In this document: one piece after another, positions 1-64,000 of the stretch
Layout of the letters: each line of letters starts with the position of its first letter
Numbering within the stretch: position 1 is the first letter of the stretch
Assembly (NCBI GenBank): GCA_004212735.1
Contig: SHBD01000009.1
Coordinates: 1 to 64,000, forward strand
Direction of reading: 5' to 3'
Source of the DNA: SAR116 cluster bacterium
Lineage (GTDB): Bacteria > Pseudomonadota > Alphaproteobacteria > Puniceispirillales > Puniceispirillaceae
DNA: 64,000 nt
Program-made: the position numbers and the translations under genes
The notes under the pieces: generated by a model
Databases searched by the model: none
What the model was told of the DNA's origin: nothing
The model's input: the letters and a program-made list of their open reading frames with translations, nothing else

Positions 1-1422
1 GAAACGGTGCTGTCCGGGCCGGCGGCCAGCCTGTCAGGCGCGGCTTTTCTGGCCGGGACCGACACCGCGCTGATTGCCGATATCGGCGGCACGACAACCG
101 ACATTGCCTTTTTGCAGAATGGCGCACCACGCCTGCGGGCCGAGGGGGCGCTTGTTGGCGGCTGGCAGACAATGGTCGAGGCGGCGGAGATTCGCACCTG
201 CGGGCTGGGCGGTGACAGCGAGGTACGGGCGGTCACAAGGGGCCGCGACGGCGGCGTGACGCTTGGTCCCCGCCGGGCGGTGCCGCTGTCATTGCTGGCA
301 ACGCAACATCCGGAGATCATCGCCATCATGGAAGAGCAGCTTGGGCTGGCGGTGCCGATGCAGACAGATGCGCGCTTTGTCTTTCCGGTGATGCCGGACG
401 GGGTGCCGGGCTGGCTGACTCGGTCGGAGACACGGCTGGCGCAAAAGGCCATCGAGATGGGGCCGACACCGATCGCCGAGATTGCCGCAACGCAGCTTGC
501 GCTTGGTGCGGTTGACCGGCTGATCAGCCGGGGGCTTTTGGGGCTGGCCGCCTTTACCCCGACCGATGCGGCGCATGTTACCGGTGCCTTCACCGATTTT
601 GACGTAAGCGCAGCGGAGTTTGGCGCGGCGCTGATGGCGCGCCAGAAGAACGGGCTGGGCGAGGCGATTGCCAGTGATGCAACGAGTCTGGCGGTGATGA
701 CGCTTGCGACATTGCATCAGCGGTCCGGGCTGGCGCTGATGGATGCGGCGCTGGCGCATGACGGCGCTGGCGAGGAACAGGCAAGCAGGACGCCGTTGCT
801 GGCGACGCTGTATGAGCAGCATCTGAAAGCCAGCGTGACGGCCAGCGTGACGGGCAATGCGGCGGGCAATGAGGCGGGCAATGAGGCAGAAACTGACGCC
901 ACGAAGATGAATGGCCCTCAGATGAATGGTACGGCTGGGGGCATGGCTGAAGGCCGGGCTGGCGCTAGGGCTGGCAATGAGGCCCGGCTGGTGCGCGTTG
1001 GCATGCAGCTGGAGACCGGGCTGGTGGCGCTTGGTGCCTCGGCAGCAACGCATTATCCGCATATCGCCGACATGATGGGAGTCGCGGTCAGCGTGCCAGA
1101 CCATGCCGATGTGGCCGGCGCGGTTGGCGCTGCTGTCGGCTCTGTGCGGCAACGGGTGATGATCTCGATCACCGCCCCGGCAGATGGCAAGTTCCGCGTG
1201 CATCTACCCGAGGGGCCAATCGATCTCGAGGTGCAGGAGAGCGCCCTTGAGCGCGCCCGCATGGCGGCTAAGAGGCTGGCACATGACAGGGCAAGCAGCG
1301 CCGGTGCCAGCTCCATTGAGGTGGCAATCACCGAGGATGTGCGGCTGGTCCAGCTTGGCCCGGACAAACAGCTGTTCATCGAAGCCTTTGTCCATGCCAC
1401 GGCGAGCGGCCAACCGGGCTGA
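1..1422 (+). CDS. hydantoinase/oxoprolinase (HyuA-type) subunit, 5'-truncated
   Basis: This is the C-terminal part of an ATP-dependent N-methylhydantoinase A / 5-oxoprolinase family protein, a family that opens hydantoin or oxoproline rings in the cytoplasm. The reading frame is open from base 1 and starts with ETVLSGPAASLSGA, followed by the ASKHA-type phosphate loop DIGGTTTDI, so the N-terminal half lies outside the window. About 473 residues remain. Near residues 276-330 there is a low-complexity insert (ASVTASVT, GNEAGNEA, KMNGPQMNG) encoded by 12-bp tandem repeats, which I take to be a local expansion. The HyuB partner is not in the window. The exact substrate cannot be told from sequence. 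Confidence 0.85.
   Translation, partial: ETVLSGPAASLSGAAFLAGTDTALIADIGGTTTDIAFLQNGAPRLRAEGALVGGWQTMVEAAEIRTCGLGGDSEVRAVTRGRDGGVTLGPRRAVPLSLLATQHPEIIAIMEEQLGLAVPMQTDARFVFPVMPDGVPGWLTRSETRLAQKAIEMGPTPIAEIAATQLALGAVDRLISRGLLGLAAFTPTDAAHVTGAFTDFDVSAAEFGAALMARQKNGLGEAIASDATSLAVMTLATLHQRSGLALMDAALAHDGAGEEQASRTPLLATLYEQHLKASVTASVTGNAAGNEAGNEAETDATKMNGPQMNGTAGGMAEGRAGARAGNEARLVRVGMQLETGLVALGASAATHYPHIADMMGVAVSVPDHADVAGAVGAAVGSVRQRVMISITAPADGKFRVHLPEGPIDLEVQESALERARMAAKRLAHDRASSAGASSIEVAITEDVRLVQLGPDKQLFIEAFVHATASGQPG
829..888 (+). repeat. 12-bp tandem repeats inside the hydantoinase gene
   Basis: Two copies of gccagcgtgacg are followed by three copies of ggcaatgnggcg. All units are 12 bp, so the reading frame is kept and the repeat encodes ASVT and GNEA runs. 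Confidence 0.9.
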
Positions 1423-1803
1423 GCCTGTCTTTCAAGTGTCGCACTTGATCCAGCGCATTTGATCTCTCTCGTGATCTCTCTCCTTTGATTTAGCGCACCC
1501 GATAAATTCGCCCGAGATGTTTTTTCCGGAAGGGGGTTTTTCCGGAAAGGGGGGATTTCCCAAATTTATGGTCCGGGTGTGACTCTCCAAAATGTGTTTT
1601 TCCGAGATATGGTGAGGGGTGTATTTCCCTGTTTTCATAAACGGAAAATTAACTTTTGCCTGTTAAGCTTGTGACTGAAATAGGGTGCAGATAGGACACC
1701 CTGCCGCCCGTTTCATATGTATTTGTCTCGGGTATGTTTGTCTCGGGTATGTTTGTCTCGGGTATGTTTGTCTCGGGTATGTTTAAGGGCCGCAGGAGTG
1801 GTA
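1423..1803. other. gene-free interval upstream of the FMN reductase
   Basis: There is no convincing gene in these 381 bases. They hold a 12-bp duplication (tgatctctctc, 1460-1483), two copies of a tttttccggaa-rich block (about 1518-1555), and four perfect 15-bp repeats (1722-1781) next to the downstream gene. No clear promoter or terminator could be assigned. Confidence 0.7.
1722..1781. repeat. 4 x 15-bp tandem repeat upstream of the FMN reductase
   Basis: Four perfect copies of tttgtctcgggtatg end 22 bases before the chosen ATG at 1804. Every unit contains an ATG in frame with the gene, so longer N-terminal forms (repeats of SRVCL) are possible in principle. Confidence 0.95.
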
Positions 1804-2496
1804 ATGCAGGATATTCTGGTTTTTGCGGGATCAGCCCGCACCAACGCCTTTTCAAAAAAGCTGGCGACGTCTGCTGCCCTCAGCATCCGCCGCCACACAC
1901 CGATCAGGGCGCGGGCGACATTGATCGACCTTGCCGATTTCGATGCCCCGCTGTTCAATGCCGATCTGGAGTTTCTGCAAGGCGTTCCCGAGAGCATGCA
2001 GGCGATCAAGGCGATGGTCCGCAGCCATGACGGGCTGTTGATTGCCACCCCCGAATATAATGGTTTCATTCCGCCGCTGCTGGTCAATCTGTTCAGCTGG
2101 ACCTCGCGGCCCGAGCCGCATGAACCACCCGGCCTGGTGTATCAGGGCAAGCCGGTGGCGCTGGCAGCGTCCAGCCCGGGGCGGCTTGGCGGGGTCCGGG
2201 TGATCCCCCGCCTGCGCGATGCGGCAAGCGAGCTTGGGATGATCCCCGTCCCGGGATTTGTCACCATTCCCAACGCCGAAACAGCCTTTGCCGCTGATGG
2301 CACGCTTGACGATGAGGCGATGGCGCGTGACATGGACGCGCTGGTCAACAGGCTGCTCACCCTTTGTTTGAAGATAAAGGAAAAGCAACCCAAACGAATA
2401 AGAGACGGTGAGCAGGCGCCGGGCCAAAATGACAAAACAGGCCAAAATGACAAAACAGGCCAAACCGTCAAACAGGCAGCGTCAAGCGTTGGCTGA
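1804..2496 (+). CDS. NADPH-dependent FMN reductase-family flavoprotein
   Basis: This is a flavodoxin-like NAD(P)H:FMN oxidoreductase (230 aa). The phosphate-binding loop GSARTNAFSKKLA lies near the N-terminus, and the family signature PEYNGFIPPLLVNLFSW follows near residues 83-99. Members reduce free or bound flavin, quinones or azo compounds; the substrate here is unknown. I chose ATG 1804 because homologues begin directly with this beta-strand; the frame is open further upstream through the 15-bp repeats. The last 35 or so residues are a hydrophilic tail made by 18-bp repeats (GQNDKT), absent from the usual family fold. Confidence 0.85.
   Translation: MQDILVFAGSARTNAFSKKLATSAALSIRRHTPIRARATLIDLADFDAPLFNADLEFLQGVPESMQAIKAMVRSHDGLLIATPEYNGFIPPLLVNLFSWTSRPEPHEPPGLVYQGKPVALAASSPGRLGGVRVIPRLRDAASELGMIPVPGFVTIPNAETAFAADGTLDDEAMARDMDALVNRLLTLCLKIKEKQPKRIRDGEQAPGQNDKTGQNDKTGQTVKQAASSVG
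2422..2475 (+). repeat. 18-bp tandem repeat at the 3' end of the FMN reductase gene
   Basis: Two perfect copies of ggccaaaatgacaaaaca are followed by one decayed copy. The unit is a multiple of three and encodes GQNDKT twice just before the stop codon. Confidence 0.9.
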
Positions 2497-2616
2497 GCCA
2501 GAAAAACCCGAGCAGACCAGATAATCGAGCCAAACAAATCAATCAAGCCGATCGAGGCAGACACGGCAGTCAAATCAAACAAGCCAAACAAATCAATCAA
2601 GCAGAGACCACGCCGC

Positions 2617-3372
2617 TCAGAACAGCCGTTCCTTCATTGTGTGACAGGTGGCGGCAAAGCTCTTGCGGTCAAGATTGGTGATCTTGGTGGCCCGGATGGC
2701 ACCGGCCGGCCGATGGTCCTCAACATTGCGATCATCCCAGCGCATTTTCAGTTTGCCGGAAAAACGGTTGAGGCTCATCTCGACCGTCTGGACATGCGCG
2801 CGCGTGTTCACAAGCGGCTGGTCATCAACGCTTGCCTTGACATGCACACCGCTGGCCCGGCGTTCGGTGAGGGTCACCTCGTCATTGCTGGCGGCAATTT
2901 CGACATGATGGGTCTCGGTATCAGCCGACATATCCGTTGGCGCATCTTTCACCGGCGGCGGCGTGGGGATGAAGGTCTGGCTGCGCTGACGTTCGGTGCG
3001 GGCGAAGGGCTGTACCTTGATCTGGGTAAATTCATCGCCCTGATGCGTCACCGAAAGATAGAGCGACCCATCAAATTCTTCCGGCGGCTGGTCGGGGAAG
3101 CGGTCGGATTGGAGCGTGAACACGCCCTCACAAACCAGAAAAACCGTGCTGATGGGCGGCGGTGCATCCTCGTCAGCTTTGCCAACCGCGCCAGCCTTAC
3201 CGGTGACTGCGGTAGCAGCATTAGCGGCAGTAGCGGTATGGGGCGCGGCGCCACTAGCGTAAAGCCCCCAAAAAAGCAGAAACAGGGCAAGGCCCAGAGG
3301 CTGACCGGCAGGCAGTACAAGCCGCCCCACAGCAGCGCCCATCGCCGCCCAAAAATGGCTCTGTTTCATCAC
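2617..3372 (-). CDS. exported protein of unknown function
   Basis: I do not recognise this 251-aa protein. It starts with a long hydrophobic segment (about residues 15-43, including LGLALFLLFWGLYASGA) that looks like a signal peptide or membrane anchor. An Ala/Thr-rich linker and a soluble domain rich in Thr, Asp and Arg follow. The minus strand is preferred over the nearly equally long plus-strand frame because it has the signal sequence and normal amino-acid use. It is divergent from the next gene, also an exported protein. Confidence 0.6.
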   Translation of the reverse strand: MMKQSHFWAAMGAAVGRLVLPAGQPLGLALFLLFWGLYASGAAPHTATAANAATAVTGKAGAVGKADEDAPPPISTVFLVCEGVFTLQSDRFPDQPPEEFDGSLYLSVTHQGDEFTQIKVQPFARTERQRSQTFIPTPPPVKDAPTDMSADTETHHVEIAASNDEVTLTERRASGVHVKASVDDQPLVNTRAHVQTVEMSLNRFSGKLKMRWDDRNVEDHRPAGAIRATKITNLDRKSFAATCHTMKERLF

Positions 3373-3626
3373 ATCTCCACCCGTTCATCAAAACATTAGG
3401 GGAAACTAATATGATTAACCTTTGTCTCCTAACGGGTGACGTGATGGGTGCCCCAAAGGCTGTTGCCAGCGCGGCAGATAGAAATTTTGGGACGTGTTTT
3501 TTTAGAGGCTTAACGAAAAATTTACGAGAGGTGCTGTGTAATGACGAGACGGTATGAGGCAGCGTGAAACAGATATGACCAAAGCTTGCCCAAAAGAGCG
3601 TCATGACAGCACAAGGAGGCCGACAA

Positions 3627-5009
3627 ATGATCAGACAGGTGAAGCAGATGATGGGGGTGGGGCTCAGGTTTGGGCTGGGGATGCTGGGAGTTATGAAGCT
3701 GGTCCGGGCGGTGCTGGTTCCGGTGGTTCTGGTTCCGGTGGTTCTGGTTCCGGTGGTTCTGGTTCCGGTGGTTCTGGTTCCGGTGGTTCTGGTTCCGGTA
3801 ATTATGGTTCCGGTGAAGGCGGCTGCCGACACAACGGTGATCATTGATGATGTGATGTCGCTGCGCTTTGCACGGGGCTCCTTCAATGCCGAGAGTTTTG
3901 AGGGCGAGCTTCATGATTTCACTGTGCTTGTTGATGGCAGGGATTTGATGACAGGTGCGTATCTGATGATAAAACCCGCTCCGGCCAGCGAGACGGCCGA
4001 CAATCCGGATGTCGTCTTTATCCGGGAATTGGAGATGCGTGATCTGAGGCTGGTTGGCGAAGTTTTGCCTGACAAGGCGGAGGTGACGATTGAGCGTATC
4101 ACCGGACGCAATATGGATTTGTCCGAACTCATATCCGGATATGATGCCGGCAGAAACAGAGAATTCTCGTTGCGCGACCTTACCTTTGCTGATGCGGCGC
4201 TCTTTGACGGGCCAAGCCAGTTGCGCATTGACGGGATCAAAATACTGGTCGCAGATGCCGGCTTTGTCGCTGACAGCTTTTTCCTTCAATCCGCAAAACC
4301 GGTTGAACTGCCGGGCTGGGGCCACATATCGCTGGAGACTGATTTTGCGCTGACAGGCGGGCGGATGCTTTTGCCAACATTCAGGGTCCACGCTAACCGA
4401 GATATAGATGTGGGGCAAAAAGTCCATGACGAGCTGCACCGCCGTCACCCTGACGGGATCGGGCTGGAAATTTCGGCATTCAGCCGGTCGCGGCTGGCCG
4501 GGGCGACGGTAGAAAATGCGGTTGATGTCGTGCTGTCGCTTGAAGGTCTGTACGATTTGGAATACGGGATAGATTTTGCGTACAGGATGGATCTTTTCGA
4601 GCGGATGGAGGCCATTTCTTTTGAAGAGGATGAGGATGATCCGGGGAAGATCCTGGCGGCGCTCACCCCCGCGTTGGAAGTGATAGAGCTTGACCGGGTA
4701 TGGCTGGAGGTGAGCGATCAGGGGCTGCTGGATTTCGTGGTCTGGAGCGCCGAGCAGGCGCGTGACGAGTTGAATATGACAGATACCGATGTGCGGTTGC
4801 AGGGGGCCGACATCGTGCCGTCGCTGGTAAGGGGGATTGGACCGTTGAACAAGCCGGAGGCGATTGTGCCGTTGCAGAATTTTGTCCTCAATGGCGGGAT
4901 GATCAATATTGATATGTTGCCAATGAAGACAGGCAATGTGGCGCGGCTGGGCGAGGCATTCATCGCCGGCCACATGCCGCTCAATGTCGATGTGATGCAC
5001 AGATATTGA
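3627..5009 (+). CDS. exported protein of unknown function with repeat-expanded signal sequence
   Basis: I do not recognise this protein of about 460 aa. ATG 3627 is chosen because AAGGAGG lies seven bases upstream; an ATG at 3603 has no such site. The N-terminus (MIRQVKQMMGVGLRFGLGM...) leads into a hydrophobic stretch that contains LVPVV repeated five to six times, then KAAADT, a plausible signal-peptidase site. The mature part has many aspartate/glutamate and beta-strand-like segments. The minus-strand frame over the same DNA is His/Gln/Arg-rich and is rejected. The repeat changes the length of the export signal (see repeat at 3716). Confidence 0.65.
   Translation: MIRQVKQMMGVGLRFGLGMLGVMKLVRAVLVPVVLVPVVLVPVVLVPVVLVPVVLVPVIMVPVKAAADTTVIIDDVMSLRFARGSFNAESFEGELHDFTVLVDGRDLMTGAYLMIKPAPASETADNPDVVFIRELEMRDLRLVGEVLPDKAEVTIERITGRNMDLSELISGYDAGRNREFSLRDLTFADAALFDGPSQLRIDGIKILVADAGFVADSFFLQSAKPVELPGWGHISLETDFALTGGRMLLPTFRVHANRDIDVGQKVHDELHRRHPDGIGLEISAFSRSRLAGATVENAVDVVLSLEGLYDLEYGIDFAYRMDLFERMEAISFEEDEDDPGKILAALTPALEVIELDRVWLEVSDQGLLDFVVWSAEQARDELNMTDTDVRLQGADIVPSLVRGIGPLNKPEAIVPLQNFVLNGGMINIDMLPMKTGNVARLGEAFIAGHMPLNVDVMHRY
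3716..3790 (+). repeat. 5 x 15-bp tandem repeat inside a signal-peptide coding region
   Basis: Five perfect copies of ggttccggtggttct occur, with two decayed copies after them. The 15-bp unit keeps frame and encodes VPVVL units in the hydrophobic core of the export signal. Copy-number change would lengthen or shorten the core by five residues per unit. Confidence 0.95.
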
Positions 5010-5056
5010 GGGTTTGGGGTGTCAGGGCCGCAAGCCACCAAAAATGAAACAGGACC

Positions 5057-5120
5057 GCATATGCGCGAAACCAGATCAGGCGCGCATATGCGCGAAACCA
5101 GATCAGGCGCGCATATGCGC
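5057..5120. repeat. 27-bp tandem repeat across the 3' end of the dehydrogenase gene
   Basis: About 2.4 copies of a 27-bp unit beginning gcatatgcgcgaaaccagat occur. One copy spans the last codons and the stop (5103-5105) of the minus-strand dehydrogenase gene, so the duplication copies the gene end. Confidence 0.95.
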
Positions 5121-7520
5121 ACCGTTGGCATCATAGGCCGGGCCGCCAAGGATCGTTGCCTCATACATCTCGCCAAGAATCTCTACGGCAAGCACAGTTC
5201 CCGGCGCGGCGCAGTCACTGCTGACATAACCCATCGCCAGTGACTGGCCAATGCGGTGCGCATAGCCGCCCGAAGAGACATAGCCAACAGCAACACCATC
5301 ACGCAAAATCGCCTCATCATTCGAAACGTCAATGCCCCCAACAGCGATGCGCATGGTGACAAGATGACGCTCAGCACCCGCCGCACGCGCGGCAAGGCTG
5401 GCCTCCCTGCCGACAAAATCCCGCGACCAGTCGATGAAGGCATCAAGGCCAGATTCGATCGCCGTGAAATCTGGCCGGAATTCCAGCCCCCACGCCCCCC
5501 AGCCCTTTTCCAGTCGAAGGCTCATCAGGGCGCGCGCGCCATACCAGCGATAGCCAAGATCGGCGCCGGCATCCTCTATCGCGCTGGCCAGGCGAAGCAG
5601 GAAATGTGGGCGGCAGTAAATCTCATAGCCAAGCTCGCCGGAAAAGCTGATGCGGTTCAGAATCACCGGAACACCGCCAACAAAACAGCGGCGCAGATCG
5701 CGGAATTTCAGCGCCTGTGGACCAACATCATCGCGCGTGATGCGGGCCAGAAGATCGCGCGATTTCGGCCCCGACAGGGCAATGCCATGCCACTCATCCG
5801 AGACATTGCGATAGGAAACATCCGGGGTCATATATTCCAGAAGGGCGTTTTCAAACCAGCGACGATGCGCCTCCTGCATGGCACCGGAGCCGAACAGCAT
5901 GAAATGATCATCAGCAAGACAGCCAACCGTCAGATCACCATAAAGCCGCCCCTTTGGCGTGAGCATCGGGGTGAGCGCGAGGCGCCCCGGCCCCGGAATA
6001 TGCCCGGCAAGAATGCGCTCAAGACAGGCGCGCGCGTCAGCCCCGCGAAATTCATGCTTGGCGAAATTGGCAATCTCTATGCCGCCGACAGCTGTCTGGA
6101 CGGCCCTGACCTCGCGGGCGACATAGTCATGGCTGCGGTTGCGCTCAAAGGTGGGGGCCTCATGGGAATCATCCGGGCCATCGGCAAACCAGAGCGCATG
6201 TTCAAGGCCAAAAGCCTGTCCCATCAGCGCGCCCCTCGCCACCAGCCGGTCATGGAGCGCGGTGGATTTCTGCAACCGTCCCTTTGGCAGAGTCTCGTTG
6301 GGGAAGGTCATGACGAAGCGGCGCTCATAATTCTCCGAGGATTTGACGGTGCCCCATTCAGGCGTGGCAAACTCTCCAAAGCGGGCGACATCCATCGCCC
6401 AAACATCAATCGAGGGCTCGCCATCAATCATCCATTCAGCCATCGTCAGGCCAACGCCGCCGCCCTGACAAAAACCAGCCATCACGCCAACCGCGACCCA
6501 GTAATTGCGCATGCCAGGCACCGGCCCGATCATCGGGTTGCCATCCGGGCCGAAGGTAAAGGGGCCGTTGATGATGTTCTTGATGCCCGCCTCGCCAATC
6601 GCCGGAATCCGGTCAAAGGACATTTCCAGCCGGTCGGCAATGCGCTCGAGATCCGGATTGAGAAGCTCATGCCCGAAATCAAGCGGGGTGCCGCCGATCT
6701 TCCACGGCGTTGAGCGCGGCTCATAAGTGCCAAGAAGCATGCCACCGCGTTCCTGTCGGAAATAGATATTGGCCTCATAATCAATGCCAGCCGGCAAGCG
6801 CCCCGCCCCGCCCGGCGCCATCCGCGTGGCAATTTCGGGGATATCATCGGTGATCAGATAATGATGCTCCATCGGCTGGACCGGCAGATGGAGGCCCGCC
6901 ATATGGCCGACCTCACGCGCCCACAGCCCGCCGCAATTGACGATCTGTTCCGCGTTGATCTGGCCCTGCGGGGTGCTGACATCCCAGCTGCCATCAGGGC
7001 GCTGGGCAACGGCGGTGACCGGTGTGTGAGTGAAATATTGCGCACCATGAACGCGCGCCGCCTTGGCAAAGGCGTAGGTCGCGCCGGACGGGTCGAGATC
7101 GCCATCCTGATCATCCCACAGCGCGGCGTAGTAATGTTTGGGGTCAACCAGCGGATGCCGGGTGGCAAGCTCCTCGGGGCTGATGAACTCCTGCTGCAGA
7201 CCCATATAGCGCGCCTTGGAGCGCTCACGTTTCAGGTAATCATACCATTCGCGGGTTGAGGCGGCGTAGAACCCGCCAGTGATGTGCAGGCCGACCGAAT
7301 GGCCGGACAGCTCCTCGATCTCGCGGTAGAGATCAATCGTGTAGCTTTGCAGGCGGCTTATGTTTGGGTCCGAGCTGATCGTGTGAATCTGGCCGGCGGC
7401 ATGCCAGCTTGACCCGGAGGTCAGCTCATCACGCTCCAGCAGGATGACATCCTTCCAGCCAAATTTGGCAAGGTGAAAGAGGATCGAACAGCCGACAACG
7501 CCGCCGCCGATGATCACCAC
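5103..7520 (-). CDS. dimethylglycine/sarcosine dehydrogenase-like FAD oxidoreductase
   Basis: This large flavoenzyme (about 805 aa) is related to dimethylglycine and sarcosine dehydrogenases, which demethylate glycine-betaine breakdown products and pass the carbon to tetrahydrofolate. The N-terminus has the dinucleotide-binding loop VVIIGGGVVG. SGSSWHAAGQ follows, whose His near residue 40 matches the covalent FAD site of the family. An FAO_M-type middle and a GcvT-type aminomethyltransferase C-terminal half (from about residue 430) follow. The only in-frame start I can find is a GTG at 7520, right at the first beta-strand. The well-placed ATG at 7693 is in another frame (see 7514-7693). Substrate choice between dimethylglycine and sarcosine is open. 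Confidence 0.85.
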   Translation of the reverse strand: MVIIGGGVVGCSILFHLAKFGWKDVILLERDELTSGSSWHAAGQIHTISSDPNISRLQSYTIDLYREIEELSGHSVGLHITGGFYAASTREWYDYLKRERSKARYMGLQQEFISPEELATRHPLVDPKHYYAALWDDQDGDLDPSGATYAFAKAARVHGAQYFTHTPVTAVAQRPDGSWDVSTPQGQINAEQIVNCGGLWAREVGHMAGLHLPVQPMEHHYLITDDIPEIATRMAPGGAGRLPAGIDYEANIYFRQERGGMLLGTYEPRSTPWKIGGTPLDFGHELLNPDLERIADRLEMSFDRIPAIGEAGIKNIINGPFTFGPDGNPMIGPVPGMRNYWVAVGVMAGFCQGGGVGLTMAEWMIDGEPSIDVWAMDVARFGEFATPEWGTVKSSENYERRFVMTFPNETLPKGRLQKSTALHDRLVARGALMGQAFGLEHALWFADGPDDSHEAPTFERNRSHDYVAREVRAVQTAVGGIEIANFAKHEFRGADARACLERILAGHIPGPGRLALTPMLTPKGRLYGDLTVGCLADDHFMLFGSGAMQEAHRRWFENALLEYMTPDVSYRNVSDEWHGIALSGPKSRDLLARITRDDVGPQALKFRDLRRCFVGGVPVILNRISFSGELGYEIYCRPHFLLRLASAIEDAGADLGYRWYGARALMSLRLEKGWGAWGLEFRPDFTAIESGLDAFIDWSRDFVGREASLAARAAGAERHLVTMRIAVGGIDVSNDEAILRDGVAVGYVSSGGYAHRIGQSLAMGYVSSDCAAPGTVLAVEILGEMYEATILGGPAYDANGAHMRA

Positions 7521-7693
7521 CCTGGCATGGCGGGGCGGCGTTTTGGCTTGGCTGGACGGCGTTTTGGCGGTGGCCGCATCATTTTGTGACTCATGATGGT
7601 GCTCTGCGCTTCGTGCTGGTCGCTCTGCGTTTCGTGCTGGTCGCTCTGCGTTTCGTGCTGGTCGCGCTGCGCTTCGTGCTGAATTTCAGGCAT
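7514..7693 (-). pseudogene. out-of-frame 5' leader of the dimethylglycine dehydrogenase gene
   Basis: ATG 7693 is preceded by a GGGGGGAAG ribosome-binding stretch and opens a 59-codon frame (MPEIQHEAQRD, then QHETQSD repeats) that runs into a stop at 7514-7516, just inside the dehydrogenase. In the dehydrogenase frame the same DNA reads ...HHESQNDAATAKTPSQAK then TPPRHARVVIIGGG, which looks like a natural enzyme N-terminus but has no ATG and meets a stop near 7690. A one-base change near 7600 would join them. This could be a real frameshift or a sequencing error. Confidence 0.5.
7598..7681. repeat. 4 x 21-bp tandem repeat at the 5' end of the dehydrogenase gene
   Basis: Four 21-bp copies (on the minus strand each starts cagcacgaa) lie just inside the leader ATG. 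Two are identical and two differ at a few positions. Confidence 0.95.
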
Positions 7694-8074
7694 GATTGTC
7701 TTCCCCCCGTCCGCTTGTGCCGCTTTTGTGCGCCGTTCTTGTGCGGCTCTTTTGTGCGCCCCTATTTTGCGCTGGTGGCCCGTGCTTTGGCTCCATTACA
7801 TCATGACGTTAGTGGATCATCAGCAACTGAGTCTAGTCAACACCCGCGGGGGATGACCTCCAAATCCGGCGCAAAATGTGGTGATTCCCTCACCGCCTGA
7901 AAGGGAGATGGTGGTGTGGGGAGATGGTGGTGTGGGGGTTGGCAGGCTTGATTGACACCGAATGGTTAACAGCCCTTCGGGTTATGTGGGCGCATCATCA
8001 AAGTGGTTTGCCGGAGGGGTTTGCCGGAGGGGTTTGCCGGAGGGGGCTGGTCTGGGCATATAGGCCGCTCCCCC
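7694..8074. other. divergent gene-free interval with two repeat tracts
   Basis: This interval lies between the dehydrogenase leader and the next plus-strand gene. It holds a 16-bp duplication (gggagatggtggtgtg, 7903-7934) and three perfect 13-bp copies of tttgccggagggg (8007-8045). Both unit lengths are not multiples of three, in keeping with non-coding DNA. The last repeat copy ends about 30 bases before the chosen ATG of the following gene. Confidence 0.8.
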
Positions 8075-8596
8075 ATGATCGCCAAACTTATCAACCGCAG
8101 CTCAGGCGGTGATTTTGGCCGGTTGGCGCGCTATCTGGCCGCCGCCAGTGAGCCGGGTGAGACGCTGGATCGCATGTGGCTGGCAGGGTGCGTTCCCGGC
8201 CATGATGATGATGGCGTGACCCTGTTCCGGGTCGATTCAGATACCGCCATGCTGGAATGGGTCGAAACCTTGCGCGACACCGAACCCACCGGCGATGACA
8301 GTGATGAATTGTTGCTGGATGGGGCCAATATGCTGGCCATGCATCGTGTCGGTGACAAGGTCTTCCTTGGCGTTACCGGCATCAATAATCACGGCTTTAC
8401 CCTGTTTGATGTCAATCTGGATGACCCGGCCGCGACCAACCCGGCCGAAATCCTGAAAAGGCCAAACCAAACAGATCAGGGTGCGGATGAAACCGCCCCC
8501 TTTTTTATGACCCGGCAACAGGCAACCATCACACCGGCCGTCCATCACATCATCTGTCAATACGGGTCAATTGCCTTTCATCATTATAAAAAATAA
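8075..8596 (+). CDS. hypothetical protein
   Basis: I do not recognise this 173-aa acidic protein. It starts MIAKLINRSSGGDFGRLARY and contains a repeated Asp-rich theme (HDDDGVTLFRVDSD, NNHGFTLFDVNLDD), perhaps two related beta-hairpins. The start is set at ATG 8075, after the 13-bp repeat tract; the frame is open further upstream but only through the repeats. It has no signal peptide or membrane segment. Its last 13 bases overlap the end of the convergent metallopeptidase gene. Confidence 0.5.
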   Translation: MIAKLINRSSGGDFGRLARYLAAASEPGETLDRMWLAGCVPGHDDDGVTLFRVDSDTAMLEWVETLRDTEPTGDDSDELLLDGANMLAMHRVGDKVFLGVTGINNHGFTLFDVNLDDPAATNPAEILKRPNQTDQGADETAPFFMTRQQATITPAVHHIICQYGSIAFHHYKK

Positions 8597-11500
8597 TAGA
8601 GGGGTGTATCGATCAGGCTTTCCAACCCGTCAAAATCCGTCCCGGGCGCACCATAGAGGAGCTGGATCATATTAATGTCATTCTGCGTGATGGTTCTTTC
8701 CTCTCTTTGACCATAGCCCATGATGCTGTTCAATGTCTTACGTTCTGTCATGTCCTTGGGGAATAGGTCCGGCAGACTGAACGTATCATGAAAGGGATGG
8801 TCAAGCGCCAGATGATGCCCGATTTCGTGGATATAGGTTGTCAGGGGGCTTAATGAACTTACAAAGATACTATTATCCCCTCCCGAAGGTTGCGCAGAGG
8901 GAAATACGAATACACGCATCAGGCCGATGGAATGGTCATTATCTGCAACCTCGATAAATTTGATGTTGGCCACCGCCTCCCAGGCGCGCATCGCGCGTTC
9001 CGCCAAGTCATGATAGCGGTCGAAATATTCATCTTCTATGTCGACTCCCGGGGGCAATCCGGGGGAATCTGACCGCAGCAATGACCAGCTGATGATCAGT
9101 GGCCCGTCATCCGGCATGTGATAGGCGGTACCGTCAGTCAGCAGTTTCATATAGGCCTTCTCGGCATCGCTCAAATCAGGGCGCTGTGCCAGTGCCTGTT
9201 CAAACTGCGCGGCGGTGTATGAGTAGTTTACCCGCGACACGTCTTGGCGCGTCGCCCAGGTTTTTTCAAGCTCCAGATCCTGCACCGTCAGTGCCAGATT
9301 GATGGTCTCGATGCTGCCGTCCCGCGCGCTGCGGGTGATTTGTAGATCATAGGTGCCGTCATCGTCCTGATCGCGGTGATCCTCAGCATCCAGCAGCGGA
9401 TAGTCGCCTGCATCCACGCGCCCATTGCCATCCGCGTCCAGCGGCACGAACCAGATTTTGCCTGTTCGCGCATCAACCCGAAAAAATTGATTGTCCGGCG
9501 CGCCGGCCACCGGTGCCATCGCGAAGGTGCCCGTGCCATCCAGATCAATCACCGGCTTTGTCAAAGGATGGTTTTCATAAACAGCCGCCGTCTCATCACG
9601 GGTTGTGGGGGCGGGCGTAGGTGTAGGTATGGGCGTCGGCCTAGGCGTTGGTGGGGCTGGCGGGGGTGGCGTAGGCGGGGGTGCGGTCACAGTGACAGGA
9701 TCGCTGATGATCTCCTGCCGATTGCCAAGGCTATCGGTGACAATGGCCACGGCGTTATAGGTGCTGGGGGATGTGGGGGTAAAGCTGGTGGCGATGCCAG
9801 CCTGATTGCCGCTACTGTCACGCCAGACATAGTCCACGCTGCGGATGCCGTCCTGATCGGCAATCGGGGTTGTCTGGCTGACATGAAGGATTGTGTGGGT
9901 CTGCACCTCGTCTGACAGCGCCGCGCCGCCCGCGCCGGCTATGGTGATCGCTCCCGTTGTCGGATCATCTTCGTTGGTCAACTGGACGGTGATGGTCTCC
10001 CGGACTTCGTTGCCGGCATCGTCTGTCGCGGTGATCCGCAGGGTGATTTCACCGTTCGGATTATCCCGGCTCTCATAATCGAATGTCTTGCCTGCCCTGA
10101 CGAACAGCTTGCCGTTCAACACCACAAACCGGTCATCGACCTGCCAGTTCCCGCCCCGCTGGCTTTGGATTATCAATGATTGCAGATCACCTTCTGGATC
10201 ATCTGCCACCACGGCAATGCCCGTATCAATGCGCTGCGTGACGCTGGTGCCGATGGTCTCGGCCACCTTTATCGGCTGGCTTGGCGGCGTGATGCTCAAG
10301 GTTGGTGGTTGGTTTACTGGTGGCGGTGTGTTGGGCATCACAACAGGAGGGGCTGGCGGTTGGTCCACTAGCGATATGGGTTTTTCCAGCGGTGGTATTT
10401 CCGGCGGTGGGTCTTCTGGTACTGGCACCACCGGCGCTACGGCAACCGTCAGGGTGAAGGGTACGGCGACTGGATTACGCCCCTCGCCATCACCTATGGC
10501 TTGGATGCTGACGCTATGCGTACCAACCTTTGACTGATCCAGCGTGACACTGCGTTTGAGATACAGGTCATAGACGCCGCGCTGAACCACACCGCTGCTG
10601 TCCGTCACCGCGCGATATTCAAAAAGGCTGTCAGGTGCCAGTGCCGCCAGCCCGATCGTACCCAGACCATCATCAATAATCGTGATCCGCGCCAGTGCTG
10701 CAAAATGAACACTTCCCACATCCAGCTCATATGTTGACCGGTTGATCGCCACCGCGCCCGGCTTTTTGTTTTCTGCCAGTGGCGGCTGTTTTGGTGGCGG
10801 CTGTTTTGGTGGCGGCTGTTTTGGTGGCGGCTGTGCGGGTGCCACCTGTTGCGGCTGTTCGGGTGATGGCGGTTCTTTATCTGGTGCCTTTGTTTTCTGC
10901 TCATAAAGGCGATTGATCTCATCTATATAGGCCTGTCCGGCCTGGCCTGCATTCAATGGCGCATCACCCCATCTCTGCAACAGCTGATTGGCGGTCTGGC
11001 CAAGCAGAAAAAGCTGTTGACGATATGGTGCCATGTCAGCAGAAAGCGGATCATTCCGCGTCACATCAATCGTCGTGGGCAGGCCAAGATGTTCTGAAAA
11101 AGCCGCCTTTTGTGCTGGCGTTGGTCTGAAACCATAGACACGTCCCAGAATTTCGGTTAGCGGCGAAATAATCGTTGATCCCGGCGGCGCACGCCAATAC
11201 TCACCAGCCCCATAGCCGACATTATCCCTATCAGATGTAAGGTCTTCCCCGTGGTCAATCGCATTGGCAAGATCGGCACAAAGAATATAATCGGCAAACC
11301 GACTTTCGGCACTAACTTCATAAGTGCCATCACGGCGCGATGTCCCGACATAGATCTTGACCGGACCTTCATTTGTACCAACCGGCCTGAGAAGAAACAG
11401 GCTGGCACCCTCAACCGGACCATCAATAACCTTGCCGCTAAGGCTCATTGTGTCGCTAGTGTTACCAGTGGGTGGTTGATTGCTCACCACTGGGGTTGTG

Positions 11501-11964
11501 CCACCACCATCGTCAACAGGATCACGCTGCGGTTTGCTCACCACTGGGGTGCTACCACCATCGTCAACAGGATCACGCGGCGGTTTGCTCACCACTGGGG
11601 TGCTACCACCCCCGCCACCCCCGCCGCCGCCACAGGCGGCGAGGATCAGCGCCCAGAACGACATGCCATAGGGCGTCAGGCTTGATGTTGTGAGGTTTGT
11701 TGTTTTTGAAGCGGTCTCTGACGGAGCGACCTTTGCCGGGATGTTCCCTGTCTGCCCGTTGCGGGTGCGGTGTGTCGACAAAACCGGCACCGACCGAACG
11801 CCGGTCTCAGCCCATACCGCTCCGTGACTGAAAGCACGTCTTTCTGCCGTTTCTTCGGGTCGCTGACCGGCCTTTCGGCTGGCCTTGCGACGATGTGGTT
11901 CCGTTGCGCTCTGCATGGCATGACCGGCACCGGCAACATTTATGTCGGGCCGATGCACCCCCAA
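8584..11964 (-). CDS. large lipoprotein zinc metallopeptidase (metzincin-like)
   Basis: This protein of about 1126 aa is predicted to be lipid-anchored to the outer side of a membrane. A lipobox-like LILAAC followed by a poly-Gly run lies near residues 107-120, unusually far from the first Met, so the true start may be further in (ATG 11916 or 11664 are alternatives). Pro-rich repeats (PPPKQ) and several Ig/cadherin-like beta modules with DPEGD and DADGNGRVD-type calcium motifs follow. The catalytic domain is at the C-terminus: zinc motif HEIGHHLALDH at residues 1046-1056 and Met-turn SIMGYGQ after it. The segment YENHPLTKPV before the catalytic domain recurs in the second metallopeptidase at 29.9-33.3 kb, so the two are paralogues. 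Substrates are unknown. Confidence 0.75.
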   Translation of the reverse strand: MGVHRPDINVAGAGHAMQSATEPHRRKASRKAGQRPEETAERRAFSHGAVWAETGVRSVPVLSTHRTRNGQTGNIPAKVAPSETASKTTNLTTSSLTPYGMSFWALILAACGGGGGGGGGSTPVVSKPPRDPVDDGGSTPVVSKPQRDPVDDGGGTTPVVSNQPPTGNTSDTMSLSGKVIDGPVEGASLFLLRPVGTNEGPVKIYVGTSRRDGTYEVSAESRFADYILCADLANAIDHGEDLTSDRDNVGYGAGEYWRAPPGSTIISPLTEILGRVYGFRPTPAQKAAFSEHLGLPTTIDVTRNDPLSADMAPYRQQLFLLGQTANQLLQRWGDAPLNAGQAGQAYIDEINRLYEQKTKAPDKEPPSPEQPQQVAPAQPPPKQPPPKQPPPKQPPLAENKKPGAVAINRSTYELDVGSVHFAALARITIIDDGLGTIGLAALAPDSLFEYRAVTDSSGVVQRGVYDLYLKRSVTLDQSKVGTHSVSIQAIGDGEGRNPVAVPFTLTVAVAPVVPVPEDPPPEIPPLEKPISLVDQPPAPPVVMPNTPPPVNQPPTLSITPPSQPIKVAETIGTSVTQRIDTGIAVVADDPEGDLQSLIIQSQRGGNWQVDDRFVVLNGKLFVRAGKTFDYESRDNPNGEITLRITATDDAGNEVRETITVQLTNEDDPTTGAITIAGAGGAALSDEVQTHTILHVSQTTPIADQDGIRSVDYVWRDSSGNQAGIATSFTPTSPSTYNAVAIVTDSLGNRQEIISDPVTVTAPPPTPPPPAPPTPRPTPIPTPTPAPTTRDETAAVYENHPLTKPVIDLDGTGTFAMAPVAGAPDNQFFRVDARTGKIWFVPLDADGNGRVDAGDYPLLDAEDHRDQDDDGTYDLQITRSARDGSIETINLALTVQDLELEKTWATRQDVSRVNYSYTAAQFEQALAQRPDLSDAEKAYMKLLTDGTAYHMPDDGPLIISWSLLRSDSPGLPPGVDIEDEYFDRYHDLAERAMRAWEAVANIKFIEVADNDHSIGLMRVFVFPSAQPSGGDNSIFVSSLSPLTTYIHEIGHHLALDHPFHDTFSLPDLFPKDMTERKTLNSIMGYGQREERTITQNDINMIQLLYGAPGTDFDGLESLIDTPLYYFL
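10781..10825. repeat. 3 x 15-bp repeat in the metallopeptidase linker
   Basis: Three perfect copies of ggcggctgttttggt plus a partial one encode PPPKQ units on the minus strand. Confidence 0.9.
11482..11620. repeat. 54/51-bp repeats after the lipobox of the metallopeptidase
   Basis: About 2.6 copies start with gctcaccactgggg at 11482, 11536 and 11587, with spacings of 54 and 51. They encode STPVVSKPPRDPVDDGG-like units between the poly-Gly run and the first folded module. Spacing stays a multiple of three. Confidence 0.9.
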
Positions 11965-12228
11965 CGATAGAGACAGACGGTTAATTCAAAGTTAATTTTG
12001 GACCATAAAAACAAGCGTCAAGACAAGCTGTCGCCCCGGCGAATCCGATCAGCAAATGCCCCGCGGCGGATACGCTGCTTCGCCACCACGCAAGAGACAA
12101 TCGCCACCCCGCCCCCGTGATGTGGATCATGATGTGGCCAATGATTCGGTGTTTGCCCTTCCTTGACCCCTTGCATGTTTTCACATTCGCATTTCAGCGG
12201 TTGCTGGAAGAGCTTTTGATGCATGGCA

Positions 12229-12305
12229 TGGTGGGCCCGGCAGGACTCGAACCTGCAACAACACGGTTATGAGCCGTGGGTTCTAACCAATTGAACTACA
12301 GGCCC
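12229..12305 (-). tRNA. tRNA with CAT anticodon, probably tRNA-Ile2 (lysidine type)
   Basis: A complete 77-base cloverleaf including an encoded CCA end is present on the minus strand. It starts GGGCCTG and has the anticodon stem-loop CACGGCTCATAACCGTG and T-arm GCAGGTTCGAGTCCTGC. The CAT anticodon could mean elongator Met or the C34-modified Ile2. The acceptor stem and D-arm (GTAGTTCAATTGGTTAGAAC) resemble plant mitochondrial tRNA-Ile(CAU), so I favour Ile2. Confidence 0.9.
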
Positions 12306-12481
12306 ACTCTTGCCTGTGCCGGTCTGGCGGACAGCGCCGCACTGCCGACCCGACATGCCACCTGAGATACCACGCGGCATAACGCATGACATACCACCTG
12401 ACTTACCACACGCAATGCCAAAGGGAATGTCATATCTCTCGTCTCCGCCCGTCTCGCCTCCACCCGTCTAGCCTACGTCGG

Positions 12482-14500
12482 TCAGTTTTCGAGGAAGCTG
12501 CGCAATTTGCGCGAGCGTGAGGGATGTTTGAGTTTGCGCAGCGCTTTTGCCTCAATCTGGCGGATGCGCTCGCGCGTGACGCTGAATTGCTGGCCGACTT
12601 CTTCAAGCGTGTGATCGGTGTTCATGCCAATGCCAAAGCGCATGCGCAGCACGCGCTCCTCACGCGCGGTCAGGCTGGCAAGCACCCGCGTCGTGGTCTC
12701 GCGCAGATTGGCATGGATCGCCGCATCAAGTGGCTGGACAGCGTTCTTATCCTCGATGAAATCACCCAAATGGCTGTCTTCCTCGTCGCCGATGGGCGTC
12801 TCAAGGGAAATCGGCTCCTTGGCGATTTTCAGCACCTTGCGGACCTTATCGATCGGCATTGACAGCTTTTCCGCCAGCTCCTCTGGCGTTGGCTCACGCC
12901 CAATCTCGTGCAGCATCTGGCGCGAGGTGCGGACCAGCTTGTTGATCGTCTCGATCATATGCACCGGAATGCGGATGGTGCGCGCCTGATCGGCAATCGA
13001 TCGGGTGATCGCCTGTCTGATCCACCAGGTGGCATAGGTGGAGAATTTATAGCCACGCCGATATTCAAATTTGTCGACCGCCTTCATCAGGCCAATATTG
13101 CCCTCCTGAATGAGATCAAGGAATTGCAGGCCGCGGTTGGTGTATTTTTTGGCAATCGAGATCACCAGCCGCAGATTGGCCTCGACCATCTCCTTTTTCG
13201 CCCGCGCCGCCTCACGCTGGCCACGCTGGATGGTTTGGATCACCACGCGCGATTCGGAGATCGACAGCCCCATGTCATCAACGACAAGACGGATCTTGTC
13301 CTGAATTTCAGCAAGCGTGTCGGCATGATTGTCGGTGAGTTTCTTCCAGCCCTTGCCGGAAACGCTGGTGCCGGGCCAGTTCTCGGTGCATTCGCGCCCG
13401 TTCCAGTGGGTGAGCACCTGATCACGGGAAATGCCGCAATCAACCGCAAGGCGCATCAGCCGCCCCTCAAGCGTGGTGACATGCCGGTTCAGCGTAAAGA
13501 GCTGTTCGGACAGCCCTTCAATGCGGTTCGGGTTGAAATGCACATCGCCCATCAGTTCGACAAGGCGGATTTTCATATCAAGATGCGAGGCCTCGCTGCG
13601 CGGGATCAGGGTCTGGCGAGAGGCCATCCGGGCCAGCCGCCGGTCCTGGGATTTTGAGAAGGCCTTAAAGGTGACGCTGATCTCGTCAAACAGATCCATC
13701 ATCTGATCACGGATCGCATCTTCCATTGCCGCCAGCGACATATTCAGATCGTCATTGTCATCATGATCGTCATTGGAATCACGGGTCGAGGTGTCGGTAT
13801 CGCTGTCACCGCTGTCGTCATCGCCGTCCTCTTCCTCGGTCTCTGACTCTTCTTCCTCGGGTTCATCCTCCTCGAAATCCTCGTCAGAGATGTCTTCCTC
13901 GGGCGATGGCCCGCTCGCCGCCTCGATCACCGGGCCGCCATTCAGCTTGGTGTAAGTTGTTTCCAGATCAATGATATCGCGCAGCGGCACGACGCCATCG
14001 GCAATCTGGTCCCGCCAATGCAGGAGCGCCCGGATTGTCAGGGGCGATTCGCAGATGCCGCCGATCATCATCTCGCGGCCAGCCTCGATGCGCTTGGCGA
14101 TGGCAATCTCACCCTCGCGCGAGAGCAGCTCGACACTGCCCATCTCGCGCAGATACATGCGCACCGGATCATCCGTTCCCGAAACATCGCTGTCCGACAG
14201 ATTGCCGGCGGCGCGGCCTTCTTCCTCGGCCTCATCGCCATTTTCATCGCTTTCGGCATTATCGACGACTGACACGCCCATCTCAGACAGGGTCGACATC
14301 ACATCATCAATCTGTTCGGAGGTGAAATCTTCAGCCGGCAGCGCGGCGTTCAACTCATCATGGGTAACGAATCCGCGCTCCTTGCCGATCTTGAGAAGCG
14401 TCTTGATTGTCTGCTGGGTGGCATCAGCGTTCGCGGCCTCAACGGCGGCATCAGCTGAATTGACCTCTGGTTCCGCCTGTTTATTTGCTTTTGCTACCAT
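12482..14500 (-). CDS. rpoD: RNA polymerase primary sigma factor (sigma-70)
   Basis: This is the housekeeping sigma factor (672 aa from ATG 14500; MVAKANKQ). Region 1.1 is at the N-terminus, region 1.2 holds [11 protein letters not shown], region 2 holds [16 protein letters not shown] and the -10-binding [13 protein letters not shown], region 3 follows, and the region 4 helix-turn-helix is [18 protein letters not shown]. Residues of about 200-251 form an extremely acidic Asp/Glu/Ser stretch within the non-conserved region between 1.2 and 2.1. The gene follows dnaG on the same strand, the usual macromolecular-synthesis arrangement. Confidence 0.97.
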
Positions 14501-14711
14501 CTGGTCCAACCGTCTCCGTGATCTGCGGCACTGCCCCTGTTTCGAGGGAGGACACCGCCGCGTCAATCATTAACCCCTCACCAGCAATTCCCTTGTGCGA
14601 AAGCCTGATGCAGCCACAAAGGCGGGGTGGTGACTGTCTGCCCTACCCGCGCCTGTATCTGCATGCCTGCCATCGAACCCCGACTGAAAATCAACGGCAC
14701 GATGGCCGCGA

Positions 14712-16400
14712 TCATTTCGGGGTCTGGACTGTGGTCGAGAATACTCCTGATTTTCCGCTGACGAGGTTTAAGAGTTCCTCCAGTTGCCGACTGGCGTCTT
14801 CACTGGAAAGAGAGGCCGGGTCACACCCGAGCCGCGCCCTCATTTCATCCCCGGACAGCGCTGCTACCTGTTCTATCAAATCCAAACCTTGTAAATGATA
14901 GGTTAACGCCGCCACGTCAAGGTCCGGATCACCAATAACGGCGTCAATCGCCGCTTTTTTTAGCGATTCGAGGCCGGTATCGCCCGACTCCATCGACAGT
15001 AATTGTTCATATATGCCCGAAATCAGCTGCGGATGCGCCAGACACAGCGCCAGAACAGCGCGATGGCGGTTGATCATTCCAGCACGGGGCCGGCGCACAG
15101 GCAACCGGCGCACTGGCGCGGCGCCCCCCTGCTGGCGGCCCGCACTGCGCATCGCGGCAATACGTGATTCGATCTCGTCACCATAGGCGCTGCGCACCTG
15201 ATTATTGCCGATCAGACGAACCTGACCGCGGATTTCCTGCCAGAAGCGTGCCCGTGATTCAGGCTGGCGCAAATCATGCTGTCCAACGAGCGCGTCCCAC
15301 AGGCTGTCAACAAGCGAGCGCGCCACCGCCAGCAGCTTCAAGAAGCCGTCATTGCCGGTCTCGCGCAGAACATCATCGGGGTCCTTGCCTTCGGGCATGA
15401 CAGCCAGACGCGCCGATTTACCCGGGGTCAGAAGTGGCAATATCCGCTCAAGCGCGCGCATCTGGGCGCGCTGGCCAGCGGCATCCCCATCAAAACACAG
15501 AATCGGCTCATCATGCAGCTTCCACAACAGGGCAATCTGTTCCTCGGTCAGCGCGGTTCCGAGCGGGGCCACCGCCGCAGCGGTGCCGCTGCGCTGGATG
15601 GCGATCACATCCATATAGCCCTCAGCGACAACGAGCGGCAATTTGCGGCGCAGCCCCTCGCGCGCCTGCACCAGACCATAGAGAACGGTTTTCTTGGAAA
15701 AGGTCGGCCCCTCGCCTGAATTCAGATATTTTGGCTGGGCATCGCCAAGCGCCCGGGCGCCAAAGGCAATCACCCGGCCCTGTTGATTCTCAATCGGAAA
15801 CATCACCCGGTCGCGGAAATAATCGAACAGCGAGCCATCGCGGTCAGATTTTCTGATCACCCCGGCAGCCAGCATGTCGGCATCGCTGAACCCACGTGCC
15901 GCAAGCGCCGCCCGCAACCCCCCGCGCGGCGCATAGCCAAGCCGGAAGGTGCTGATTGTCTCGGCGGCAAGCCCGCGATTACGGATATAGCGCGCCGCGT
16001 CCTGGCCATCATCACGGCCAAGCGCGTCCTGAAAAAAGCGCGTGGTCGTCTCCAGAATATCGAGGGCAGCCTTGCGCTGCTGCGCCTTGGCCGGGTCCTG
16101 GGGCGTACTGTGCGGCACCGGAATGCCGGCCATATCGGCAAGCCGTTCAACCGCCTCCATGAAATCAAGGCCGTCAGTTTCACGCAGGAAGGAAATGGCA
16201 TCGCCATGAACACCGCAGCCAAAACAATGATAAAAGCCATCATCATCAACCACCGAAAAAGACGGTGTCTTTTCCGAGTGGAAGGGGCACAGGCCGGTAA
16301 AGCGCCGGCCTTTGCGGATCAGCTTGACGCGCTTGCCGATGACATCGGACAGCGGAATGCGCTGGCGCAGATCCTCGATGAATTCCGGTGGCACTGCCAT
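14712..16400 (-). CDS. dnaG: DNA primase
   Basis: This enzyme makes RNA primers at the replication fork. The start is ATG 16400 (MAVPPEFIEDLRQRIPLSDV), giving about 562 aa, near the family size. The CHC2 zinc site is Cys38, His41, Cys59 and Cys62 (CPFH...CFGC). The TOPRIM catalytic core follows, with VVAEGYMDVIA and CFDGDAAGQRA. The C-terminal helicase-binding domain is present but short. The gene sits between yqeY and rpoD on the minus strand, and a 16-bp repeat tract lies about 100 bases upstream of the start. Confidence 0.97.
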   Translation of the reverse strand: MAVPPEFIEDLRQRIPLSDVIGKRVKLIRKGRRFTGLCPFHSEKTPSFSVVDDDGFYHCFGCGVHGDAISFLRETDGLDFMEAVERLADMAGIPVPHSTPQDPAKAQQRKAALDILETTTRFFQDALGRDDGQDAARYIRNRGLAAETISTFRLGYAPRGGLRAALAARGFSDADMLAAGVIRKSDRDGSLFDYFRDRVMFPIENQQGRVIAFGARALGDAQPKYLNSGEGPTFSKKTVLYGLVQAREGLRRKLPLVVAEGYMDVIAIQRSGTAAAVAPLGTALTEEQIALLWKLHDEPILCFDGDAAGQRAQMRALERILPLLTPGKSARLAVMPEGKDPDDVLRETGNDGFLKLLAVARSLVDSLWDALVGQHDLRQPESRARFWQEIRGQVRLIGNNQVRSAYGDEIESRIAAMRSAGRQQGGAAPVRRLPVRRPRAGMINRHRAVLALCLAHPQLISGIYEQLLSMESGDTGLESLKKAAIDAVIGDPDLDVAALTYHLQGLDLIEQVAALSGDEMRARLGCDPASLSSEDASRQLEELLNLVSGKSGVFSTTVQTPK

Positions 16401-16503
16401 CTTTGAGAGTTCCTGAACGTGCGGCGTAAAAAGCGGGGTGGTGATGATAGCGCGCCGCACCCGATCACGCCAGACGACAACCGACCCGCACCAGATATTT
16501 TCG

Positions 16504-16546
16504 GTGCCAGATTTTGGTGGTGCCAGATTTTGGTGGTGCCAGATTT
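16504..16546. repeat. 16-bp tandem repeat upstream of dnaG
   Basis: 2.7 copies of gtgccagattttggtg lie in the 206-base gap between yqeY and dnaG. The unit is not a multiple of three and lies outside coding sequence. Confidence 0.95.
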
Positions 16547-16606
16547 AAGCGGTTTTAAGTGAGTTTTGGTATCTGGAGTGATTCTCAGGCGCGACAGCGC
16601 GGCAGA

Positions 16607-17062
16607 TCAGTCCATCAGCGCCGCTTTGACGGCTTTGCTGGCGGCAGAGAAATCCATCTGGCCGGCATAGCCTTTTTTCAGAAATGCCATGACCTGACCC
16701 ATATCCTTGACCGAACTGGCGCCGGTTTCGGCAATCGCCAGATCAATCGCTGCCTGCATCCCAGCCTGATCAAGCTGTTGCGGCAGGAATTGCTGGATAA
16801 TGGCAATCTCCTGTTCCTCTGTTTCGGCAAGTTCAGGGCGATCACCATCGCGATACATCTTTGCCGACTCGTTCCGCTGTTTGATCATGGTCTGCAACAG
16901 GCCAAGAATCTCATCATCGGAAATGCCCTCAGCATTGCCATTCGAGCGCGCGGCGATATCACGATCCTTGAGAGCCGCACTAATCAGGCGCATGGTGCCA
17001 AGTGCCACTTGGTCCTTTGCCTTGAGCGCCTCTTTCATCGCCGTTGAAATTTCTTCACGCAT
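16607..17062 (-). CDS. yqeY: GatB/YqeY domain protein
   Basis: This small helical protein (151 aa, MREEISTAMKEALKAKD) belongs to the YqeY family, which shares the tail domain of the amidotransferase subunit GatB and may bind tRNA. The motif IIQQFLPQQL and the C-terminal MDFSAASKAVKAAL are typical. It is the first gene of the yqeY-dnaG-rpoD block and divergent from carA, the common order in this class. Confidence 0.93.
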   Translation of the reverse strand: MREEISTAMKEALKAKDQVALGTMRLISAALKDRDIAARSNGNAEGISDDEILGLLQTMIKQRNESAKMYRDGDRPELAETEEQEIAIIQQFLPQQLDQAGMQAAIDLAIAETGASSVKDMGQVMAFLKKGYAGQMDFSAASKAVKAALMD

Positions 17063-17460
17063 GATCCCGCTATCCTCTTAAACCCAGACACTCATCTTGA
17101 GGCGCCAAAACGCCATTGCGGTAGAAGTCGAGGCTTTTAACCGCTTCGGGGAAAAGCTGCAAGTCAAACATTACAGAGATAACTTGCCGGAAAACAGCCA
17201 ATTTTGCGGCAATGATCGCCAAAGCGTTTTGAAGCGCCCGACAGAACGCCGGAAAAATCAGCGGCGATCAGGGACAATCCGGCGTCTGGAGGCTTGACCC
17301 GAGAGGGGGGCTCTTGTATCACAACAGCCGTTTGTATCCCACCCGCGTCCGGTGCCAAAAGATGTCTGACGACAGTAGATGTCGGATGACAAAGGATGTC
17401 GGATGACAACGGACCGGGGATGCGGGCACATGGTCACATCATCGAATGGCAAGGGAATCA
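17063..17460. other. divergent control region between yqeY and carA
   Basis: This gene-free stretch of about 400 bases should hold promoters for both directions. I found no confident promoter boxes and no upstream peptide. A 17-bp tandem repeat (17361-17410) lies close to carA. Confidence 0.6.
17361..17410. repeat. 3 x 17-bp tandem repeat upstream of carA
   Basis: Three copies of gatgtcggatgacaaag occur, the first diverged. The unit length is not a multiple of three. Confidence 0.9.
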
Positions 17461-18654
17461 ATGGGGCAGACGACGCACTCTGGCCAGAATTTTGCTGCGC
17501 TTCGCGCCGCGCGGGAAACCCCGACGGCAGTCCTCGTTCTCGCTGATGGAACGGTCTTTTCGGGTATCGGGTTTGGCGCCGCAACGACAAATGTCGGCGA
17601 GGTCTGCTTCAACACCTCGATGACCGGCTATCAGGAAATCATGACAGACCCCTCCTATGCCGGGCAGATCATCAACTTCACCTTTCCGCATATCGGCAAT
17701 GTTGGCGCCAACAGCAATGATTTCGAGACAGACAGGCCGGCCGCGCTTGGCATAATCACACGCCAGCCGGTGACACAGCCGGCAAGCTGGCGCGCGGAGA
17801 GCCATCTTGGTGACTGGCTAACAGCGCATAATCTGCCCGGCATTGCCGGCATTGATACGCGCGCACTGACCCGTCGCATCCGCGATTCCGGCGCGCCGCA
17901 CGGGGTTCTGTGCCATGCGCCGGACGGCGCTATGGATATTGACGCGCTGATCAGCCTTGCCGCCAGCTGGCCCGGCCTGACCGGGATGGATCTGGCAACC
18001 GACGTGACCGCACACGCCACCCATGGCTGGCGTGATGGAAGCTGGGACATGGCCACAGCCACGCACCGGCAGACCGATGCCGCCTTTTCGGTGGTGGCGA
18101 TGGATTTTGGCTGCAAGCAGAATATCCTGCGCTGTCTGACCGATGCCGGATGCGAGGTTACGGTGGTGCCAGCCGATACCAGCGCCGCCGAGATCATGGC
18201 GCTGCGCCCGGATGGCGTGTTCCTGTCAAATGGCCCGGGCGACCCGGCCGCAACCGCCGCCTATGCCGGACCGGAGATTGCCAGCCTGATTGACGCTGGG
18301 ATGCCGATGTTCGGCATCTGTATCGGGCATCAGTTGATGGCGCTGGCGATGGGGGCAAAGACGCACAAGATGGAACGCGGCCATCGCGGTGCCAATCATC
18401 CGGTTAAGGATCTGGCAAGCGGCAAGATCGAGATCACCAGTCAGAATCATGGCTTTGTGGTCGATCCTGACAGCCTGCCGGGCACGCTGGAGGTCTCGCA
18501 TATCTCGCTGTTCGACCAGTCGATCGAAGGGCTGCGGCACAAAAGCAAACCGGCGTTTTGTGTGCAATATCACCCGGAATCATCACCCGGGCCGCACGAC
18601 AGCCGCTATCTGTTCACGAGGTTTACGGATCTGATGAAAGCCAGAAAGAGCTAG
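17461..18654 (+). CDS. carA: carbamoyl-phosphate synthase small (glutaminase) subunit
   Basis: CarA releases ammonia from glutamine for CarB, feeding arginine and pyrimidine synthesis. The C-terminal class I amidotransferase shows the nucleophile motif FGICIGHQL and the His/Glu pair in [13 protein letters not shown]. The N-terminal CPSase domain has [17 protein letters not shown] 17461 is chosen because AAGGGA lies a few bases upstream; ATG 17446 is an in-frame alternative. carB follows after two bases, so the two are co-transcribed. Confidence 0.97.
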
Positions 18655-18656
18655 AG

Positions 18657-21600
18657 ATGCCACGCCGCACTGATATCGAATCCATCCTGATCATTGGTGC
18701 CGGACCGATCATCATCGGTCAGGCCTGTGAGTTCGACTATTCCGGGGCGCAGGCCTGCAAAGCGCTGAAAGCCGATGGCTATCGCGTCATTCTGGTCAAT
18801 TCCAACCCGGCGACGATCATGACCGACCCGGAAATGGCCGACGCCACCTATATCGAACCGATCACACCGGCGACCGTAGCGCAGATCATCGCCGCCGAGA
18901 AGCCGGACGCGCTGTTGCCAACAATGGGTGGCCAGACCGCGCTGAACACGGCGCTGTCACTTTATAATGACGGCACGCTGGAAAAACATGGTGTCGAGAT
19001 GATTGGTGCGCGCACCGAATCAATCGAGATGGCCGAGGACCGCGAGCTGTTCCGCAAGGCGATGGGCCGGATCGGGCTGGAATGCGCCCGCGCACGGACA
19101 GTCGATAATTTTGAGGACGCGCTGGCCGGGCTGGATTTTGTCGGGCTGCCAGCGATCATCCGCCCCTCCTTCACGCTTGGCGGTGAAGGCGGCGGCATCG
19201 CCTATAACCGCAGCGAGTTTGAAGAGATCGTGCGCAACGGCCTGCGGCTTTCGCCGGTGAGTGAGGTGCTGATCGAGGAATCGGTGCTTGGCTGGAAAGA
19301 GTTCGAGATGGAGGTGGTGCGCGACACCGCCGATAATTGCATCATCATCTGTTCGATCGAGAATATCGACCCGATGGGCGTGCACACCGGAGATTCGATC
19401 ACCGTTGCGCCGGCACTGACGCTGACTGACAAGGAATATCAGGCGTTGCGCGACGCCTCGCTGGCCGTGCTGCGCGAAATTGGCGTCGATACAGGCGGCT
19501 CGAATGTGCAATTCGCCGTCTGTCCCGATAGTGGCCGCATTCTGGTGATTGAGATGAACCCCCGGGTCAGCCGTTCCTCGGCGCTGGCATCCAAGGCAAC
19601 AGGCTTTCCGATTGCCAAGGTGGCGGCAAAGCTCGCGGTTGGCTATACGCTGGATGAATTGGCGAATGACATCACCGGCGTGACGCCAGCCAGTTTTGAG
19701 CCAACCATCGATTATGTGGTGACAAAAATCCCGCGCTTCACCTTCGAGAAATTCGCCGGTGCCGAAGCCAAATTATCAACATCAATGAAATCGGTCGGCG
19801 AAGCCATGGCGGTTGGCCGCTCGTTCGAGGAAAGCCTGCAAAAGGCACTGCGGTCGATGGAAACCGGCCTGTCCGGGCTGGACGAGGTGGAAATGCCAGC
19901 CCTCGATGGGACGCTTGGCGAGGATCCACGGCGCGGCTGGCTTGGCGAGCTTGTGCCGTTTCGCATCCTGCGGATCGCCCAGGCAATCCGGTCGGGCATG
20001 GCGCTGGATGAATTGCAGGCGACAACCGGATGGGATAAATGGTTCATTGAGCGGATCGCGGCCATCATCGACACCGAGGCGATGGTTATGGCCGAGGGTG
20101 TGCCGGATGATGCGGTGGCTCTGGGATATCTGAAATCAATGGGCTTTTCCGATGCGCGGCTGGCCACATTGGCGGGCGAGAGCACGGCAGATGTAATGGC
20201 GAGACGCCATGCCGCCGGGATCACCCCTATTTTCAAGCGGATTGATACCTGCGCCGCCGAATTTGCCTCCGATACCGCCTATATGTATTCAAGCTATGAG
20301 ACCGCGGCCAACGCCGAATGCGAAGCTGCGCCATCAGGGCGCAAGAAGGTGGTGATCCTGGGGGGTGGCCCGAACCGGATCGGCCAGGGAATCGAGTTTG
20401 ACTATTGCTGTGTGCATGCCTGTTACGCGCTGGCCGATGCCGGCTATGAGACAATCATGATCAACTGCAACCCGGAAACGGTGTCGACCGATTATGACAC
20501 CTCTGACCGGCTGTATTTCGAGCCGCTGACAGACGAGGATGTGATCGAGGTGATCCGCCGCGAACAGCAGAATGGCGAGCTGCATGGGGTGATTGTGCAG
20601 CTTGGTGGCCAGACACCGCTGAAGATTGCCGCCGCGCTCGAAGATTCGGGGATTCCCATTCTGGGGACAAGCCCGGATGCGATCGATCTTGCTGAGGACC
20701 GTGAGCGCTTTCAGCAGCTGTTGCAAAGGCTGGCGCTGTTGCAGCCGGAAAACGGCATCGCCCATTCCGCCGAGGAAGCCCGTGAGATTGTCGCGCGCGT
20801 CGGTCTGCCGGTGGTGATCCGCCCGTCCTATGTGCTGGGGGGCCGGGCCATGGAAGTGGTGCATCATCTGTCCGATCTGGAGCGCTATATGCGTGATGCG
20901 GTCATTGTTTCAGGCGACAATCCGGTGTTGATTGACCGGTTCCTGAACAACGCCATCGAGGTGGATGTCGATGCGCTGTGTGATGGCACTGATGTCTATA
21001 TCGGCGGGATTATGGAACATATCGAGGAAGCCGGTATCCATTCCGGCGATTCCGCCTGCTCACTGCCGCCGCAGAATTTGTCGGCAGCAACGCTTGCTGA
21101 ACTGCGCCGCCAGACAGAGGCGCTGGCGCACGCGCTCAATGTTGTCGGGCTGATGAATGTGCAGTTCGCGATCAAGGGTGAGGATATCTATCTGCTCGAG
21201 GTCAACCCGCGTGGCAGCCGCACGGTGCCATTTGTCGCCAAGACAACAGGGGTGCCGCTGGCAAAGATCGCGGCGCGCGTGATGGCCGGCGAAAAGCTGG
21301 CCGATTTCAATCTGTCGGAGATTACGCTGACGCATGTCGCGGTAAAGGAAGCTGTTTTCCCGTTCGCCCGCTTCCCCGGTGTCGATGTGTTCCTTGGGCC
21401 GGAGATGAAATCAACCGGCGAGGTGATGGGAATCGACAGCGATTTCGGCCGCGCTTTTGCGAAAAGCCAGCTGGGATCAGGAACAAGGCTGCCAACCGAG
21501 GGCACGGTCTTTATCTCGGTCAAGGATGAGGACAAGCCGGCCTTTATTGCGATTTGCCGTGATCTGGTCGATGCCGGCTTTACGATCATCGCCACCGGCG

Positions 21601-21905
21601 GCACCACCGCCGCGTTGCAGGAGGCCGGTGTGCCGGCAACCCGGATCAACAAGGTGATGGAAGGCCGCCCGCACGCCGTCGATGCGATGCTGTCTGGCGA
21701 TATCCAGCTGGTGCTGAACACCGCCAAGGGGGCCGGTGCGATCAAGGATAGTTTCTCTCTGCGCCACACCGCGCTGACCAACAATATTCCCTATTACACC
21801 ACTGTTTCGGGAAGCCGCGCCGCCGGACAGGCGATCCGCGCCATGCAGCAGGGCGATATTGGTGTGCGCACCCTGCAGGATTTTCTGAGCGATATTGCAT
21901 CTTGA
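18657..21905 (+). CDS. carB: carbamoyl-phosphate synthase large subunit
   Basis: This 1082-aa enzyme makes carbamoyl phosphate from bicarbonate, ammonia and two ATP. It has two homologous ATP-grasp halves ([20 protein letters not shown] near residue 10 and [20 protein letters not shown] in the second half). A C-terminal MGS-like allosteric domain ([21 protein letters not shown]) follows. The start [11 protein letters not shown] is the family start and lies two bases after the carA stop. Confidence 0.98.
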
Positions 21906-21970
21906 GGTAATCGTGAACGGTGCCATAATGGCAGCAGGATGCGGGCCATCAGGCAGTGACCACTGTTTGT

Positions 21971-21994
21971 GTGGCTATGGGCGTGGCTATGGGC
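21971..21994. repeat. 12-bp tandem repeat between carB and greA
   Basis: Two perfect copies of gtggctatgggc lie in the 143-base carB-greA gap. Confidence 0.85.
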
Positions 21995-22048
21995 GTCGGG
22001 TCATATGTGGCAGGGCCATGGGCGATAGGACATAAGTGATAGGGCGAG

Positions 22049-22543
22049 ATGGAAAAGATACCCTTTACCCCACAGGGGCTGGAAACAATCAAGACAGAGC
22101 TGGCGCATCTGAAAAATACCGAGCGTCTGGCTGTGATCAACGCCATCTCCGTGGCGCGTGAACATGGCGATCTGTCGGAAAATGCCGAATATCATGCCGC
22201 GCGTGAACGCCAATCCTTTATCGAGGGCCGGATTTCCGAGCTTGAGGATGTGACCAGCCGCGCCGAGGTGATCGACGCGGAAAAGCTGACCGGCGAGCGC
22301 GTGACATTCGGCACCAGCGTCGGCGTTGCCGATGAGGAAACCGACGAGGAATTGGTGTTTCACATTGTCGGCCCCTATGAGGCCGATACCTCACGCGGGC
22401 TGGTCTCAACCTCCTCGCCAATTGCCCGGGGGCTGATCGGCAAGAGCATCGGTGACTCGGCCGAGGTGCATACACCGGGCGGCACAAAAAGCTATGAAAT
22501 CATCTCGATCGATCTGTTCGATATGGACAGGGTGATCGCCTGA
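22049..22543 (+). CDS. greA: transcription elongation factor GreA
   Basis: GreA enters the RNA polymerase secondary channel and rescues backtracked complexes. The 164-aa protein has the N-terminal coiled coil with the acidic tip (REHGDLSENAEYHAARERQ) and the C-terminal FKBP-like domain (SPIARGLIGKSIGD). It follows carAB on the same strand, as in many alphaproteobacteria. Confidence 0.97.
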   Translation: MEKIPFTPQGLETIKTELAHLKNTERLAVINAISVAREHGDLSENAEYHAARERQSFIEGRISELEDVTSRAEVIDAEKLTGERVTFGTSVGVADEETDEELVFHIVGPYEADTSRGLVSTSSPIARGLIGKSIGDSAEVHTPGGTKSYEIISIDLFDMDRVIA

Positions 22544-22551
22544 GCGCCCGC

Positions 22552-23040
22552 CTACTCGACCCCGTCGATGGGGACGCCCGGAAGCAATTTTGCCGAGCGG
22601 ATGGCAAGCGCCGTTTTGACATGGCTGACATTCAGCGCGGGGGTGAGCTTGCTGGTCAGGAAACGCTGAAAATCATCCCAGTCATGGGCAACGATCTTCA
22701 AGAGGAAATCGGTCTCGCCCATCAACATGTGGCACTCGCGCACCTGTGGCCAAGCGCTGACCATCTCCTCAAATTCCCGGAGGTCTGATTCCGCCTGGCT
22801 GGTCAGCCCGACAAAGGCAAAGACGTTGACCGAATAGCCAAGCGCATCAGCATCAATATCGGCGTGATAGCCACGGACAATGCCGCCATCCTCCAGCGCC
22901 CGCACCCGGCGCAGACAGGGCGGCGCAGAAATGCCGGCGCGTTTGGCCAGCTCTACATTGGTCATCCGGCCATCGCCCTGCAAATCGCTGAGAATCTGCC
23001 TGTCGACATCATCGAGTTTGATTTTTCCGTCAGCAGCCAT
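22552..23040 (-). CDS. Lrp/AsnC-family transcriptional regulator
   Basis: This 162-aa regulator (start ATG 23040, MAADGKIKLDDVDRQIL) has an N-terminal winged helix (MTNVELAKRAGISAPPCLRRVRALE) and a C-terminal RAM ligand-binding domain (ECHMLMGETDFLLKIVAHDW). It is convergent with greA and divergent from the ELM1-family gene. Lrp members usually sense amino acids; its targets cannot be read from sequence. Confidence 0.93.
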   Translation of the reverse strand: MAADGKIKLDDVDRQILSDLQGDGRMTNVELAKRAGISAPPCLRRVRALEDGGIVRGYHADIDADALGYSVNVFAFVGLTSQAESDLREFEEMVSAWPQVRECHMLMGETDFLLKIVAHDWDDFQRFLTSKLTPALNVSHVKTALAIRSAKLLPGVPIDGVE

Positions 23041-23287
23041 CTTTCTCCACCCGCTTTCTGCACCCTCTTTCTGTGGCGCTGGGACAAGCCGCCCCGAAAG
23101 GTCAAATGCCGGATCAAAAGCCCACGTCAGGCGCTTCGTGATTAACCCGGTGAAATGATAAAGCCCCATCCAATGACAGGCAAGGCAGTTTCCGCAATAT
23201 TATTGCGCAATCTTATTTGTGATATTACACATAGTTATAAATCGCACCGCACGTTTTTTGCCGGTGACAGAAAAGAGCCAGCCACGC

Positions 23288-24508
23288 ATGTCAGAACCGG
23301 CAGCCAAAAAGCCAGATGAGGGAACGGTCGCAGGATCAGTCGCAGGATCAGTCGCAGGATCAGTCGCAGGATCAGTCGCAGGATCAGTCGCAGGACCGGA
23401 TAAGAGGCAGGCGACAGTATCCGCTGGCACCGCGCTCTGGGTTCTCAGCGATGGCACCGCAGGCATGCGGTTGCAGGCCATCGGGCTGGCCGAGGCAATG
23501 GCGCGCCACCGCCCGGAGTTTGTGATCAGCGAGTTTCAGGCAAAACCGCATTGGATGATCCGGACATTGCCGCGTCTGGGGCACTACGCGCCGTTTCTGC
23601 CGCTCTATGCCCGCGCGCCGGATATCGCCACCGTGCAGAAGCGGCCCGTGCGGGGCCGGCATGCCGATCTGTTGATCACCTGTGGGCGGCGGATGGCGGG
23701 CCTTGGGCTGGCGTTGCGCGCCCGCGCACGCGCCGATGGGACAAACACGCAGCTGGTACATTTGCAGGACCCCCGGCTCTCACCGGCGTTGTTTGACGCG
23801 CTGGTGGTGCCGGAACATGACCGGGCGCGGGGCGCCAATGTGATCAGGACGACCGGGTCGCTCAACCGGTTGACGCTGGAATCGATCCAGCGGTCGATGA
23901 TGGATCTGCCGTCAAAATGGCTGGTGCGCGACACTGTGCCGTGCGTTGTGGTGATGCTTGGTGGCGATAACAGGCGCTATCAGATCAGCCCGGACATGGC
24001 CGCATCCATGGCGGCGCAACTGCGCGCCTTTGCCCAGAGCGAGCCAATGCGGCTGGTGCTGCTGCCCTCGCGGCGGACGCCGGCGGCGCTGCTCGAAACG
24101 CTTGGCGCAGAGCTGGAGGCATTACCGGGCACGGTTGATGTGCGCGTTGTCAGCCCCGATGAAGCCAACCCCTATCCGGGAATTTTGGGCGTCGCCGATG
24201 CCATCATCGTAACCTCGGATTCGGTGAATATGGCAAGCGAGGCGGCAATCACCGGCAAGCCGGTGCTGATCGCCGGATGGAACGCGACGCCTCGCCGAAT
24301 GGCAGAGGCGGTGAGCGCCGCCGCCGAACAGGCTAAACAAGCCAACCACATTGTTGGTGAGCGCGGCCGGATCGCCGCCTTTCACCGCCGAATGATCACC
24401 GCCGGCCATACCGCACCGCTGGCACCATCATTGCCGCGCGCGCCGTTTACCGCGCTGGATGAGATTGATAAGACCTGTGAGACCCTGCTCGGCATTCTGG
24501 GACGCTAG
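23288..24508 (+). CDS. ELM1-family (mitochondrial-fission-type) protein
   Basis: The protein is about 406 aa and belongs to the ELM1 family, known from plant mitochondrial fission and widespread in alphaproteobacteria, where its role is unclear; the fold is glycosyltransferase-like. Signs are WVLSDGTAGMRLQAIGLAEA, HLQDPRLSPALFDALVVPEHD and VTSDSVNMASEAAITGKPV. The N-terminal 37 or so residues are a Ser/Ala/Gly repeat encoded by 12-bp units, ahead of the conserved domain. ATG 23288 is chosen; the frame remains open upstream. Confidence 0.88.
   Translation: MSEPAAKKPDEGTVAGSVAGSVAGSVAGSVAGSVAGPDKRQATVSAGTALWVLSDGTAGMRLQAIGLAEAMARHRPEFVISEFQAKPHWMIRTLPRLGHYAPFLPLYARAPDIATVQKRPVRGRHADLLITCGRRMAGLGLALRARARADGTNTQLVHLQDPRLSPALFDALVVPEHDRARGANVIRTTGSLNRLTLESIQRSMMDLPSKWLVRDTVPCVVVMLGGDNRRYQISPDMAASMAAQLRAFAQSEPMRLVLLPSRRTPAALLETLGAELEALPGTVDVRVVSPDEANPYPGILGVADAIIVTSDSVNMASEAAITGKPVLIAGWNATPRRMAEAVSAAAEQAKQANHIVGERGRIAAFHRRMITAGHTAPLAPSLPRAPFTALDEIDKTCETLLGILGR
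23327..23398 (+). repeat. 12-bp tandem repeat at the start of the ELM1-family gene
   Basis: Five perfect copies of gtcgcaggatca and one variant encode VAGS units between the start codon and the conserved domain. Confidence 0.97.
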
Positions 24509-24632
24509 CGCCGCAATGGCCCGGATGTGGATATAGGCCGCCGATGCTGTCGCATGTTGTCGTAACCCACGGCGCAGAGCATATTTTGTCACATATCTGT
24601 GTCGTGTTTCCGGTTTAGCCCGGATATTTATG

Positions 24633-25589
24633 TTAGCCCGGGGTGGTGCCACACCAGCCGGAAATCTGCGCTGCGGAGGCGCGGGCCTCTTCATCAAGCC
24701 AGGCAATGAAGCGCCGTGTCGCCCGGCGCGCCATGCGCGGATCACTCCCCAGAAAATGACCACCGAGGGGGAAAGCAGGAACATCGAAAGCCGGGACAAG
24801 AAAACCCTCGGCAAGACGTCCGGCAACATAATGTAGATTGGCAAGCGCAATGCCATAACCACCTACCGCCATTTCGATGGCGGCCATGTCCGTTGGCAGT
24901 GCCATCGCCCGCCCCAACAATTGCTTGACCTGCGCCCGGTCACACCCATGAGCGGCAAGCCAGCATCGCCAGTCACCAGCATCGGGCGCGTTCAGCAAGA
25001 GCCGGTGCGTGGCAAGATCAGTCGCCACCGGTAGCACCGGTTTGGCGTTTGTCTCGCCTGCCGCCATCGCCAGCCGAAAATCCGGGGCGCAGACCGGCAG
25101 CAGCCATTCACGCAAAAGCAGATGCCGGCCAGCACTGCGCTCCAACTCGATGTCATAGCTGACCTTGATGTCATAGTGCTCCAAGGCGTTGACGCCACCC
25201 TCGATGGGGGCGGCGTTCAAATAGATGGTGATGTCTGGATTGGCAGATTCGAACAGGCGAAACCTGTTGATCAACCATGCCGTGGCAAAGCTGGTTGACG
25301 TGGTCACCGCAATTGCGCGCGGTGCGCCTTCTACAGCCTGGAGGGCCTCCCCCAGAATTTGCAACGCATGGGCAATTTCGGGCAGGAGTTCGGCACCACG
25401 CAACGTCAGTTCCAAACCCGTTGCGTTGCGTATAAAAAGCGACACACCAAGATGCGTTTCCAGCCCCCGGATCTGTTGGCTGATGGCACTCTGGGTGACA
25501 AACAGCTCCTCGGCAGCCAGTTTGAAACTGCGCAACCGTGCCGCAGCTTCAAAGGTCCGTAACCCGTTCAATGGCGGCAATTGGCGCAT
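24633..25589 (-). CDS. LysR-family transcriptional regulator (GcvA-like)
   Basis: This regulator of about 318 aa starts at MRQLPPLNGLRTFEAAARL, the usual GcvA-type opening, with helix-turn-helix FKLAAEELFVTQSAISQQIRGLE and a periplasmic-binding-protein-like effector domain. It is the last gene in a minus-strand run after the SbnA-like synthase (88-base gap), so it may control that cassette or be controlled with it. The inducer is unknown. Confidence 0.9.
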   Translation of the reverse strand: MRQLPPLNGLRTFEAAARLRSFKLAAEELFVTQSAISQQIRGLETHLGVSLFIRNATGLELTLRGAELLPEIAHALQILGEALQAVEGAPRAIAVTTSTSFATAWLINRFRLFESANPDITIYLNAAPIEGGVNALEHYDIKVSYDIELERSAGRHLLLREWLLPVCAPDFRLAMAAGETNAKPVLPVATDLATHRLLLNAPDAGDWRCWLAAHGCDRAQVKQLLGRAMALPTDMAAIEMAVGGYGIALANLHYVAGRLAEGFLVPAFDVPAFPLGGHFLGSDPRMARRATRRFIAWLDEEARASAAQISGWCGTTPG

Positions 25590-25676
25590 CTGCCCGACCC
25601 TCTTTCGGTGTCCTGCAAACCGACAGTCTAACCGAATTAGCAAACGCGCCAAATCAATGTTGGCCGAAGGCACCAT

Positions 25677-26720
25677 TTAACCCACTTTGGCCTGCTTTTC
25701 AGTTGCTGGATAACGGAACGGTCGAATATGCGCGGCATTTCGCATGAAAATGTCCAAATTGTCATCAGTGGGAAGCTTGTGCTCCTGCATCCAGTCATTA
25801 TCGTAGAACTCGTCCAGATATTTTTCTCCCCGATCCGGGCATATTGCCACAACAGTCTTTCCTTTGCCTAGCCGGAAGGCCTTTGAAACTGCCACCGTCA
25901 GCGCAGCGCCAGAAGATCCACCAAGGAGAACACCAAATTTTCGAGCCACAATTCTGGACGCGGTAAAACACATGGCAGTTGAAACCTGATACGCCTCATC
26001 AATGACATTTTCGTCAAGATTTTCAGGCACCCAGCCGAGGCCCATTCCCGTAACAGCCGTTGGTCCCTTTTGACCGCCAAAGACGACTGAACCCTTAACA
26101 TCCACGGCGCATGTGATTGTTTTTGTATTTTGATGGCGCAAGCCTCTTGCGATACCGCTGATCTGGCCAGCCGTTGAGACCGACGCAATCAGCGCATCCG
26201 GCCCATTCGGAAAATCGTCAAGAATTTCCTGAGCTGTCGTATTCACATGCGCCAGTGGGTTGTTCTTGTTTCCATATTGCCAAGGCATGTAGGCGTTGCT
26301 GATGGACCCAGCGAGAAATTTGACACGTTTGATACGCGCCTCCTGATAAGTACCATCTCTCGGATTCATGTCTGTTACCATGTCTATTTCAGCCCCAAAG
26401 GCCTTAATCATGGCGATGTTTTGGTGGCTGGTTCTTGGATCAACAACAATCACGCAACGATAACCCCTCGCCGCGGCGATCATGGCAAGTGCAGTTCCAA
26501 GATTGCCCGATGTGGACTCAACGATGGTGCCATTCGGTCGCAATTGACCAGATCTCTCCGCCTCAAGAATCATATTCAGGGCTGGTCTGTCTTTCACCGA
26601 ACCTCCCGGGTTAAATCCCTCCATCTTTATGAAGATATCCGCCGCATGTGGAGCAAGAAACCCCGTGAGGCGTGTCACTGGCGTTTTGCCAATATGGCCT
26701 GTTATCGAGTTTTGAATCAT
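25677..26720 (-). CDS. SbnA-like PLP-dependent beta-replacement synthase
   Basis: This cysteine-synthase-fold enzyme (347 aa) is closer in motifs to SbnA than to CysK. SbnA joins O-phospho-L-serine and glutamate in staphyloferrin B precursor synthesis. The PLP lysine lies in NPGGSVKDRPA (about residues 38-48) and the substrate loop is ESTSGNLGTALAMI. SbnA-type signatures follow: VDPRTSHQNIAMIKAFGA, VSTAGQISGIARGL, VDVKGSVVFGG and the C-terminal PDRGEKYLDEFYDNDWM. It lies 39 bases after the exporter gene and downstream of a SerK/SbnI-like kinase, all on one strand. No SbnB-like dehydrogenase is nearby, so the product may differ; O-phosphoserine-dependent cysteine synthesis is an alternative. 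Confidence 0.8.
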   Translation of the reverse strand: MIQNSITGHIGKTPVTRLTGFLAPHAADIFIKMEGFNPGGSVKDRPALNMILEAERSGQLRPNGTIVESTSGNLGTALAMIAAARGYRCVIVVDPRTSHQNIAMIKAFGAEIDMVTDMNPRDGTYQEARIKRVKFLAGSISNAYMPWQYGNKNNPLAHVNTTAQEILDDFPNGPDALIASVSTAGQISGIARGLRHQNTKTITCAVDVKGSVVFGGQKGPTAVTGMGLGWVPENLDENVIDEAYQVSTAMCFTASRIVARKFGVLLGGSSGAALTVAVSKAFRLGKGKTVVAICPDRGEKYLDEFYDNDWMQEHKLPTDDNLDIFMRNAAHIRPFRYPATEKQAKVG

Positions 26721-26759
26721 CTGTGATCTCCTTCATTGATGCAACGAACATTCTGTGGT

Positions 26760-27950
26760 TCAAGAAAAATGGGAAAGTCGGAATTTGACGGCGACAATCA
26801 GGGCCGGTGCGGCACAGGCAAAAAGGGCAGCCACCAGAACCCCCCAATGGGGCCCGCCAGCAAGAGCAACGCTGACAATGGCAAGACCGCAACTGCGCAT
26901 AAACATGATCCAGCTTTGTAGAAATGACGAAATGCGCCCAACCTCATCCGGCTGAAAGGATGTCATCAACAGGGTCTGACGCATGATACGGATGACCGCG
27001 TTCCAGAAGCCAAAAGCCCCAGCCAGAACAATGAACCCCGCAACCGACTGAAAAATCAGCTGCAGCAGAGCGATAAGCGCAAACATCCAGATCATCATTA
27101 CCAGACTTTGCTCCATCGTCCGCCCCGAAAGGGCAATGGTCGCCACCACATACCCGCCCGCAATCGCCCCAACGGCAAAGAGCAACTCGACCACCGCATA
27201 GGTCTGGCCCGTGGCACCAGTAAATGAGGCAAGTGCAACCGGGTGGATGACGGTGTAGAGAATGACAACGACATAGGGCAGGCTGGCGGCGGCCATCAAT
27301 GTCAACAGGGTGGGCCGTGCCACCAGCAGCCGCAGCCCATCGACAAGGGAGGCGCGCATGGGGCGCTGGTCCAGCTGCGCCGCAGCGCCAGCCTGCCGGA
27401 TGGATAAAAGGCTGCCAGCCGCCAGAAGCAGGCAGATAATGTTGAGCAGCGCCAAACTGCCAAGACCGAATTTCTCGACAATCAGAATGGCGGCAAGCCC
27501 GGTGACAACAGCCGCAACCTGATTTTCAATTTCCAGAATGGCATTGATTCTGGCAAAGGAATTCTCGTCAAACAGCTCTTTGACAAAGGCTGACCGGAGC
27601 GGGATATTCACCGCGTAGAACACCGCCCCAAAAATGTAATAAAGGATCAGCAGGAAATTATCGGCGGGTCCATTTTTCAGATGACCGAGCAGCATAATGC
27701 CTGCCAGACAGAGCCCAAAAACAAGCCTGATCAACACCATCAGCGCCTTACGGGGCCACGCATCAATCACCGGCCCGACAAGTGGCATAACGATGAACAA
27801 GCCGAAATTGACCGTTGTTGCCAGAGTGCCAAGCAGCACAGCTCCACCATCACCTTTTACCAAAAGCCAGGGCACGGCGATCATGGCAACGCCGGTTCCA
27901 ACCGAAGCGATGGCGTTGGAAAACAACAGAAGCAGAAAAGTGCGGGACAT
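26760..27950 (-). CDS. MFS transporter, EntS/SbnD-like exporter
   Basis: This major-facilitator protein (396 aa from ATG 27950, MSRTFLLLLFSNAIASVGTG) has about twelve predicted membrane segments and the inter-helix 2-3 motif GPVIDAWPRK. The opening resembles the MFS_3 group, which includes siderophore and macrolide exporters such as EntS. Its start lies two bases after the stop of the SerK-like gene, and the SbnA-like gene follows 39 bases on, so the three form an operon. Export of the cassette's product is inferred from context. Confidence 0.85.
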   Translation of the reverse strand: MSRTFLLLLFSNAIASVGTGVAMIAVPWLLVKGDGGAVLLGTLATTVNFGLFIVMPLVGPVIDAWPRKALMVLIRLVFGLCLAGIMLLGHLKNGPADNFLLILYYIFGAVFYAVNIPLRSAFVKELFDENSFARINAILEIENQVAAVVTGLAAILIVEKFGLGSLALLNIICLLLAAGSLLSIRQAGAAAQLDQRPMRASLVDGLRLLVARPTLLTLMAAASLPYVVVILYTVIHPVALASFTGATGQTYAVVELLFAVGAIAGGYVVATIALSGRTMEQSLVMMIWMFALIALLQLIFQSVAGFIVLAGAFGFWNAVIRIMRQTLLMTSFQPDEVGRISSFLQSWIMFMRSCGLAIVSVALAGGPHWGVLVAALFACAAPALIVAVKFRLSHFS

Positions 27951-27952
27951 AA

Positions 27953-28381
27953 TCACCCGCCACCGGCACCCGCCAGTGCGTGTAGGGGCACACCACAAGA
28001 CGGCAACGCCTCATTGAATGCGTGCCGGCTTGTTTTGCTTGGCAAAAGCCGACCACTCACCCCCGCCTTGATAACGTCACGGCACCCAATCTCGATTCCT
28101 GAACGCCACGATGAAACCGAGATTTCCGGATCAGGGTAATCCACCAAAATTGCAGGAATCAGCCCGAGACCAAGTTTGTCTGCTGCGGCAAATCGATGGT
28201 GACCGTCCAGAATAACATTTGTACCGCGATCAACAATGATGGGCGTTGTCCACTCACCAGCCACATTGATGGATTGCACCAGGCTGTCTGCATGCGCATT
28301 GTCATGCTCTTCATGGGGCCGCAATCCTGCCAGAGACAAAAGCGTGATGTTCCGGGATTTTTGGGGATAAATTGATGACAT
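27953..28381 (-). CDS. ParB/Srx-fold protein, SerK/SbnI-like free serine kinase
   Basis: This 142-aa protein carries the ParB/sulfiredoxin-fold signature PIIVDRGTNVILDGHHRFAA, with an upstream RPHEEHD, a downstream IPAILVDYPDPEISVSSW, and a tail GVSGRLLPSKTSRH. This pattern matches SerK of Thermococcus and SbnI of Staphylococcus, kinases that phosphorylate free serine to O-phospho-L-serine, rather than chromosome-partitioning ParB. SbnI and SerK are longer (near 240-250 aa), so this is a short form. The start at ATG 28381 has AGGAGA upstream. Its neighbour is an SbnA-like enzyme, whose family uses O-phosphoserine, which supports the kinase reading. Activity is untested; a serine-sensing regulator remains possible. 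Confidence 0.65.
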   Translation of the reverse strand: MSSIYPQKSRNITLLSLAGLRPHEEHDNAHADSLVQSINVAGEWTTPIIVDRGTNVILDGHHRFAAADKLGLGLIPAILVDYPDPEISVSSWRSGIEIGCRDVIKAGVSGRLLPSKTSRHAFNEALPSCGVPLHALAGAGGG

Positions 28382-28512
28382 GATCTTCTCTCCTGTAAGT
28401 GAGGAGAGAAGTGTCAGGCAAGGGACCGATGGTCGGCAAACCATCTTGTCTAATGTCAGCTTTAGAAAAATTAATGCGGGCAGCGGGCAGCCAGCGGACG
28501 CGCCCAGAGCAG

Positions 28513-28576
28513 ATGCCAGCAGATGCAGATGCCAGCAGATGCGGATGCCAACAGATGCGGATGCCAACAGATTTTT
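28513..28576. repeat. 4 x 16-bp tandem repeat between msrP and the kinase gene
   Basis: Four near-perfect copies of atgccagcagatgcgg are followed by decayed copies to about 28617. They lie downstream of msrP and upstream of the SerK-like gene. There are no unique spacers, so this is not a CRISPR array. Confidence 0.95.
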
Positions 28577-28628
28577 GGCAGATACCAGCAGATTTTTTGG
28601 CAGATGCCAGCAGATTTACTGGCGGGCG

Positions 28629-29606
28629 CTAGTAATAAAGCTCGCGCGGGTCGGTGATGCCAAGGGCGGCATACATTTCCGCAACCTGTTCCCCATAGCC
28701 GTTATACATCTGGGTCGGCACACGCTGGCCGGTGCCAAGCAGGCGTTCGGTGCGTTGCGGCCAGCGCGGATGCGGGATGCCCGGATTCACATTCGCCCAG
28801 AACCCATATTCATTGCCGGCAAGCTGTTCCCAGAAAGAAACCGGCCGTTCATCGGTGAAGGTAAAGCGGACAATCGATTTGATCGATTTGAACCCATATT
28901 TCCACGGCGTCACCAGACGGATGGGCGCGCCATTCTGGTTGGGAAGCGGCTTGCCATAGATGCCCGTGGCCAGAAACGCCAGTTCGTTCGTCGCCTCGTC
29001 AATGGTCAGCCCCTCAACATAGGGCCAGGGATACCAGCTCTGTTTCTGGCCCGGGGCAACCACCGGATCCATGAAGGTTTCCATACGCAGATATTTGGCA
29101 CCAGCCGCCGGCCGCGCAAATTTGACCAGATTGGCAAGCGGCACACCCGACCAGGGGACAGCCATCGACCACGCCTCGACACAGCGGTGCCGGTAGAGCC
29201 GCTCCTCGGTGCCGCCGATGCGATCAACGAGATCGGTCGCATCCAGGGTCATTTCAGCCTCGACCATGCCGTCAATGGTCACGGTCCAAGGATCCGACTT
29301 CATTTTGCGGGTTTTTTTCCAGATATTCTTGGACGAGCCAAACTCATAGAAATTGGTATAGGTGGTGGCCTCTTCCTCGTCGGTGATGGCGCGGTCAAGG
29401 GTGTAAGCCTCATTACGGGCAAAGGGATAGCCGCCAATGGCAGCAAGCGCACTACTGGCGAGAAACCCCGGGCCAGCAAGCGCAGCACCAAGGCCAAGAC
29501 CGGTAAAGCCAGCCGCCTTCAGCCATTGCCGCCGGTTCATATAGACAGCTTCAGGCGTGGCTGCGGCCTCGGACAATTCCCAGCTGCGTTTCGATTTGAT
29601 CACCAT
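28629..29606 (-). CDS. msrP: protein-methionine-sulfoxide reductase catalytic subunit
   Basis: MsrP (YedY) is a periplasmic molybdopterin enzyme that repairs oxidised methionines in envelope proteins. The protein is about 325 aa from ATG 29606. A twin-arginine signal (MNRRQWLKAAGF, Arg25-Arg26) is followed by the oxidoreductase fold, with the Mo-ligand Cys142 in YRHRCVEAWSMAVPW and the C-terminal NPGIPHPRWPQ. The haem partner MsrQ, usually adjacent, is not here. Cofactor genes mobB-moeA-moaD-moaE are about 14 kb away. Confidence 0.95.
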   Translation of the reverse strand: MVIKSKRSWELSEAAATPEAVYMNRRQWLKAAGFTGLGLGAALAGPGFLASSALAAIGGYPFARNEAYTLDRAITDEEEATTYTNFYEFGSSKNIWKKTRKMKSDPWTVTIDGMVEAEMTLDATDLVDRIGGTEERLYRHRCVEAWSMAVPWSGVPLANLVKFARPAAGAKYLRMETFMDPVVAPGQKQSWYPWPYVEGLTIDEATNELAFLATGIYGKPLPNQNGAPIRLVTPWKYGFKSIKSIVRFTFTDERPVSFWEQLAGNEYGFWANVNPGIPHPRWPQRTERLLGTGQRVPTQMYNGYGEQVAEMYAALGITDPRELYY

Positions 29607-29911
29607 TTTGACCTCCGATTGATTCCCATTTGGCTGTTGCTGGTGCTGCCCGGAATAGGGATGGGCATCGCGCCATGCGCTGTTCATGTCTCACCATACT
29701 CGGCGTAATATAACCGGCGTAACATAATCGGCGTTAGCAAGTCAGCGTAATACACCAATCAATAGACCAATTCAGCCAGCTAATTATGGCATGAGTGAGG
29801 CAGTAGTGATATGGGGGATGGCATGGGGATAATAAGAGGGGGATATAACAATGGGGCCGGGTCGGCAGACAGATCACGGGCCATTGGCGGCAGGGCGCGC
29901 ACGATAGGTGA
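29607..29911. other. gene-free interval upstream of msrP
   Basis: There is no convincing gene. Four degenerate 14-bp copies (cggcgtaatataac-like) at 29701-29756 lie upstream of msrP. The rest is AT-rich with no clear terminator for the metallopeptidase gene that ends at 29912. Confidence 0.6.
29701..29756. repeat. 4 x 14-bp degenerate tandem repeat upstream of msrP
   Basis: Consecutive 14-bp units begin cggcgtaat, cggcgtaac, cggcgttag and cagcgtaat. Confidence 0.75.
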
Positions 29912-32815
29912 TCAGAGCATTTCAGGGGCCAGCGGGTCGAGGTCAAAAGGGTCGAGGTCAAAAGGGTCGAGGTCAAAAGGGTCGAGGTCAATCACCTCGA
30001 TGGTGTTGTCGACAAAGTAATTGGCAAGGACGGGACTATCAGGCGATGAGGAACGCCAATCATAGTCATCAAGAACGCCGAAAATCTCCGATTTGTCCTC
30101 GGCCTTGTAGAGGATTGTCTCTAAATGTTCATCATTGTCGACATTCCTGACCTCGAACCAGACATGCGTTGCATCATCGAGATCGATGAGAAGCATATCT
30201 TTCTTCGGAATTTCAGAACCAGAGTTGAAATTAGACAAAAAGTCACGCCTCACAAATTCCAGAGTCACCAAGCCCTCATCATCCAAATCGTCAACCACCC
30301 AATTATGCAGCTGGTTTTTGCGATAAACATCATGCCCGTATTCCGCCACCGTGACAGTCTGGCCAAGCACATCAAAATGTTCACCATCCAGTTGCCCCGC
30401 CCCGGTAATGATGGGTTGCTGTCCAGAATTCAGGTTTTGTTGGTGACTGGCAACCAAGATCAGGGCATAGATTTCGGCATCCGCACCATCACCATTCAGC
30501 AGATAGATGCCTTCATCAGTTTGTTTGTACCAGCCGTGCGTTACCTCATAGCCAAGACCGATTTTGTCATGAGTGGGAACAAAATCGACAATCACATGCG
30601 CTTTGTCGGCGAAAGGTGACTGCCCCCGATAGACCAGAAAAACATCATTTCCGGAATTTGCCATCGTCGTGAAACCGCCACTCATGGCAGTGGGATTTGA
30701 GCCGGCGACAAGCACATCATCACCCGCACTACCCCGCAAATCAGGGTTGATAAAACCAGAACCAAAGTAGCGTGAGTTTGCCGAAATATAAGTGCTCGCC
30801 TCTCCAGCGTTGATGTAATCATCACCGCCAAAACCTCTACCACCGCTCCCATCGGTCGGGCCCAATTCAATCAGATCATCTTCGTCCGTGCCTTCGCGCA
30901 CTCCAAAAACTCCCTCCCGCCACGTAACATATGTCCATCTGGCATAGCCGACCACACCATTCAATGTCAGTTCCAAACCATAGTTTCCCGGTTCATAGGG
31001 GGTGAAGTCTGCATCGCGGCTGACCAGCATGCTCTCTTCGCCCACTTGCAGATACCATTTGAAACTGGCGGATTTTGCCTGATGATCAACGGATATCTCA
31101 TTCCCGACACTGCCTCCCTCTCTGGTCAGGCGATAAGTTAAAATCTTTAACGTGAGTGGCGCAAGACGCGGACCATCACCAGACGCTTCGAGATGCACAT
31201 GATATTGCAGAGGTGTGCCCGTCAGAGGTATATCGTTCAACGGCGCGTCAGTGCTATTCTTGGTGACACGCATTTGATCGAATGACTTGATGTTACTGTA
31301 TGGCAAAAGCGCCAGAAAAGATGGCAATTCGGGAATGGTAACTTTGTTGGTTCCCCTGCCATCATCGAGTGTCAGAATTTTAATGCCAGCCCAGTCAACA
31401 GACCAATTGGCGAACGGGATAAGAACAGATAACTCGGTGGTCAATAATTTGGTAACACCATCAAGAAAGGCAAAGATGGATGGTTTATGGTCTACAACCT
31501 CTTCCTCAATGGCCTGTGGCTGACCGCTCCATTCCCGAATGCGCGCCGGTGCCGCCTCGCCGGGCCGGCCATAGAGATGCTGCAGCGCACGAATGTCCGC
31601 CGGCTGCCATGTTTCAATGGTGGTATTATAGGCCATGATGGTGTCAACGAAATCCTCCTCCTTTCTCCTTTGAAGTTCCTGCGGTGTCTGCCCTTGCTCA
31701 CGGATGTTGGTGAAAGGACGATTGTTCAATCCATCCCAGGGATGTTTCAGCCCCAGAATGTGACCCAGTTCATGACGGAACAGATATTCCAGATTTGAGA
31801 TGAAACTTATTTTTTGAGTCCTGAAGGAAATCCAGCGATGATTTGAGTCATGATCATGCTGGTGGTCATCATGTCCATGGGTATGAGGCTGCTCATAAGA
31901 GGGAAAGCCGCTGACACGGCCGCCGATATCGAAGCCCTCTCTGTCGCCCGAAAATATGTCCTGCACCTCGATCAGAATGTCGGGTGTGATGCTATCGACT
32001 TGGTTTCTGTCAGCCGTGGTGAGGCCATTGCCGATCTCGACAAATCTGACATTGATGAGTTTTTCCAGCTCCGCCATCGCCTCTGACATATATTTACGGA
32101 TTGTTGCGACATAGCGGGCGATGAGGACCGTGCCTTTATGCACCAGAGTGTCTGCCACTTTGGAATAGGCAGGTGCGATGTTACCGGTAATCACTCTCGT
32201 GATCAGATCATCCGCAATCTGGATGGCCCATTTCAGCACCAGGGGACCGGAAGACGGCATCGACCACGCGCCGCCATGAATGAGCTGTTGTGCGGTTTCA
32301 TCGCTTGGCTCGCTTGACTGAAGCAATCTTCCGTGACCGGGGTTGCTGGTCTCATTGACAAGGTCATTAACCCTGATGTTCAGGCGGTTGGTGACCCGCG
32401 CGCCATTGGTATCAGTGGTAAAAAATTCCAGCTCGTAGATATTGTTCCGATCCCGGTCACTGGGTGCCTCAAAATCAAAATGCCGGAAGTTATTATCCGT
32501 TGGTGAACCAGCAAAAATCAATTTGCCGTCATGCAGCCGAAACAGGGCGTTATCGCCATAATTGTCTGACAACTGCCAGTCTCTGAATAGATAGGTCGAA
32601 TATTGCAGAATGGGCTTGTCCAGCGGATGGTTTTCATAGATGTGGTGGGTGGGAGTGCCAGCGGAGGACATTTCATGTCGCTGGGTGTCATCCTGCTGGG
32701 TGGTTTGGCCTTGACGCTGCTCCGGCCGGGAGAGCGCATTCAGGCCTCCCTGACTGCCTTGGGTGTAATAATTCGCGTTATCCGACTGTGATACATCATT
32801 ACGCCGATACATCAT
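29912..32815 (-). CDS. metallopeptidase catalytic part, separated from its lipoprotein N-terminus by a frameshift
   Basis: This 967-codon frame carries a metzincin-like protease. An N-terminal YENHPLDKPIL module is shared with the first metallopeptidase. The zinc motif HELGHILGLKH is at residues 348-358 and the Met-turn DTIMAYN follows. C-terminal beta modules with GGRGFGGDDYINAGE-like calcium turns and a DLDPF repeat complete it. Taken alone it starts MMYRRNDVSQ inside a 16-bp duplication and has no export signal. Removing one 16-bp copy joins it in frame to the lipoprotein leader at 32799-33338, giving one surface lipoprotein of about 1140 aa. As written, the protease part would be untranslated or stay in the cytoplasm unless translation re-initiates at ATG 32815. 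Confidence 0.8.
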   Translation of the reverse strand: MMYRRNDVSQSDNANYYTQGSQGGLNALSRPEQRQGQTTQQDDTQRHEMSSAGTPTHHIYENHPLDKPILQYSTYLFRDWQLSDNYGDNALFRLHDGKLIFAGSPTDNNFRHFDFEAPSDRDRNNIYELEFFTTDTNGARVTNRLNIRVNDLVNETSNPGHGRLLQSSEPSDETAQQLIHGGAWSMPSSGPLVLKWAIQIADDLITRVITGNIAPAYSKVADTLVHKGTVLIARYVATIRKYMSEAMAELEKLINVRFVEIGNGLTTADRNQVDSITPDILIEVQDIFSGDREGFDIGGRVSGFPSYEQPHTHGHDDHQHDHDSNHRWISFRTQKISFISNLEYLFRHELGHILGLKHPWDGLNNRPFTNIREQGQTPQELQRRKEEDFVDTIMAYNTTIETWQPADIRALQHLYGRPGEAAPARIREWSGQPQAIEEEVVDHKPSIFAFLDGVTKLLTTELSVLIPFANWSVDWAGIKILTLDDGRGTNKVTIPELPSFLALLPYSNIKSFDQMRVTKNSTDAPLNDIPLTGTPLQYHVHLEASGDGPRLAPLTLKILTYRLTREGGSVGNEISVDHQAKSASFKWYLQVGEESMLVSRDADFTPYEPGNYGLELTLNGVVGYARWTYVTWREGVFGVREGTDEDDLIELGPTDGSGGRGFGGDDYINAGEASTYISANSRYFGSGFINPDLRGSAGDDVLVAGSNPTAMSGGFTTMANSGNDVFLVYRGQSPFADKAHVIVDFVPTHDKIGLGYEVTHGWYKQTDEGIYLLNGDGADAEIYALILVASHQQNLNSGQQPIITGAGQLDGEHFDVLGQTVTVAEYGHDVYRKNQLHNWVVDDLDDEGLVTLEFVRRDFLSNFNSGSEIPKKDMLLIDLDDATHVWFEVRNVDNDEHLETILYKAEDKSEIFGVLDDYDWRSSSPDSPVLANYFVDNTIEVIDLDPFDLDPFDLDPFDLDPLAPEML
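29934..29993 (-). repeat. 4 x 15-bp repeat at the 3' end of the metallopeptidase gene
   Basis: Three perfect copies of gggtcgaggtcaaaa and a fourth differing at the end encode DLDPF units just before the stop codon. Confidence 0.95.
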
Positions 32816-32821
32816 TACGCC
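32790..32821. repeat. perfect 16-bp tandem duplication causing a frameshift
   Basis: gatacatcattacgcc occurs twice in direct succession (32790-32805 and 32806-32821). The unit is not a multiple of three and lies inside the lipoprotein metallopeptidase coding region. With two copies the upstream frame reads RRNDVSA then stop. With one copy it reads RRNDVSQSDN and continues. Confidence 0.97.
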
Positions 32822-33338
32822 GCACTGGCTCTTCTGCTGGCTGTGAATTTGAGTCTGGCTTTGAGTCAGAGGTTGGCTTGGTGTCTGGCTTTGGGTCTAG
32901 GACTTGCGGTGCTGGCTCCTGCGGTGCTGGCTCCTGCGGTGGCTTGGTGTCTGACTTGGTGTCTGGCTCCTGCGGTGCTGGCTCCTGCGGTGGCTTGGGG
33001 TCTGGCTTTGGGTCTGGCTTGGGGTCTGGCTTGGGGTCTGGCTTTTTGTCTGGGGCTTGCGATGCTGCAACCGCCGGACCGCCGCCGCCACCGCCGCCGC
33101 CACCGCCGCCGCCACAGGCCGAGAGCGCCGTGCCGGACAGCAGAACCAGCAAAAGCGGTGTCAGGCGATCAGGCCGGGCCGAAGATGTTGATGCGGGTGT
33201 GAGTGCAGGCGCGGCATAACCAGAGACAGGCGCAAGCCGGCGCACAGAAACGCCGCCAGAATTGCCACTAGAATTGCCACTACCATTACCGCTGCAAGTG
33301 CCACCAGAAATGTCGGAAATTAACGATGCCATAAGCAA
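32799..33338 (-). CDS. lipoprotein leader and Pro-rich linker of the split metallopeptidase
   Basis: The 179-aa frame has a late signal sequence (RLTPLLLVLLSGTALSAC, Cys near residue 74) with a poly-Gly run after the lipidated Cys. A long linker of DPKP and PQEPA repeats ends ...EEPVRRNDVSA. The same late lipobox plus poly-Gly layout is seen in the metallopeptidase at 8.6-12 kb. The stop codon at 32799 arises only from the 16-bp duplication, so this is the 5' half of the gene ending at 29912. As sequenced it would yield only a short lipid-anchored Pro-rich peptide. Confidence 0.8.
   Translation of the reverse strand: MLMASLISDISGGTCSGNGSGNSSGNSGGVSVRRLAPVSGYAAPALTPASTSSARPDRLTPLLLVLLSGTALSACGGGGGGGGGGGGPAVAASQAPDKKPDPKPDPKPDPKPDPKPPQEPAPQEPDTKSDTKPPQEPAPQEPAPQVLDPKPDTKPTSDSKPDSNSQPAEEPVRRNDVSA
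32880..33060 (-). repeat. Pro-rich linker repeats
   Basis: Imperfect in-frame units encode DPKP and PQEPAPQEPDTK segments of the lipoprotein linker. They vary in order and number, unlike the perfect repeats at gene edges. Confidence 0.75.
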
Positions 33339-33426
33339 CCATGCTCAAAATATCCAAACTTGATCTTTAGAATATAGGCAAAAGGTTAATTATTCGTTTA
33401 GAGCCAAAATTTCTGCAGGCGTGACT

Positions 33427-34629
33427 TTATTCCAGCGACGCGACAACCCGCGCGATGCGCGCAAGCGCTGTCTCCAGCACCGCATCAGATTCGGCGTAGG
33501 AAATGCGGAAACAGGGAGACAGGCCAAAGGCAACGCCGGGAACAACCGCAACCTCACCAAGCTCCAGCAGCGCCGCCACAAAATCACTATCCGTTTCAAT
33601 GACACCGCCATCGGGACGGCGCCTGCCAATCAGCGCCGAGATATCGGGATAGACATAAAAGGCACCATCGGGATTGAGACAATACACCCCCTCCATGGCG
33701 TTGAGCGCATCCACCACCATCGCCCGCCGCCGGGCAAAGGCGGCCAGATTGTCAGCCATGAAATCGGTCGGGCCATCCAGCGCGGCAATGGCCGCATGCT
33801 GGGCAATGCTGTTCGGACAGGAGGTCGATTGCGATTGCAGCTTTGCCATCGCCCGGACCAGCGGTGCCGGCGCGGCGCAATAGCCGATCCGCCAGCCGGT
33901 CATACAATAGGATTTGGAAACGCCATTGAGCGAGAGAATGCGGTCGGCAAGATCCGGCGCGACAGCCCGCATGGTGGCAAATTCAAAACCGTCATAAACC
34001 AGATGTTCATAGATATCATCGCTAAGCAGATACACCTGGGGATGGCGGCGCAGCACCTCGGCAAATTGGGCCAGATCAGCAGCGCCATAGCCAACACCGC
34101 CCGGGTTTGACGGGCTGTTCAGGATCAGCCATTTGGTGCGCGGCGTAATTGCCGCCTCAAGCTGGGCCGGAGTCATTTTCAGATTGGCCGCAATCGGACA
34201 TTCGACAAAGACCGGAACGCCGCCCGCCACCTCTACAATGCCGGCAAAGCTGACCCAATAGGGGGTGGGGATGATCACCTCATCACCGGCATTGACCGTC
34301 GCCATCAAGGCATTGAACAGCACCTGCTTGCCGCCGGTGCCGATCGAGATCTGATCCGGGGTGACGGCAACACCATTCTCGCGCGCAAATTTGCGGACAA
34401 TCGCGGCTTTCAGCTGGGGGATGCCATCGACCTGGGTGTAGCGCGTGTGGCCATCACGCATCGCCCGGACAGCCGCCTCGACGATATGCGGCGGGGTGGG
34501 GAAATCCGGCTCGCCAGTGGCAAGGCCGATGACATCGCGGCCAGCCGCCTTCATATCCAGCGCCATGCCGGAAATCGCCACGGTGGGCGACGGCGCAATG
34601 CGTTTCAGACGGTCGGAGATGATGTCCAT
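33427..34629 (-). CDS. aspartate/aromatic aminotransferase (class I, PLP)
   Basis: This type I aminotransferase (400 aa, MDIISDRLKRIAPSPTVAIS) belongs to the Ib aspartate aminotransferase group common in alphaproteobacteria. It interconverts aspartate and oxaloacetate and may also act on prephenate. The PLP lysine lies in NGVSKSYCMTGWRIGY, with LNSPSNPGGVGY and the C-terminal substrate Arg in CFRISYAES. It is divergent from the DarG-like gene across a repeat-rich gap. Confidence 0.93.
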   Translation of the reverse strand: MDIISDRLKRIAPSPTVAISGMALDMKAAGRDVIGLATGEPDFPTPPHIVEAAVRAMRDGHTRYTQVDGIPQLKAAIVRKFARENGVAVTPDQISIGTGGKQVLFNALMATVNAGDEVIIPTPYWVSFAGIVEVAGGVPVFVECPIAANLKMTPAQLEAAITPRTKWLILNSPSNPGGVGYGAADLAQFAEVLRRHPQVYLLSDDIYEHLVYDGFEFATMRAVAPDLADRILSLNGVSKSYCMTGWRIGYCAAPAPLVRAMAKLQSQSTSCPNSIAQHAAIAALDGPTDFMADNLAAFARRRAMVVDALNAMEGVYCLNPDGAFYVYPDISALIGRRRPDGGVIETDSDFVAALLELGEVAVVPGVAFGLSPCFRISYAESDAVLETALARIARVVASLE

Positions 34630-34933
34630 GATGGGGTGCCCTTTGTTCTGCGTGGGGTGGGGGTGGGGTTCGCAAGGTCTGGGGTGAGGTGAAGCGCCGG
34701 TTTGGAGTTGGGGTTGGGGTTGGGGTTAGGGGTCGCAAGGTCTGGGTTGGGGTTGGGAGCAATGGCGCGCCCTGCCCCAACCCCCTAGATTTAGCGGGGA
34801 ACCCCCACGCAGGGCAAGAGGGATGTTGGGGGGGCATTGCAAACCGATATTTCATCGGGCACTATACCGACTCTTTGGTTTTTTGCGTCAGTTTAACTTA
34901 CGTTTAGTAATAGAAGGAGGCTAGCCAGAACAA
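34630..34933. other. divergent interval with G/T-rich repeats upstream of the DarG-like gene
   Basis: This gene-free stretch contains ggggttggggtt runs and two copies of tcgcaaggtctggg. Near its right end the composition turns AT-rich. A weak promoter can be proposed for the toxin-antitoxin pair: TTGCGT (34883-34888), 17 bases, AGTAAT (34906-34911). A strong AGAAGGAGG ribosome-binding site (34912-34920) precedes ATG 34934. Confidence 0.4.
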
Positions 34934-35824
34934 ATGTTAAAATTTCACCGAACCAGCCTAATGGTCTCAAGGTCACAGACTCTCGTGAACACGGTTAATA
35001 CTGTTGGGGTAATGGGAAAAGGGCTAGCAGCAGATTTCAAGGCTCAGTACCCTGAGATGTTCGATGAATATAGAAGATTATGCTCGCATGAAAAAATCCA
35101 CCCTGGAAAATCTTTCTTATGGAAAGGTAAAGGCAAATGGGTATTGAATTTCGCCACCAAGAAACATTGGCGGCAACCATCGAAGATTGAATATCTAGAA
35201 GATGGCTTGAGAGAATTTAGAGAAAAATACGAAGATTGGGGTATACGAGAAGTTGCTTTTCCAAGACTTGGATGTGGTAACGGAGGCTTAAGCTGGGACG
35301 ATGTAAAACCTGTCATGCTCGAATATCTGGTTGATTTACCTATCGCAGTTTATATCCATGACTTTGAAAAAAACATCGGTACGCCGGAGCATTCTGTAGG
35401 TGAAGACGCCACCCTGTTTGAAGAGAGGGAACCTGAAAATTTTGAAAATTTCAAAGAGGACATAAAACGCTTGGTTGAAAGCAATGAAGGTCGGTTCGAT
35501 TCATCATTACTCTCGGGGCGATTTGAAGTGGAACTGAATAAAGACTTTGAACTTTACTCAAAAAATGGCCACGAGAACCTCTTAGCATCGGAAGAAGAAC
35601 TATTTACCGTATGGGCCCATCTTTCTGGCGGGCCACTCTCACGTTCTGATTTACCCGAAACAGCTTACGATAACGCATTCATCATCTTTTCCCTGCTCGA
35701 AAAACTGTCATATATCCGCTTGATAAACATGGCCGGGCGCAACGGTAGTCCGCGTGTTGCGCTAGAGATGAATGGAGTTCCGTCAAGTGAGAGTTTGTCA
35801 CCGACAATAGCGAACGCTACCTAG
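34934..35824 (+). CDS. DarG-like macrodomain antitoxin
   Basis: The 296-aa protein has an N-terminal macrodomain of the DarG kind: LVNTVNTVGVMGKGLAADFK at residues 17-36 and FPRLGCGNGGLSWDDV at 109-124. DarG removes ADP-ribose from DNA and so reverses DarT. Residues of about 150-296 form a second, largely helical region that I do not recognise, possibly a winged helix that binds the toxin or DNA. The start has an excellent AGAAGGAGG site. The DarT-like gene begins two bases after the stop. Composition is clearly more AT-rich than flanking genes (about 42% GC in one sampled line), suggesting transfer. Confidence 0.8.
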   Translation: MLKFHRTSLMVSRSQTLVNTVNTVGVMGKGLAADFKAQYPEMFDEYRRLCSHEKIHPGKSFLWKGKGKWVLNFATKKHWRQPSKIEYLEDGLREFREKYEDWGIREVAFPRLGCGNGGLSWDDVKPVMLEYLVDLPIAVYIHDFEKNIGTPEHSVGEDATLFEEREPENFENFKEDIKRLVESNEGRFDSSLLSGRFEVELNKDFELYSKNGHENLLASEEELFTVWAHLSGGPLSRSDLPETAYDNAFIIFSLLEKLSYIRLINMAGRNGSPRVALEMNGVPSSESLSPTIANAT

Positions 35825-35826
35825 AG

Positions 35827-36771
35827 ATGGGAATTAGTGACGCCAGATACGAACAGCATTTGTCTGAGTGCCGCACCAAGCTAAAAAATTATCGCAAATT
35901 TTGGCCAAAATTCCTTTTCAGGCATGAGCCGATAGAAAACATGGTGGAGATATTGCGGTCTGGGCAATTGCTATCCAGAAAAATGGCCAGTGAAAAAGGC
36001 GCAATACAAACAGACATTGCGCCCACGACCATACTCGAGCACGATCAGCGATCCTTGTGTTACACAAGACTGTATTTTCGTCCACGAACCCCCACGCAGT
36101 TTCACATTCAAGGGATAAAGCCAGCAGCGGAATTCTATTACGGCAAAAATGCTGGTGTTTTGGCGATGATGTTGTTTGATGCGGAAGGTTTGCTAAAAGT
36201 AAACAGCACAAAATTTTCAACTGGAAACTTACAATCGCAGGAATCAGAGTTGCTTGATGGCGATAGCAATTTTGACAAGTTAGAGTTCGACGCTATTTTT
36301 CACGATAGTCCACAGCAGGATCCAGAAATTACCAGAAAGCGATGTGCAGAAATTTTGGTTGAAAGCCCATTGATATTGGCCGACCATCTAAAATACATCG
36401 TGTTGCGTACAGCAGCCGACGTCAAAATGTTTAAAATCTGTCTTCGTGAAAACGGTTTGGATCATTACAGCCCTCTTGTAAGAAAATCGTCTGATGCAAG
36501 TATCTTCTTTAATCAATTTACAGCTTTGGATTTCATTGACACAGGGCCGAATATTTTTCGGTTCAAACTCAAACCCGCAAAATCAAATCCCGAGGTAAAG
36601 GTGAAGTTTTGTGTGAAAAAAACATCAACAGACCAAATCGTCATAGATTGGGAAGGCAATCTGAAGACGAATGTTACCTACACAGTGAAACACGCCTCAG
36701 CAAATGAGAGATGTCGAGTAACCATATGGCTGTTTGACACTTTGGCTCATGATTCCATCTTTGATTTGTAA
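35827..36771 (+). CDS. DarT-like (DUF4433) DNA ADP-ribosyltransferase toxin
   Basis: DarT enzymes attach ADP-ribose from NAD to bases in single-stranded DNA and block replication, including that of phages. In this 314-aa protein FRHEPIENMVEILRSGQLLS (residues 31-50) matches the NAD-binding opening. YTRLYFRPRTPTQFHIQGIK (79-98) matches the family core, and KRCAEILVESP (171-181) places the likely catalytic Glu at 175. Residues of about 240-314 are an extra beta-rich tail of unknown role. It sits directly after the macrodomain gene, the reverse of the usual darT-darG order. Family membership is from motifs; target base and activity are not known. Confidence 0.75.
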   Translation: MGISDARYEQHLSECRTKLKNYRKFWPKFLFRHEPIENMVEILRSGQLLSRKMASEKGAIQTDIAPTTILEHDQRSLCYTRLYFRPRTPTQFHIQGIKPAAEFYYGKNAGVLAMMLFDAEGLLKVNSTKFSTGNLQSQESELLDGDSNFDKLEFDAIFHDSPQQDPEITRKRCAEILVESPLILADHLKYIVLRTAADVKMFKICLRENGLDHYSPLVRKSSDASIFFNQFTALDFIDTGPNIFRFKLKPAKSNPEVKVKFCVKKTSTDQIVIDWEGNLKTNVTYTVKHASANERCRVTIWLFDTLAHDSIFDL

Positions 36772-36804
36772 ATCCATCTTTGTAGAATAGACTTCCATAA
36801 ACTG

Positions 36805-37386
36805 CTATTTATGGCGAGGTCTGACACGCCCAGAATCCTGCCAAGACTTGAAGCTGGGTGTATCAGAAACATCTGATTGTCCGGCCAACGTCCCTTTGCG
36901 GAGAGGACATCTGCGTGGCCTCTCGCGGGTTGGCAATCTGGGCGGCGCTGATGGTGAGGATCGGAGATCAAGAATTTTCCGCAGCACCCTGGTCCTGCAT
37001 CGTAGCTCCTCCAATGTAACCGTGACGCTGGACGGATAATGACAAGCGGCTCCTGAACTCCTGTCAACGGCATAACCAATGACCCCGCCAAAAATAACAT
37101 TGCCCCAAACGATGTCCTTGTGGGAATCTTGGATATCTGAGTTTGCGACCTTGTACCCGTCCTTTTTGCAGATGATGGTCAATTCATCGCAGGCAGTCTC
37201 AATCGTCACGGTCCCGGGTGAGGACGCAACAACAAACTCCCCTTCCAAATTTTTCAATGTGCAGTGCGCCCCTGCGGGAACTGTCTTGACGGTCATTACC
37301 TGCCGGTCATCATCCACGATCGATGAGCAACCAGATAATGCAGACAATGCGCCGATGCACAAAGATGTTTGAGTCCATTTTTTCAT
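36805..37386 (-). CDS. small lipoprotein with an aberrant C-terminal tail
   Basis: The 193-aa protein starts MKKWTQTSLCIGALSALSGC, a clear lipoprotein signal with lipidated Cys20. It continues with a compact domain (TVPAGAHCTLKN, CKKDGYKV, GNVIFGGVIGYAVDRSSGAACHYPSSVTVTL) typical of a widespread envelope lipoprotein family of unknown function. Homologues usually end soon after the last motif. Here about 70 basic, Pro/Arg-rich residues follow, suggesting the native end was lost or read out of frame. It is convergent with the DarT-like gene only 33 bases away, so the tail may mark the island's border. Confidence 0.75.
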   Translation of the reverse strand: MKKWTQTSLCIGALSALSGCSSIVDDDRQVMTVKTVPAGAHCTLKNLEGEFVVASSPGTVTIETACDELTIICKKDGYKVANSDIQDSHKDIVWGNVIFGGVIGYAVDRSSGAACHYPSSVTVTLEELRCRTRVLRKILDLRSSPSAPPRLPTRERPRRCPLRKGTLAGQSDVSDTPSFKSWQDSGRVRPRHK

Positions 37387-37563
37387 GAACCTCCCTCCCT
37401 TTGTGAGTTGTGCTCCCCACCCTATCGGCCAAAAGTTAAAAAACGTTAGCAGGATGAATGAACCAAACCTCAATGCCCGGCGTGGCTTTTTGGCCTGCTG
37501 AGGAGGGCGGTTCTTTTTTGTGGCCCCTTCCCTGATGCGCTGATCATGTCTATCTTGTAGTAT

Positions 37564-39804
37564 ATGGATGATATCACCCCGAACAATGATGCAAATGTTG
37601 CCGTTGGTGCGGCTGATGGCGGAACAGGCGCGAAGATGGGCGCGAAGATGGGCGCGGATATGGGCACTGATTCAGGTGCAAAGGCCACAACGGATAATCT
37701 GATCATCACGCGGCCACGCGCGCCCGCCGAGTTCGATCTGCAATCCGAGTTCAAACCGGCCGGTGACCAGCCAGATGCGATTGCCGAGTTGATTGCCGGC
37801 ATCAAGGAGGGTGAGCGCGATCAGGTGCTGCTTGGCGTGACCGGATCGGGCAAGACGTTTACCGCAGCGCATGTGATCAAGGCGATCAAGCGGCCAACGC
37901 TGATCCTCGCGCCGAACAAGACACTGGCAGCGCAGCTCTATGGCGAGATGAAAGCGCTGTTCCCGGATAATGCGGTCGAATATTTCGTCTCTTATTATGA
38001 TTATTACCAGCCCGAGGCCTATGTGCCGCGCTCGGACACCTATATCGAGAAGGAATCCTCGATTAATGAGCAGATCGACAGAATGCGGCATTCAGCAACG
38101 CGCGCGCTGTTGGAACGCGATGACGTGATCATCGTTGCCTCGGTGTCCTGTATCTATGGCATCGGGTCGGTGGAAACCTATTCAACGATGACGCAGATTC
38201 TGGCTGTCGGCGAGGATTTCCCACGGCAGGATCTGCTGCGCAAATTCACCGAGCTGCAATACCGGCGCAATGATACCAATTTCGTTCGTGGTGCTTTTCG
38301 GGTGCGCGGGGATTCGGTGGAGCTGTTTCCGGCCCACCTTGAGGACCGAGCGTGGCGGATCTCGCTGTTCGGTGACGAGATTGAGGCGATTTTCGAGATT
38401 GACCCCCTGACCGGTGAGAAAACCCGGACGCTGGACAGCATCACGGTTTTTGCCAATTCGCATTATGTGACACCGCGCCCGACATTGCAGCAGGCCTGTA
38501 AACAGATCAAGGAAGAGTTGAAGGTCCGGCTGGCCGAATTCACCCAGCAGAACAAGCTGTTGGAAGCGCAACGGATCGAACAGCGCACACAGTTCGATGT
38601 CGAGATGATCGAGGCAACCGGCGTGTGCGCCGGGATCGAGAATTACTCGCGCTATCTGTCGGGGCGGGGGCCAGGCGAGCCGCCGCCGACATTGTTTGAA
38701 TATCTGCCAGACAATGCGCTGCTGATCATTGATGAGAGCCATGTCACCGTGCCGCAGCTTGGCGCGATGTATAAGGGCGATTTCGCACGCAAATCGACAT
38801 TGTCGGAATATGGGTTTCGGCTGCCATCCTGCATGGATAACCGGCCGCTGAAATTCGAGGAATGGGAGGGCTTCCGCCCGCAGACGATCTTTGTCTCGGC
38901 AACGCCCGGGCCGTGGGAAATGCAACGCACGGGCGGCGTGTTTGCCGAACAGGTGGTGCGACCAACCGGGCTGATCGACCCGGAATGTATTGTCCGGCCA
39001 ACGACCAACCAGGTTGATGATATCATCGCCGAAAGCCGCGAGATGGCGGCCAGGGGCAACCGCGTTCTGATCACCACCTTGACCAAGAAAATGGCCGAGG
39101 CGCTGTCGGAATATATGTATGAGGGCGGCATCAGGGTGCGCTATCTGCATTCGGATATCGACACGCTGGAACGGATCGAGATTATGCGCGATTTGCGGCT
39201 TGGCGTGTTTGATGTGTTGATCGGGATCAACCTGCTGCGCGAGGGGCTGGATATCCCCGAATGTGCATTGGTGGGGATACTGGATGCCGACAAGGAGGGC
39301 TATCTGCGGTCAAAGACATCGCTGATCCAGACGATTGGCCGCGCGGCGCGTAACATTGAAGGGCGGGTCATCCTCTATGGCGACAGGGTCACCGACTCGA
39401 TGCAATATGCGCTGGATGAGACCAACCGGCGGCGCGCCAAGCAACAGGCCTGGAACGAGGCCAATGGCATCACCCCGGAATCAGTGAAAAAGGAAATCGC
39501 CGATGTGCTGAATTCAGTCTATGAGCGCGGCGACCATCTGACACCGGAGGCCGGCGGCAAAGCGGGCGCTCTGGTCGGCAGCAACTTCAAGACGGTGATC
39601 GCCGATCTGGAAAAGTCAATGCGCGAGGCCGCCGGCAATCTGGAGTTTGAGGAAGCCGCCCGGCTGCGTGACGAAATCAGACGCATGGAAGCTGCCGAGC
39701 TGGGGCTGACCGCACCCGGTATGCCAAGCAGCATCGCCCAGAACCACGGCTTTCCAGCCGGCACCCCGGGCGCACCCCCGAAGAAACGCAGCAGACGTCG
39801 ATAA
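37564..39804 (+). CDS. uvrB: excinuclease ABC subunit B
   Basis: UvrB is the damage-verifying helicase of nucleotide excision repair. Walker A is GVTGSGKT at residues 91-98, the beta-hairpin region has [12 protein letters not shown], helicase motifs [10 protein letters not shown] and [11 protein letters not shown] follow, and the C-terminal UVR domain is [18 protein letters not shown]. The conserved protein begins near residue 56 ([15 protein letters not shown]). The preceding 55 residues are an extension partly built from 12-bp repeats (GAKM), with several possible in-frame ATG starts and no strong ribosome-binding site before 37564. Confidence 0.97.
37627..37662 (+). repeat. 3 x 12-bp repeat in the uvrB N-terminal extension
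   Basis: Two perfect copies of ggcgcgaagatg and one variant occur in frame; each copy carries an in-frame ATG. Confidence 0.92.
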
Positions 39805-39875
39805 TCAAGACAGCCCTAATCGAGACGACGCTCATCAAGACGGCCTTAATCGAGACGACGCTCATCAAGACGGGC
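39805..39875. repeat. 30-bp tandem repeat directly after uvrB
   Basis: Copies start with atcaag at 39805, 39835 and 39865, the last partial. The tract begins at the base after the uvrB stop codon. Confidence 0.95.
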
Positions 39876-40147
39876 AGTGCGGCGGTCACGTCCAAAAAAT
39901 CTGGCGGCAAGTTTGACCATATATATGGCCGATAAAATCAGGCTATAAATCAGGCCATCAAACAGACCTTGGCCCGCCAGCGGCAGCGTTGACAACACCG
40001 CTACAACCGATATTTTTTCCATGTTTTAGGCACGTTAGCCAGCCCCGTCCTGCGGTAACGACAGGCGAAAAAAGCAACCTTTTGGCGGATTGTTTTACAC
40101 AGAGTCATGATTTTGTCACATCAGCCCGGTCACAGCACAAAAAAACC

Positions 40148-40210
40148 ATGGAGAAAACAGCATTTTTACTCTTGATAATTGTCAACATATTGATTTTATT
40201 TGTTTATTGA
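40148..40210 (+). CDS. possible 20-aa membrane peptide
   Basis: This short frame encodes MEKTAFLLLIIVNILILFVY, one charged pair followed by a single hydrophobic helix. It has no convincing ribosome-binding site and lies in AT-rich DNA where hydrophobic codons arise by chance. It could also be a stress-type small membrane protein. Confidence 0.25.
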   Translation: MEKTAFLLLIIVNILILFVY

Positions 40211-40213
40211 AAA

Positions 40214-40232
40214 TTGCCTAAAAAATAGGCAA
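40214..40232. other. perfect hairpin between uvrB and uvrC
   Basis: The inverted repeat TTGCCTA / TAGGCAA has a five-A loop and starts four bases after the small frame ends. No T-tract follows, so it is not a standard terminator. Confidence 0.6.
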
Positions 40233-40281
40233 GCTCAAAAATCTGAGAGATAACCTAGAAGCAGGGCGGGTGCAGCGCCTT

Positions 40282-40302
40282 TTGTCCACAAGGTTATCCA
40301 CA
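40282..40302. promoter_or_regulatory. two DnaA-box-like sites
   Basis: TTGTCCACA (one mismatch) and TTATCCACA (perfect consensus) lie three bases apart in the same direction, next to an AT-rich tract. This is the arrangement expected for DnaA binding, but two sites alone do not make an origin. Confidence 0.45.
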
Positions 40303-40596
40303 GGCTTCGGGGATTGTTTTTTCCGGCCTCAGGGGAGCTTGAACGGCAGGTGATTCGGCAGGTGCGTGGGCTGTGGGTAGGCGGGGGTTGGCGGTAGGCT
40401 CGCAGGTGGTTGGCAATAGACGGAGAGATGACGGGCAATAGACTGACAGATGACTGGCGGATGCGGAAAACAGCGGCTGTTTTGCTCCACCCCCTACACA
40501 TCAACGGCAATTAACATTAAGTTGAAAGCATGAAGTTTTTGCGCCCCACACAAGCCATTATTTTTGGCCATCCTTCCCTGGCAAAAGGGGTTGGCG

Positions 40597-42573
40597 ATGG
40601 GTGACCCGGCCACCACAAATGCGACGTCTGGTGCTACGTCTGGAGCTACGTCTGGAGCAACCTCTGGAGCAACATCGGGCGATGAGACGGGCCGGCCGGT
40701 GAATTTGCCACCCGACATCTGGCGCGGGATCGAGTATCTGAAGAGCGAGTTGAAAACCCTGTCGAGTGATCCAGGCGTTTACCGGATGCTGAATGGCGTT
40801 GGCGAAGTGCTGTATGTCGGCAAGGCCCGTAATCTGGCGCGGCGTGTCGGCAGCTACACCCAGCCGAACCGGCTTTCGAACCGGATCATGCGGATGGTCA
40901 GCGAGACCGAAAAGCTGGAGGTGATTGTCACCAAGTCAGAGATCGAGGCGCTGCTGCTTGAATCGAACCTGATCAAGAAGATGAAACCGCGCTACAATAT
41001 TCTGCTGCGCGACGATAAGAGCCTGCCACAGATTTTGCTGACCGCCGATCATGAGTTCGGACAATTGACCAAACATCGGGGCCGCAAAACCCGCAAAGGT
41101 GAATATTTCGGCCCCTTTGCCTCCGCCGGCTCAGTCAACAGGACGGTGGCCGATCTGGCGCGCGCCTTCATGCTGCGGACCTGTTCGGATTCGGTCTTTG
41201 CCAGCCGCACACGGCCCTGCCTGCAATATCAGATCAAGCGTTGTACCGCGCCCTGTGTCGGGCATGTGACAAAGGGTGACTATGCCAAACAGATGGCGCA
41301 AGCGCACCGGTTCCTGTCTGGCGGGTCGGCGGAAATACAGCGTGAATATGCCGCCCGCATGCACAGCGCCGCAGACAAGCTGGAATTCGAGACAGCCGCA
41401 ATCTGGCGCAATCGTATCCGCGCGTTGACCGGCATTCAGGCGAACCAAGATATCAACCTGCCGAACCTGCCAGATGCGGATATCATTGCCCTTGCCCGCA
41501 GTGGTGACCGATCCTGCATCCAGATTTTTTTCATCCGGTCCGGCTCCAACTACGGCAACCGGTCCTATTTTCTGACGCATAATCAGGATAGCGAGGCCGA
41601 TGAGGTACTGGGAGCCTTTCTCGGCCAGTTCTATGAGGATAAGGAACCGCCCCCGTATATTCTGGTCTCGGACGACCCGGCGGAAAAGGCGCTGCTTGAG
41701 GATGCTTTGTCGGAGGCAGCCGGGCGCACCGTGCATATCTCGCGCCCGCAACGCGGTGCCCGCACCAAATTGACGACGATGGCAAGCCGCAATGCCGAAG
41801 AGGCGCTGGCCCGGCATATGGCAAACGCCGCCTCGCAGAAACGGCTGTTGGGGGAGTTGGCCGATGCGCTTGATCTGGAGGAACCACCACAGCGTATCGA
41901 GGTCTATGACAATTCGCATATTCAGGGACGACACGCCGTTGGCGGCATGATTGTCGCCGGGCCGGAAGGTTTCAACAAAGCCGCCTATCGCCGCTTCAAC
42001 ATCCGTGATGAAGGCAAGCATGCCACCGAACAGGGAGATGATTTTGCGATGATGCGCCAGGTCATCAACCGCCGGTTCGAACGCGCGCTGAAGGAGGACC
42101 CAGACAGACTGTCCGGCAACTGGCCCGATCTGATGCTGATTGATGGTGGCAAAGGCCAGCTCTCGGCGGTCACAGATGTTATGGATGACCTTGGCATCAC
42201 CGACATTGCCGTTGTCGCCATTTCAAAGGGGCCCGACCGCAATGCCGGACGAGAGCAGTTTCACATCAGGGGCCGGACCAGCTTTACCCTGCCGCCACAT
42301 TCATCGGCAATGCATTTCCTCCAGCGGCTGCGCGATGAATCGCATCGCTATGCGATTGGCACACATCGCGCCAAACGCCAGAAAAGTGAACTGACAAGCC
42401 CGCTTGATGCTGTTCCCGGGATTGGGCCAAAGCGGAAAAAGGCGTTGCTTGCACATTTTGGTTCGGCACGCGCTGTGTCGGCAGCCGGGCTGAAGGATCT
42501 GGAAGCTGTCGAGGGCATCTCGAAAAAATTTGCGCAACAAATTTATGATTGGTTTTATAGTGGGCAATCATAG
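40597..42573 (+). CDS. uvrC: excinuclease ABC subunit C
   Basis: UvrC makes both incisions in nucleotide excision repair. The GIY-YIG nuclease domain (SSDPGVYRMLNGVGEVLYVGKARNL) comes first, then the UvrB-binding UVR segment (KLEFETAAIWRNRI). The RNase-H-like C-terminal nuclease (EVYDNSHIQGRHAVGGMIV, DLMLIDGGKGQL) and helix-hairpin-helix (VPGIGPKRKKALLAHFG) follow. ATG 40597 has AAAGGGG upstream; ATG 40564 is an alternative. About 25 Thr/Ser/Gly/Ala residues from 12-bp repeats precede the conserved domain, paralleling uvrB. Confidence 0.97.
   Translation: MGDPATTNATSGATSGATSGATSGATSGDETGRPVNLPPDIWRGIEYLKSELKTLSSDPGVYRMLNGVGEVLYVGKARNLARRVGSYTQPNRLSNRIMRMVSETEKLEVIVTKSEIEALLLESNLIKKMKPRYNILLRDDKSLPQILLTADHEFGQLTKHRGRKTRKGEYFGPFASAGSVNRTVADLARAFMLRTCSDSVFASRTRPCLQYQIKRCTAPCVGHVTKGDYAKQMAQAHRFLSGGSAEIQREYAARMHSAADKLEFETAAIWRNRIRALTGIQANQDINLPNLPDADIIALARSGDRSCIQIFFIRSGSNYGNRSYFLTHNQDSEADEVLGAFLGQFYEDKEPPPYILVSDDPAEKALLEDALSEAAGRTVHISRPQRGARTKLTTMASRNAEEALARHMANAASQKRLLGELADALDLEEPPQRIEVYDNSHIQGRHAVGGMIVAGPEGFNKAAYRRFNIRDEGKHATEQGDDFAMMRQVINRRFERALKEDPDRLSGNWPDLMLIDGGKGQLSAVTDVMDDLGITDIAVVAISKGPDRNAGREQFHIRGRTSFTLPPHSSAMHFLQRLRDESHRYAIGTHRAKRQKSELTSPLDAVPGIGPKRKKALLAHFGSARAVSAAGLKDLEAVEGISKKFAQQIYDWFYSGQS
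40624..40680 (+). repeat. 12-bp repeat in the uvrC N-terminal extension
   Basis: About five copies of acgtctggagct, decaying at the right end, encode TSGA units in frame. Confidence 0.93.
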
Positions 42574-42667
42574 GCACATAAGCCATACTGGCACCACAGG
42601 GAATGGCGGGGCCGGTTCACACGCCGCCCCGCATCCCCATGTGCCGTGTATAGGAGCCAACTGACAG

Positions 42668-43231
42668 ATGATTTTTGCGGTCAAAGCCATACCGAACTGG
42701 ATGACCATCGGGCGCATTCTGGCGACACCGGTGGTGGCGGTGCTGATCTGGATGGACAGCCCGGATTTCGGCTATGCGCTGGCGCTGGCGCTGTTCACCC
42801 TTGCCAGTGTTACCGATTTTTTTGATGGCTGGATCGCCCGGCGGCTGAATGTCGTCTCGCCACTTGGCGAGATGCTCGACCCGATCGCCGATAAGATGCT
42901 GATCGGCTGTGCGTTGCTGGCGCTGGCCAATGTGACGAAAGCTGGCTGGGTCTTTCTGGTGCCGGCACTGGTCATTCTGCTAAGGGAATTTATGATTTCG
43001 GGCCTTCGGGAGTATCTGGCTAAGCGCAGCTTTTCGGCGCCAGTGACGGCGCTGGCAAAATGGAAAACAACGGCGCAGATTCTGGCGGTTGGTTTCCTGA
43101 TTGGCGCGCCTGCCTTTCCGGTGGTGCCCTTTGCCGCCGAAACCGGCTTGGTGCTGTTGTGGATTGCCGCTGGATTGACGGTGCAGACCGGCTATGGCTA
43201 TATCCGAGAAGCGTTGCGCCATGTCGCCTGA
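42668..43231 (+). CDS. pgsA: CDP-diacylglycerol-glycerol-3-phosphate 3-phosphatidyltransferase
   Basis: PgsA makes phosphatidylglycerol phosphate in the inner membrane. The 187-aa protein has the CDP-alcohol phosphotransferase motif DFFDGWIARRL followed by GEMLDPIADK with the metal-binding Asp residues, and four to six membrane helices. It overlaps mobB by 11 bases. The uvrC-pgsA-mob/moe order is common in alphaproteobacteria. Confidence 0.95.
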   Translation: MIFAVKAIPNWMTIGRILATPVVAVLIWMDSPDFGYALALALFTLASVTDFFDGWIARRLNVVSPLGEMLDPIADKMLIGCALLALANVTKAGWVFLVPALVILLREFMISGLREYLAKRSFSAPVTALAKWKTTAQILAVGFLIGAPAFPVVPFAAETGLVLLWIAAGLTVQTGYGYIREALRHVA

Positions 43232-43802
43232 CACCGCCAGCATCACCCTAGCTAGGACGCCCCTTGCCGGCGCCAGCCGCCATGGCTTTGTCATCGGCCT
43301 TGCTGGCTGGTCGGGGAGTGGCAAGACAACGCTGGCTGAACAGCTGATTGGCGCACTGACAGCGCGGGGCCGCGATGTGGCGACAATCAAACACGCGCAT
43401 CACCAGTTTGATGCCGATGTGCCGGGTAAGGACAGTCATCGCCACCGCACCGCCGGTGCACATCAGGTGCTGGTATCATCGGCACTGCGTTCAGTGCTGT
43501 TTACCGAGCATGGCACCGGCGGCGACCGGCCGCTTGATGAGTTGCTGGCAGCATTGGCACCAGCAGATATCGTGTTGGTCGAAGGGTTCAAGCGCGAGCC
43601 CATTCCTAAAATCGAGATTTACCGCGAGGCTGTTGGCAAACCACCACTCTGGCCAGGGGATGAATGGATCATCGCCACCGCAACCGACATGAAGCTGGAA
43701 CCGCAGACAGATGGCGCCCCGGCGATTGTTCTGGATCTGAATGACGCTGCCGCCATCGCCGATTTGATTTGCGGGCTCGCCGGTGCGGACAAACAGACAT
43801 GA
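43221..43802 (+). CDS. mobB: molybdopterin-guanine dinucleotide biosynthesis adaptor protein
   Basis: This P-loop GTPase of about 193 aa helps load GMP onto molybdopterin. The Walker A is GWSGSGKTT. ATIKHAHHQFDADVPGKDSHRHRTAGA and VEGFKREPIPKIEIYR are MobB hallmarks. The start ATG 43221 lies inside the pgsA end, and its stop overlaps the moeA start as ATGA, so translation is coupled. Confidence 0.93.
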   Translation: MSPDTASITLARTPLAGASRHGFVIGLAGWSGSGKTTLAEQLIGALTARGRDVATIKHAHHQFDADVPGKDSHRHRTAGAHQVLVSSALRSVLFTEHGTGGDRPLDELLAALAPADIVLVEGFKREPIPKIEIYREAVGKPPLWPGDEWIIATATDMKLEPQTDGAPAIVLDLNDAAAIADLICGLAGADKQT

Positions 43803-45037
43803 GCCATGAAGGCACGCTGCCACCGGAAACGGCGCGTGCGCGCCTTTTGCAAACGGTTGGGAAAATAGTCAGGACTGAAAGCTGCGCGCTTACGGCGGCG
43901 GCCGGACGCCGGCTTGATGCGGCGCTGGTGGCGAGCGCCAATCTGCCAGCGACAGCCAACGCCGCAGTCGATGGCTATGCGGTGCATGCTGATTTTCTGG
44001 CGGCGAATCCGACACATGCGTTCACGATTGTCGGGCGGGCGGCGGCTGGCCACCCCTTTTCTGGCCGCATTGCCAAAGGTGAGGCGATCCGCATTTTCAC
44101 CGGCGCGATTATGCCAGACGGCCCGGACGCGGTGGCCATGCACGAGCAATGCCGCGCTGATGAGACAGCCGGAACCGTGCAGATTGACACCGCGCTGACG
44201 CCGGGCAGCAACAGCCGACCAGCTGGCGAGAATATCCGGGTTGGCGAGACCATCATCGCGGCGGGAACAAGATTGGGGCCAGCCGATATTGGCATTGCCG
44301 CTGCTGCCGGCCATGCCACGCTTTCGGTCTGTCGGCGGCTTGTTGTCGGGCTGGTGTCGATGGGTGATGAGATTGTTGAGCCCGGGGCGGTACCGGCCTT
44401 TGGCCAGTCCTTTGATTCAAACCGGCCAATGCTGCGGGCACTGGTTGCCGCCGACGGTCATGAGGTCCGCGATTTTCCGATCGTGCCAGATGACGCCGAG
44501 GCGTTGATCGCCACCTATCGCAAGGCCTTTGGCAGCTGTGATGTGGTGATCTCATCCGGCGGTGCCTCGGATGGTGATGAAGATCACACGCAGACAGCGT
44601 TGCAGGCGCTTGGAGCCGAGCTGGTGTTCTGGAGGCTGGCGATGAAGCCTGGCAGGCCAATGGCGGTTGGCAGCCTGGGCTGGAAACGGCTGTTCTGTCT
44701 GCCGGGCAACCCGGTAGCGGCTTTTGTGTGTTACCGGCTGTTGGCGGCACCTGCTCTCACGGTGATGGCGGGCGGTGAGGCAGGCACAATTTTGCGGATT
44801 CCGGTGCGAGCTGGCTTTACCCACAGGAAACGCGTGGGCCGCGCCGAATATCTGCGAGTCCGGCTACAGGCCGATGACGCGGGCCAGATTGTCATGCAGC
44901 TGCACGGGCGGCGGGGCGCTGGTGTATTGTCATCACTTACCGGCGCCGATGGGCTGATTGAGATTCCTGTTGAAAATGCCGGGGTGAGTGAGGGAGACTA
45001 TCTGTCGTTTATTCCGTTTCGTGAGGCTGGATTATGA
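43799..45037 (+). CDS. moeA: molybdopterin molybdenumtransferase
   Basis: MoeA inserts molybdate into adenylylated molybdopterin. The 412-aa protein shows ANAAVDGYAVH, GENIRVGE, VSMGDEIVEPGA, SSGGASDGDEDH and FCLPGNPVAAFVCY, covering the family domains in order. It overlaps mobB upstream and moaD downstream by four bases each. Confidence 0.96.
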   Translation: MSHEGTLPPETARARLLQTVGKIVRTESCALTAAAGRRLDAALVASANLPATANAAVDGYAVHADFLAANPTHAFTIVGRAAAGHPFSGRIAKGEAIRIFTGAIMPDGPDAVAMHEQCRADETAGTVQIDTALTPGSNSRPAGENIRVGETIIAAGTRLGPADIGIAAAAGHATLSVCRRLVVGLVSMGDEIVEPGAVPAFGQSFDSNRPMLRALVAADGHEVRDFPIVPDDAEALIATYRKAFGSCDVVISSGGASDGDEDHTQTALQALGAELVFWRLAMKPGRPMAVGSLGWKRLFCLPGNPVAAFVCYRLLAAPALTVMAGGEAGTILRIPVRAGFTHRKRVGRAEYLRVRLQADDAGQIVMQLHGRRGAGVLSSLTGADGLIEIPVENAGVSEGDYLSFIPFREAGL

Positions 45038-45300
45038 GTGATGAAATGATCAATGTTCTGTATTTCGCTTGGATGCGTGAACATACGGGCACCGCAAGCG
45101 AGCAGATCGCCCTGCCCGATGGCGCGCAAACAGTTGGCGATCTGATGCCGACACTGATGGCGCGGTCCGCCGGGCATGCGCTGGCGCTGAAAAACATGGC
45201 GGCGGTGCGAGTTGCCATCAACCGCAGTCATGGCGGTCTGAAAACACCCGTGGCGGCGGGTGATGAGATTGCGTTTTTCCCGCCCGTGACAGGTGGGTGA
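45034..45300 (+). CDS. moaD: molybdopterin synthase sulfur carrier subunit
   Basis: This small ubiquitin-fold protein (88 aa) ends in the required Gly-Gly (FFPPVTGG), the site that carries the thiocarboxylate used by MoaE. It starts within the moeA stop (ATGA) and is followed by moaE after one base. Confidence 0.95.
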   Translation: MSDEMINVLYFAWMREHTGTASEQIALPDGAQTVGDLMPTLMARSAGHALALKNMAAVRVAINRSHGGLKTPVAAGDEIAFFPPVTGG

Positions 45301-45301
45301 G

Positions 45302-45751
45302 ATGGCGGTGCGTGTCCAGCAGGATGATTTTGACGTTGGCGCTGAGAGCCGCGCGTTGCAGGGGCCAGCGGTGGGCGCGATCGCGCTGTTTGTTGGCACG
45401 GTGCGCAGCCTGAGCGAAGATGACAGTGTCACCGCGATGACGCTTGAACATTATCCGGGAATGACCGAGGCCGAAATCAGCCGCATCGAGGATGAGGCAC
45501 GGGCGCGCTGGCCGTTGCTGGGCGTGACGGTGGTGCATCGCGTCGGGCGTCTGCTGGCAGGCGAGCAGATTGTGCTTGTCGCCGTATCATCGGCGCACCG
45601 GCAAGCCGCCTTTGATGCGGCGCAGTATATGATGGATTTTCTGAAAACCGACGCGCCGTTCTGGAAGGCCGAGGAACGCGGCGATCAGCTCAGCTGGGTG
45701 GAGGCTCGGCAATCCGATAACGATGCCCATGCCAAATGGACGCAAGAGTGA
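45302..45751 (+). CDS. moaE: molybdopterin synthase catalytic subunit
   Basis: MoaE with MoaD converts cyclic pyranopterin monophosphate to molybdopterin. The 149-aa protein has GAIALFVGTVR, HYPGMTEAEI, VVHRVGRLLAGEQIVLVAVSSAHR and the catalytic Lys region LKTDAPFWKAE. It is the last gene of the pgsA-mobB-moeA-moaD-moaE run, followed by a 19-bp duplication. Confidence 0.96.
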   Translation: MAVRVQQDDFDVGAESRALQGPAVGAIALFVGTVRSLSEDDSVTAMTLEHYPGMTEAEISRIEDEARARWPLLGVTVVHRVGRLLAGEQIVLVAVSSAHRQAAFDAAQYMMDFLKTDAPFWKAEERGDQLSWVEARQSDNDAHAKWTQE

Positions 45752-45757
45752 ATTGTT

Positions 45758-45798
45758 ACTCACAAAGGGTTTCCCCACTCACAAAGGGTTTCCCCACT
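45758..45798. repeat. 19-bp tandem repeat in the moaE-ilvE convergent gap
   Basis: Two perfect copies of actcacaaagggtttcccc (45758-45776 and 45777-45795) plus act lie in the 63-base gap. The unit is not a multiple of three. Confidence 0.95.
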
Positions 45799-45814
45799 GG
45801 CATTCAGAATTTAA

Positions 45815-46702
45815 TCAGAGGCTGATCCGGCCATTGACAAGATCATCATAGGCCGTGACCAGCTGGCGACAGGCATCCGAAGGGGTGAAGCTGTAGTCAC
45901 CTATCTTGGCAACAGGCGTAACCTCGGCTGCGGTGCCGGTGAGGAAACATTCCTTCATGCTGGCCATATCCTCGGGCTGGAGGTGGCGCTCAACAACCTT
46001 CATCTGCAATGTTTCGGCAAGCCGGATCACGGTTTGGCGGGTGATGCCATTGAGGAAGCAATCGGGAATCGGGGTGTGCAGGGTGCCTTCCTCGTCGATG
46101 AAGAACACATTGGCACCCGTCGCCTCGGCGATGTAGCCACGGTAATCAAGCATCAGCGCATCCTGAAAACCCTTTTTCTCGGCCTCATGCTTTGACAGGG
46201 TGCAGATCATATAAAGACCGGCCGCCTTGGCATGAACAGGTGCGGATTCGGGCGATGGTCGTTTCCATTTGGCAATTTCCAGCGTGATACCGCGCATCTT
46301 TGTTTCTGGATCGAAATAGCTGGGCCATTCCCAGGCAGCGATGGCAACATGCGTTTTCGTCTGCTGCGCCGAAATTGCCATCATCTCCGAACCGCGCCAA
46401 CAAAAGGCCCGCAGATAGCCATCGCTAATGTTGTTTGCTGCCAGCACGGCCATCTTGGCCGCGTCAACCTCCTCGTTGGAATAGGGAATGTCGAAATCAA
46501 GCATCTGGCTGGACGCACGCAAGCGGTCCGTATGATCTGCGCCAGCAAAGATGGTGCCGCCATAGGCACGCTCGCCCTCGAACACCAAACTGGCGTAATG
46601 CAGGCCGTGGCTGAGGGTGTGTGTCTTGGCGTCGCGCCATTCAACCATTTCACCATTGAGCCAGATTAGACCATCACGATCATCAAACGGAATCAGCGCC
46701 AT
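45815..46702 (-). CDS. ilvE: branched-chain amino acid aminotransferase
   Basis: This class IV PLP aminotransferase (295 aa from ATG 46702, MALIPFDDRDGLIWLNGE) catalyses the last step of valine, leucine and isoleucine synthesis. The PLP Lys lies in VHAKAAGLYMICTLSKHEAE, with EATGANVFFID and GITRQTVIRLA later. It is divergent from the marR gene. Confidence 0.95.
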   Translation of the reverse strand: MALIPFDDRDGLIWLNGEMVEWRDAKTHTLSHGLHYASLVFEGERAYGGTIFAGADHTDRLRASSQMLDFDIPYSNEEVDAAKMAVLAANNISDGYLRAFCWRGSEMMAISAQQTKTHVAIAAWEWPSYFDPETKMRGITLEIAKWKRPSPESAPVHAKAAGLYMICTLSKHEAEKKGFQDALMLDYRGYIAEATGANVFFIDEEGTLHTPIPDCFLNGITRQTVIRLAETLQMKVVERHLQPEDMASMKECFLTGTAAEVTPVAKIGDYSFTPSDACRQLVTAYDDLVNGRISL

Positions 46703-46879
46703 TTTTATACTCCTTCGTGCCAACACCGGAGGTCATCGGCTCCGGCGTTTGCGGTTGCCCGGGATGGCCACAGCCTCAATCTGCGATTTTCCCGGCCAAA
46801 GCCCAAATGAATAGTTCCAAATCGGGCGTATTATGGTAATTTGCCACTACGGTAACATCACAGTGGATAATTGGTCAAC

Positions 46880-47374
46880 ATGGCTGACATAAAACCCTTT
46901 GGCAAGGCCCTTTTTCTGCGTGAGGAAGAATTGCGCCGTGGTATTGAATTGATGTATTTCGCCTATCGGGACTTCACCGGAGAGGCTGATTCGATTCTTG
47001 CCGAACAGGATATGGGCCGGGCGCACCACCGGGCCATCTATTTTGTCGGCCGTCACCCAGGCATGCGGGTGAGTGATTTGCTGGCAATCCTCAATATCAC
47101 CAAACAGAGCTTGTCGCGCGTGCTGTCAACGCTGGTCACGGATGGCTATATCATCCAGAAAACCGGCGCTGGCGACAGGCGGCAGAGATTGCTCTATCTT
47201 ACGGAAAAAGGCATCGTGCTCGAGGCGCGCCTGACCGAAGTGCAGGGTCGACGGTTTGCCGCTGCCTATCGCAATGCCGGGGCAAAGGCTGTTGAGGGGT
47301 TTCAGCATGTGTTGCAGGGATTGCTTGACGCCGAAACCCGCAGCCAGATTGACAGGCAGGACCAGAATGAATGA
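46880..47374 (+). CDS. MarR-family regulator (PetP-like)
   Basis: The 164-aa winged-helix regulator contains HPGMRVSDLLAILNITKQSLSRVLSTLV (recognition helix) and the wing GAGDRRQRLLYLTEKG. It lies just upstream of an OmpR-type response regulator, as petP and petR do in Rhodobacter, so a PetP role is likely by position. Its own promoter region, shared with ilvE, has two ggtaa-centred half-repeats that might be an operator. Confidence 0.88.
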   Translation: MADIKPFGKALFLREEELRRGIELMYFAYRDFTGEADSILAEQDMGRAHHRAIYFVGRHPGMRVSDLLAILNITKQSLSRVLSTLVTDGYIIQKTGAGDRRQRLLYLTEKGIVLEARLTEVQGRRFAAAYRNAGAKAVEGFQHVLQGLLDAETRSQIDRQDQNE

Positions 47375-47432
47375 CGTGCCCCGGTCATCCATCGGCTGGG
47401 GGAGGCCTATGGCGTGGGGTCTGAATGTATAT

Positions 47433-47468
47433 GGCGGTCTGGGTGGTCTGGGCGGTCCGGGTGGTCTG
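47433..47468. repeat. 4 x 9-bp repeat between marR and the response regulator
   Basis: Four copies of gg(c/t)ggtctg lie about 20 bases before the GTG start at 47489. In the overlapping frames they read Gly-Gly-Leu or Ser-Gly-Trp. Confidence 0.9.
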
Positions 47469-47488
47469 GCACTGACGGGAGATGTGCG

Positions 47489-48211
47489 GTGAGCGATCAT
47501 CACATTTTGGTCATAGATGATGACGAGAGACTGCGGCTTTTGTTGCGCAGGTTTCTCGAGGAAAGCGGTTTTCGCGTCACCGATGTCGGCAGCACTGCCG
47601 AGGCGCGGAGCATCCTGGCCGGCCTTGCCTTTGACATGCTGATCATTGACATCATGATGCCGGGCGAGACCGGGCTTGAGTTCCTGCAGGATCTGCGCAA
47701 ATCAAACCCGGTGCCAGCGCTGTTCCTGACGGCCTTGTCCGAAACCGAACACCGGATCACGGGGCTGGAATTCGGCGCTGATGACTATATGTCAAAACCG
47801 TTTGAGCCGCGTGAGCTTGTGTTGCGGATTAAATCGATTCTTGGCCGGTCAACGAGTGTGGCGCAGGCAGAAGATGAAACACGCATCGGTTTTGGCCCCT
47901 ATCTGTTCGATATTGATGCCGGCATGCTGACGCGCAATGGTGAGCGTCTGCATATCACCACGGCAGAGCAAAAACTGCTTGGCAGTTTTGCCGCGCGCCC
48001 GGATGAGGTGCTGTCCCGTGACGATCTGGCACTGGCGATGGATGGCAGCATGCAGGGGCGCTCGATCGATGTTGCCGTTGCCAGACTGCGGAGCAAGCTG
48101 GAGCCCGACCCACGCTATCCGGTCTATTTGCAGACAGTGCGCAACCGTGGCTGGCTGCTGCGAACAGACAGTCCGGCAGCAATGAGTGGGAGTGACGATG
48201 CAGCTTCGTAA
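47489..48211 (+). CDS. OmpR-family response regulator (PetR-like)
   Basis: The receiver domain (VIDDDERLRLLLRRFLEESG, phospho-Asp in IIDIMMPGETG, Lys in MSKPFEPREL) is followed by a winged-helix DNA-binding domain (SMQGRSIDVAVARLRSKLE). The start is set at GTG 47489 (VSDHHILVIDDD) with GGGAG upstream. The ATG 47414 alternative adds only repeat-derived residues. The histidine kinase gene overlaps its end, so the two form a pair. Confidence 0.93.
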   Translation: MSDHHILVIDDDERLRLLLRRFLEESGFRVTDVGSTAEARSILAGLAFDMLIIDIMMPGETGLEFLQDLRKSNPVPALFLTALSETEHRITGLEFGADDYMSKPFEPRELVLRIKSILGRSTSVAQAEDETRIGFGPYLFDIDAGMLTRNGERLHITTAEQKLLGSFAARPDEVLSRDDLALAMDGSMQGRSIDVAVARLRSKLEPDPRYPVYLQTVRNRGWLLRTDSPAAMSGSDDAAS

Positions 48212-49517
48212 CGTCCTGCCAAAGACGCTGTTCGGGCGGATGCTCTCGATCATTCTGGTGCCGATGATCTTTGTGCAGGTCATTACCGTTTTCATTTTCT
48301 ATGACCGGCACTGGGACACCGTTACCCGGCATATGGCGAATAATCTGAGCGCCGAGATCAGCATTCTCGTTGACCAACTGGGCAATGCACCCGACGAAGA
48401 ATTGATCGATACAATTAAGAAAACCGGCTGGGAGTATTTCAATTTCCCGATCCAGTTCGACGCCGAGACCCCCTTTGCCGGTAGCAATAGCGACAACCCA
48501 CAAAGCTATGCCGAAGAAATGCTGTGGCGGGCACTTGGAGCCCGTCTGGCGCGCCCGTGGCGCACGAATGTCGATTCCGACCCGCATCTGATCTATGTCG
48601 ATGTGAAATTCGACAATGGCACGCTGCGCATCTATGCCAGCCGCAAGCGGATTTTCTCATCGACAAGCTGGACCTTTATCGGCTGGACGGTGGGATCATC
48701 GATCCTGATGTTCTCTATCGCGCTGTTGTTCATGCGCGGCCAGGTGCGGCCAATCCTGCGGCTTGCCAATGCCGCACGCCAACTTGGGCTGGGACGAGCG
48801 GCACCCGACTATCAGCTTGAGGGGGCGCGCGAAGTGCGGCTTGCCGGACGCGCCTTTCAGGCGATGCGCCACCGGATCATGCGGCAGCTGAATGAACGTA
48901 CCGAAATGCTGGCCGGGGTGAGCCATGATTTGCGAACGCCGCTGACCCGGATAAGGCTGCAGCTGGCACTGATGAAGGACAGCGAGGACGCCGCTGCGAT
49001 CCGCGCCGATCTGGCCGAGATGGAGGATATGATTGACGCTTATCTGTCCTTTGCCGCGGGTGAAGGCGAGGAGGAACCCGAGGAAACGCAGATTGAGACA
49101 CTGCTCGACCGTTTGGTGCGCCAGACAGCCAAAGCGCATGGCTATGACATCCAGATGGCCCAGCTGAATGAGCCCATGCCGGCCTTTCCGGTGCGGCGCA
49201 AATCCATTCAACGGGCCTTTGAGAACATCATTTCAAATGCCATCGCCTATTCGACAAAGACGCGAATCAGCCTGCGTTACCGGAATGATGAGGTGAGCAT
49301 CTTGTTTGACGATGATGGGGCCGGCATTCCCGCCGAACGCCGCGCTGATGCCCTGCGTCCCTTTATTCGACTGGAGGAATCGCGCAACCGGAAAACCGGC
49401 GGTACCGGTCTTGGGCTGTCGATCACCAGCGATATCGTGCTTGGGCATGGCGGCGAGCTGACGCTTGGTGATTCGCCGCTTGGCGGCTTGCGTGTGGCGA
49501 TCAAGCTGCCTGTCTAG
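48198..49517 (+). CDS. EnvZ-like sensor histidine kinase
   Basis: This inner-membrane kinase is about 439 aa. The first membrane helix (MLSIILVPMIFVQVITVFIF) is followed by a periplasmic domain of about 120 residues and a second helix (WTFIGWTVGSSILMFSIALL). HAMP and the phospho-His motif LAGVSHDLRTPLTRIRLQL come next, and the ATPase N and G boxes are FENIISNAIAYS and GTGLGLSI. It overlaps the regulator gene by 14 bases. The stimulus is unknown; osmolarity or envelope state is usual for the family. Confidence 0.93.
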   Translation: MQLRNVLPKTLFGRMLSIILVPMIFVQVITVFIFYDRHWDTVTRHMANNLSAEISILVDQLGNAPDEELIDTIKKTGWEYFNFPIQFDAETPFAGSNSDNPQSYAEEMLWRALGARLARPWRTNVDSDPHLIYVDVKFDNGTLRIYASRKRIFSSTSWTFIGWTVGSSILMFSIALLFMRGQVRPILRLANAARQLGLGRAAPDYQLEGAREVRLAGRAFQAMRHRIMRQLNERTEMLAGVSHDLRTPLTRIRLQLALMKDSEDAAAIRADLAEMEDMIDAYLSFAAGEGEEEPEETQIETLLDRLVRQTAKAHGYDIQMAQLNEPMPAFPVRRKSIQRAFENIISNAIAYSTKTRISLRYRNDEVSILFDDDGAGIPAERRADALRPFIRLEESRNRKTGGTGLGLSITSDIVLGHGGELTLGDSPLGGLRVAIKLPV

Positions 49518-49542
49518 CCGGCACCGAAAGATTTTAGGTGGG

Positions 49543-49908
49543 CTAGTGCAGGCGGCTGCCATCCAGGGCCGGTTGGTCAGGGGCCACGAGCACAATCGCA
49601 CCAGCCGCATCATTGACACCAAGGGTCAACACCTCAGACATGAACGGGCCAATCTGGCGCGGCGGGAAATTGACCACCGCCATCACCTGCCGACCGACAA
49701 GCGTTTCCGGCGTATAGAGCGTGGTGATCTGCGCCGAGGATTTTTTCCGGCCAATCTCGGGGCCAAAATCAATCACCAGCTTGAATGCGGGTTTGCGTGC
49801 CTCGGGAAAGGGTAACGCCTCGACAATCGTGCCGCACCGAATGTCCAGTTTCAGAAACTCATCGAAGCTGACCGGATCCGGCCCGGCCTGTGCGCTGTCA
49901 TCCGCCAT
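49543..49908 (-). CDS. csaA: CsaA-type tRNA-binding-domain protein
   Basis: The 121-aa OB-fold protein matches CsaA, a dimeric tRNA-binding protein proposed to act as a secretion chaperone in Bacillus. Motifs include LDIRCGTIVEALPFPEARKP and VMAVVNFPPRQIGPFMSEVL. It is convergent with the kinase gene. Confidence 0.9.
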   Translation of the reverse strand: MADDSAQAGPDPVSFDEFLKLDIRCGTIVEALPFPEARKPAFKLVIDFGPEIGRKKSSAQITTLYTPETLVGRQVMAVVNFPPRQIGPFMSEVLTLGVNDAAGAIVLVAPDQPALDGSRLH

Positions 49909-49941
49909 TGTCGTCTGTCCCTAATTAGTCCCGCTGTCTTG

Positions 49942-49963
49942 TCTCTTTGATGTCTCTTTGATG
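49942..49963. repeat. 11-bp tandem repeat upstream of csaA
   Basis: Two perfect copies of tctctttgatg are followed by a decayed third. The unit is not a multiple of three. Confidence 0.88.
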
Positions 49964-49987
49964 TCTTTTGAAATCCTGTTGCCGAAT

Positions 49988-50674
49988 TTATTGATAGCGG
50001 TCCTGCGGCAGATCATCATCACCGCCTAAGGGGAAACCATCATCCGCCGTTGCGCCGTCACTAGCCGCAGCGTCACCGCCATGGCCCAAAACCCGCAGGG
50101 TGCGTCCCCATTCCTCGGCCTGCGAGAGACGGGTGTCAATCGCCTTCATGGTATGAGACAGATCAGCGGTTTCATCTTTCTGCCATTCACGCGCCACCAG
50201 CATGGCCACAATGACAACGCCGCGGACCCGGGCCTCGCCGCGCAGACCGGCCAGATCATCACCGACCATCCGCAACAGCGCGCGCATCGCCTGACCCAGA
50301 GAGTCAAGGAGCCGGATGCCAAGCTGCGGGTCGCGCCGCGCCGCCGCATCAAGCGTGGCAATCTGCGCTTTGTAGGGAGCATAGACCTCAAACCGGTGCA
50401 TCAGTGATTCCAGAATTTTCTCGCGGATTGTCACCTCACCCGCATCCTCAATGTCGGTAAGACTCTCAAGCAATGCCTGTCGGTCAAGCCTTCTGAGCTG
50501 ATGCAGGATCAAGGCGGTAACAGAGCCCGCAGCGGCGCGCGCTGCAGACGGGCTGATCTCCGCCTGACGGGCGATCTCGTCAAGGTCAAGCGCCGCCGGT
50601 GTCAGTGTCGCAAGCTGGTCCCAGGCGGCATCGGCGAGCCGGTCCATGATCGCATTTGTCGTCGTGCTGTCCAT
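49988..50674 (-). CDS. COQ9-family ubiquinone biosynthesis protein
   Basis: COQ9 proteins have a TetR-like fold that binds lipids and present quinone intermediates to the COQ7-type hydroxylase. The 228-aa protein has the N-terminal helix-turn-helix-like DLDEIARQAEISPSAARAAAG and the COQ9 C-terminal region WQKDETADLSHTMKAIDTRLSQAEEW. It fits with ubiK nearby and with the bc1 complex that uses ubiquinol. Confidence 0.9.
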   Translation of the reverse strand: MDSTTTNAIMDRLADAAWDQLATLTPAALDLDEIARQAEISPSAARAAAGSVTALILHQLRRLDRQALLESLTDIEDAGEVTIREKILESLMHRFEVYAPYKAQIATLDAAARRDPQLGIRLLDSLGQAMRALLRMVGDDLAGLRGEARVRGVVIVAMLVAREWQKDETADLSHTMKAIDTRLSQAEEWGRTLRVLGHGGDAAASDGATADDGFPLGGDDDLPQDRYQ

Positions 50675-50878
50675 TGCGCTGTTCCCGTTGATATTTCAGT
50701 GTCCGGATGTTGCGGTTTCCGGTCATCCACCTGATGTGAAGATGGGGCAAGCCAACCGGCGGGTCAAGCGTTGGCCGGAAGGTGGTTGCTTATTCATCAG
50801 CCGTGATCAGGCCGTGGTCAGGGATTGACCACCAACAGGGGAGACATCTGGCGGTGCGGCGAGAGCGCCAGCGACAGA

Positions 50879-51706
50879 TCAGCTGCCAAGCTCAAGCGAA
50901 CGGTCACGCGCCGCAATGATTGCCCGTTTCATCAACGGTGCCAGCCCATCATCATCCATCAGCACCGCAAGCGCCGCCGCTGTGGTGCCGCCCTTGCTGG
51001 TGACATTGACACGCAGCTGTGAGGGAGGATCATCGGACGCAGCGATCAACTCGCCAGCGCCAGCGACAGTCGCCTCAGCAAGCTGTTGCGACAACGCGGC
51101 CGGCAGCCCGGCAGCAATGCCTGCCGCGGTCATCGTCTCGGCCAGCAGGAACACATAGGCTGGCCCAGAACCGGAAACGGCGGTAACCGCATCCATCAGC
51201 CCCTCATCATCGATGGTGACAACCGCGCCAACGGCAGTGAGCAGTTGCGCCGCAAGTGCAGCAATCGCCGCTGGGGCATCGGCGGTATAGAGGACGGTGA
51301 CACCCTTGCCAATCGCCGCTGGCGTGTTTGGCATCGAACGCAGAACCAGCGCATCGGAGCCATCGGCATTTTTTGGCAGGCGCGCGGTCAACCAGTCGGT
51401 TGGGATGCCGGCGGCAATCGACAGAAAGGCCGTGTCAGAACCAGCAATGCCGCCAAGTGTGGCAATCGCATCGTCCATTATCTGTGGCTTGACGGCAAGA
51501 ACAACCATCTGGCTTGGACGATCAGCGGCCGCAGCGGCCGCGGCACAATCGTCAAACAGCCTGACATTGGTGTATGAGCTGGTCCAAGCAAGCGCATCGT
51601 GATGCGGCTCAACAATGGCAAAATCAGCATCAAGCGTGGCATCATTGAGCCAGCCCTGCAGCATCGCACTGCCCATCTTGCCACAGCCTATGAGCGTGAT
51701 CAGCAT
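50879..51706 (-). CDS. proC: pyrroline-5-carboxylate reductase
   Basis: ProC makes proline from pyrroline-5-carboxylate using NAD(P)H. The protein (275 aa from ATG 51706, MLITLIGCGKMGSAMLQGW) has the Rossmann loop GCGKMG and the family signature region AVSGSGPAYVFLLAETM. It starts four bases after the ybjN stop; ATG 51724 is a longer alternative that overlaps ybjN. Confidence 0.95.
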   Translation of the reverse strand: MLITLIGCGKMGSAMLQGWLNDATLDADFAIVEPHHDALAWTSSYTNVRLFDDCAAAAAAADRPSQMVVLAVKPQIMDDAIATLGGIAGSDTAFLSIAAGIPTDWLTARLPKNADGSDALVLRSMPNTPAAIGKGVTVLYTADAPAAIAALAAQLLTAVGAVVTIDDEGLMDAVTAVSGSGPAYVFLLAETMTAAGIAAGLPAALSQQLAEATVAGAGELIAASDDPPSQLRVNVTSKGGTTAAALAVLMDDDGLAPLMKRAIIAARDRSLELGS

Positions 51707-51710
51707 TGCC

Positions 51711-52226
51711 TCATGCCTCCCCATCAGTGCGCATCAGAACGGCCATCGCCGCCTCGGCGGCAGCCATCTTGCCATGCGCCACCTGATAAATTGCCGGATA
51801 GGCCTGCTCGCACTCGCCAAGCATGAAATCGACGACATCCTCGATCTGTTCGGGCGTGGCACCCCCAGCCCCCCGCAGCGCCAGTGTGTGCCGCAGTTCC
51901 AGCTCGCACGCATTGAGATCAAGCGCCAGATGGCCGATATGAACATCCTGATTGAGCAGGGCCGCAAGCAGCGCCAACTCGCCGAGCTGTTCCTCTTCGG
52001 CATGGACATCAATCCGGCAGGTCACCTGCATGGTCTCATCGAAACGCCGCCAGGTGACGGCAAGCTGATAATCAGACCAGCGCCCCGGCACCTCAGCCAG
52101 CACGGCGTCGTGATTGCGCTCGCGCACCTGCCAGTCCTGCCGGGCGACAAATTTTGTCACCAGATCGATCGGATGGGCGAGGCCGGCTTCATTTGTGCGG
52201 TTCTGGCCTGATGAATGTGATGTCAT
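51711..52226 (-). CDS. YbjN-domain protein
   Basis: The 171-aa protein carries the YbjN domain (type III secretion chaperone-like fold) often found just upstream of proC in alphaproteobacteria. Visible features are VPGRWSDYQLAVTWRRFDETMQV, then ELALLAALLNQDVHIGHLAL and the terminal helix. The molecular role is not known. Confidence 0.8.
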   Translation of the reverse strand: MTSHSSGQNRTNEAGLAHPIDLVTKFVARQDWQVRERNHDAVLAEVPGRWSDYQLAVTWRRFDETMQVTCRIDVHAEEEQLGELALLAALLNQDVHIGHLALDLNACELELRHTLALRGAGGATPEQIEDVVDFMLGECEQAYPAIYQVAHGKMAAAEAAMAVLMRTDGEA

Positions 52227-52310
52227 GAGATGAGCGTCCCGAATGCGGTGTCTGGATCCCTAAGATGCCGCAGGCAGGAACTTCATTCAACACAATATTT
52301 TGTGGGTGAC

Positions 52311-52319
52311 TTATCCACA
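52311..52319 (+). promoter_or_regulatory. isolated DnaA-box consensus site
   Basis: TTATCCACA occurs in an AT-rich 218-base gap between ybjN and ubiK, near TTTTGTGGG and TGTTGTGGT. A single site this long can occur by chance. Confidence 0.3.
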
Positions 52320-52377
52320 TACCACATGGTGTTGTGGTTTTATGGTTTCCAAAAGGTCGAATCCGCACAAAACCACC

Positions 52378-52407
52378 AGTTTGACACTAGTTTGACACCA
52401 GTTTGAC
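52378..52407. repeat. 11-bp tandem repeat downstream of ubiK
   Basis: 2.7 copies of agtttgacacc lie in non-coding DNA. The unit is not a multiple of three. Confidence 0.9.
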
Positions 52408-52444
52408 GATGGCCGGGTGCAGCTTTGGTGGAGGAAAGAGAGAA

Positions 52445-52774
52445 TCAGGAGGCTGATTTTTTTCTGGCGGGCCGCGTCTTTTTCGCCGCGGCAGTCTTTT
52501 TGGCCGCTTTGCGGGCTGGCGATTCTTTCGTTTTTGCGCGGGGTGATTCGCCAACGGCGGGGCCAGCCTCCAGAACGGCCACCCGAGCCGCCAGTGCCTC
52601 ATGCCGGGTGCGCAGCGCGTCAAACTCCTCACGCGTCACAAGGCCACGCGCATTGAGAGCGCGTTCCATGCGCTGACGGATCATATTATCGATCTCCTCG
52701 CGCGCACCACCAAGGGCAGTCGCGGCCCCGTTCGCCATTTTGGCAATATCACTGATGAAATTCGACCGCCGCAT
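52445..52774 (-). CDS. ubiK: UbiK/BMFP-type accessory factor
   Basis: UbiK is a small membrane-fusogenic coiled-coil protein that supports aerobic ubiquinone synthesis. The 109-aa protein has the amphipathic N-terminus MRRSNFISDIAKMANGAATALGG-type segment followed by MERALNARGLVTREEFDALR and a trimeric coiled coil (RHEALAARVAVLEA). A Lys/Ala/Pro-rich tail of about 35 residues follows. Confidence 0.88.
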   Translation of the reverse strand: MRRSNFISDIAKMANGAATALGGAREEIDNMIRQRMERALNARGLVTREEFDALRTRHEALAARVAVLEAGPAVGESPRAKTKESPARKAAKKTAAAKKTRPARKKSAS

Positions 52775-53024
52775 CTTGCTGTTCCCGTCTTTCTGCGCTG
52801 CCGCCCGCTTCTGGGTGATTGCAGGCGTTGAGCCCGCTAACCGACATCGCCTTTTGTAACTATTTATACTCTTGCATAGGTTTATTTATGTGGTCTCGGC
52901 GGTTATTCCAATACCACATGAGGCGCATTTGCGATAAAGTTGTGCATATTTTCACGTTGGGGGCAGCCCTGTTGCCAGCCCCCTTGCCACCACTTTTGGC
53001 ACGAAACAACGGACATCAGGCATC

Positions 53025-53831
53025 ATGACAGACACGCCAACCGGTATCATCCTTCCTGAATTCAATCCCTTTGCGATCGAGTTTGGCGGCTTTGGAGTCC
53101 GTTGGTACGCCCTTGCCTATATCGCCGGATTGCTGCTTGGCTATTATCTGTTGCGGCGCGAAGCGGGACGACCCGGTGCGCCGATGAGCGTCGGTCAGCT
53201 CGACTCGCTGCTCAATCATGTTTTGCTTGGCATCATTCTGGGCGGGCGGCTTGGCTATGTGATGTTCTACAACCCGGCATTTTTCATCAGCAATCCGCTT
53301 GAAATTTTCAAGATCTGGCAAGGTGGCATGGCCTTTCACGGTGGGCTTTTGGGCGTGACGCTGGCGATGATCCTGTTTGCCCGCCACCACGCCATCCCGG
53401 TTCTCAAGGTCTCGGACAGGGTGTCTATGGTGCTGCCAATCGGTCTGTTTCTGGGCCGCCTGTCAAATTTCATCAATGGCGAGCTGATTGGCCGGGTGAG
53501 CGAGGTGCCTTGGGCGATGGTGTTTCCGAAAAGTGATGGTGCACCGCGCCACCCGAGCCAGCTCTATGAGGCCGGGCTTGAGGGGCTGTGTCTTGGGCTG
53601 GCCATGCTGATTGTGGTGCGGCGGGGATGGCTTGACCGGCCCGGGCGGATCACCGGCCTGATGCTGACCGGATATGGCTTGGCCCGCTATCTGGTTGAAT
53701 TTGTCCGCGAGCCGGACACGCATCTGGGCTTGCTGGTTGGTGGCTTGACGATGGGACAGCTGTTATGTCTGCCGATGATTGCGGCAGGGCTGTATCTGCT
53801 GCAATATGGCCGTAACCAGCGGCAGGTGTGA
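53025..53831 (+). CDS. lgt: prolipoprotein diacylglyceryl transferase
   Basis: Lgt attaches diacylglycerol to lipobox cysteines in the inner membrane. The 268-aa protein has several membrane helices and the signature GRLSNFINGELIGR containing essential Arg and Asn residues, with MAFHGGLLGV earlier. Both large metallopeptidases and the 36.8-kb lipoprotein would be its clients. The midA gene begins three bases after its stop. Confidence 0.96.
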   Translation: MTDTPTGIILPEFNPFAIEFGGFGVRWYALAYIAGLLLGYYLLRREAGRPGAPMSVGQLDSLLNHVLLGIILGGRLGYVMFYNPAFFISNPLEIFKIWQGGMAFHGGLLGVTLAMILFARHHAIPVLKVSDRVSMVLPIGLFLGRLSNFINGELIGRVSEVPWAMVFPKSDGAPRHPSQLYEAGLEGLCLGLAMLIVVRRGWLDRPGRITGLMLTGYGLARYLVEFVREPDTHLGLLVGGLTMGQLLCLPMIAAGLYLLQYGRNQRQV

Positions 53832-53833
53832 AT

Positions 53834-53875
53834 ATGCCGAACCCCCCTGAGACCATGCCGAACGCCCCTGAGACC
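53834..53875 (+). repeat. 2 x 21-bp repeat that duplicates the midA start codon
   Basis: Two 21-bp units beginning atgccgaac end at the third ATG; they differ at one base. Each encodes MPN(P/A)PET. Confidence 0.95.
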
Positions 53876-55111
53876 ATGTCAGAAACGACACAGGATACAG
53901 CGCTTGGTGAGCGGCTTGCCACCCAGATTCGGACCGCCGGCCCGATGGGCGTGGACAGCTTCATGGCCGCCTGTCTGGGTGATGCCAGCGATGGCTATTA
54001 TCAGCATAACGACCCCTTTGGCGTTGCCGGCGATTTCATCACTGCGCCAGAGATTTCCGGCCTGTTTGGCGAGATGTGCGGACTGTATCTGGCGCATATG
54101 TTCGAGCTGGCAGGACAGCCCGGGGACGCTGTTATTGTCGAGCTTGGCCCAGGGCGCGGAACCTTGATGCGGGATATGCGCAGCGTCTGGCAAACGCTGA
54201 TGCCGGTGCTGGCCAGCAGACCGGTCCATCTGGTCGAGACCAGCCCCGCGCTGCGCCGGGCGCAGGCGGCAGTGATTGCGGCAGATGGCACAGCGCCTAA
54301 TGCACCGGGCGCGCCAGAGATCAAATGGCATGACGATGTCGCGAGTCTGCCGGAGGTGCCGCTTTTTGGCATCGCCAACGAATTTTTTGACGCGCTGGCG
54401 GTGGCGCAATGCGTCTGGCGTGGCAGTGCGGCAGAAGGTGGCTGGCATCACCGGCTTGTCGGGTTGCGCGGTGATGATTTCAGCTTTGTCGATGGCCCGG
54501 CACTAAGCACGGCCGAACTGGCAGATTACGCCGCCGCCCTGCTCCCGGAACCGGCCGATGGCGATATCGCCGAAATATGCGCGGCAGGTGATCAGGTGAT
54601 TGACACGCTGGCGCGACGGATCAGCCGGCATGGTGGGGCCATGCTGATTGTTGATTATGGCCGCAATGGCAACGCCGGCGACAGTTTGCAGGCCGTTGCC
54701 GACCACAGGCCCGTGGATGTGTTTCACCAACCGGGAACGGCCGATCTGTCGCATTGGGTGGATTTTGCCGCGCTGTCCCGAAGCGCCGTCGCCCATGGGT
54801 GCCGGTTGATCGGGCCGGTGCCGCAGGGCCGGTTTCTGATGCGCATCGGCCTTGCCCAGCGCGCCGAACAGGCCGGATCGCATGGCGAGGCAGAGGAACG
54901 CCGCAGCCTTTTGGCGGCGGTTGACAGGCTGACCAGCCCGGCGCAGATGGGCGAGGTGTTCAAGGTGGCGCTTCTGGTGCCGCAGGGCACCGGCAAGCCG
55001 CCCGGCTTTGAGAGCGAGGCAGCGTCACCCGCGATGAAGGAGTCGGGGCCAGAGTTGGGTATTGGTTCGAATGAAGGCCCCCGAGGGAACAGAGGGAATG
55101 GAGGCGCATGA
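53834..55111 (+). CDS. MidA/NDUFAF7-family SAM-dependent methyltransferase
   Basis: This methyltransferase of about 425 aa belongs to the group that in mitochondria methylates an arginine of complex I subunit NDUFS2. Motifs are DGYYQHNDPFGVAGDFITAPE, VELGPGRGTLMRDM (SAM loop), NEFFDALAVAQ and VDYGRNG. A 21-bp duplication at the 5' end supplies ATGs at 53834, 53855 and 53876, all in frame. The conserved protein begins after the last, so the true start is uncertain. lgt-midA-pgeF is a common alphaproteobacterial order. Confidence 0.92.
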   Translation: MPNPPETMPNAPETMSETTQDTALGERLATQIRTAGPMGVDSFMAACLGDASDGYYQHNDPFGVAGDFITAPEISGLFGEMCGLYLAHMFELAGQPGDAVIVELGPGRGTLMRDMRSVWQTLMPVLASRPVHLVETSPALRRAQAAVIAADGTAPNAPGAPEIKWHDDVASLPEVPLFGIANEFFDALAVAQCVWRGSAAEGGWHHRLVGLRGDDFSFVDGPALSTAELADYAAALLPEPADGDIAEICAAGDQVIDTLARRISRHGGAMLIVDYGRNGNAGDSLQAVADHRPVDVFHQPGTADLSHWVDFAALSRSAVAHGCRLIGPVPQGRFLMRIGLAQRAEQAGSHGEAEERRSLLAAVDRLTSPAQMGEVFKVALLVPQGTGKPPGFESEAASPAMKESGPELGIGSNEGPRGNRGNGGA

Positions 55112-55971
55112 TGAGTGGGGGCAGACCCATTTTTGAACGCAGACAGGCCGACAATGGCGCGGTCTTTGTCGGCGGCGACGCTTTTGCCGGGCGAATCAGA
55201 TATGGGTTCTTTTCAGCCGAGGGCGGCGTGAGCCATGGCATTTATGATAGTCTGAACTGCGGCTTTGGCTCGGATGACAAACCAGAGTGCGTTACCCGCA
55301 ACCGTGAGGTCTGCGCCGCGGCCATGGGGCTGGCGACAGACCGGCTGGCGGCCGTGTTCCAGACGCACAGCGCCGATGCCGTTACGGTGACAGCCGGCAC
55401 GTCGGCAAATCGTGAGACGATGAACCGCGCCGATGGAATGGCCACCACAGTGCCCGAACTGGGGTTGGCAATTCTGACCGCCGATTGTCTGCCATTGCTG
55501 TTGGGTGATGCCGATGCCGGGGTGATCGGCGCGTGCCATGCGGGATGGCGCGGCGCGGCAACAGGAATCATTCAGGCGACGCTGACGGAAATGCTGGCCG
55601 CCGGTGCACAGCAGATTACCGCGCTGATTGGCCCGACAATCCGGCAGGCCAGCTATCAGGTTGGCAGCGAGATGCGTGCCGAGATCATGGAGAGCCAGCA
55701 GGACAGCCGCGTGAGAGCAGACAATATTGCCGGCTGTTTCATGGTCGATCCCGAACGGGATGACAGATATCTTTTTGATCTGCCGGGCTTTGTAAGGGCG
55801 CAGCTTGACGCGGCCGGTGTGGCGCAGATTGCCGATTGCGGCGAGGACACCTATTCGCCCAACGGGACCGAATCGCCACGGTTTTTTTCGCACCGGCGGG
55901 CCACACATGAAGCGGCGCCCGATTCTGGCCGGCAGATCTCGATCATCAGCCTCGCCGCAACGCCCGGATGA
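55108..55971 (+). CDS. pgeF: peptidoglycan editing factor PgeF (YfiH/laccase-domain)
   Basis: PgeF is a zinc-dependent polyphenol-oxidase-fold enzyme that removes mis-incorporated serine from peptidoglycan precursors. The 287-aa protein has VFQTHSADAV, LTADCLPLLLGD, ACHAGWRGAATGI and DLPGFVRAQL, which hold the His/Cys metal ligands. It starts within the midA stop (ATGATGA) with GGAGG upstream. Confidence 0.94.
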   Translation: MMSGGRPIFERRQADNGAVFVGGDAFAGRIRYGFFSAEGGVSHGIYDSLNCGFGSDDKPECVTRNREVCAAAMGLATDRLAAVFQTHSADAVTVTAGTSANRETMNRADGMATTVPELGLAILTADCLPLLLGDADAGVIGACHAGWRGAATGIIQATLTEMLAAGAQQITALIGPTIRQASYQVGSEMRAEIMESQQDSRVRADNIAGCFMVDPERDDRYLFDLPGFVRAQLDAAGVAQIADCGEDTYSPNGTESPRFFSHRRATHEAAPDSGRQISIISLAATPG

Positions 55972-56008
55972 GAGCTGGACAACCACCGCCTTTGAGGATT
56001 CTCTGAAA

Positions 56009-56074
56009 ATGCCACATCTCTACATTTTCCTCGGATTATTGATTATCGGCATGCTGTCCACCTGTTTCATGTGA
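56009..56074 (+). CDS. possible 21-aa membrane peptide
   Basis: MPHLYIFLGLLIIGMLSTCF then M and stop forms a single hydrophobic helix. It lies 37 bases after pgeF on the same strand, but no good ribosome-binding site is present. It resembles other orphan small membrane peptides only in composition. Confidence 0.3.
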   Translation: MPHLYIFLGLLIIGMLSTCFM

Positions 56075-56210
56075 CGGGATGCCCGTCATCAAAAGATAAC
56101 AAAATTGTAACAAATACCGGATAACCGCTTGCCCGGTGAAGGGGGGATTGCTATGACAGCCTTGGTAGTCAACTGCGCCGCTATACCGGCTGGCAACGGA
56201 TTTTTTTCGA

Positions 56211-57140
56211 ATGAAAATTCTCTCCTGCAATAGTAACCGGCCTTTAGCAGAGGCTATTGCAACCTATCTTGATGTCCCCCTCACAAAAGCAGATGTCCGG
56301 CGATTTGCCGACATGGAAGTGTTCGTTGAAATTGGCGAGAATGTGCGCGGCGAGGATGTCTTTGTTGTGCAATCGACCTGTTTCCCAGCGAATGACAATG
56401 TCATGGAACTGCTTGTTGCGCTGGATGCGCTGCGCCGGGGGTCAGCCCGCCGCATCACGGCTGTCCTGCCCTATTATGGCTATGCCCGCCAGGATCGAAA
56501 ATCCGGCCCACGCACACCAATCTCGGCAAAGCTGCTGGCCAATCTGATCACGTCCGCCGGTGCTGACAGGGTGCTGACGATTGATCTGCATGCTGGCCAG
56601 ATACAGGGCTTTTTCGATATTCCTACTGACAATCTGTTTGCCGCGCCGGTGTTCATTGACGATATCAAGGCACGCTATGATGGGTCTCAATTGATGATCG
56701 TTTCGCCCGATGTCGGCGGCGTGGTCCGGGCGCGGTCACTGGCCAGTCGGCTTGATGCCGATCTGGCGATCATCGACAAGCGCCGCCCGAAAGCCGGCGT
56801 CTCGGAAGTGATGAACATCATCGGTGACGTCAAGGACCGGCATTGCATCATGGTCGATGACATTGTTGATTCTGGCGGAACGCTGTGCAATGCGGCGGCG
56901 GCACTGATCGAGGATGGCGCGCTGAGCGTTGATGCCTATGTCACGCATGGCGTGCTGTCAGGTGGGGCGGTGAGCCGGGTGGCGTCATCGCCGCTGAATT
57001 CGCTGGTGACGACCGATTCCATTCCGGCCACCGAAGCGGTGCGTGTGGCACGCAACATCCGGCATATTTCGGTGGCACCATTGCTTGGTGAGGCGATCAA
57101 GCGAATCAACGAGGAACGCTCTGTCTCGACCCTGTTCTAG
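56211..57140 (+). CDS. prs: ribose-phosphate pyrophosphokinase
   Basis: Prs makes PRPP from ribose 5-phosphate and ATP for nucleotide, His and Trp synthesis. The 309-aa protein starts [20 protein letters not shown]. It contains the catalytic flexible loop [18 protein letters not shown], the metal/PP site [14 protein letters not shown] and the PRPP loop [13 protein letters not shown]. Confidence 0.97.
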
Positions 57141-57229
57141 GGACGATCAACAGGGCTGTTGACGGGGCGCTATTGTCGATCTGTTGGCAAAACTGTCAGG
57201 CTGAGGTGTGACCGCCTTTTCCCTCTGCT

Positions 57230-57273
57230 ATAATGCCCTCTACAGTGCCCTCTGGAATGCCCTCCTCAGTGCC
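57230..57273. repeat. degenerate 12-bp repeats upstream of rplY
   Basis: About 3.7 units of the form nnngtgccctct (atgccctct, acagtgccctct, ggaatgccctcc, tcagtgcc) lie between prs and rplY. Confidence 0.75.
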
Positions 57274-57295
57274 ATGGGCGTGGGGCCGAAAGCAC

Positions 57296-57324
57296 TTGTC
57301 TTTTCCCCGCAATAAGCCTATACC
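57296..57324 (+). promoter_or_regulatory. predicted sigma-70 promoter of rplY
   Basis: TTGTCT (57296-57301), a 17-base spacer and TATACC (57319-57324) form a good -35/-10 pair about 58 bases before the rplY ATG. Confidence 0.5.
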
Positions 57325-57332
57325 TCGGGCCG

Positions 57333-57354
57333 CCGTGCACCCCTGGAGGCACGG
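57333..57354 (+). other. leader hairpin of rplY
   Basis: CCGTGC and GCACGG pair around a 10-base loop (acccctggag) in the predicted rplY 5' leader, 29 bases before ATG 57383. A separate AAGGAG site lies nearer the start. It could be an autoregulatory fold, but this is speculative. Confidence 0.35.
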
Positions 57355-57382
57355 TTCATTGTCATACGTCAAGGAGTAAGCA

Positions 57383-58024
57383 ATGTCTGACATTACAACC
57401 ATCAGCGCTGATCAGCGCGAACGGGTCGGTAAGGGGTCCGCCCGTGCGGCACGCCGCGCAGGCAAAGTCCCTGCCGTCATTTATGGCGACAAAAAGGACC
57501 CGCTGGGCATCACCATGGAAGCCCGGGAAATCACCAAACTCATTCACCAGCCCGGTATTTTCGGCCGGCTTCTGGACGTCACCGTCGATGGCACGAAGAA
57601 CACCGTGCTGACACGTGACATCCAGTTCCATCCGGTAACTGATGTGGTGATGCATATGGATTTTCTGCGCGTATCCGGCAGCGCCAAAGTGGCCGTTGGG
57701 GTGCCTGTTGAATTCATCAATGAGGATAGCTGTCCTGCCCTGAAGATTGGCGGCGTTCTCAACGTTGTCCGCTTTGAGGTGGAACTGAACTGTCCGGCGA
57801 CAGCCATTCCGGAAAAGATCATCGTCGATCTTGACGGTCTGAAGATTGGTGACTCGATCCATATCAGCGCCATTACGCTTCCCGACAGTGTCGAGCCGAC
57901 CATTACAGACCGCGACTTTACCGTTGCCACGTTGCAGTCACCTGGCGGCGGCGTGAAGAACGAAGATGAGGACGAGGCCGAAGGTGGCGCAGACGCCGAA
58001 AACGAAGAGGGCGGTTCAGAGTAA
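57383..58024 (+). CDS. rplY: 50S ribosomal protein L25/general stress protein Ctc
   Basis: L25 binds 5S rRNA in the large subunit. The 213-aa protein is the long Ctc/TL5 form: an N-terminal 5S-binding domain (RERVGKGSARAARRAGKVPAVIYG) and a C-terminal beta domain (HMDFLRVSGSAKVAVGVPVEF, IHISAITLPD). An acidic tail of about 20 residues ends it. pth follows 48 bases later, as is usual. Confidence 0.96.
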   Translation: MSDITTISADQRERVGKGSARAARRAGKVPAVIYGDKKDPLGITMEAREITKLIHQPGIFGRLLDVTVDGTKNTVLTRDIQFHPVTDVVMHMDFLRVSGSAKVAVGVPVEFINEDSCPALKIGGVLNVVRFEVELNCPATAIPEKIIVDLDGLKIGDSIHISAITLPDSVEPTITDRDFTVATLQSPGGGVKNEDEDEAEGGADAENEEGGSE

Positions 58025-58072
58025 GCCACGGCACTGCCACCAGCTTTACATGGAACCGACCGAAACAGAGCC

Positions 58073-58702
58073 ATGCTGCTATTTGTAGGCCTTGGGAACC
58101 CCGGATCAGACTATGCCAGAAACAGGCATAATGCTGGTTTCATCGCGGTTGACAGGCTTGCCCAGCGGCATGGCTTTTCCGTTTGGAAGGCCAAATCAGG
58201 CGCGCTGATTGCCGATGGCAGGCTTGGCACGCAAAAGGTGCTGTTGATCAAGCCGCAGAGCTTTATGAACAAATCCGGCCTGCCGGTTGCCGAAATCGCC
58301 CGTTTCTACAAAGTCCCCGCCGGCGATATCTTTGTTTTCTATGACGAGATTGACCTTGCCGTCGGCAAGATACGGCTGAAACAGGGGGGTGGACATGGCG
58401 GGCATAACGGCATTCGAGATCTCGACCGCCATCTGGGCGTTGATTACTGGCGCGTGCGCATCGGCGTTGGCCGGCCACCGGCGCGCATTGACGTAAAGAA
58501 TTGGGTGCTGATGGATTTTGCCAAGGACGAGGTGGATGGCTGGCTCGATGATCTGACCACCGCCATGGCCGATGAGGCCGACCGGCTGGTCAGCCATGAC
58601 ACGGAGGGCTTTCAAAGCCGCGTTGCCTTTCTGGCCCCCGCGCCGAAAACTGAGACACCACCAAAAACATTACGGACACAGGACAGCCCAAATGGGGGAT
58701 AG
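58073..58702 (+). CDS. pth: peptidyl-tRNA hydrolase
   Basis: Pth recycles peptidyl-tRNAs dropped from ribosomes. The 209-aa protein opens MLLFVGLGNPGSDYARNRHN with the catalytic His in RHNAGF. KPQSFMNKSG, YDEIDLAVGKIRLKQGGGHG and GHNGIRDL follow. It lies between rplY and ychF. Confidence 0.96.
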   Translation: MLLFVGLGNPGSDYARNRHNAGFIAVDRLAQRHGFSVWKAKSGALIADGRLGTQKVLLIKPQSFMNKSGLPVAEIARFYKVPAGDIFVFYDEIDLAVGKIRLKQGGGHGGHNGIRDLDRHLGVDYWRVRIGVGRPPARIDVKNWVLMDFAKDEVDGWLDDLTTAMADEADRLVSHDTEGFQSRVAFLAPAPKTETPPKTLRTQDSPNGG

Positions 58703-58743
58703 CCCAGTTGGGGACGGTCAAGATAAGGGATAGTCAAGATGGG
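58681..58743. repeat. degenerate 16-bp repeats between pth and ychF
   Basis: Four units of 15-16 bp (ggatagcccagttggg and relatives) run from the pth C-terminus to the ychF ATG. Confidence 0.75.
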
Positions 58744-59839
58744 ATTTAACTGCGGTATTGTCGGTCTGCCAAATGTTGGCAAATCTACCCTGTTCAACGC
58801 GTTGACGGAGACCGCCGCCGCCGATGCCGCGAACTATCCGTTCTGTACCATCGAGCCAAATACAGGGCGTGTTTCGGTGCCCGACCCGCGTCTTGATGCG
58901 CTTGCAGAGCTGGCCAAATCGGCAAATGTGATCCCGACACAGCTGGAATTTGTCGACATCGCCGGGCTTGTCCGGGGCGCCGCCCAGGGCGAAGGACTTG
59001 GCAACCAGTTTCTGGCAAACATCCGTGAGGTTGACGCGATTGCGCATGTGCTGCGCTGCTTCGAGGATGGTGAGATTACCCATGTCGAGGGCTCCGTTGA
59101 TCCGATTCGCGATGCTGCGACAATCGAGACCGAGTTGATGCTGGCCGATATCGAATCTCTGGAGCGCCGGATGGCAGCGCTGGTGAAGAAATCAAGAGGC
59201 GGAGACAGCGAGGCGAAAAGCGATCTGGCGCTCATGGAAAAGCTGTTTGCCCAGCTGTCTGACGGTGTGCCGGCGCGGCGCGCCACCGGTCTGAGTGAGA
59301 CGGAGGCACAGCGTCTGCCCTATCTGCAATTGCTGACATCAAAGCCGGTTCTCTATGTTTGCAATGTCGGCGAGAGTGAGGCGGCAAGCGGCAATGCGTT
59401 CTGCGAGGCGGTGGCCGCACAGGCCGCCGAAGAAGGCGCGGCGCATGTCATTGTCTCGGCCGCCATCGAAGCTGAAATCAGCCAGCTCGACTCCGCTGAC
59501 AAGGCCGAATTTCTGGCTGAACTGGGGCTTGAGGAGACCGGGTTGGCGCGTCTGATCCAAGCTGGTTACGGGCTGCTTGACCTGTTGACATTTTTCACAG
59601 TAGGACCGAAGGAGGCGCGCGCCTGGACCGTGGCAAAGGGCGCCACAGCACCGATGGCCGCCGGTGTCATCCATACCGATTTCCAGCGTGGGTTCATCCG
59701 CGCCGAGACCATCGCCTATGATGATTATGTCGCGAATAAAGGCGAGGCTGGGGCCAAGGATGTAGGCAAGCTGCGGATCGAGGGTGCCGATTATAGTGTC
59801 GCCGATGGCGATGTGTTCCATTTCCGATTTAATGTCTGA
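58739..59839 (+). CDS. ychF: redox-regulated ATPase YchF
   Basis: YchF is an Obg-family P-loop protein that prefers ATP and binds ribosomes, acting in stress responses. The 366-aa protein has the loop GLPNVGKSTLFNALT, switch DIAGLVRGAAQGEGLGNQFL, the helical domain, and a C-terminal TGS domain (LLTFFTVGPKEARAWTV...FIRAETI). It is followed by a strong terminator. Confidence 0.97.
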   Translation: MGFNCGIVGLPNVGKSTLFNALTETAAADAANYPFCTIEPNTGRVSVPDPRLDALAELAKSANVIPTQLEFVDIAGLVRGAAQGEGLGNQFLANIREVDAIAHVLRCFEDGEITHVEGSVDPIRDAATIETELMLADIESLERRMAALVKKSRGGDSEAKSDLALMEKLFAQLSDGVPARRATGLSETEAQRLPYLQLLTSKPVLYVCNVGESEAASGNAFCEAVAAQAAEEGAAHVIVSAAIEAEISQLDSADKAEFLAELGLEETGLARLIQAGYGLLDLLTFFTVGPKEARAWTVAKGATAPMAAGVIHTDFQRGFIRAETIAYDDYVANKGEAGAKDVGKLRIEGADYSVADGDVFHFRFNV

Positions 59840-59923
59840 CACTGTCTGCTGTTTGGCACTGTCTGGCTCCGGCCAGCGCCGCAGAGGCAGCAAATGTGAT
59901 GACCGCTGAACGCCCAGTCACAA

Positions 59924-59954
59924 AAAACCCCCGGGTGTAAGCCCCGGGGGTTTT
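59924..59954. terminator. bidirectional rho-independent terminator
   Basis: A 12-bp perfect stem (AAAACCCCCGGG / CCCGGGGGTTTT) with a 7-base loop, A-rich on the left and T-rich on the right, lies between the convergent ychF and petC genes and can serve both. Confidence 0.9.
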
Positions 59955-59993
59955 GGTTATTCAGATTTTGGTTATTTAAAACGCCTGATCAGC

Positions 59994-60764
59994 CTAGTGG
60001 ACGTCAGCCCAGATCCGGCGTTTGGCCAAATAAGACATAATCAGGAAGATGCTGAGGAAAAACACCGCCGCAACGCCGATCCGCTTTCGCACTTCGAGTT
60101 TCGGCTCGGCAGCCCACATCAGAAAATGCGTGACGTCAGCGGACAGCGCTTCGGCACTGGTTGATGCGCCATCGGCATATTCGACATCATCGCCATAGAT
60201 GGGCTGTGGCATCGCGATCATATTGCCGGAATAGGCGTTGTTGTAATACATGCCATCGGGAACTTCCATGCTGGCCGGTGCGTCCTGATACCCGACAAGC
60301 AGGCTGTAGAGATAATCTGGGCCGTGCGCACGCGCTTTGGCGATCAATGACAGATCGGGCGGCAAGGCGCCGTTGTTGTTGGCACGTGCTTCATTGTCGT
60401 TGCGATAGGGGCTTGGTATACGGTCAGCGGGGCGCGCCGGACGCATGAACATCTCGCCATCCTCGTCAGGGCCGTCCTGGACCTCATATTCGGCGGCAAT
60501 CGCCTTGATCTCGGCCTCGTTATAGCCAAGGTCAGCCAGATTGCGGAAGGCCATATATTCCATCGAATGACAGCCGGCACAGACCTCAAGATAGACCTGA
60601 AAACCGCGTTGCATAGATGCCTTGTCGTAATGCCCGAAAATCCCGGCAAAACTCCAGTCGTTCTTGAGCAGCGTGACATCACCGCCGCCTGCCGCTGATG
60701 CCGCCCCTGGCATGCCGACAGCCGACATGAGGGACATTACGGTTGCAAAGATAAACTTACGCAT
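59994..60764 (-). CDS. petC: cytochrome c1 of the bc1 complex
   Basis: This is the membrane-anchored c-type cytochrome (256 aa) that takes electrons from the Rieske protein. It has an N-terminal Sec signal ([20 protein letters not shown]), the haem site CAGCH in VYLEVCAGCHSMEYMAF, an axial Met region (YSGNMIAMPQPIYG), and a C-terminal anchor helix (IGVAAVFFLSIFLIMSYL). Its start overlaps the petB stop by one base (TGATG). Confidence 0.96.
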   Translation of the reverse strand: MRKFIFATVMSLMSAVGMPGAASAAGGGDVTLLKNDWSFAGIFGHYDKASMQRGFQVYLEVCAGCHSMEYMAFRNLADLGYNEAEIKAIAAEYEVQDGPDEDGEMFMRPARPADRIPSPYRNDNEARANNNGALPPDLSLIAKARAHGPDYLYSLLVGYQDAPASMEVPDGMYYNNAYSGNMIAMPQPIYGDDVEYADGASTSAEALSADVTHFLMWAAEPKLEVRKRIGVAAVFFLSIFLIMSYLAKRRIWADVH

Positions 60765-61990
60765 CAGGCGGCCTCCCCAGTCGTTGCCAGCACCGGTTCC
60801 GAAATTGATTTCGGCAACGGTTTGGTACTTTCAAAAACGCCCAACATCGGCAGGATCACGAGGAAATGCAGGAAGTACCATGCTGTGGCAACACGTGAGA
60901 GCGTCACATAGATACCCTCGGCGGGCATTCCACCAAGATAGCCAAGGGCAAGCGCATCGATGAACAACAGCCAGAAAAAGATGCGGAACACCGGGCGGAA
61001 CCGTGCCGAGCGCACAGGTGAACGGTCAAGCCATGGCAGGATGAACAGGATGGCAATCGCGCCAAACATCAACAGAACGCCGCCAAGCTTGTCAGGCACA
61101 GCGCGCAGGATCGCGTAGAAGGGCAGGAAATACCATTCAGGAACGATGTGCGCTGGCGTCTGCATCGGGTTGGCCGGAATGTAATTGTCCGGGTGGCCCA
61201 TCGCGTTCGGGAAAAAGAACACGGCAATCGCAAGTAACAGCAGGAACATGGCAATGCCAACTATGTCCTTGATCGTGTAGTAAGGGTGGAAGGAAATGGT
61301 GTCCTGCCTGCCCTTGGTATCAATGCCAATCGGGTTGTTTGAGCCAAAGCGGTGCAGCGCTACAATATGCAGCACGACAACGCCAGCAATCAGGAACGGC
61401 ATCAGATAATGCAGCGAGAAAAACCGGGTCAGCGTCGGGTTATCGACCGAGAAACCACCCCACAGGAAGGTCACAACGCTCTCACCGACAATCGGAATGG
61501 CCGAGAATAAATTGGTGATCACGGTGGCACCCCAGAAGCTCATCTGGCCCCATGGCAACACATAGCCCATAAACGCCGTCGCCATCATCAGCAAGAAGAT
61601 GACAACGCCCAAAATCCAGAGCAATTCACGCGGCGCCTTGTAGGACCCATAATACAGACCCCGGAAAATATGCAGGTAGACGACGATGAAGAAGAAGCTG
61701 GCCGTGTTCATATGGATGTAGCGGATCAGCCAGCCGTGATTGACGTCACGCATAATGCGCTCAACCGACTCAAAAGCATAATCGACATGGGCGGTGTAGC
61801 TCATCGCCAGAACAATGCCGGTGACAATCATGATCACCAGTGACAGGCCGGCGAGGCTGCCGAAATTCCACATATAGTTCAGGTTCTTTGGCGTCGGATA
61901 TTCATTTGCCGTGTGATCAAGCATGGAAAAGACCGGCAGGCGATGGTCAATCCATCTGACGACCGGATTTGAAAATTTTGCAGCAGACAT
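60764..61990 (-). CDS. petB: cytochrome b of the bc1 complex
   Basis: This integral membrane subunit (408 aa) carries the two b haems and both quinone sites. The eight-helix pattern is clear, with His ligands in [21 protein letters not shown] and [16 protein letters not shown]. The quinol-oxidation motif PEWY lies in [14 protein letters not shown]. The gene lies between petA and petC on the minus strand. Confidence 0.97.
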
Positions 61991-62020
61991 TTCTGTATTG
62001 CCTCCAGTAGAACGAGAAGA

Positions 62021-62584
62021 TTAACCGATACGAATAACGTTATCAGACAGGAAATCATAAGGCGGCACTTCGAGATTGGTCGGTGCCGGTCCCTTGCGGA
62101 TCCGGCCAGATGTGTCGTAATGCGAGCCATGGCAGGGGCAGAACCACCCGTCATAGTCACCTTTGACATCGCCGGTCTTCTGGCCAAGCGGCACACAGCC
62201 AAGGTGCGTGCACACCCCAACAACAACCAGCAATTCGGGCCGCTGGACGCGGGCCTCATCTTCCTGCGGGTCACGCAACTCAGCGCCATCAATGGCGTTC
62301 GCGCGGGCAATCTCGTCCGGCGTGCGGCGCCGGATGAAAACCGGCTTGCCGCGCCAGGTCACGGTGATCGCCTGACCCTCTACAATCTTTGATACATCCA
62401 CCTCGGTGCTCGCCAGCGCCAGCGTATCCGCTGCCGGGTTCATCTGGTCGATCAGCGGCCATGCAACAGCAGCGGCACCCACCGCACCCATGGCATAGGT
62501 CGCCACCACGATAAAGTCGCGGCGGGCCGGCTCCTGCACGCCGTCAGCAGACGGTGATTTGGAATTTGACGTCGATTTGGCCAT
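62021..62584 (-). CDS. petA: Rieske iron-sulfur protein of the bc1 complex
   Basis: The Rieske subunit (187 aa from ATG 62584, [10 protein letters not shown]) moves electrons from quinol to cytochrome c1. A twin-arginine N-terminal anchor ([20 protein letters not shown]) is followed by the cluster ligands in CTHLGC and CPCHGSHYD. It is the first gene of petABC. ATG 62602 (MTIEDR) is an alternative start. Confidence 0.96.
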
Positions 62585-62805
62585 TCTGTCCTCTATTGTC
62601 ATATGGGCCCGCGCGCATTTTCTGGACGACAGAAAACACCGGCCATGGCCCGCATCCTGTGATGGCAATTTAAACAGTTGGAAACTGTCCCCCTTTATTG
62701 CCGACTTTCTAGCATGGGCTCTCTAGTTTTCCCACTTTATTCTGCGTCTTTTCCAGCAAAAAATGCGAGGCATTTGGCCGCGCCCCCATGCGGGCAAAGC
62801 TGGAC

Positions 62806-63720
62806 TTATGGCCATCTGACTTCTGGCGGCAGGCTCATCAAAATGGCCTCGATGTTGCCACCGGTTTTCAGGCCGAACAGCGTGCCCCGGTCATGCAGCA
62901 GATTGAACTCGACATAGCGGCCCCGGCGCACCAACTGGTGATGCCGCTCGGCCTCATCCCATTCCCGGTTCATCCGGGCGCGGACAATGCCAGCATAGGC
63001 GTCACGAAAGGAAGTGCCAACATCGCGGGTGAGCGCAAAATCAGCGTCCCAGTCACCGCTATCCAGATTGTCGTAGAAGATGCCGCCTGCCCCGCGTGGC
63101 TCATCACGGTGCGGCAGATAGAAATATTCGTCACACCATGCTTTGAAACGCGGATAATAGGCCGGATTATGGGCATCGCAGGCTGCCTTCAGCCCGGCGT
63201 GAAAAGTGGCGCCAGCACCATCCTCATCGGGAAGCAACGGCGTCAAATCACCGCCGCCGCCGAACCAGCTGGTCGAGGTGACGATGAAACGGGTGTTCAT
63301 ATGCGCCGCTGGGACATGCGGATTCTGCATGTGGGCAACCAGCGAAATGCCGCCAGCCCAAAATTTGCCATCAGCCGCCGCGCCCGGGATCTTGGCGCGA
63401 AATTCCTCGGAAAATTCACCGTGAACGGTGGAGATGTTGACCCCGACCTTTTCAAATACACGGCCATGCATCACGCTCATCTCGCCGCCACCGCCGCCCT
63501 CACGGTTCCAGCTCTTGCGGGCAAAATTGCCGGGGCGCTGGTCGGCCTTGCTGGTGCCGGCAAGCTCGGTCTCTATGGTCTCGAAGGTGGCGCAGATATC
63601 ATCACGCAATGTGGCGAACCAGCCAGCCGCAGCCGTTTTGCGCGACTCGATATCGGTCCCGACAGACTGAAAATCAGTTTCACCTGTGGCGGCGTTCGCC
63701 TTGTCGTTCTGTGACTGCAT
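62806..63720 (-). CDS. hemF: oxygen-dependent coproporphyrinogen III oxidase
   Basis: HemF makes protoporphyrinogen IX precursors for haem using oxygen. The protein (304 aa from ATG 63720) has the family signatures [42 protein letters not shown] and the C-terminal [21 protein letters not shown]. It lies upstream of petABC, linking haem supply with cytochrome genes. Confidence 0.96.
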
Positions 63721-63806
63721 GATTGTGGTGATGTTGCCTTTCGTTCTGCCCGTCCGCGTATAAGCCAGCAAGATTGCTACGGCCCCCAGAAGTGATGGGG
63801 ATGCGG

Positions 63807-63854
63807 CACTTACACTGTCTCGGACCTACACACTTAAACTGTCTCGGACCTAAA
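63807..63854. repeat. 24-bp tandem repeat across the end of the CCA-adding enzyme gene
   Basis: Two near-perfect 24-bp copies (cacttacactgtctcggacc type, 63807-63830 and 63831-63854). The second includes the stop codon of the minus-strand gene, so the duplication copies the gene end. Confidence 0.93.
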
Positions 63855-64000
63855 GGCCGGCCAGCAACTCCTTCCTTGTAAGGGTGAAGGAACTGTCCAC
63901 CCATTTCTGTTCAAGAGTATCTAGCATCTGGCCAAGTGCGGGTCCATTGTCAACGCCATGCGACAATAAATCGGTGCCCGATATCGGGCATTTTGGCGGA
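63850..64000 (-). CDS. CCA tRNA nucleotidyltransferase, C-terminal fragment
   Basis: The last 49 codons of a minus-strand gene are visible: PPKCPISGTDLLSHGVDNGP then ALGQMLDTLEQKWVDSSFTL and stop after KELLAGL. This matches the C-terminal end of bacterial CCA-adding enzymes (P-x-G-D-L...G-x-x-G-P-x-L-G). The catalytic head lies outside the window. Confidence 0.75.
   Translation of the reverse strand, partial: PPKCPISGTDLLSHGVDNGPALGQMLDTLEQKWVDSSFTLTRKELLAGL

Follow-up and report, generated by a model that had tools for sequence, protein, structure and literature searches.

The DNA analysed here (the window) is a 64,000-nucleotide stretch of one contig of an SAR116 cluster bacterium. Between genes for an aminotransferase and an MsrP-like protein it encodes two overlapping reading frames that together make up a lipoprotein metalloprotease (Table 1). 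An Rfam scan of the window found one tRNA and nothing else.

Genes at the locus

The upstream frame encodes the lipoprotein leader. Its ORF opens with TTG at 33338, and the ATG at 33332 is likely the true start. The lipobox reads LSGTALSAC-GGGG, and the same layout occurs in four intact homologues (L017, L018, L019 and L022).

The downstream frame encodes the protease. The zinc motif HELGHILGLKHP and the Met-turn DTIMAYN identify it as a metzincin, and it passes the Pfam PF00413 cut-off (27.3 versus 24 bits). Its C-terminus weakly matches the serralysin model NF035945 (E 1.4e-4, residues 692-755), at 21 bits against a curated cut-off of 500, so it does not qualify as a full-length serralysin. 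Read from 32815, the protein has no signal peptide; nor does it fit the class of proteases secreted by type I systems without an N-terminal signal, because its close intact homologues bear lipoprotein signals. The Shine-Dalgarno sequence at this start is weak (-2.1 kcal/mol, versus a mean of -2.6 for random 22-mers). A 15-bp in-frame repeat of 3.9 copies (29934-29991) encodes the extreme C-terminus (LDPFDLDPF...), and homologues finish in similar acidic-hydrophobic tails (PDVM, MDVM, PEML). No close relative of the protease was found among solved structures. AlphaFold2 gave a pLDDT of 31 from a two-row alignment of both metzincin domains in the window, and the model was not used.

The second metzincin gene of the window encodes 1,126 aa with the lipobox LILAAC-GGGG and the motif HEIGHHLALDHP. 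The preliminary description regarded it as an intact paralogue whose single frame covers lipobox, linker and protease, and so it is, but a distant one and no recent copy: identity to the split protease is 24% over 395 aa (E 2e-12).

Table 1. Coordinates of the split gene, its neighbours and its paralogue in the window
Feature	Position	Strand	Description
Intact distant paralogue	8584..11964	-	One frame covers lipobox, Ig-like domains and metzincin domain; repeats in its linker come in multiples of 3
MsrP-like molybdopterin protein	28629..29687	-	Downstream syntenic marker; the same gene follows in G002, G014 and G003
Metzincin (M10/serralysin-like) protease frame	29912..32815	-	967 codons; RTX-like C-terminus; the HExxHxxGxxH motif and Met-turn are preserved
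16-bp perfect tandem duplication	32790..32822	.	2.06 copies (TRF); TAA TGA enters the leader frame via the frameshift
Truncated lipoprotein leader	32799..33338	-	Long N-region, h-region, lipobox LSGTALSAC then poly-Gly, Pro/Asp/Lys-repeat linker; TAA at 32801-32799
Aspartate-type aminotransferase	33427..34629	-	Upstream syntenic marker

A 16-bp duplication separates the two frames

At the junction, TRF reports a repeat of period 16 with 2.1 copies and a 100% match (unit GATACATCATTACGCC), which confirms the tandem duplication of the preliminary description except that its start had been placed 2 bases early. Both copies are identical, and an exact tandem pair of unit 16 is expected by chance about 2e-5 times in 64 kb (computed). 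The leader ends in ...VRRNDVSA-TAA and the protease frame begins MMYRRNDVSQSDN, encoding MMYRRNDVSQ, as had been described; the leader stop region and protease start region overlap by 17 bases. Since 16 mod 3 is 1, the frames are offset by exactly one extra unit, and the copy number of the repeat sets the frame, as at a contingency locus.

The ancestral gene and its relatives

We defined the orthologous slot by the aminotransferase gene upstream and the msrP-like gene downstream. There, a complete 2,753,527-bp genome of the same family (G014) carries a single 2,182-aa ORF that joins lipobox and protease in frame; over 956 aa it shares 37% identity with the protease of the window. In a genome of another genus, a single 663-aa ORF in this slot likewise combines lipobox and protease (G054:C30). 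Fused ORFs at the same place in two other genera indicate that one fused gene is ancestral and the split is derived. The comparison bears out the earlier claim that the duplication divides leader from protease, and measured against the intact ancestral gene the window copy carries the frame lesion of a pseudogene.

Two congeners have the locus assembled (G002 and G003). Their aminotransferase genes are 87.5% identical to each other and 84.6-84.8% identical to that of the window genome. Both keep a leader part and C-terminal pieces, interrupted by stops and frame changes, and no catalytic motif was recovered in the remnants at the slot. Because only decayed remnants persist there, the gene has been lost elsewhere in the genus. 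A search for close homologues in sets of genome contigs and viral contigs gave no matches.

Lipobox-plus-metzincin genes were surveyed across the order by profile search and frame check. Intact members occur in G014 (three), G061 and G054:C30, in addition to the window paralogue. Broken members are the 16-bp case described here (genome G000), three loci in G054 and one in G013. In G054:C90 a 7-bp repeat in 3.1 copies (L021:4737-4758) splits the lipoprotein and protease frames, which are offset by one repeat unit. G054:C112 has a frameshift and no repeat, G054:C196 has two in-frame stops, and G013 has an in-frame stop past the zinc motif. Another candidate, G056:C5, was rejected as a split protease, because runs of N mark an assembly gap there and the lipoprotein is not a protease. 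The variety of lesions among homologues suggests that selection on the family is either relaxed or favours loss. Two of the three frameshift lesions lie at tandem repeats, which is the one observation favouring a switch but may simply be how insertions arise in these genomes. No frameshifting tract is present in the leader-protease linker of the intact L017, L018, L019 and L022.

Short tandem duplications in the genome

This genome is rich in perfect tandem duplications (unit length 10-60 bp). About 900 kb of its 2.49 Mb were surveyed and contained 81, with 25 of these in the window. One congener had 1 in 213 kb and the other 0 in 210 kb, the latter including 20 kb of odd composition that probably consists mainly of N. 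In 200 kb of each of two further genomes there were 7 (G014) and 11 (G019). The higher the local G+C, the denser the duplications (Spearman 0.53). In the window and other contigs of the genome (L062, L067, L072, L073, L075 and L129) the units are mostly of 10-16 bp and cluster in G+C-rich stretches, and some lengthen the N-termini of housekeeping proteins, as in UvrB (37627-37656) and UvrC (40633-40658). A LysE-like transporter gene is immediately preceded by about ten 7-bp GGACAAA/GGACACA units (L067:2105-2190, G000:C10), which may form a variable promoter or a variable N-terminal tract.

Units inside called genes are nearly all multiples of 3, as expected if selection purges those that shift the frame. 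Among 79 frameshifting exact repeats (unit of at least 7), the protease is the sole convincing gene split; three other candidates resembled chance or array-upstream cases. In 139 conserved gene segments (155 kb) compared with relatives there was no internal frame break, and seeming breaks lay upstream of true starts or came from wrong-frame calls. Random frame errors in the assembly are thus rare, and random assembly error is an unlikely cause of the split.

Age and fate of the split gene

The protease frame runs for 967 codons without a stop and its active site is intact. Neutral substitution of about 1% is expected to create roughly one stop over this length (computed), so the uninterrupted frame implies a young lesion, below about 3% neutral divergence. 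For comparison, nucleotide divergence of the aminotransferase gene from the congeners is about 15%. The further decay expected of a pseudogene was found in the congeners only and not in the window gene. The stop count would look the same for a recent, one-way loss and for a gene that is on from time to time.

We favour, with a probability of about two in three, the reading that a surface metalloprotease gene was recently inactivated by the 16-bp linker duplication, a one-way loss that has left an early pseudogene. The duplication would have arisen, probably by replication slippage, in the linker of a gene for a lipid-anchored enzyme, as one among many short duplications that this genome appears to generate. 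Translation from the normal start would end after about 180 residues and yield a lipoprotein stub. Left with neither a signal peptide nor a good ribosome site, the protease frame would no longer place the enzyme on the surface. To this extent the earlier statement that the duplication switches the gene off finds support as a prediction from the stub, the leaderless protease and the poor ribosome site. The lesion would have been tolerated because the gene is dispensable in a clade that has repeatedly lost or broken it. Two points temper this reading: the undecayed protease frame fits a very recent loss and a switch that is often on equally well, and a second repeat-split homologue exceeds what decay alone strictly requires.

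The preliminary description had proposed instead that slippage at the repeat could cause phase variation. On this reading, RecA-independent slippage or misalignment between the two 16-bp copies would turn the gene off at two copies and on at one, in a population mixed for the surface protease. The unit is indeed not a multiple of 3, it lies between anchor and catalytic domain, and the halves are otherwise intact. The 7-bp tract of G054:C90 splits a homologue in another genus in the same manner, and precise loss of one 16-bp copy should be physically possible. Reversible phase variation via single tandem duplications is also known in pneumococcal capsule genes (Waite 2001, 2003, as cited in PMC4022640 and PMC4243769). 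This repeat, however, has 2.06 copies, short of a multi-copy hypermutable tract, and Table 1 of PMC4235727 ranks two-copy tracts as proto-mutable to mutable, at about 1e-9 to 1e-5 per division. Intact orthologues have no frameshifting tract at the same place, and congeners have lost the gene. Scans of genome and viral contigs, sets with no second genome of the species, for exact one-copy and two-copy junctions had no match elsewhere, and thus no second allele was seen. The proposal is not borne out by these observations, and we regard it as doubtful. A broader version, in which linker duplications act as a diffuse, sequence-independent on/off switch for surface metalloproteases of the SAR116 type, with different genera having their own repeats at comparable positions (16 bp x2 in this genome, 7 bp x3 in G054:C90), would be a long shot.

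The second copy could also be an artefact of sequencing or assembly, or a minority variant that entered the assembly. The genome is a draft of 66 contigs, and a 16-base overlap between contig ends is short enough for the ends to have been joined one after the other. Against this stand the conserved gene segments without internal frame breaks and the nature of the repeats themselves: perfect duplications of 10-27 bp occur naturally and often in this genome, many of them harmless with 3-6 copies, and 16 is among the common unit sizes. We consider an artefact improbable. Very improbable, in our view, is a functional split with two products, the lipoprotein stub and a protease lacking a leader, in which re-initiation at ATG 32815 would produce the protease and its RTX-like C-terminus would direct it into type I secretion. 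The overlapping stop and start regions, the serralysin match and the presence of an LssB-type type I secretion ABC transporter would suit such an arrangement. It is conserved in no relative, however; the ribosome site at 32815 is weak, and close intact homologues have the lipobox in the protease frame. Type I export of the protease is itself unlikely because the HlyD-type adaptor gene of the sole clear type I operon, the LssB-type one, has a single in-frame TAG (L135:7297-7299, at about 167297 in G000:C12), with the frame open on both sides.

If switching did occur, it would be similar to the cap3A type of duplication switching in pneumococcus and would amount to phase variation of a surface protease in abundant ocean bacterioplankton, and cells could differ in their attack on particulate protein or in phage avoidance. 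If there is no switch, the locus is a clean gene loss by tandem duplication in a duplication-rich lineage, caught before further decay.

Comparison with known systems

The split gene resembles a young indel pseudogene, with a single frame lesion, an otherwise intact remainder and decayed orthologues in congeners; it differs in that the lesion is a perfect duplication whose precise loss is still possible. With the serralysin family (M10B, NF035945) the protease shares HExxHxxGxxH, the Met-turn and an RTX-like C-terminal region. Unlike serralysins, the gene has an N-terminal lipobox with poly-Gly and linker, and the match reaches 21 of the required 500 bits.

The simple-sequence contingency loci of Haemophilus, Neisseria and Campylobacter are likewise frameshifting repeats in genes for surface proteins. 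Those loci have many short units that are kept in the gene, whereas the 16-bp unit here has two copies, and intact orthologues lack the repeat. In the pneumococcal genes cap3A, cap8E and tts, spontaneous tandem duplication switches the capsule (Waite 2001, 2003, as cited in PMC4022640 and PMC4243769). There too a single short exact duplication within the ORF breaks the frame and its precise loss is conceivable. Switching and reversibility were reported for pneumococcus, whereas the present case comes from a marine alphaproteobacterium with a single genome in a single state and concerns a protease rather than a capsule enzyme.
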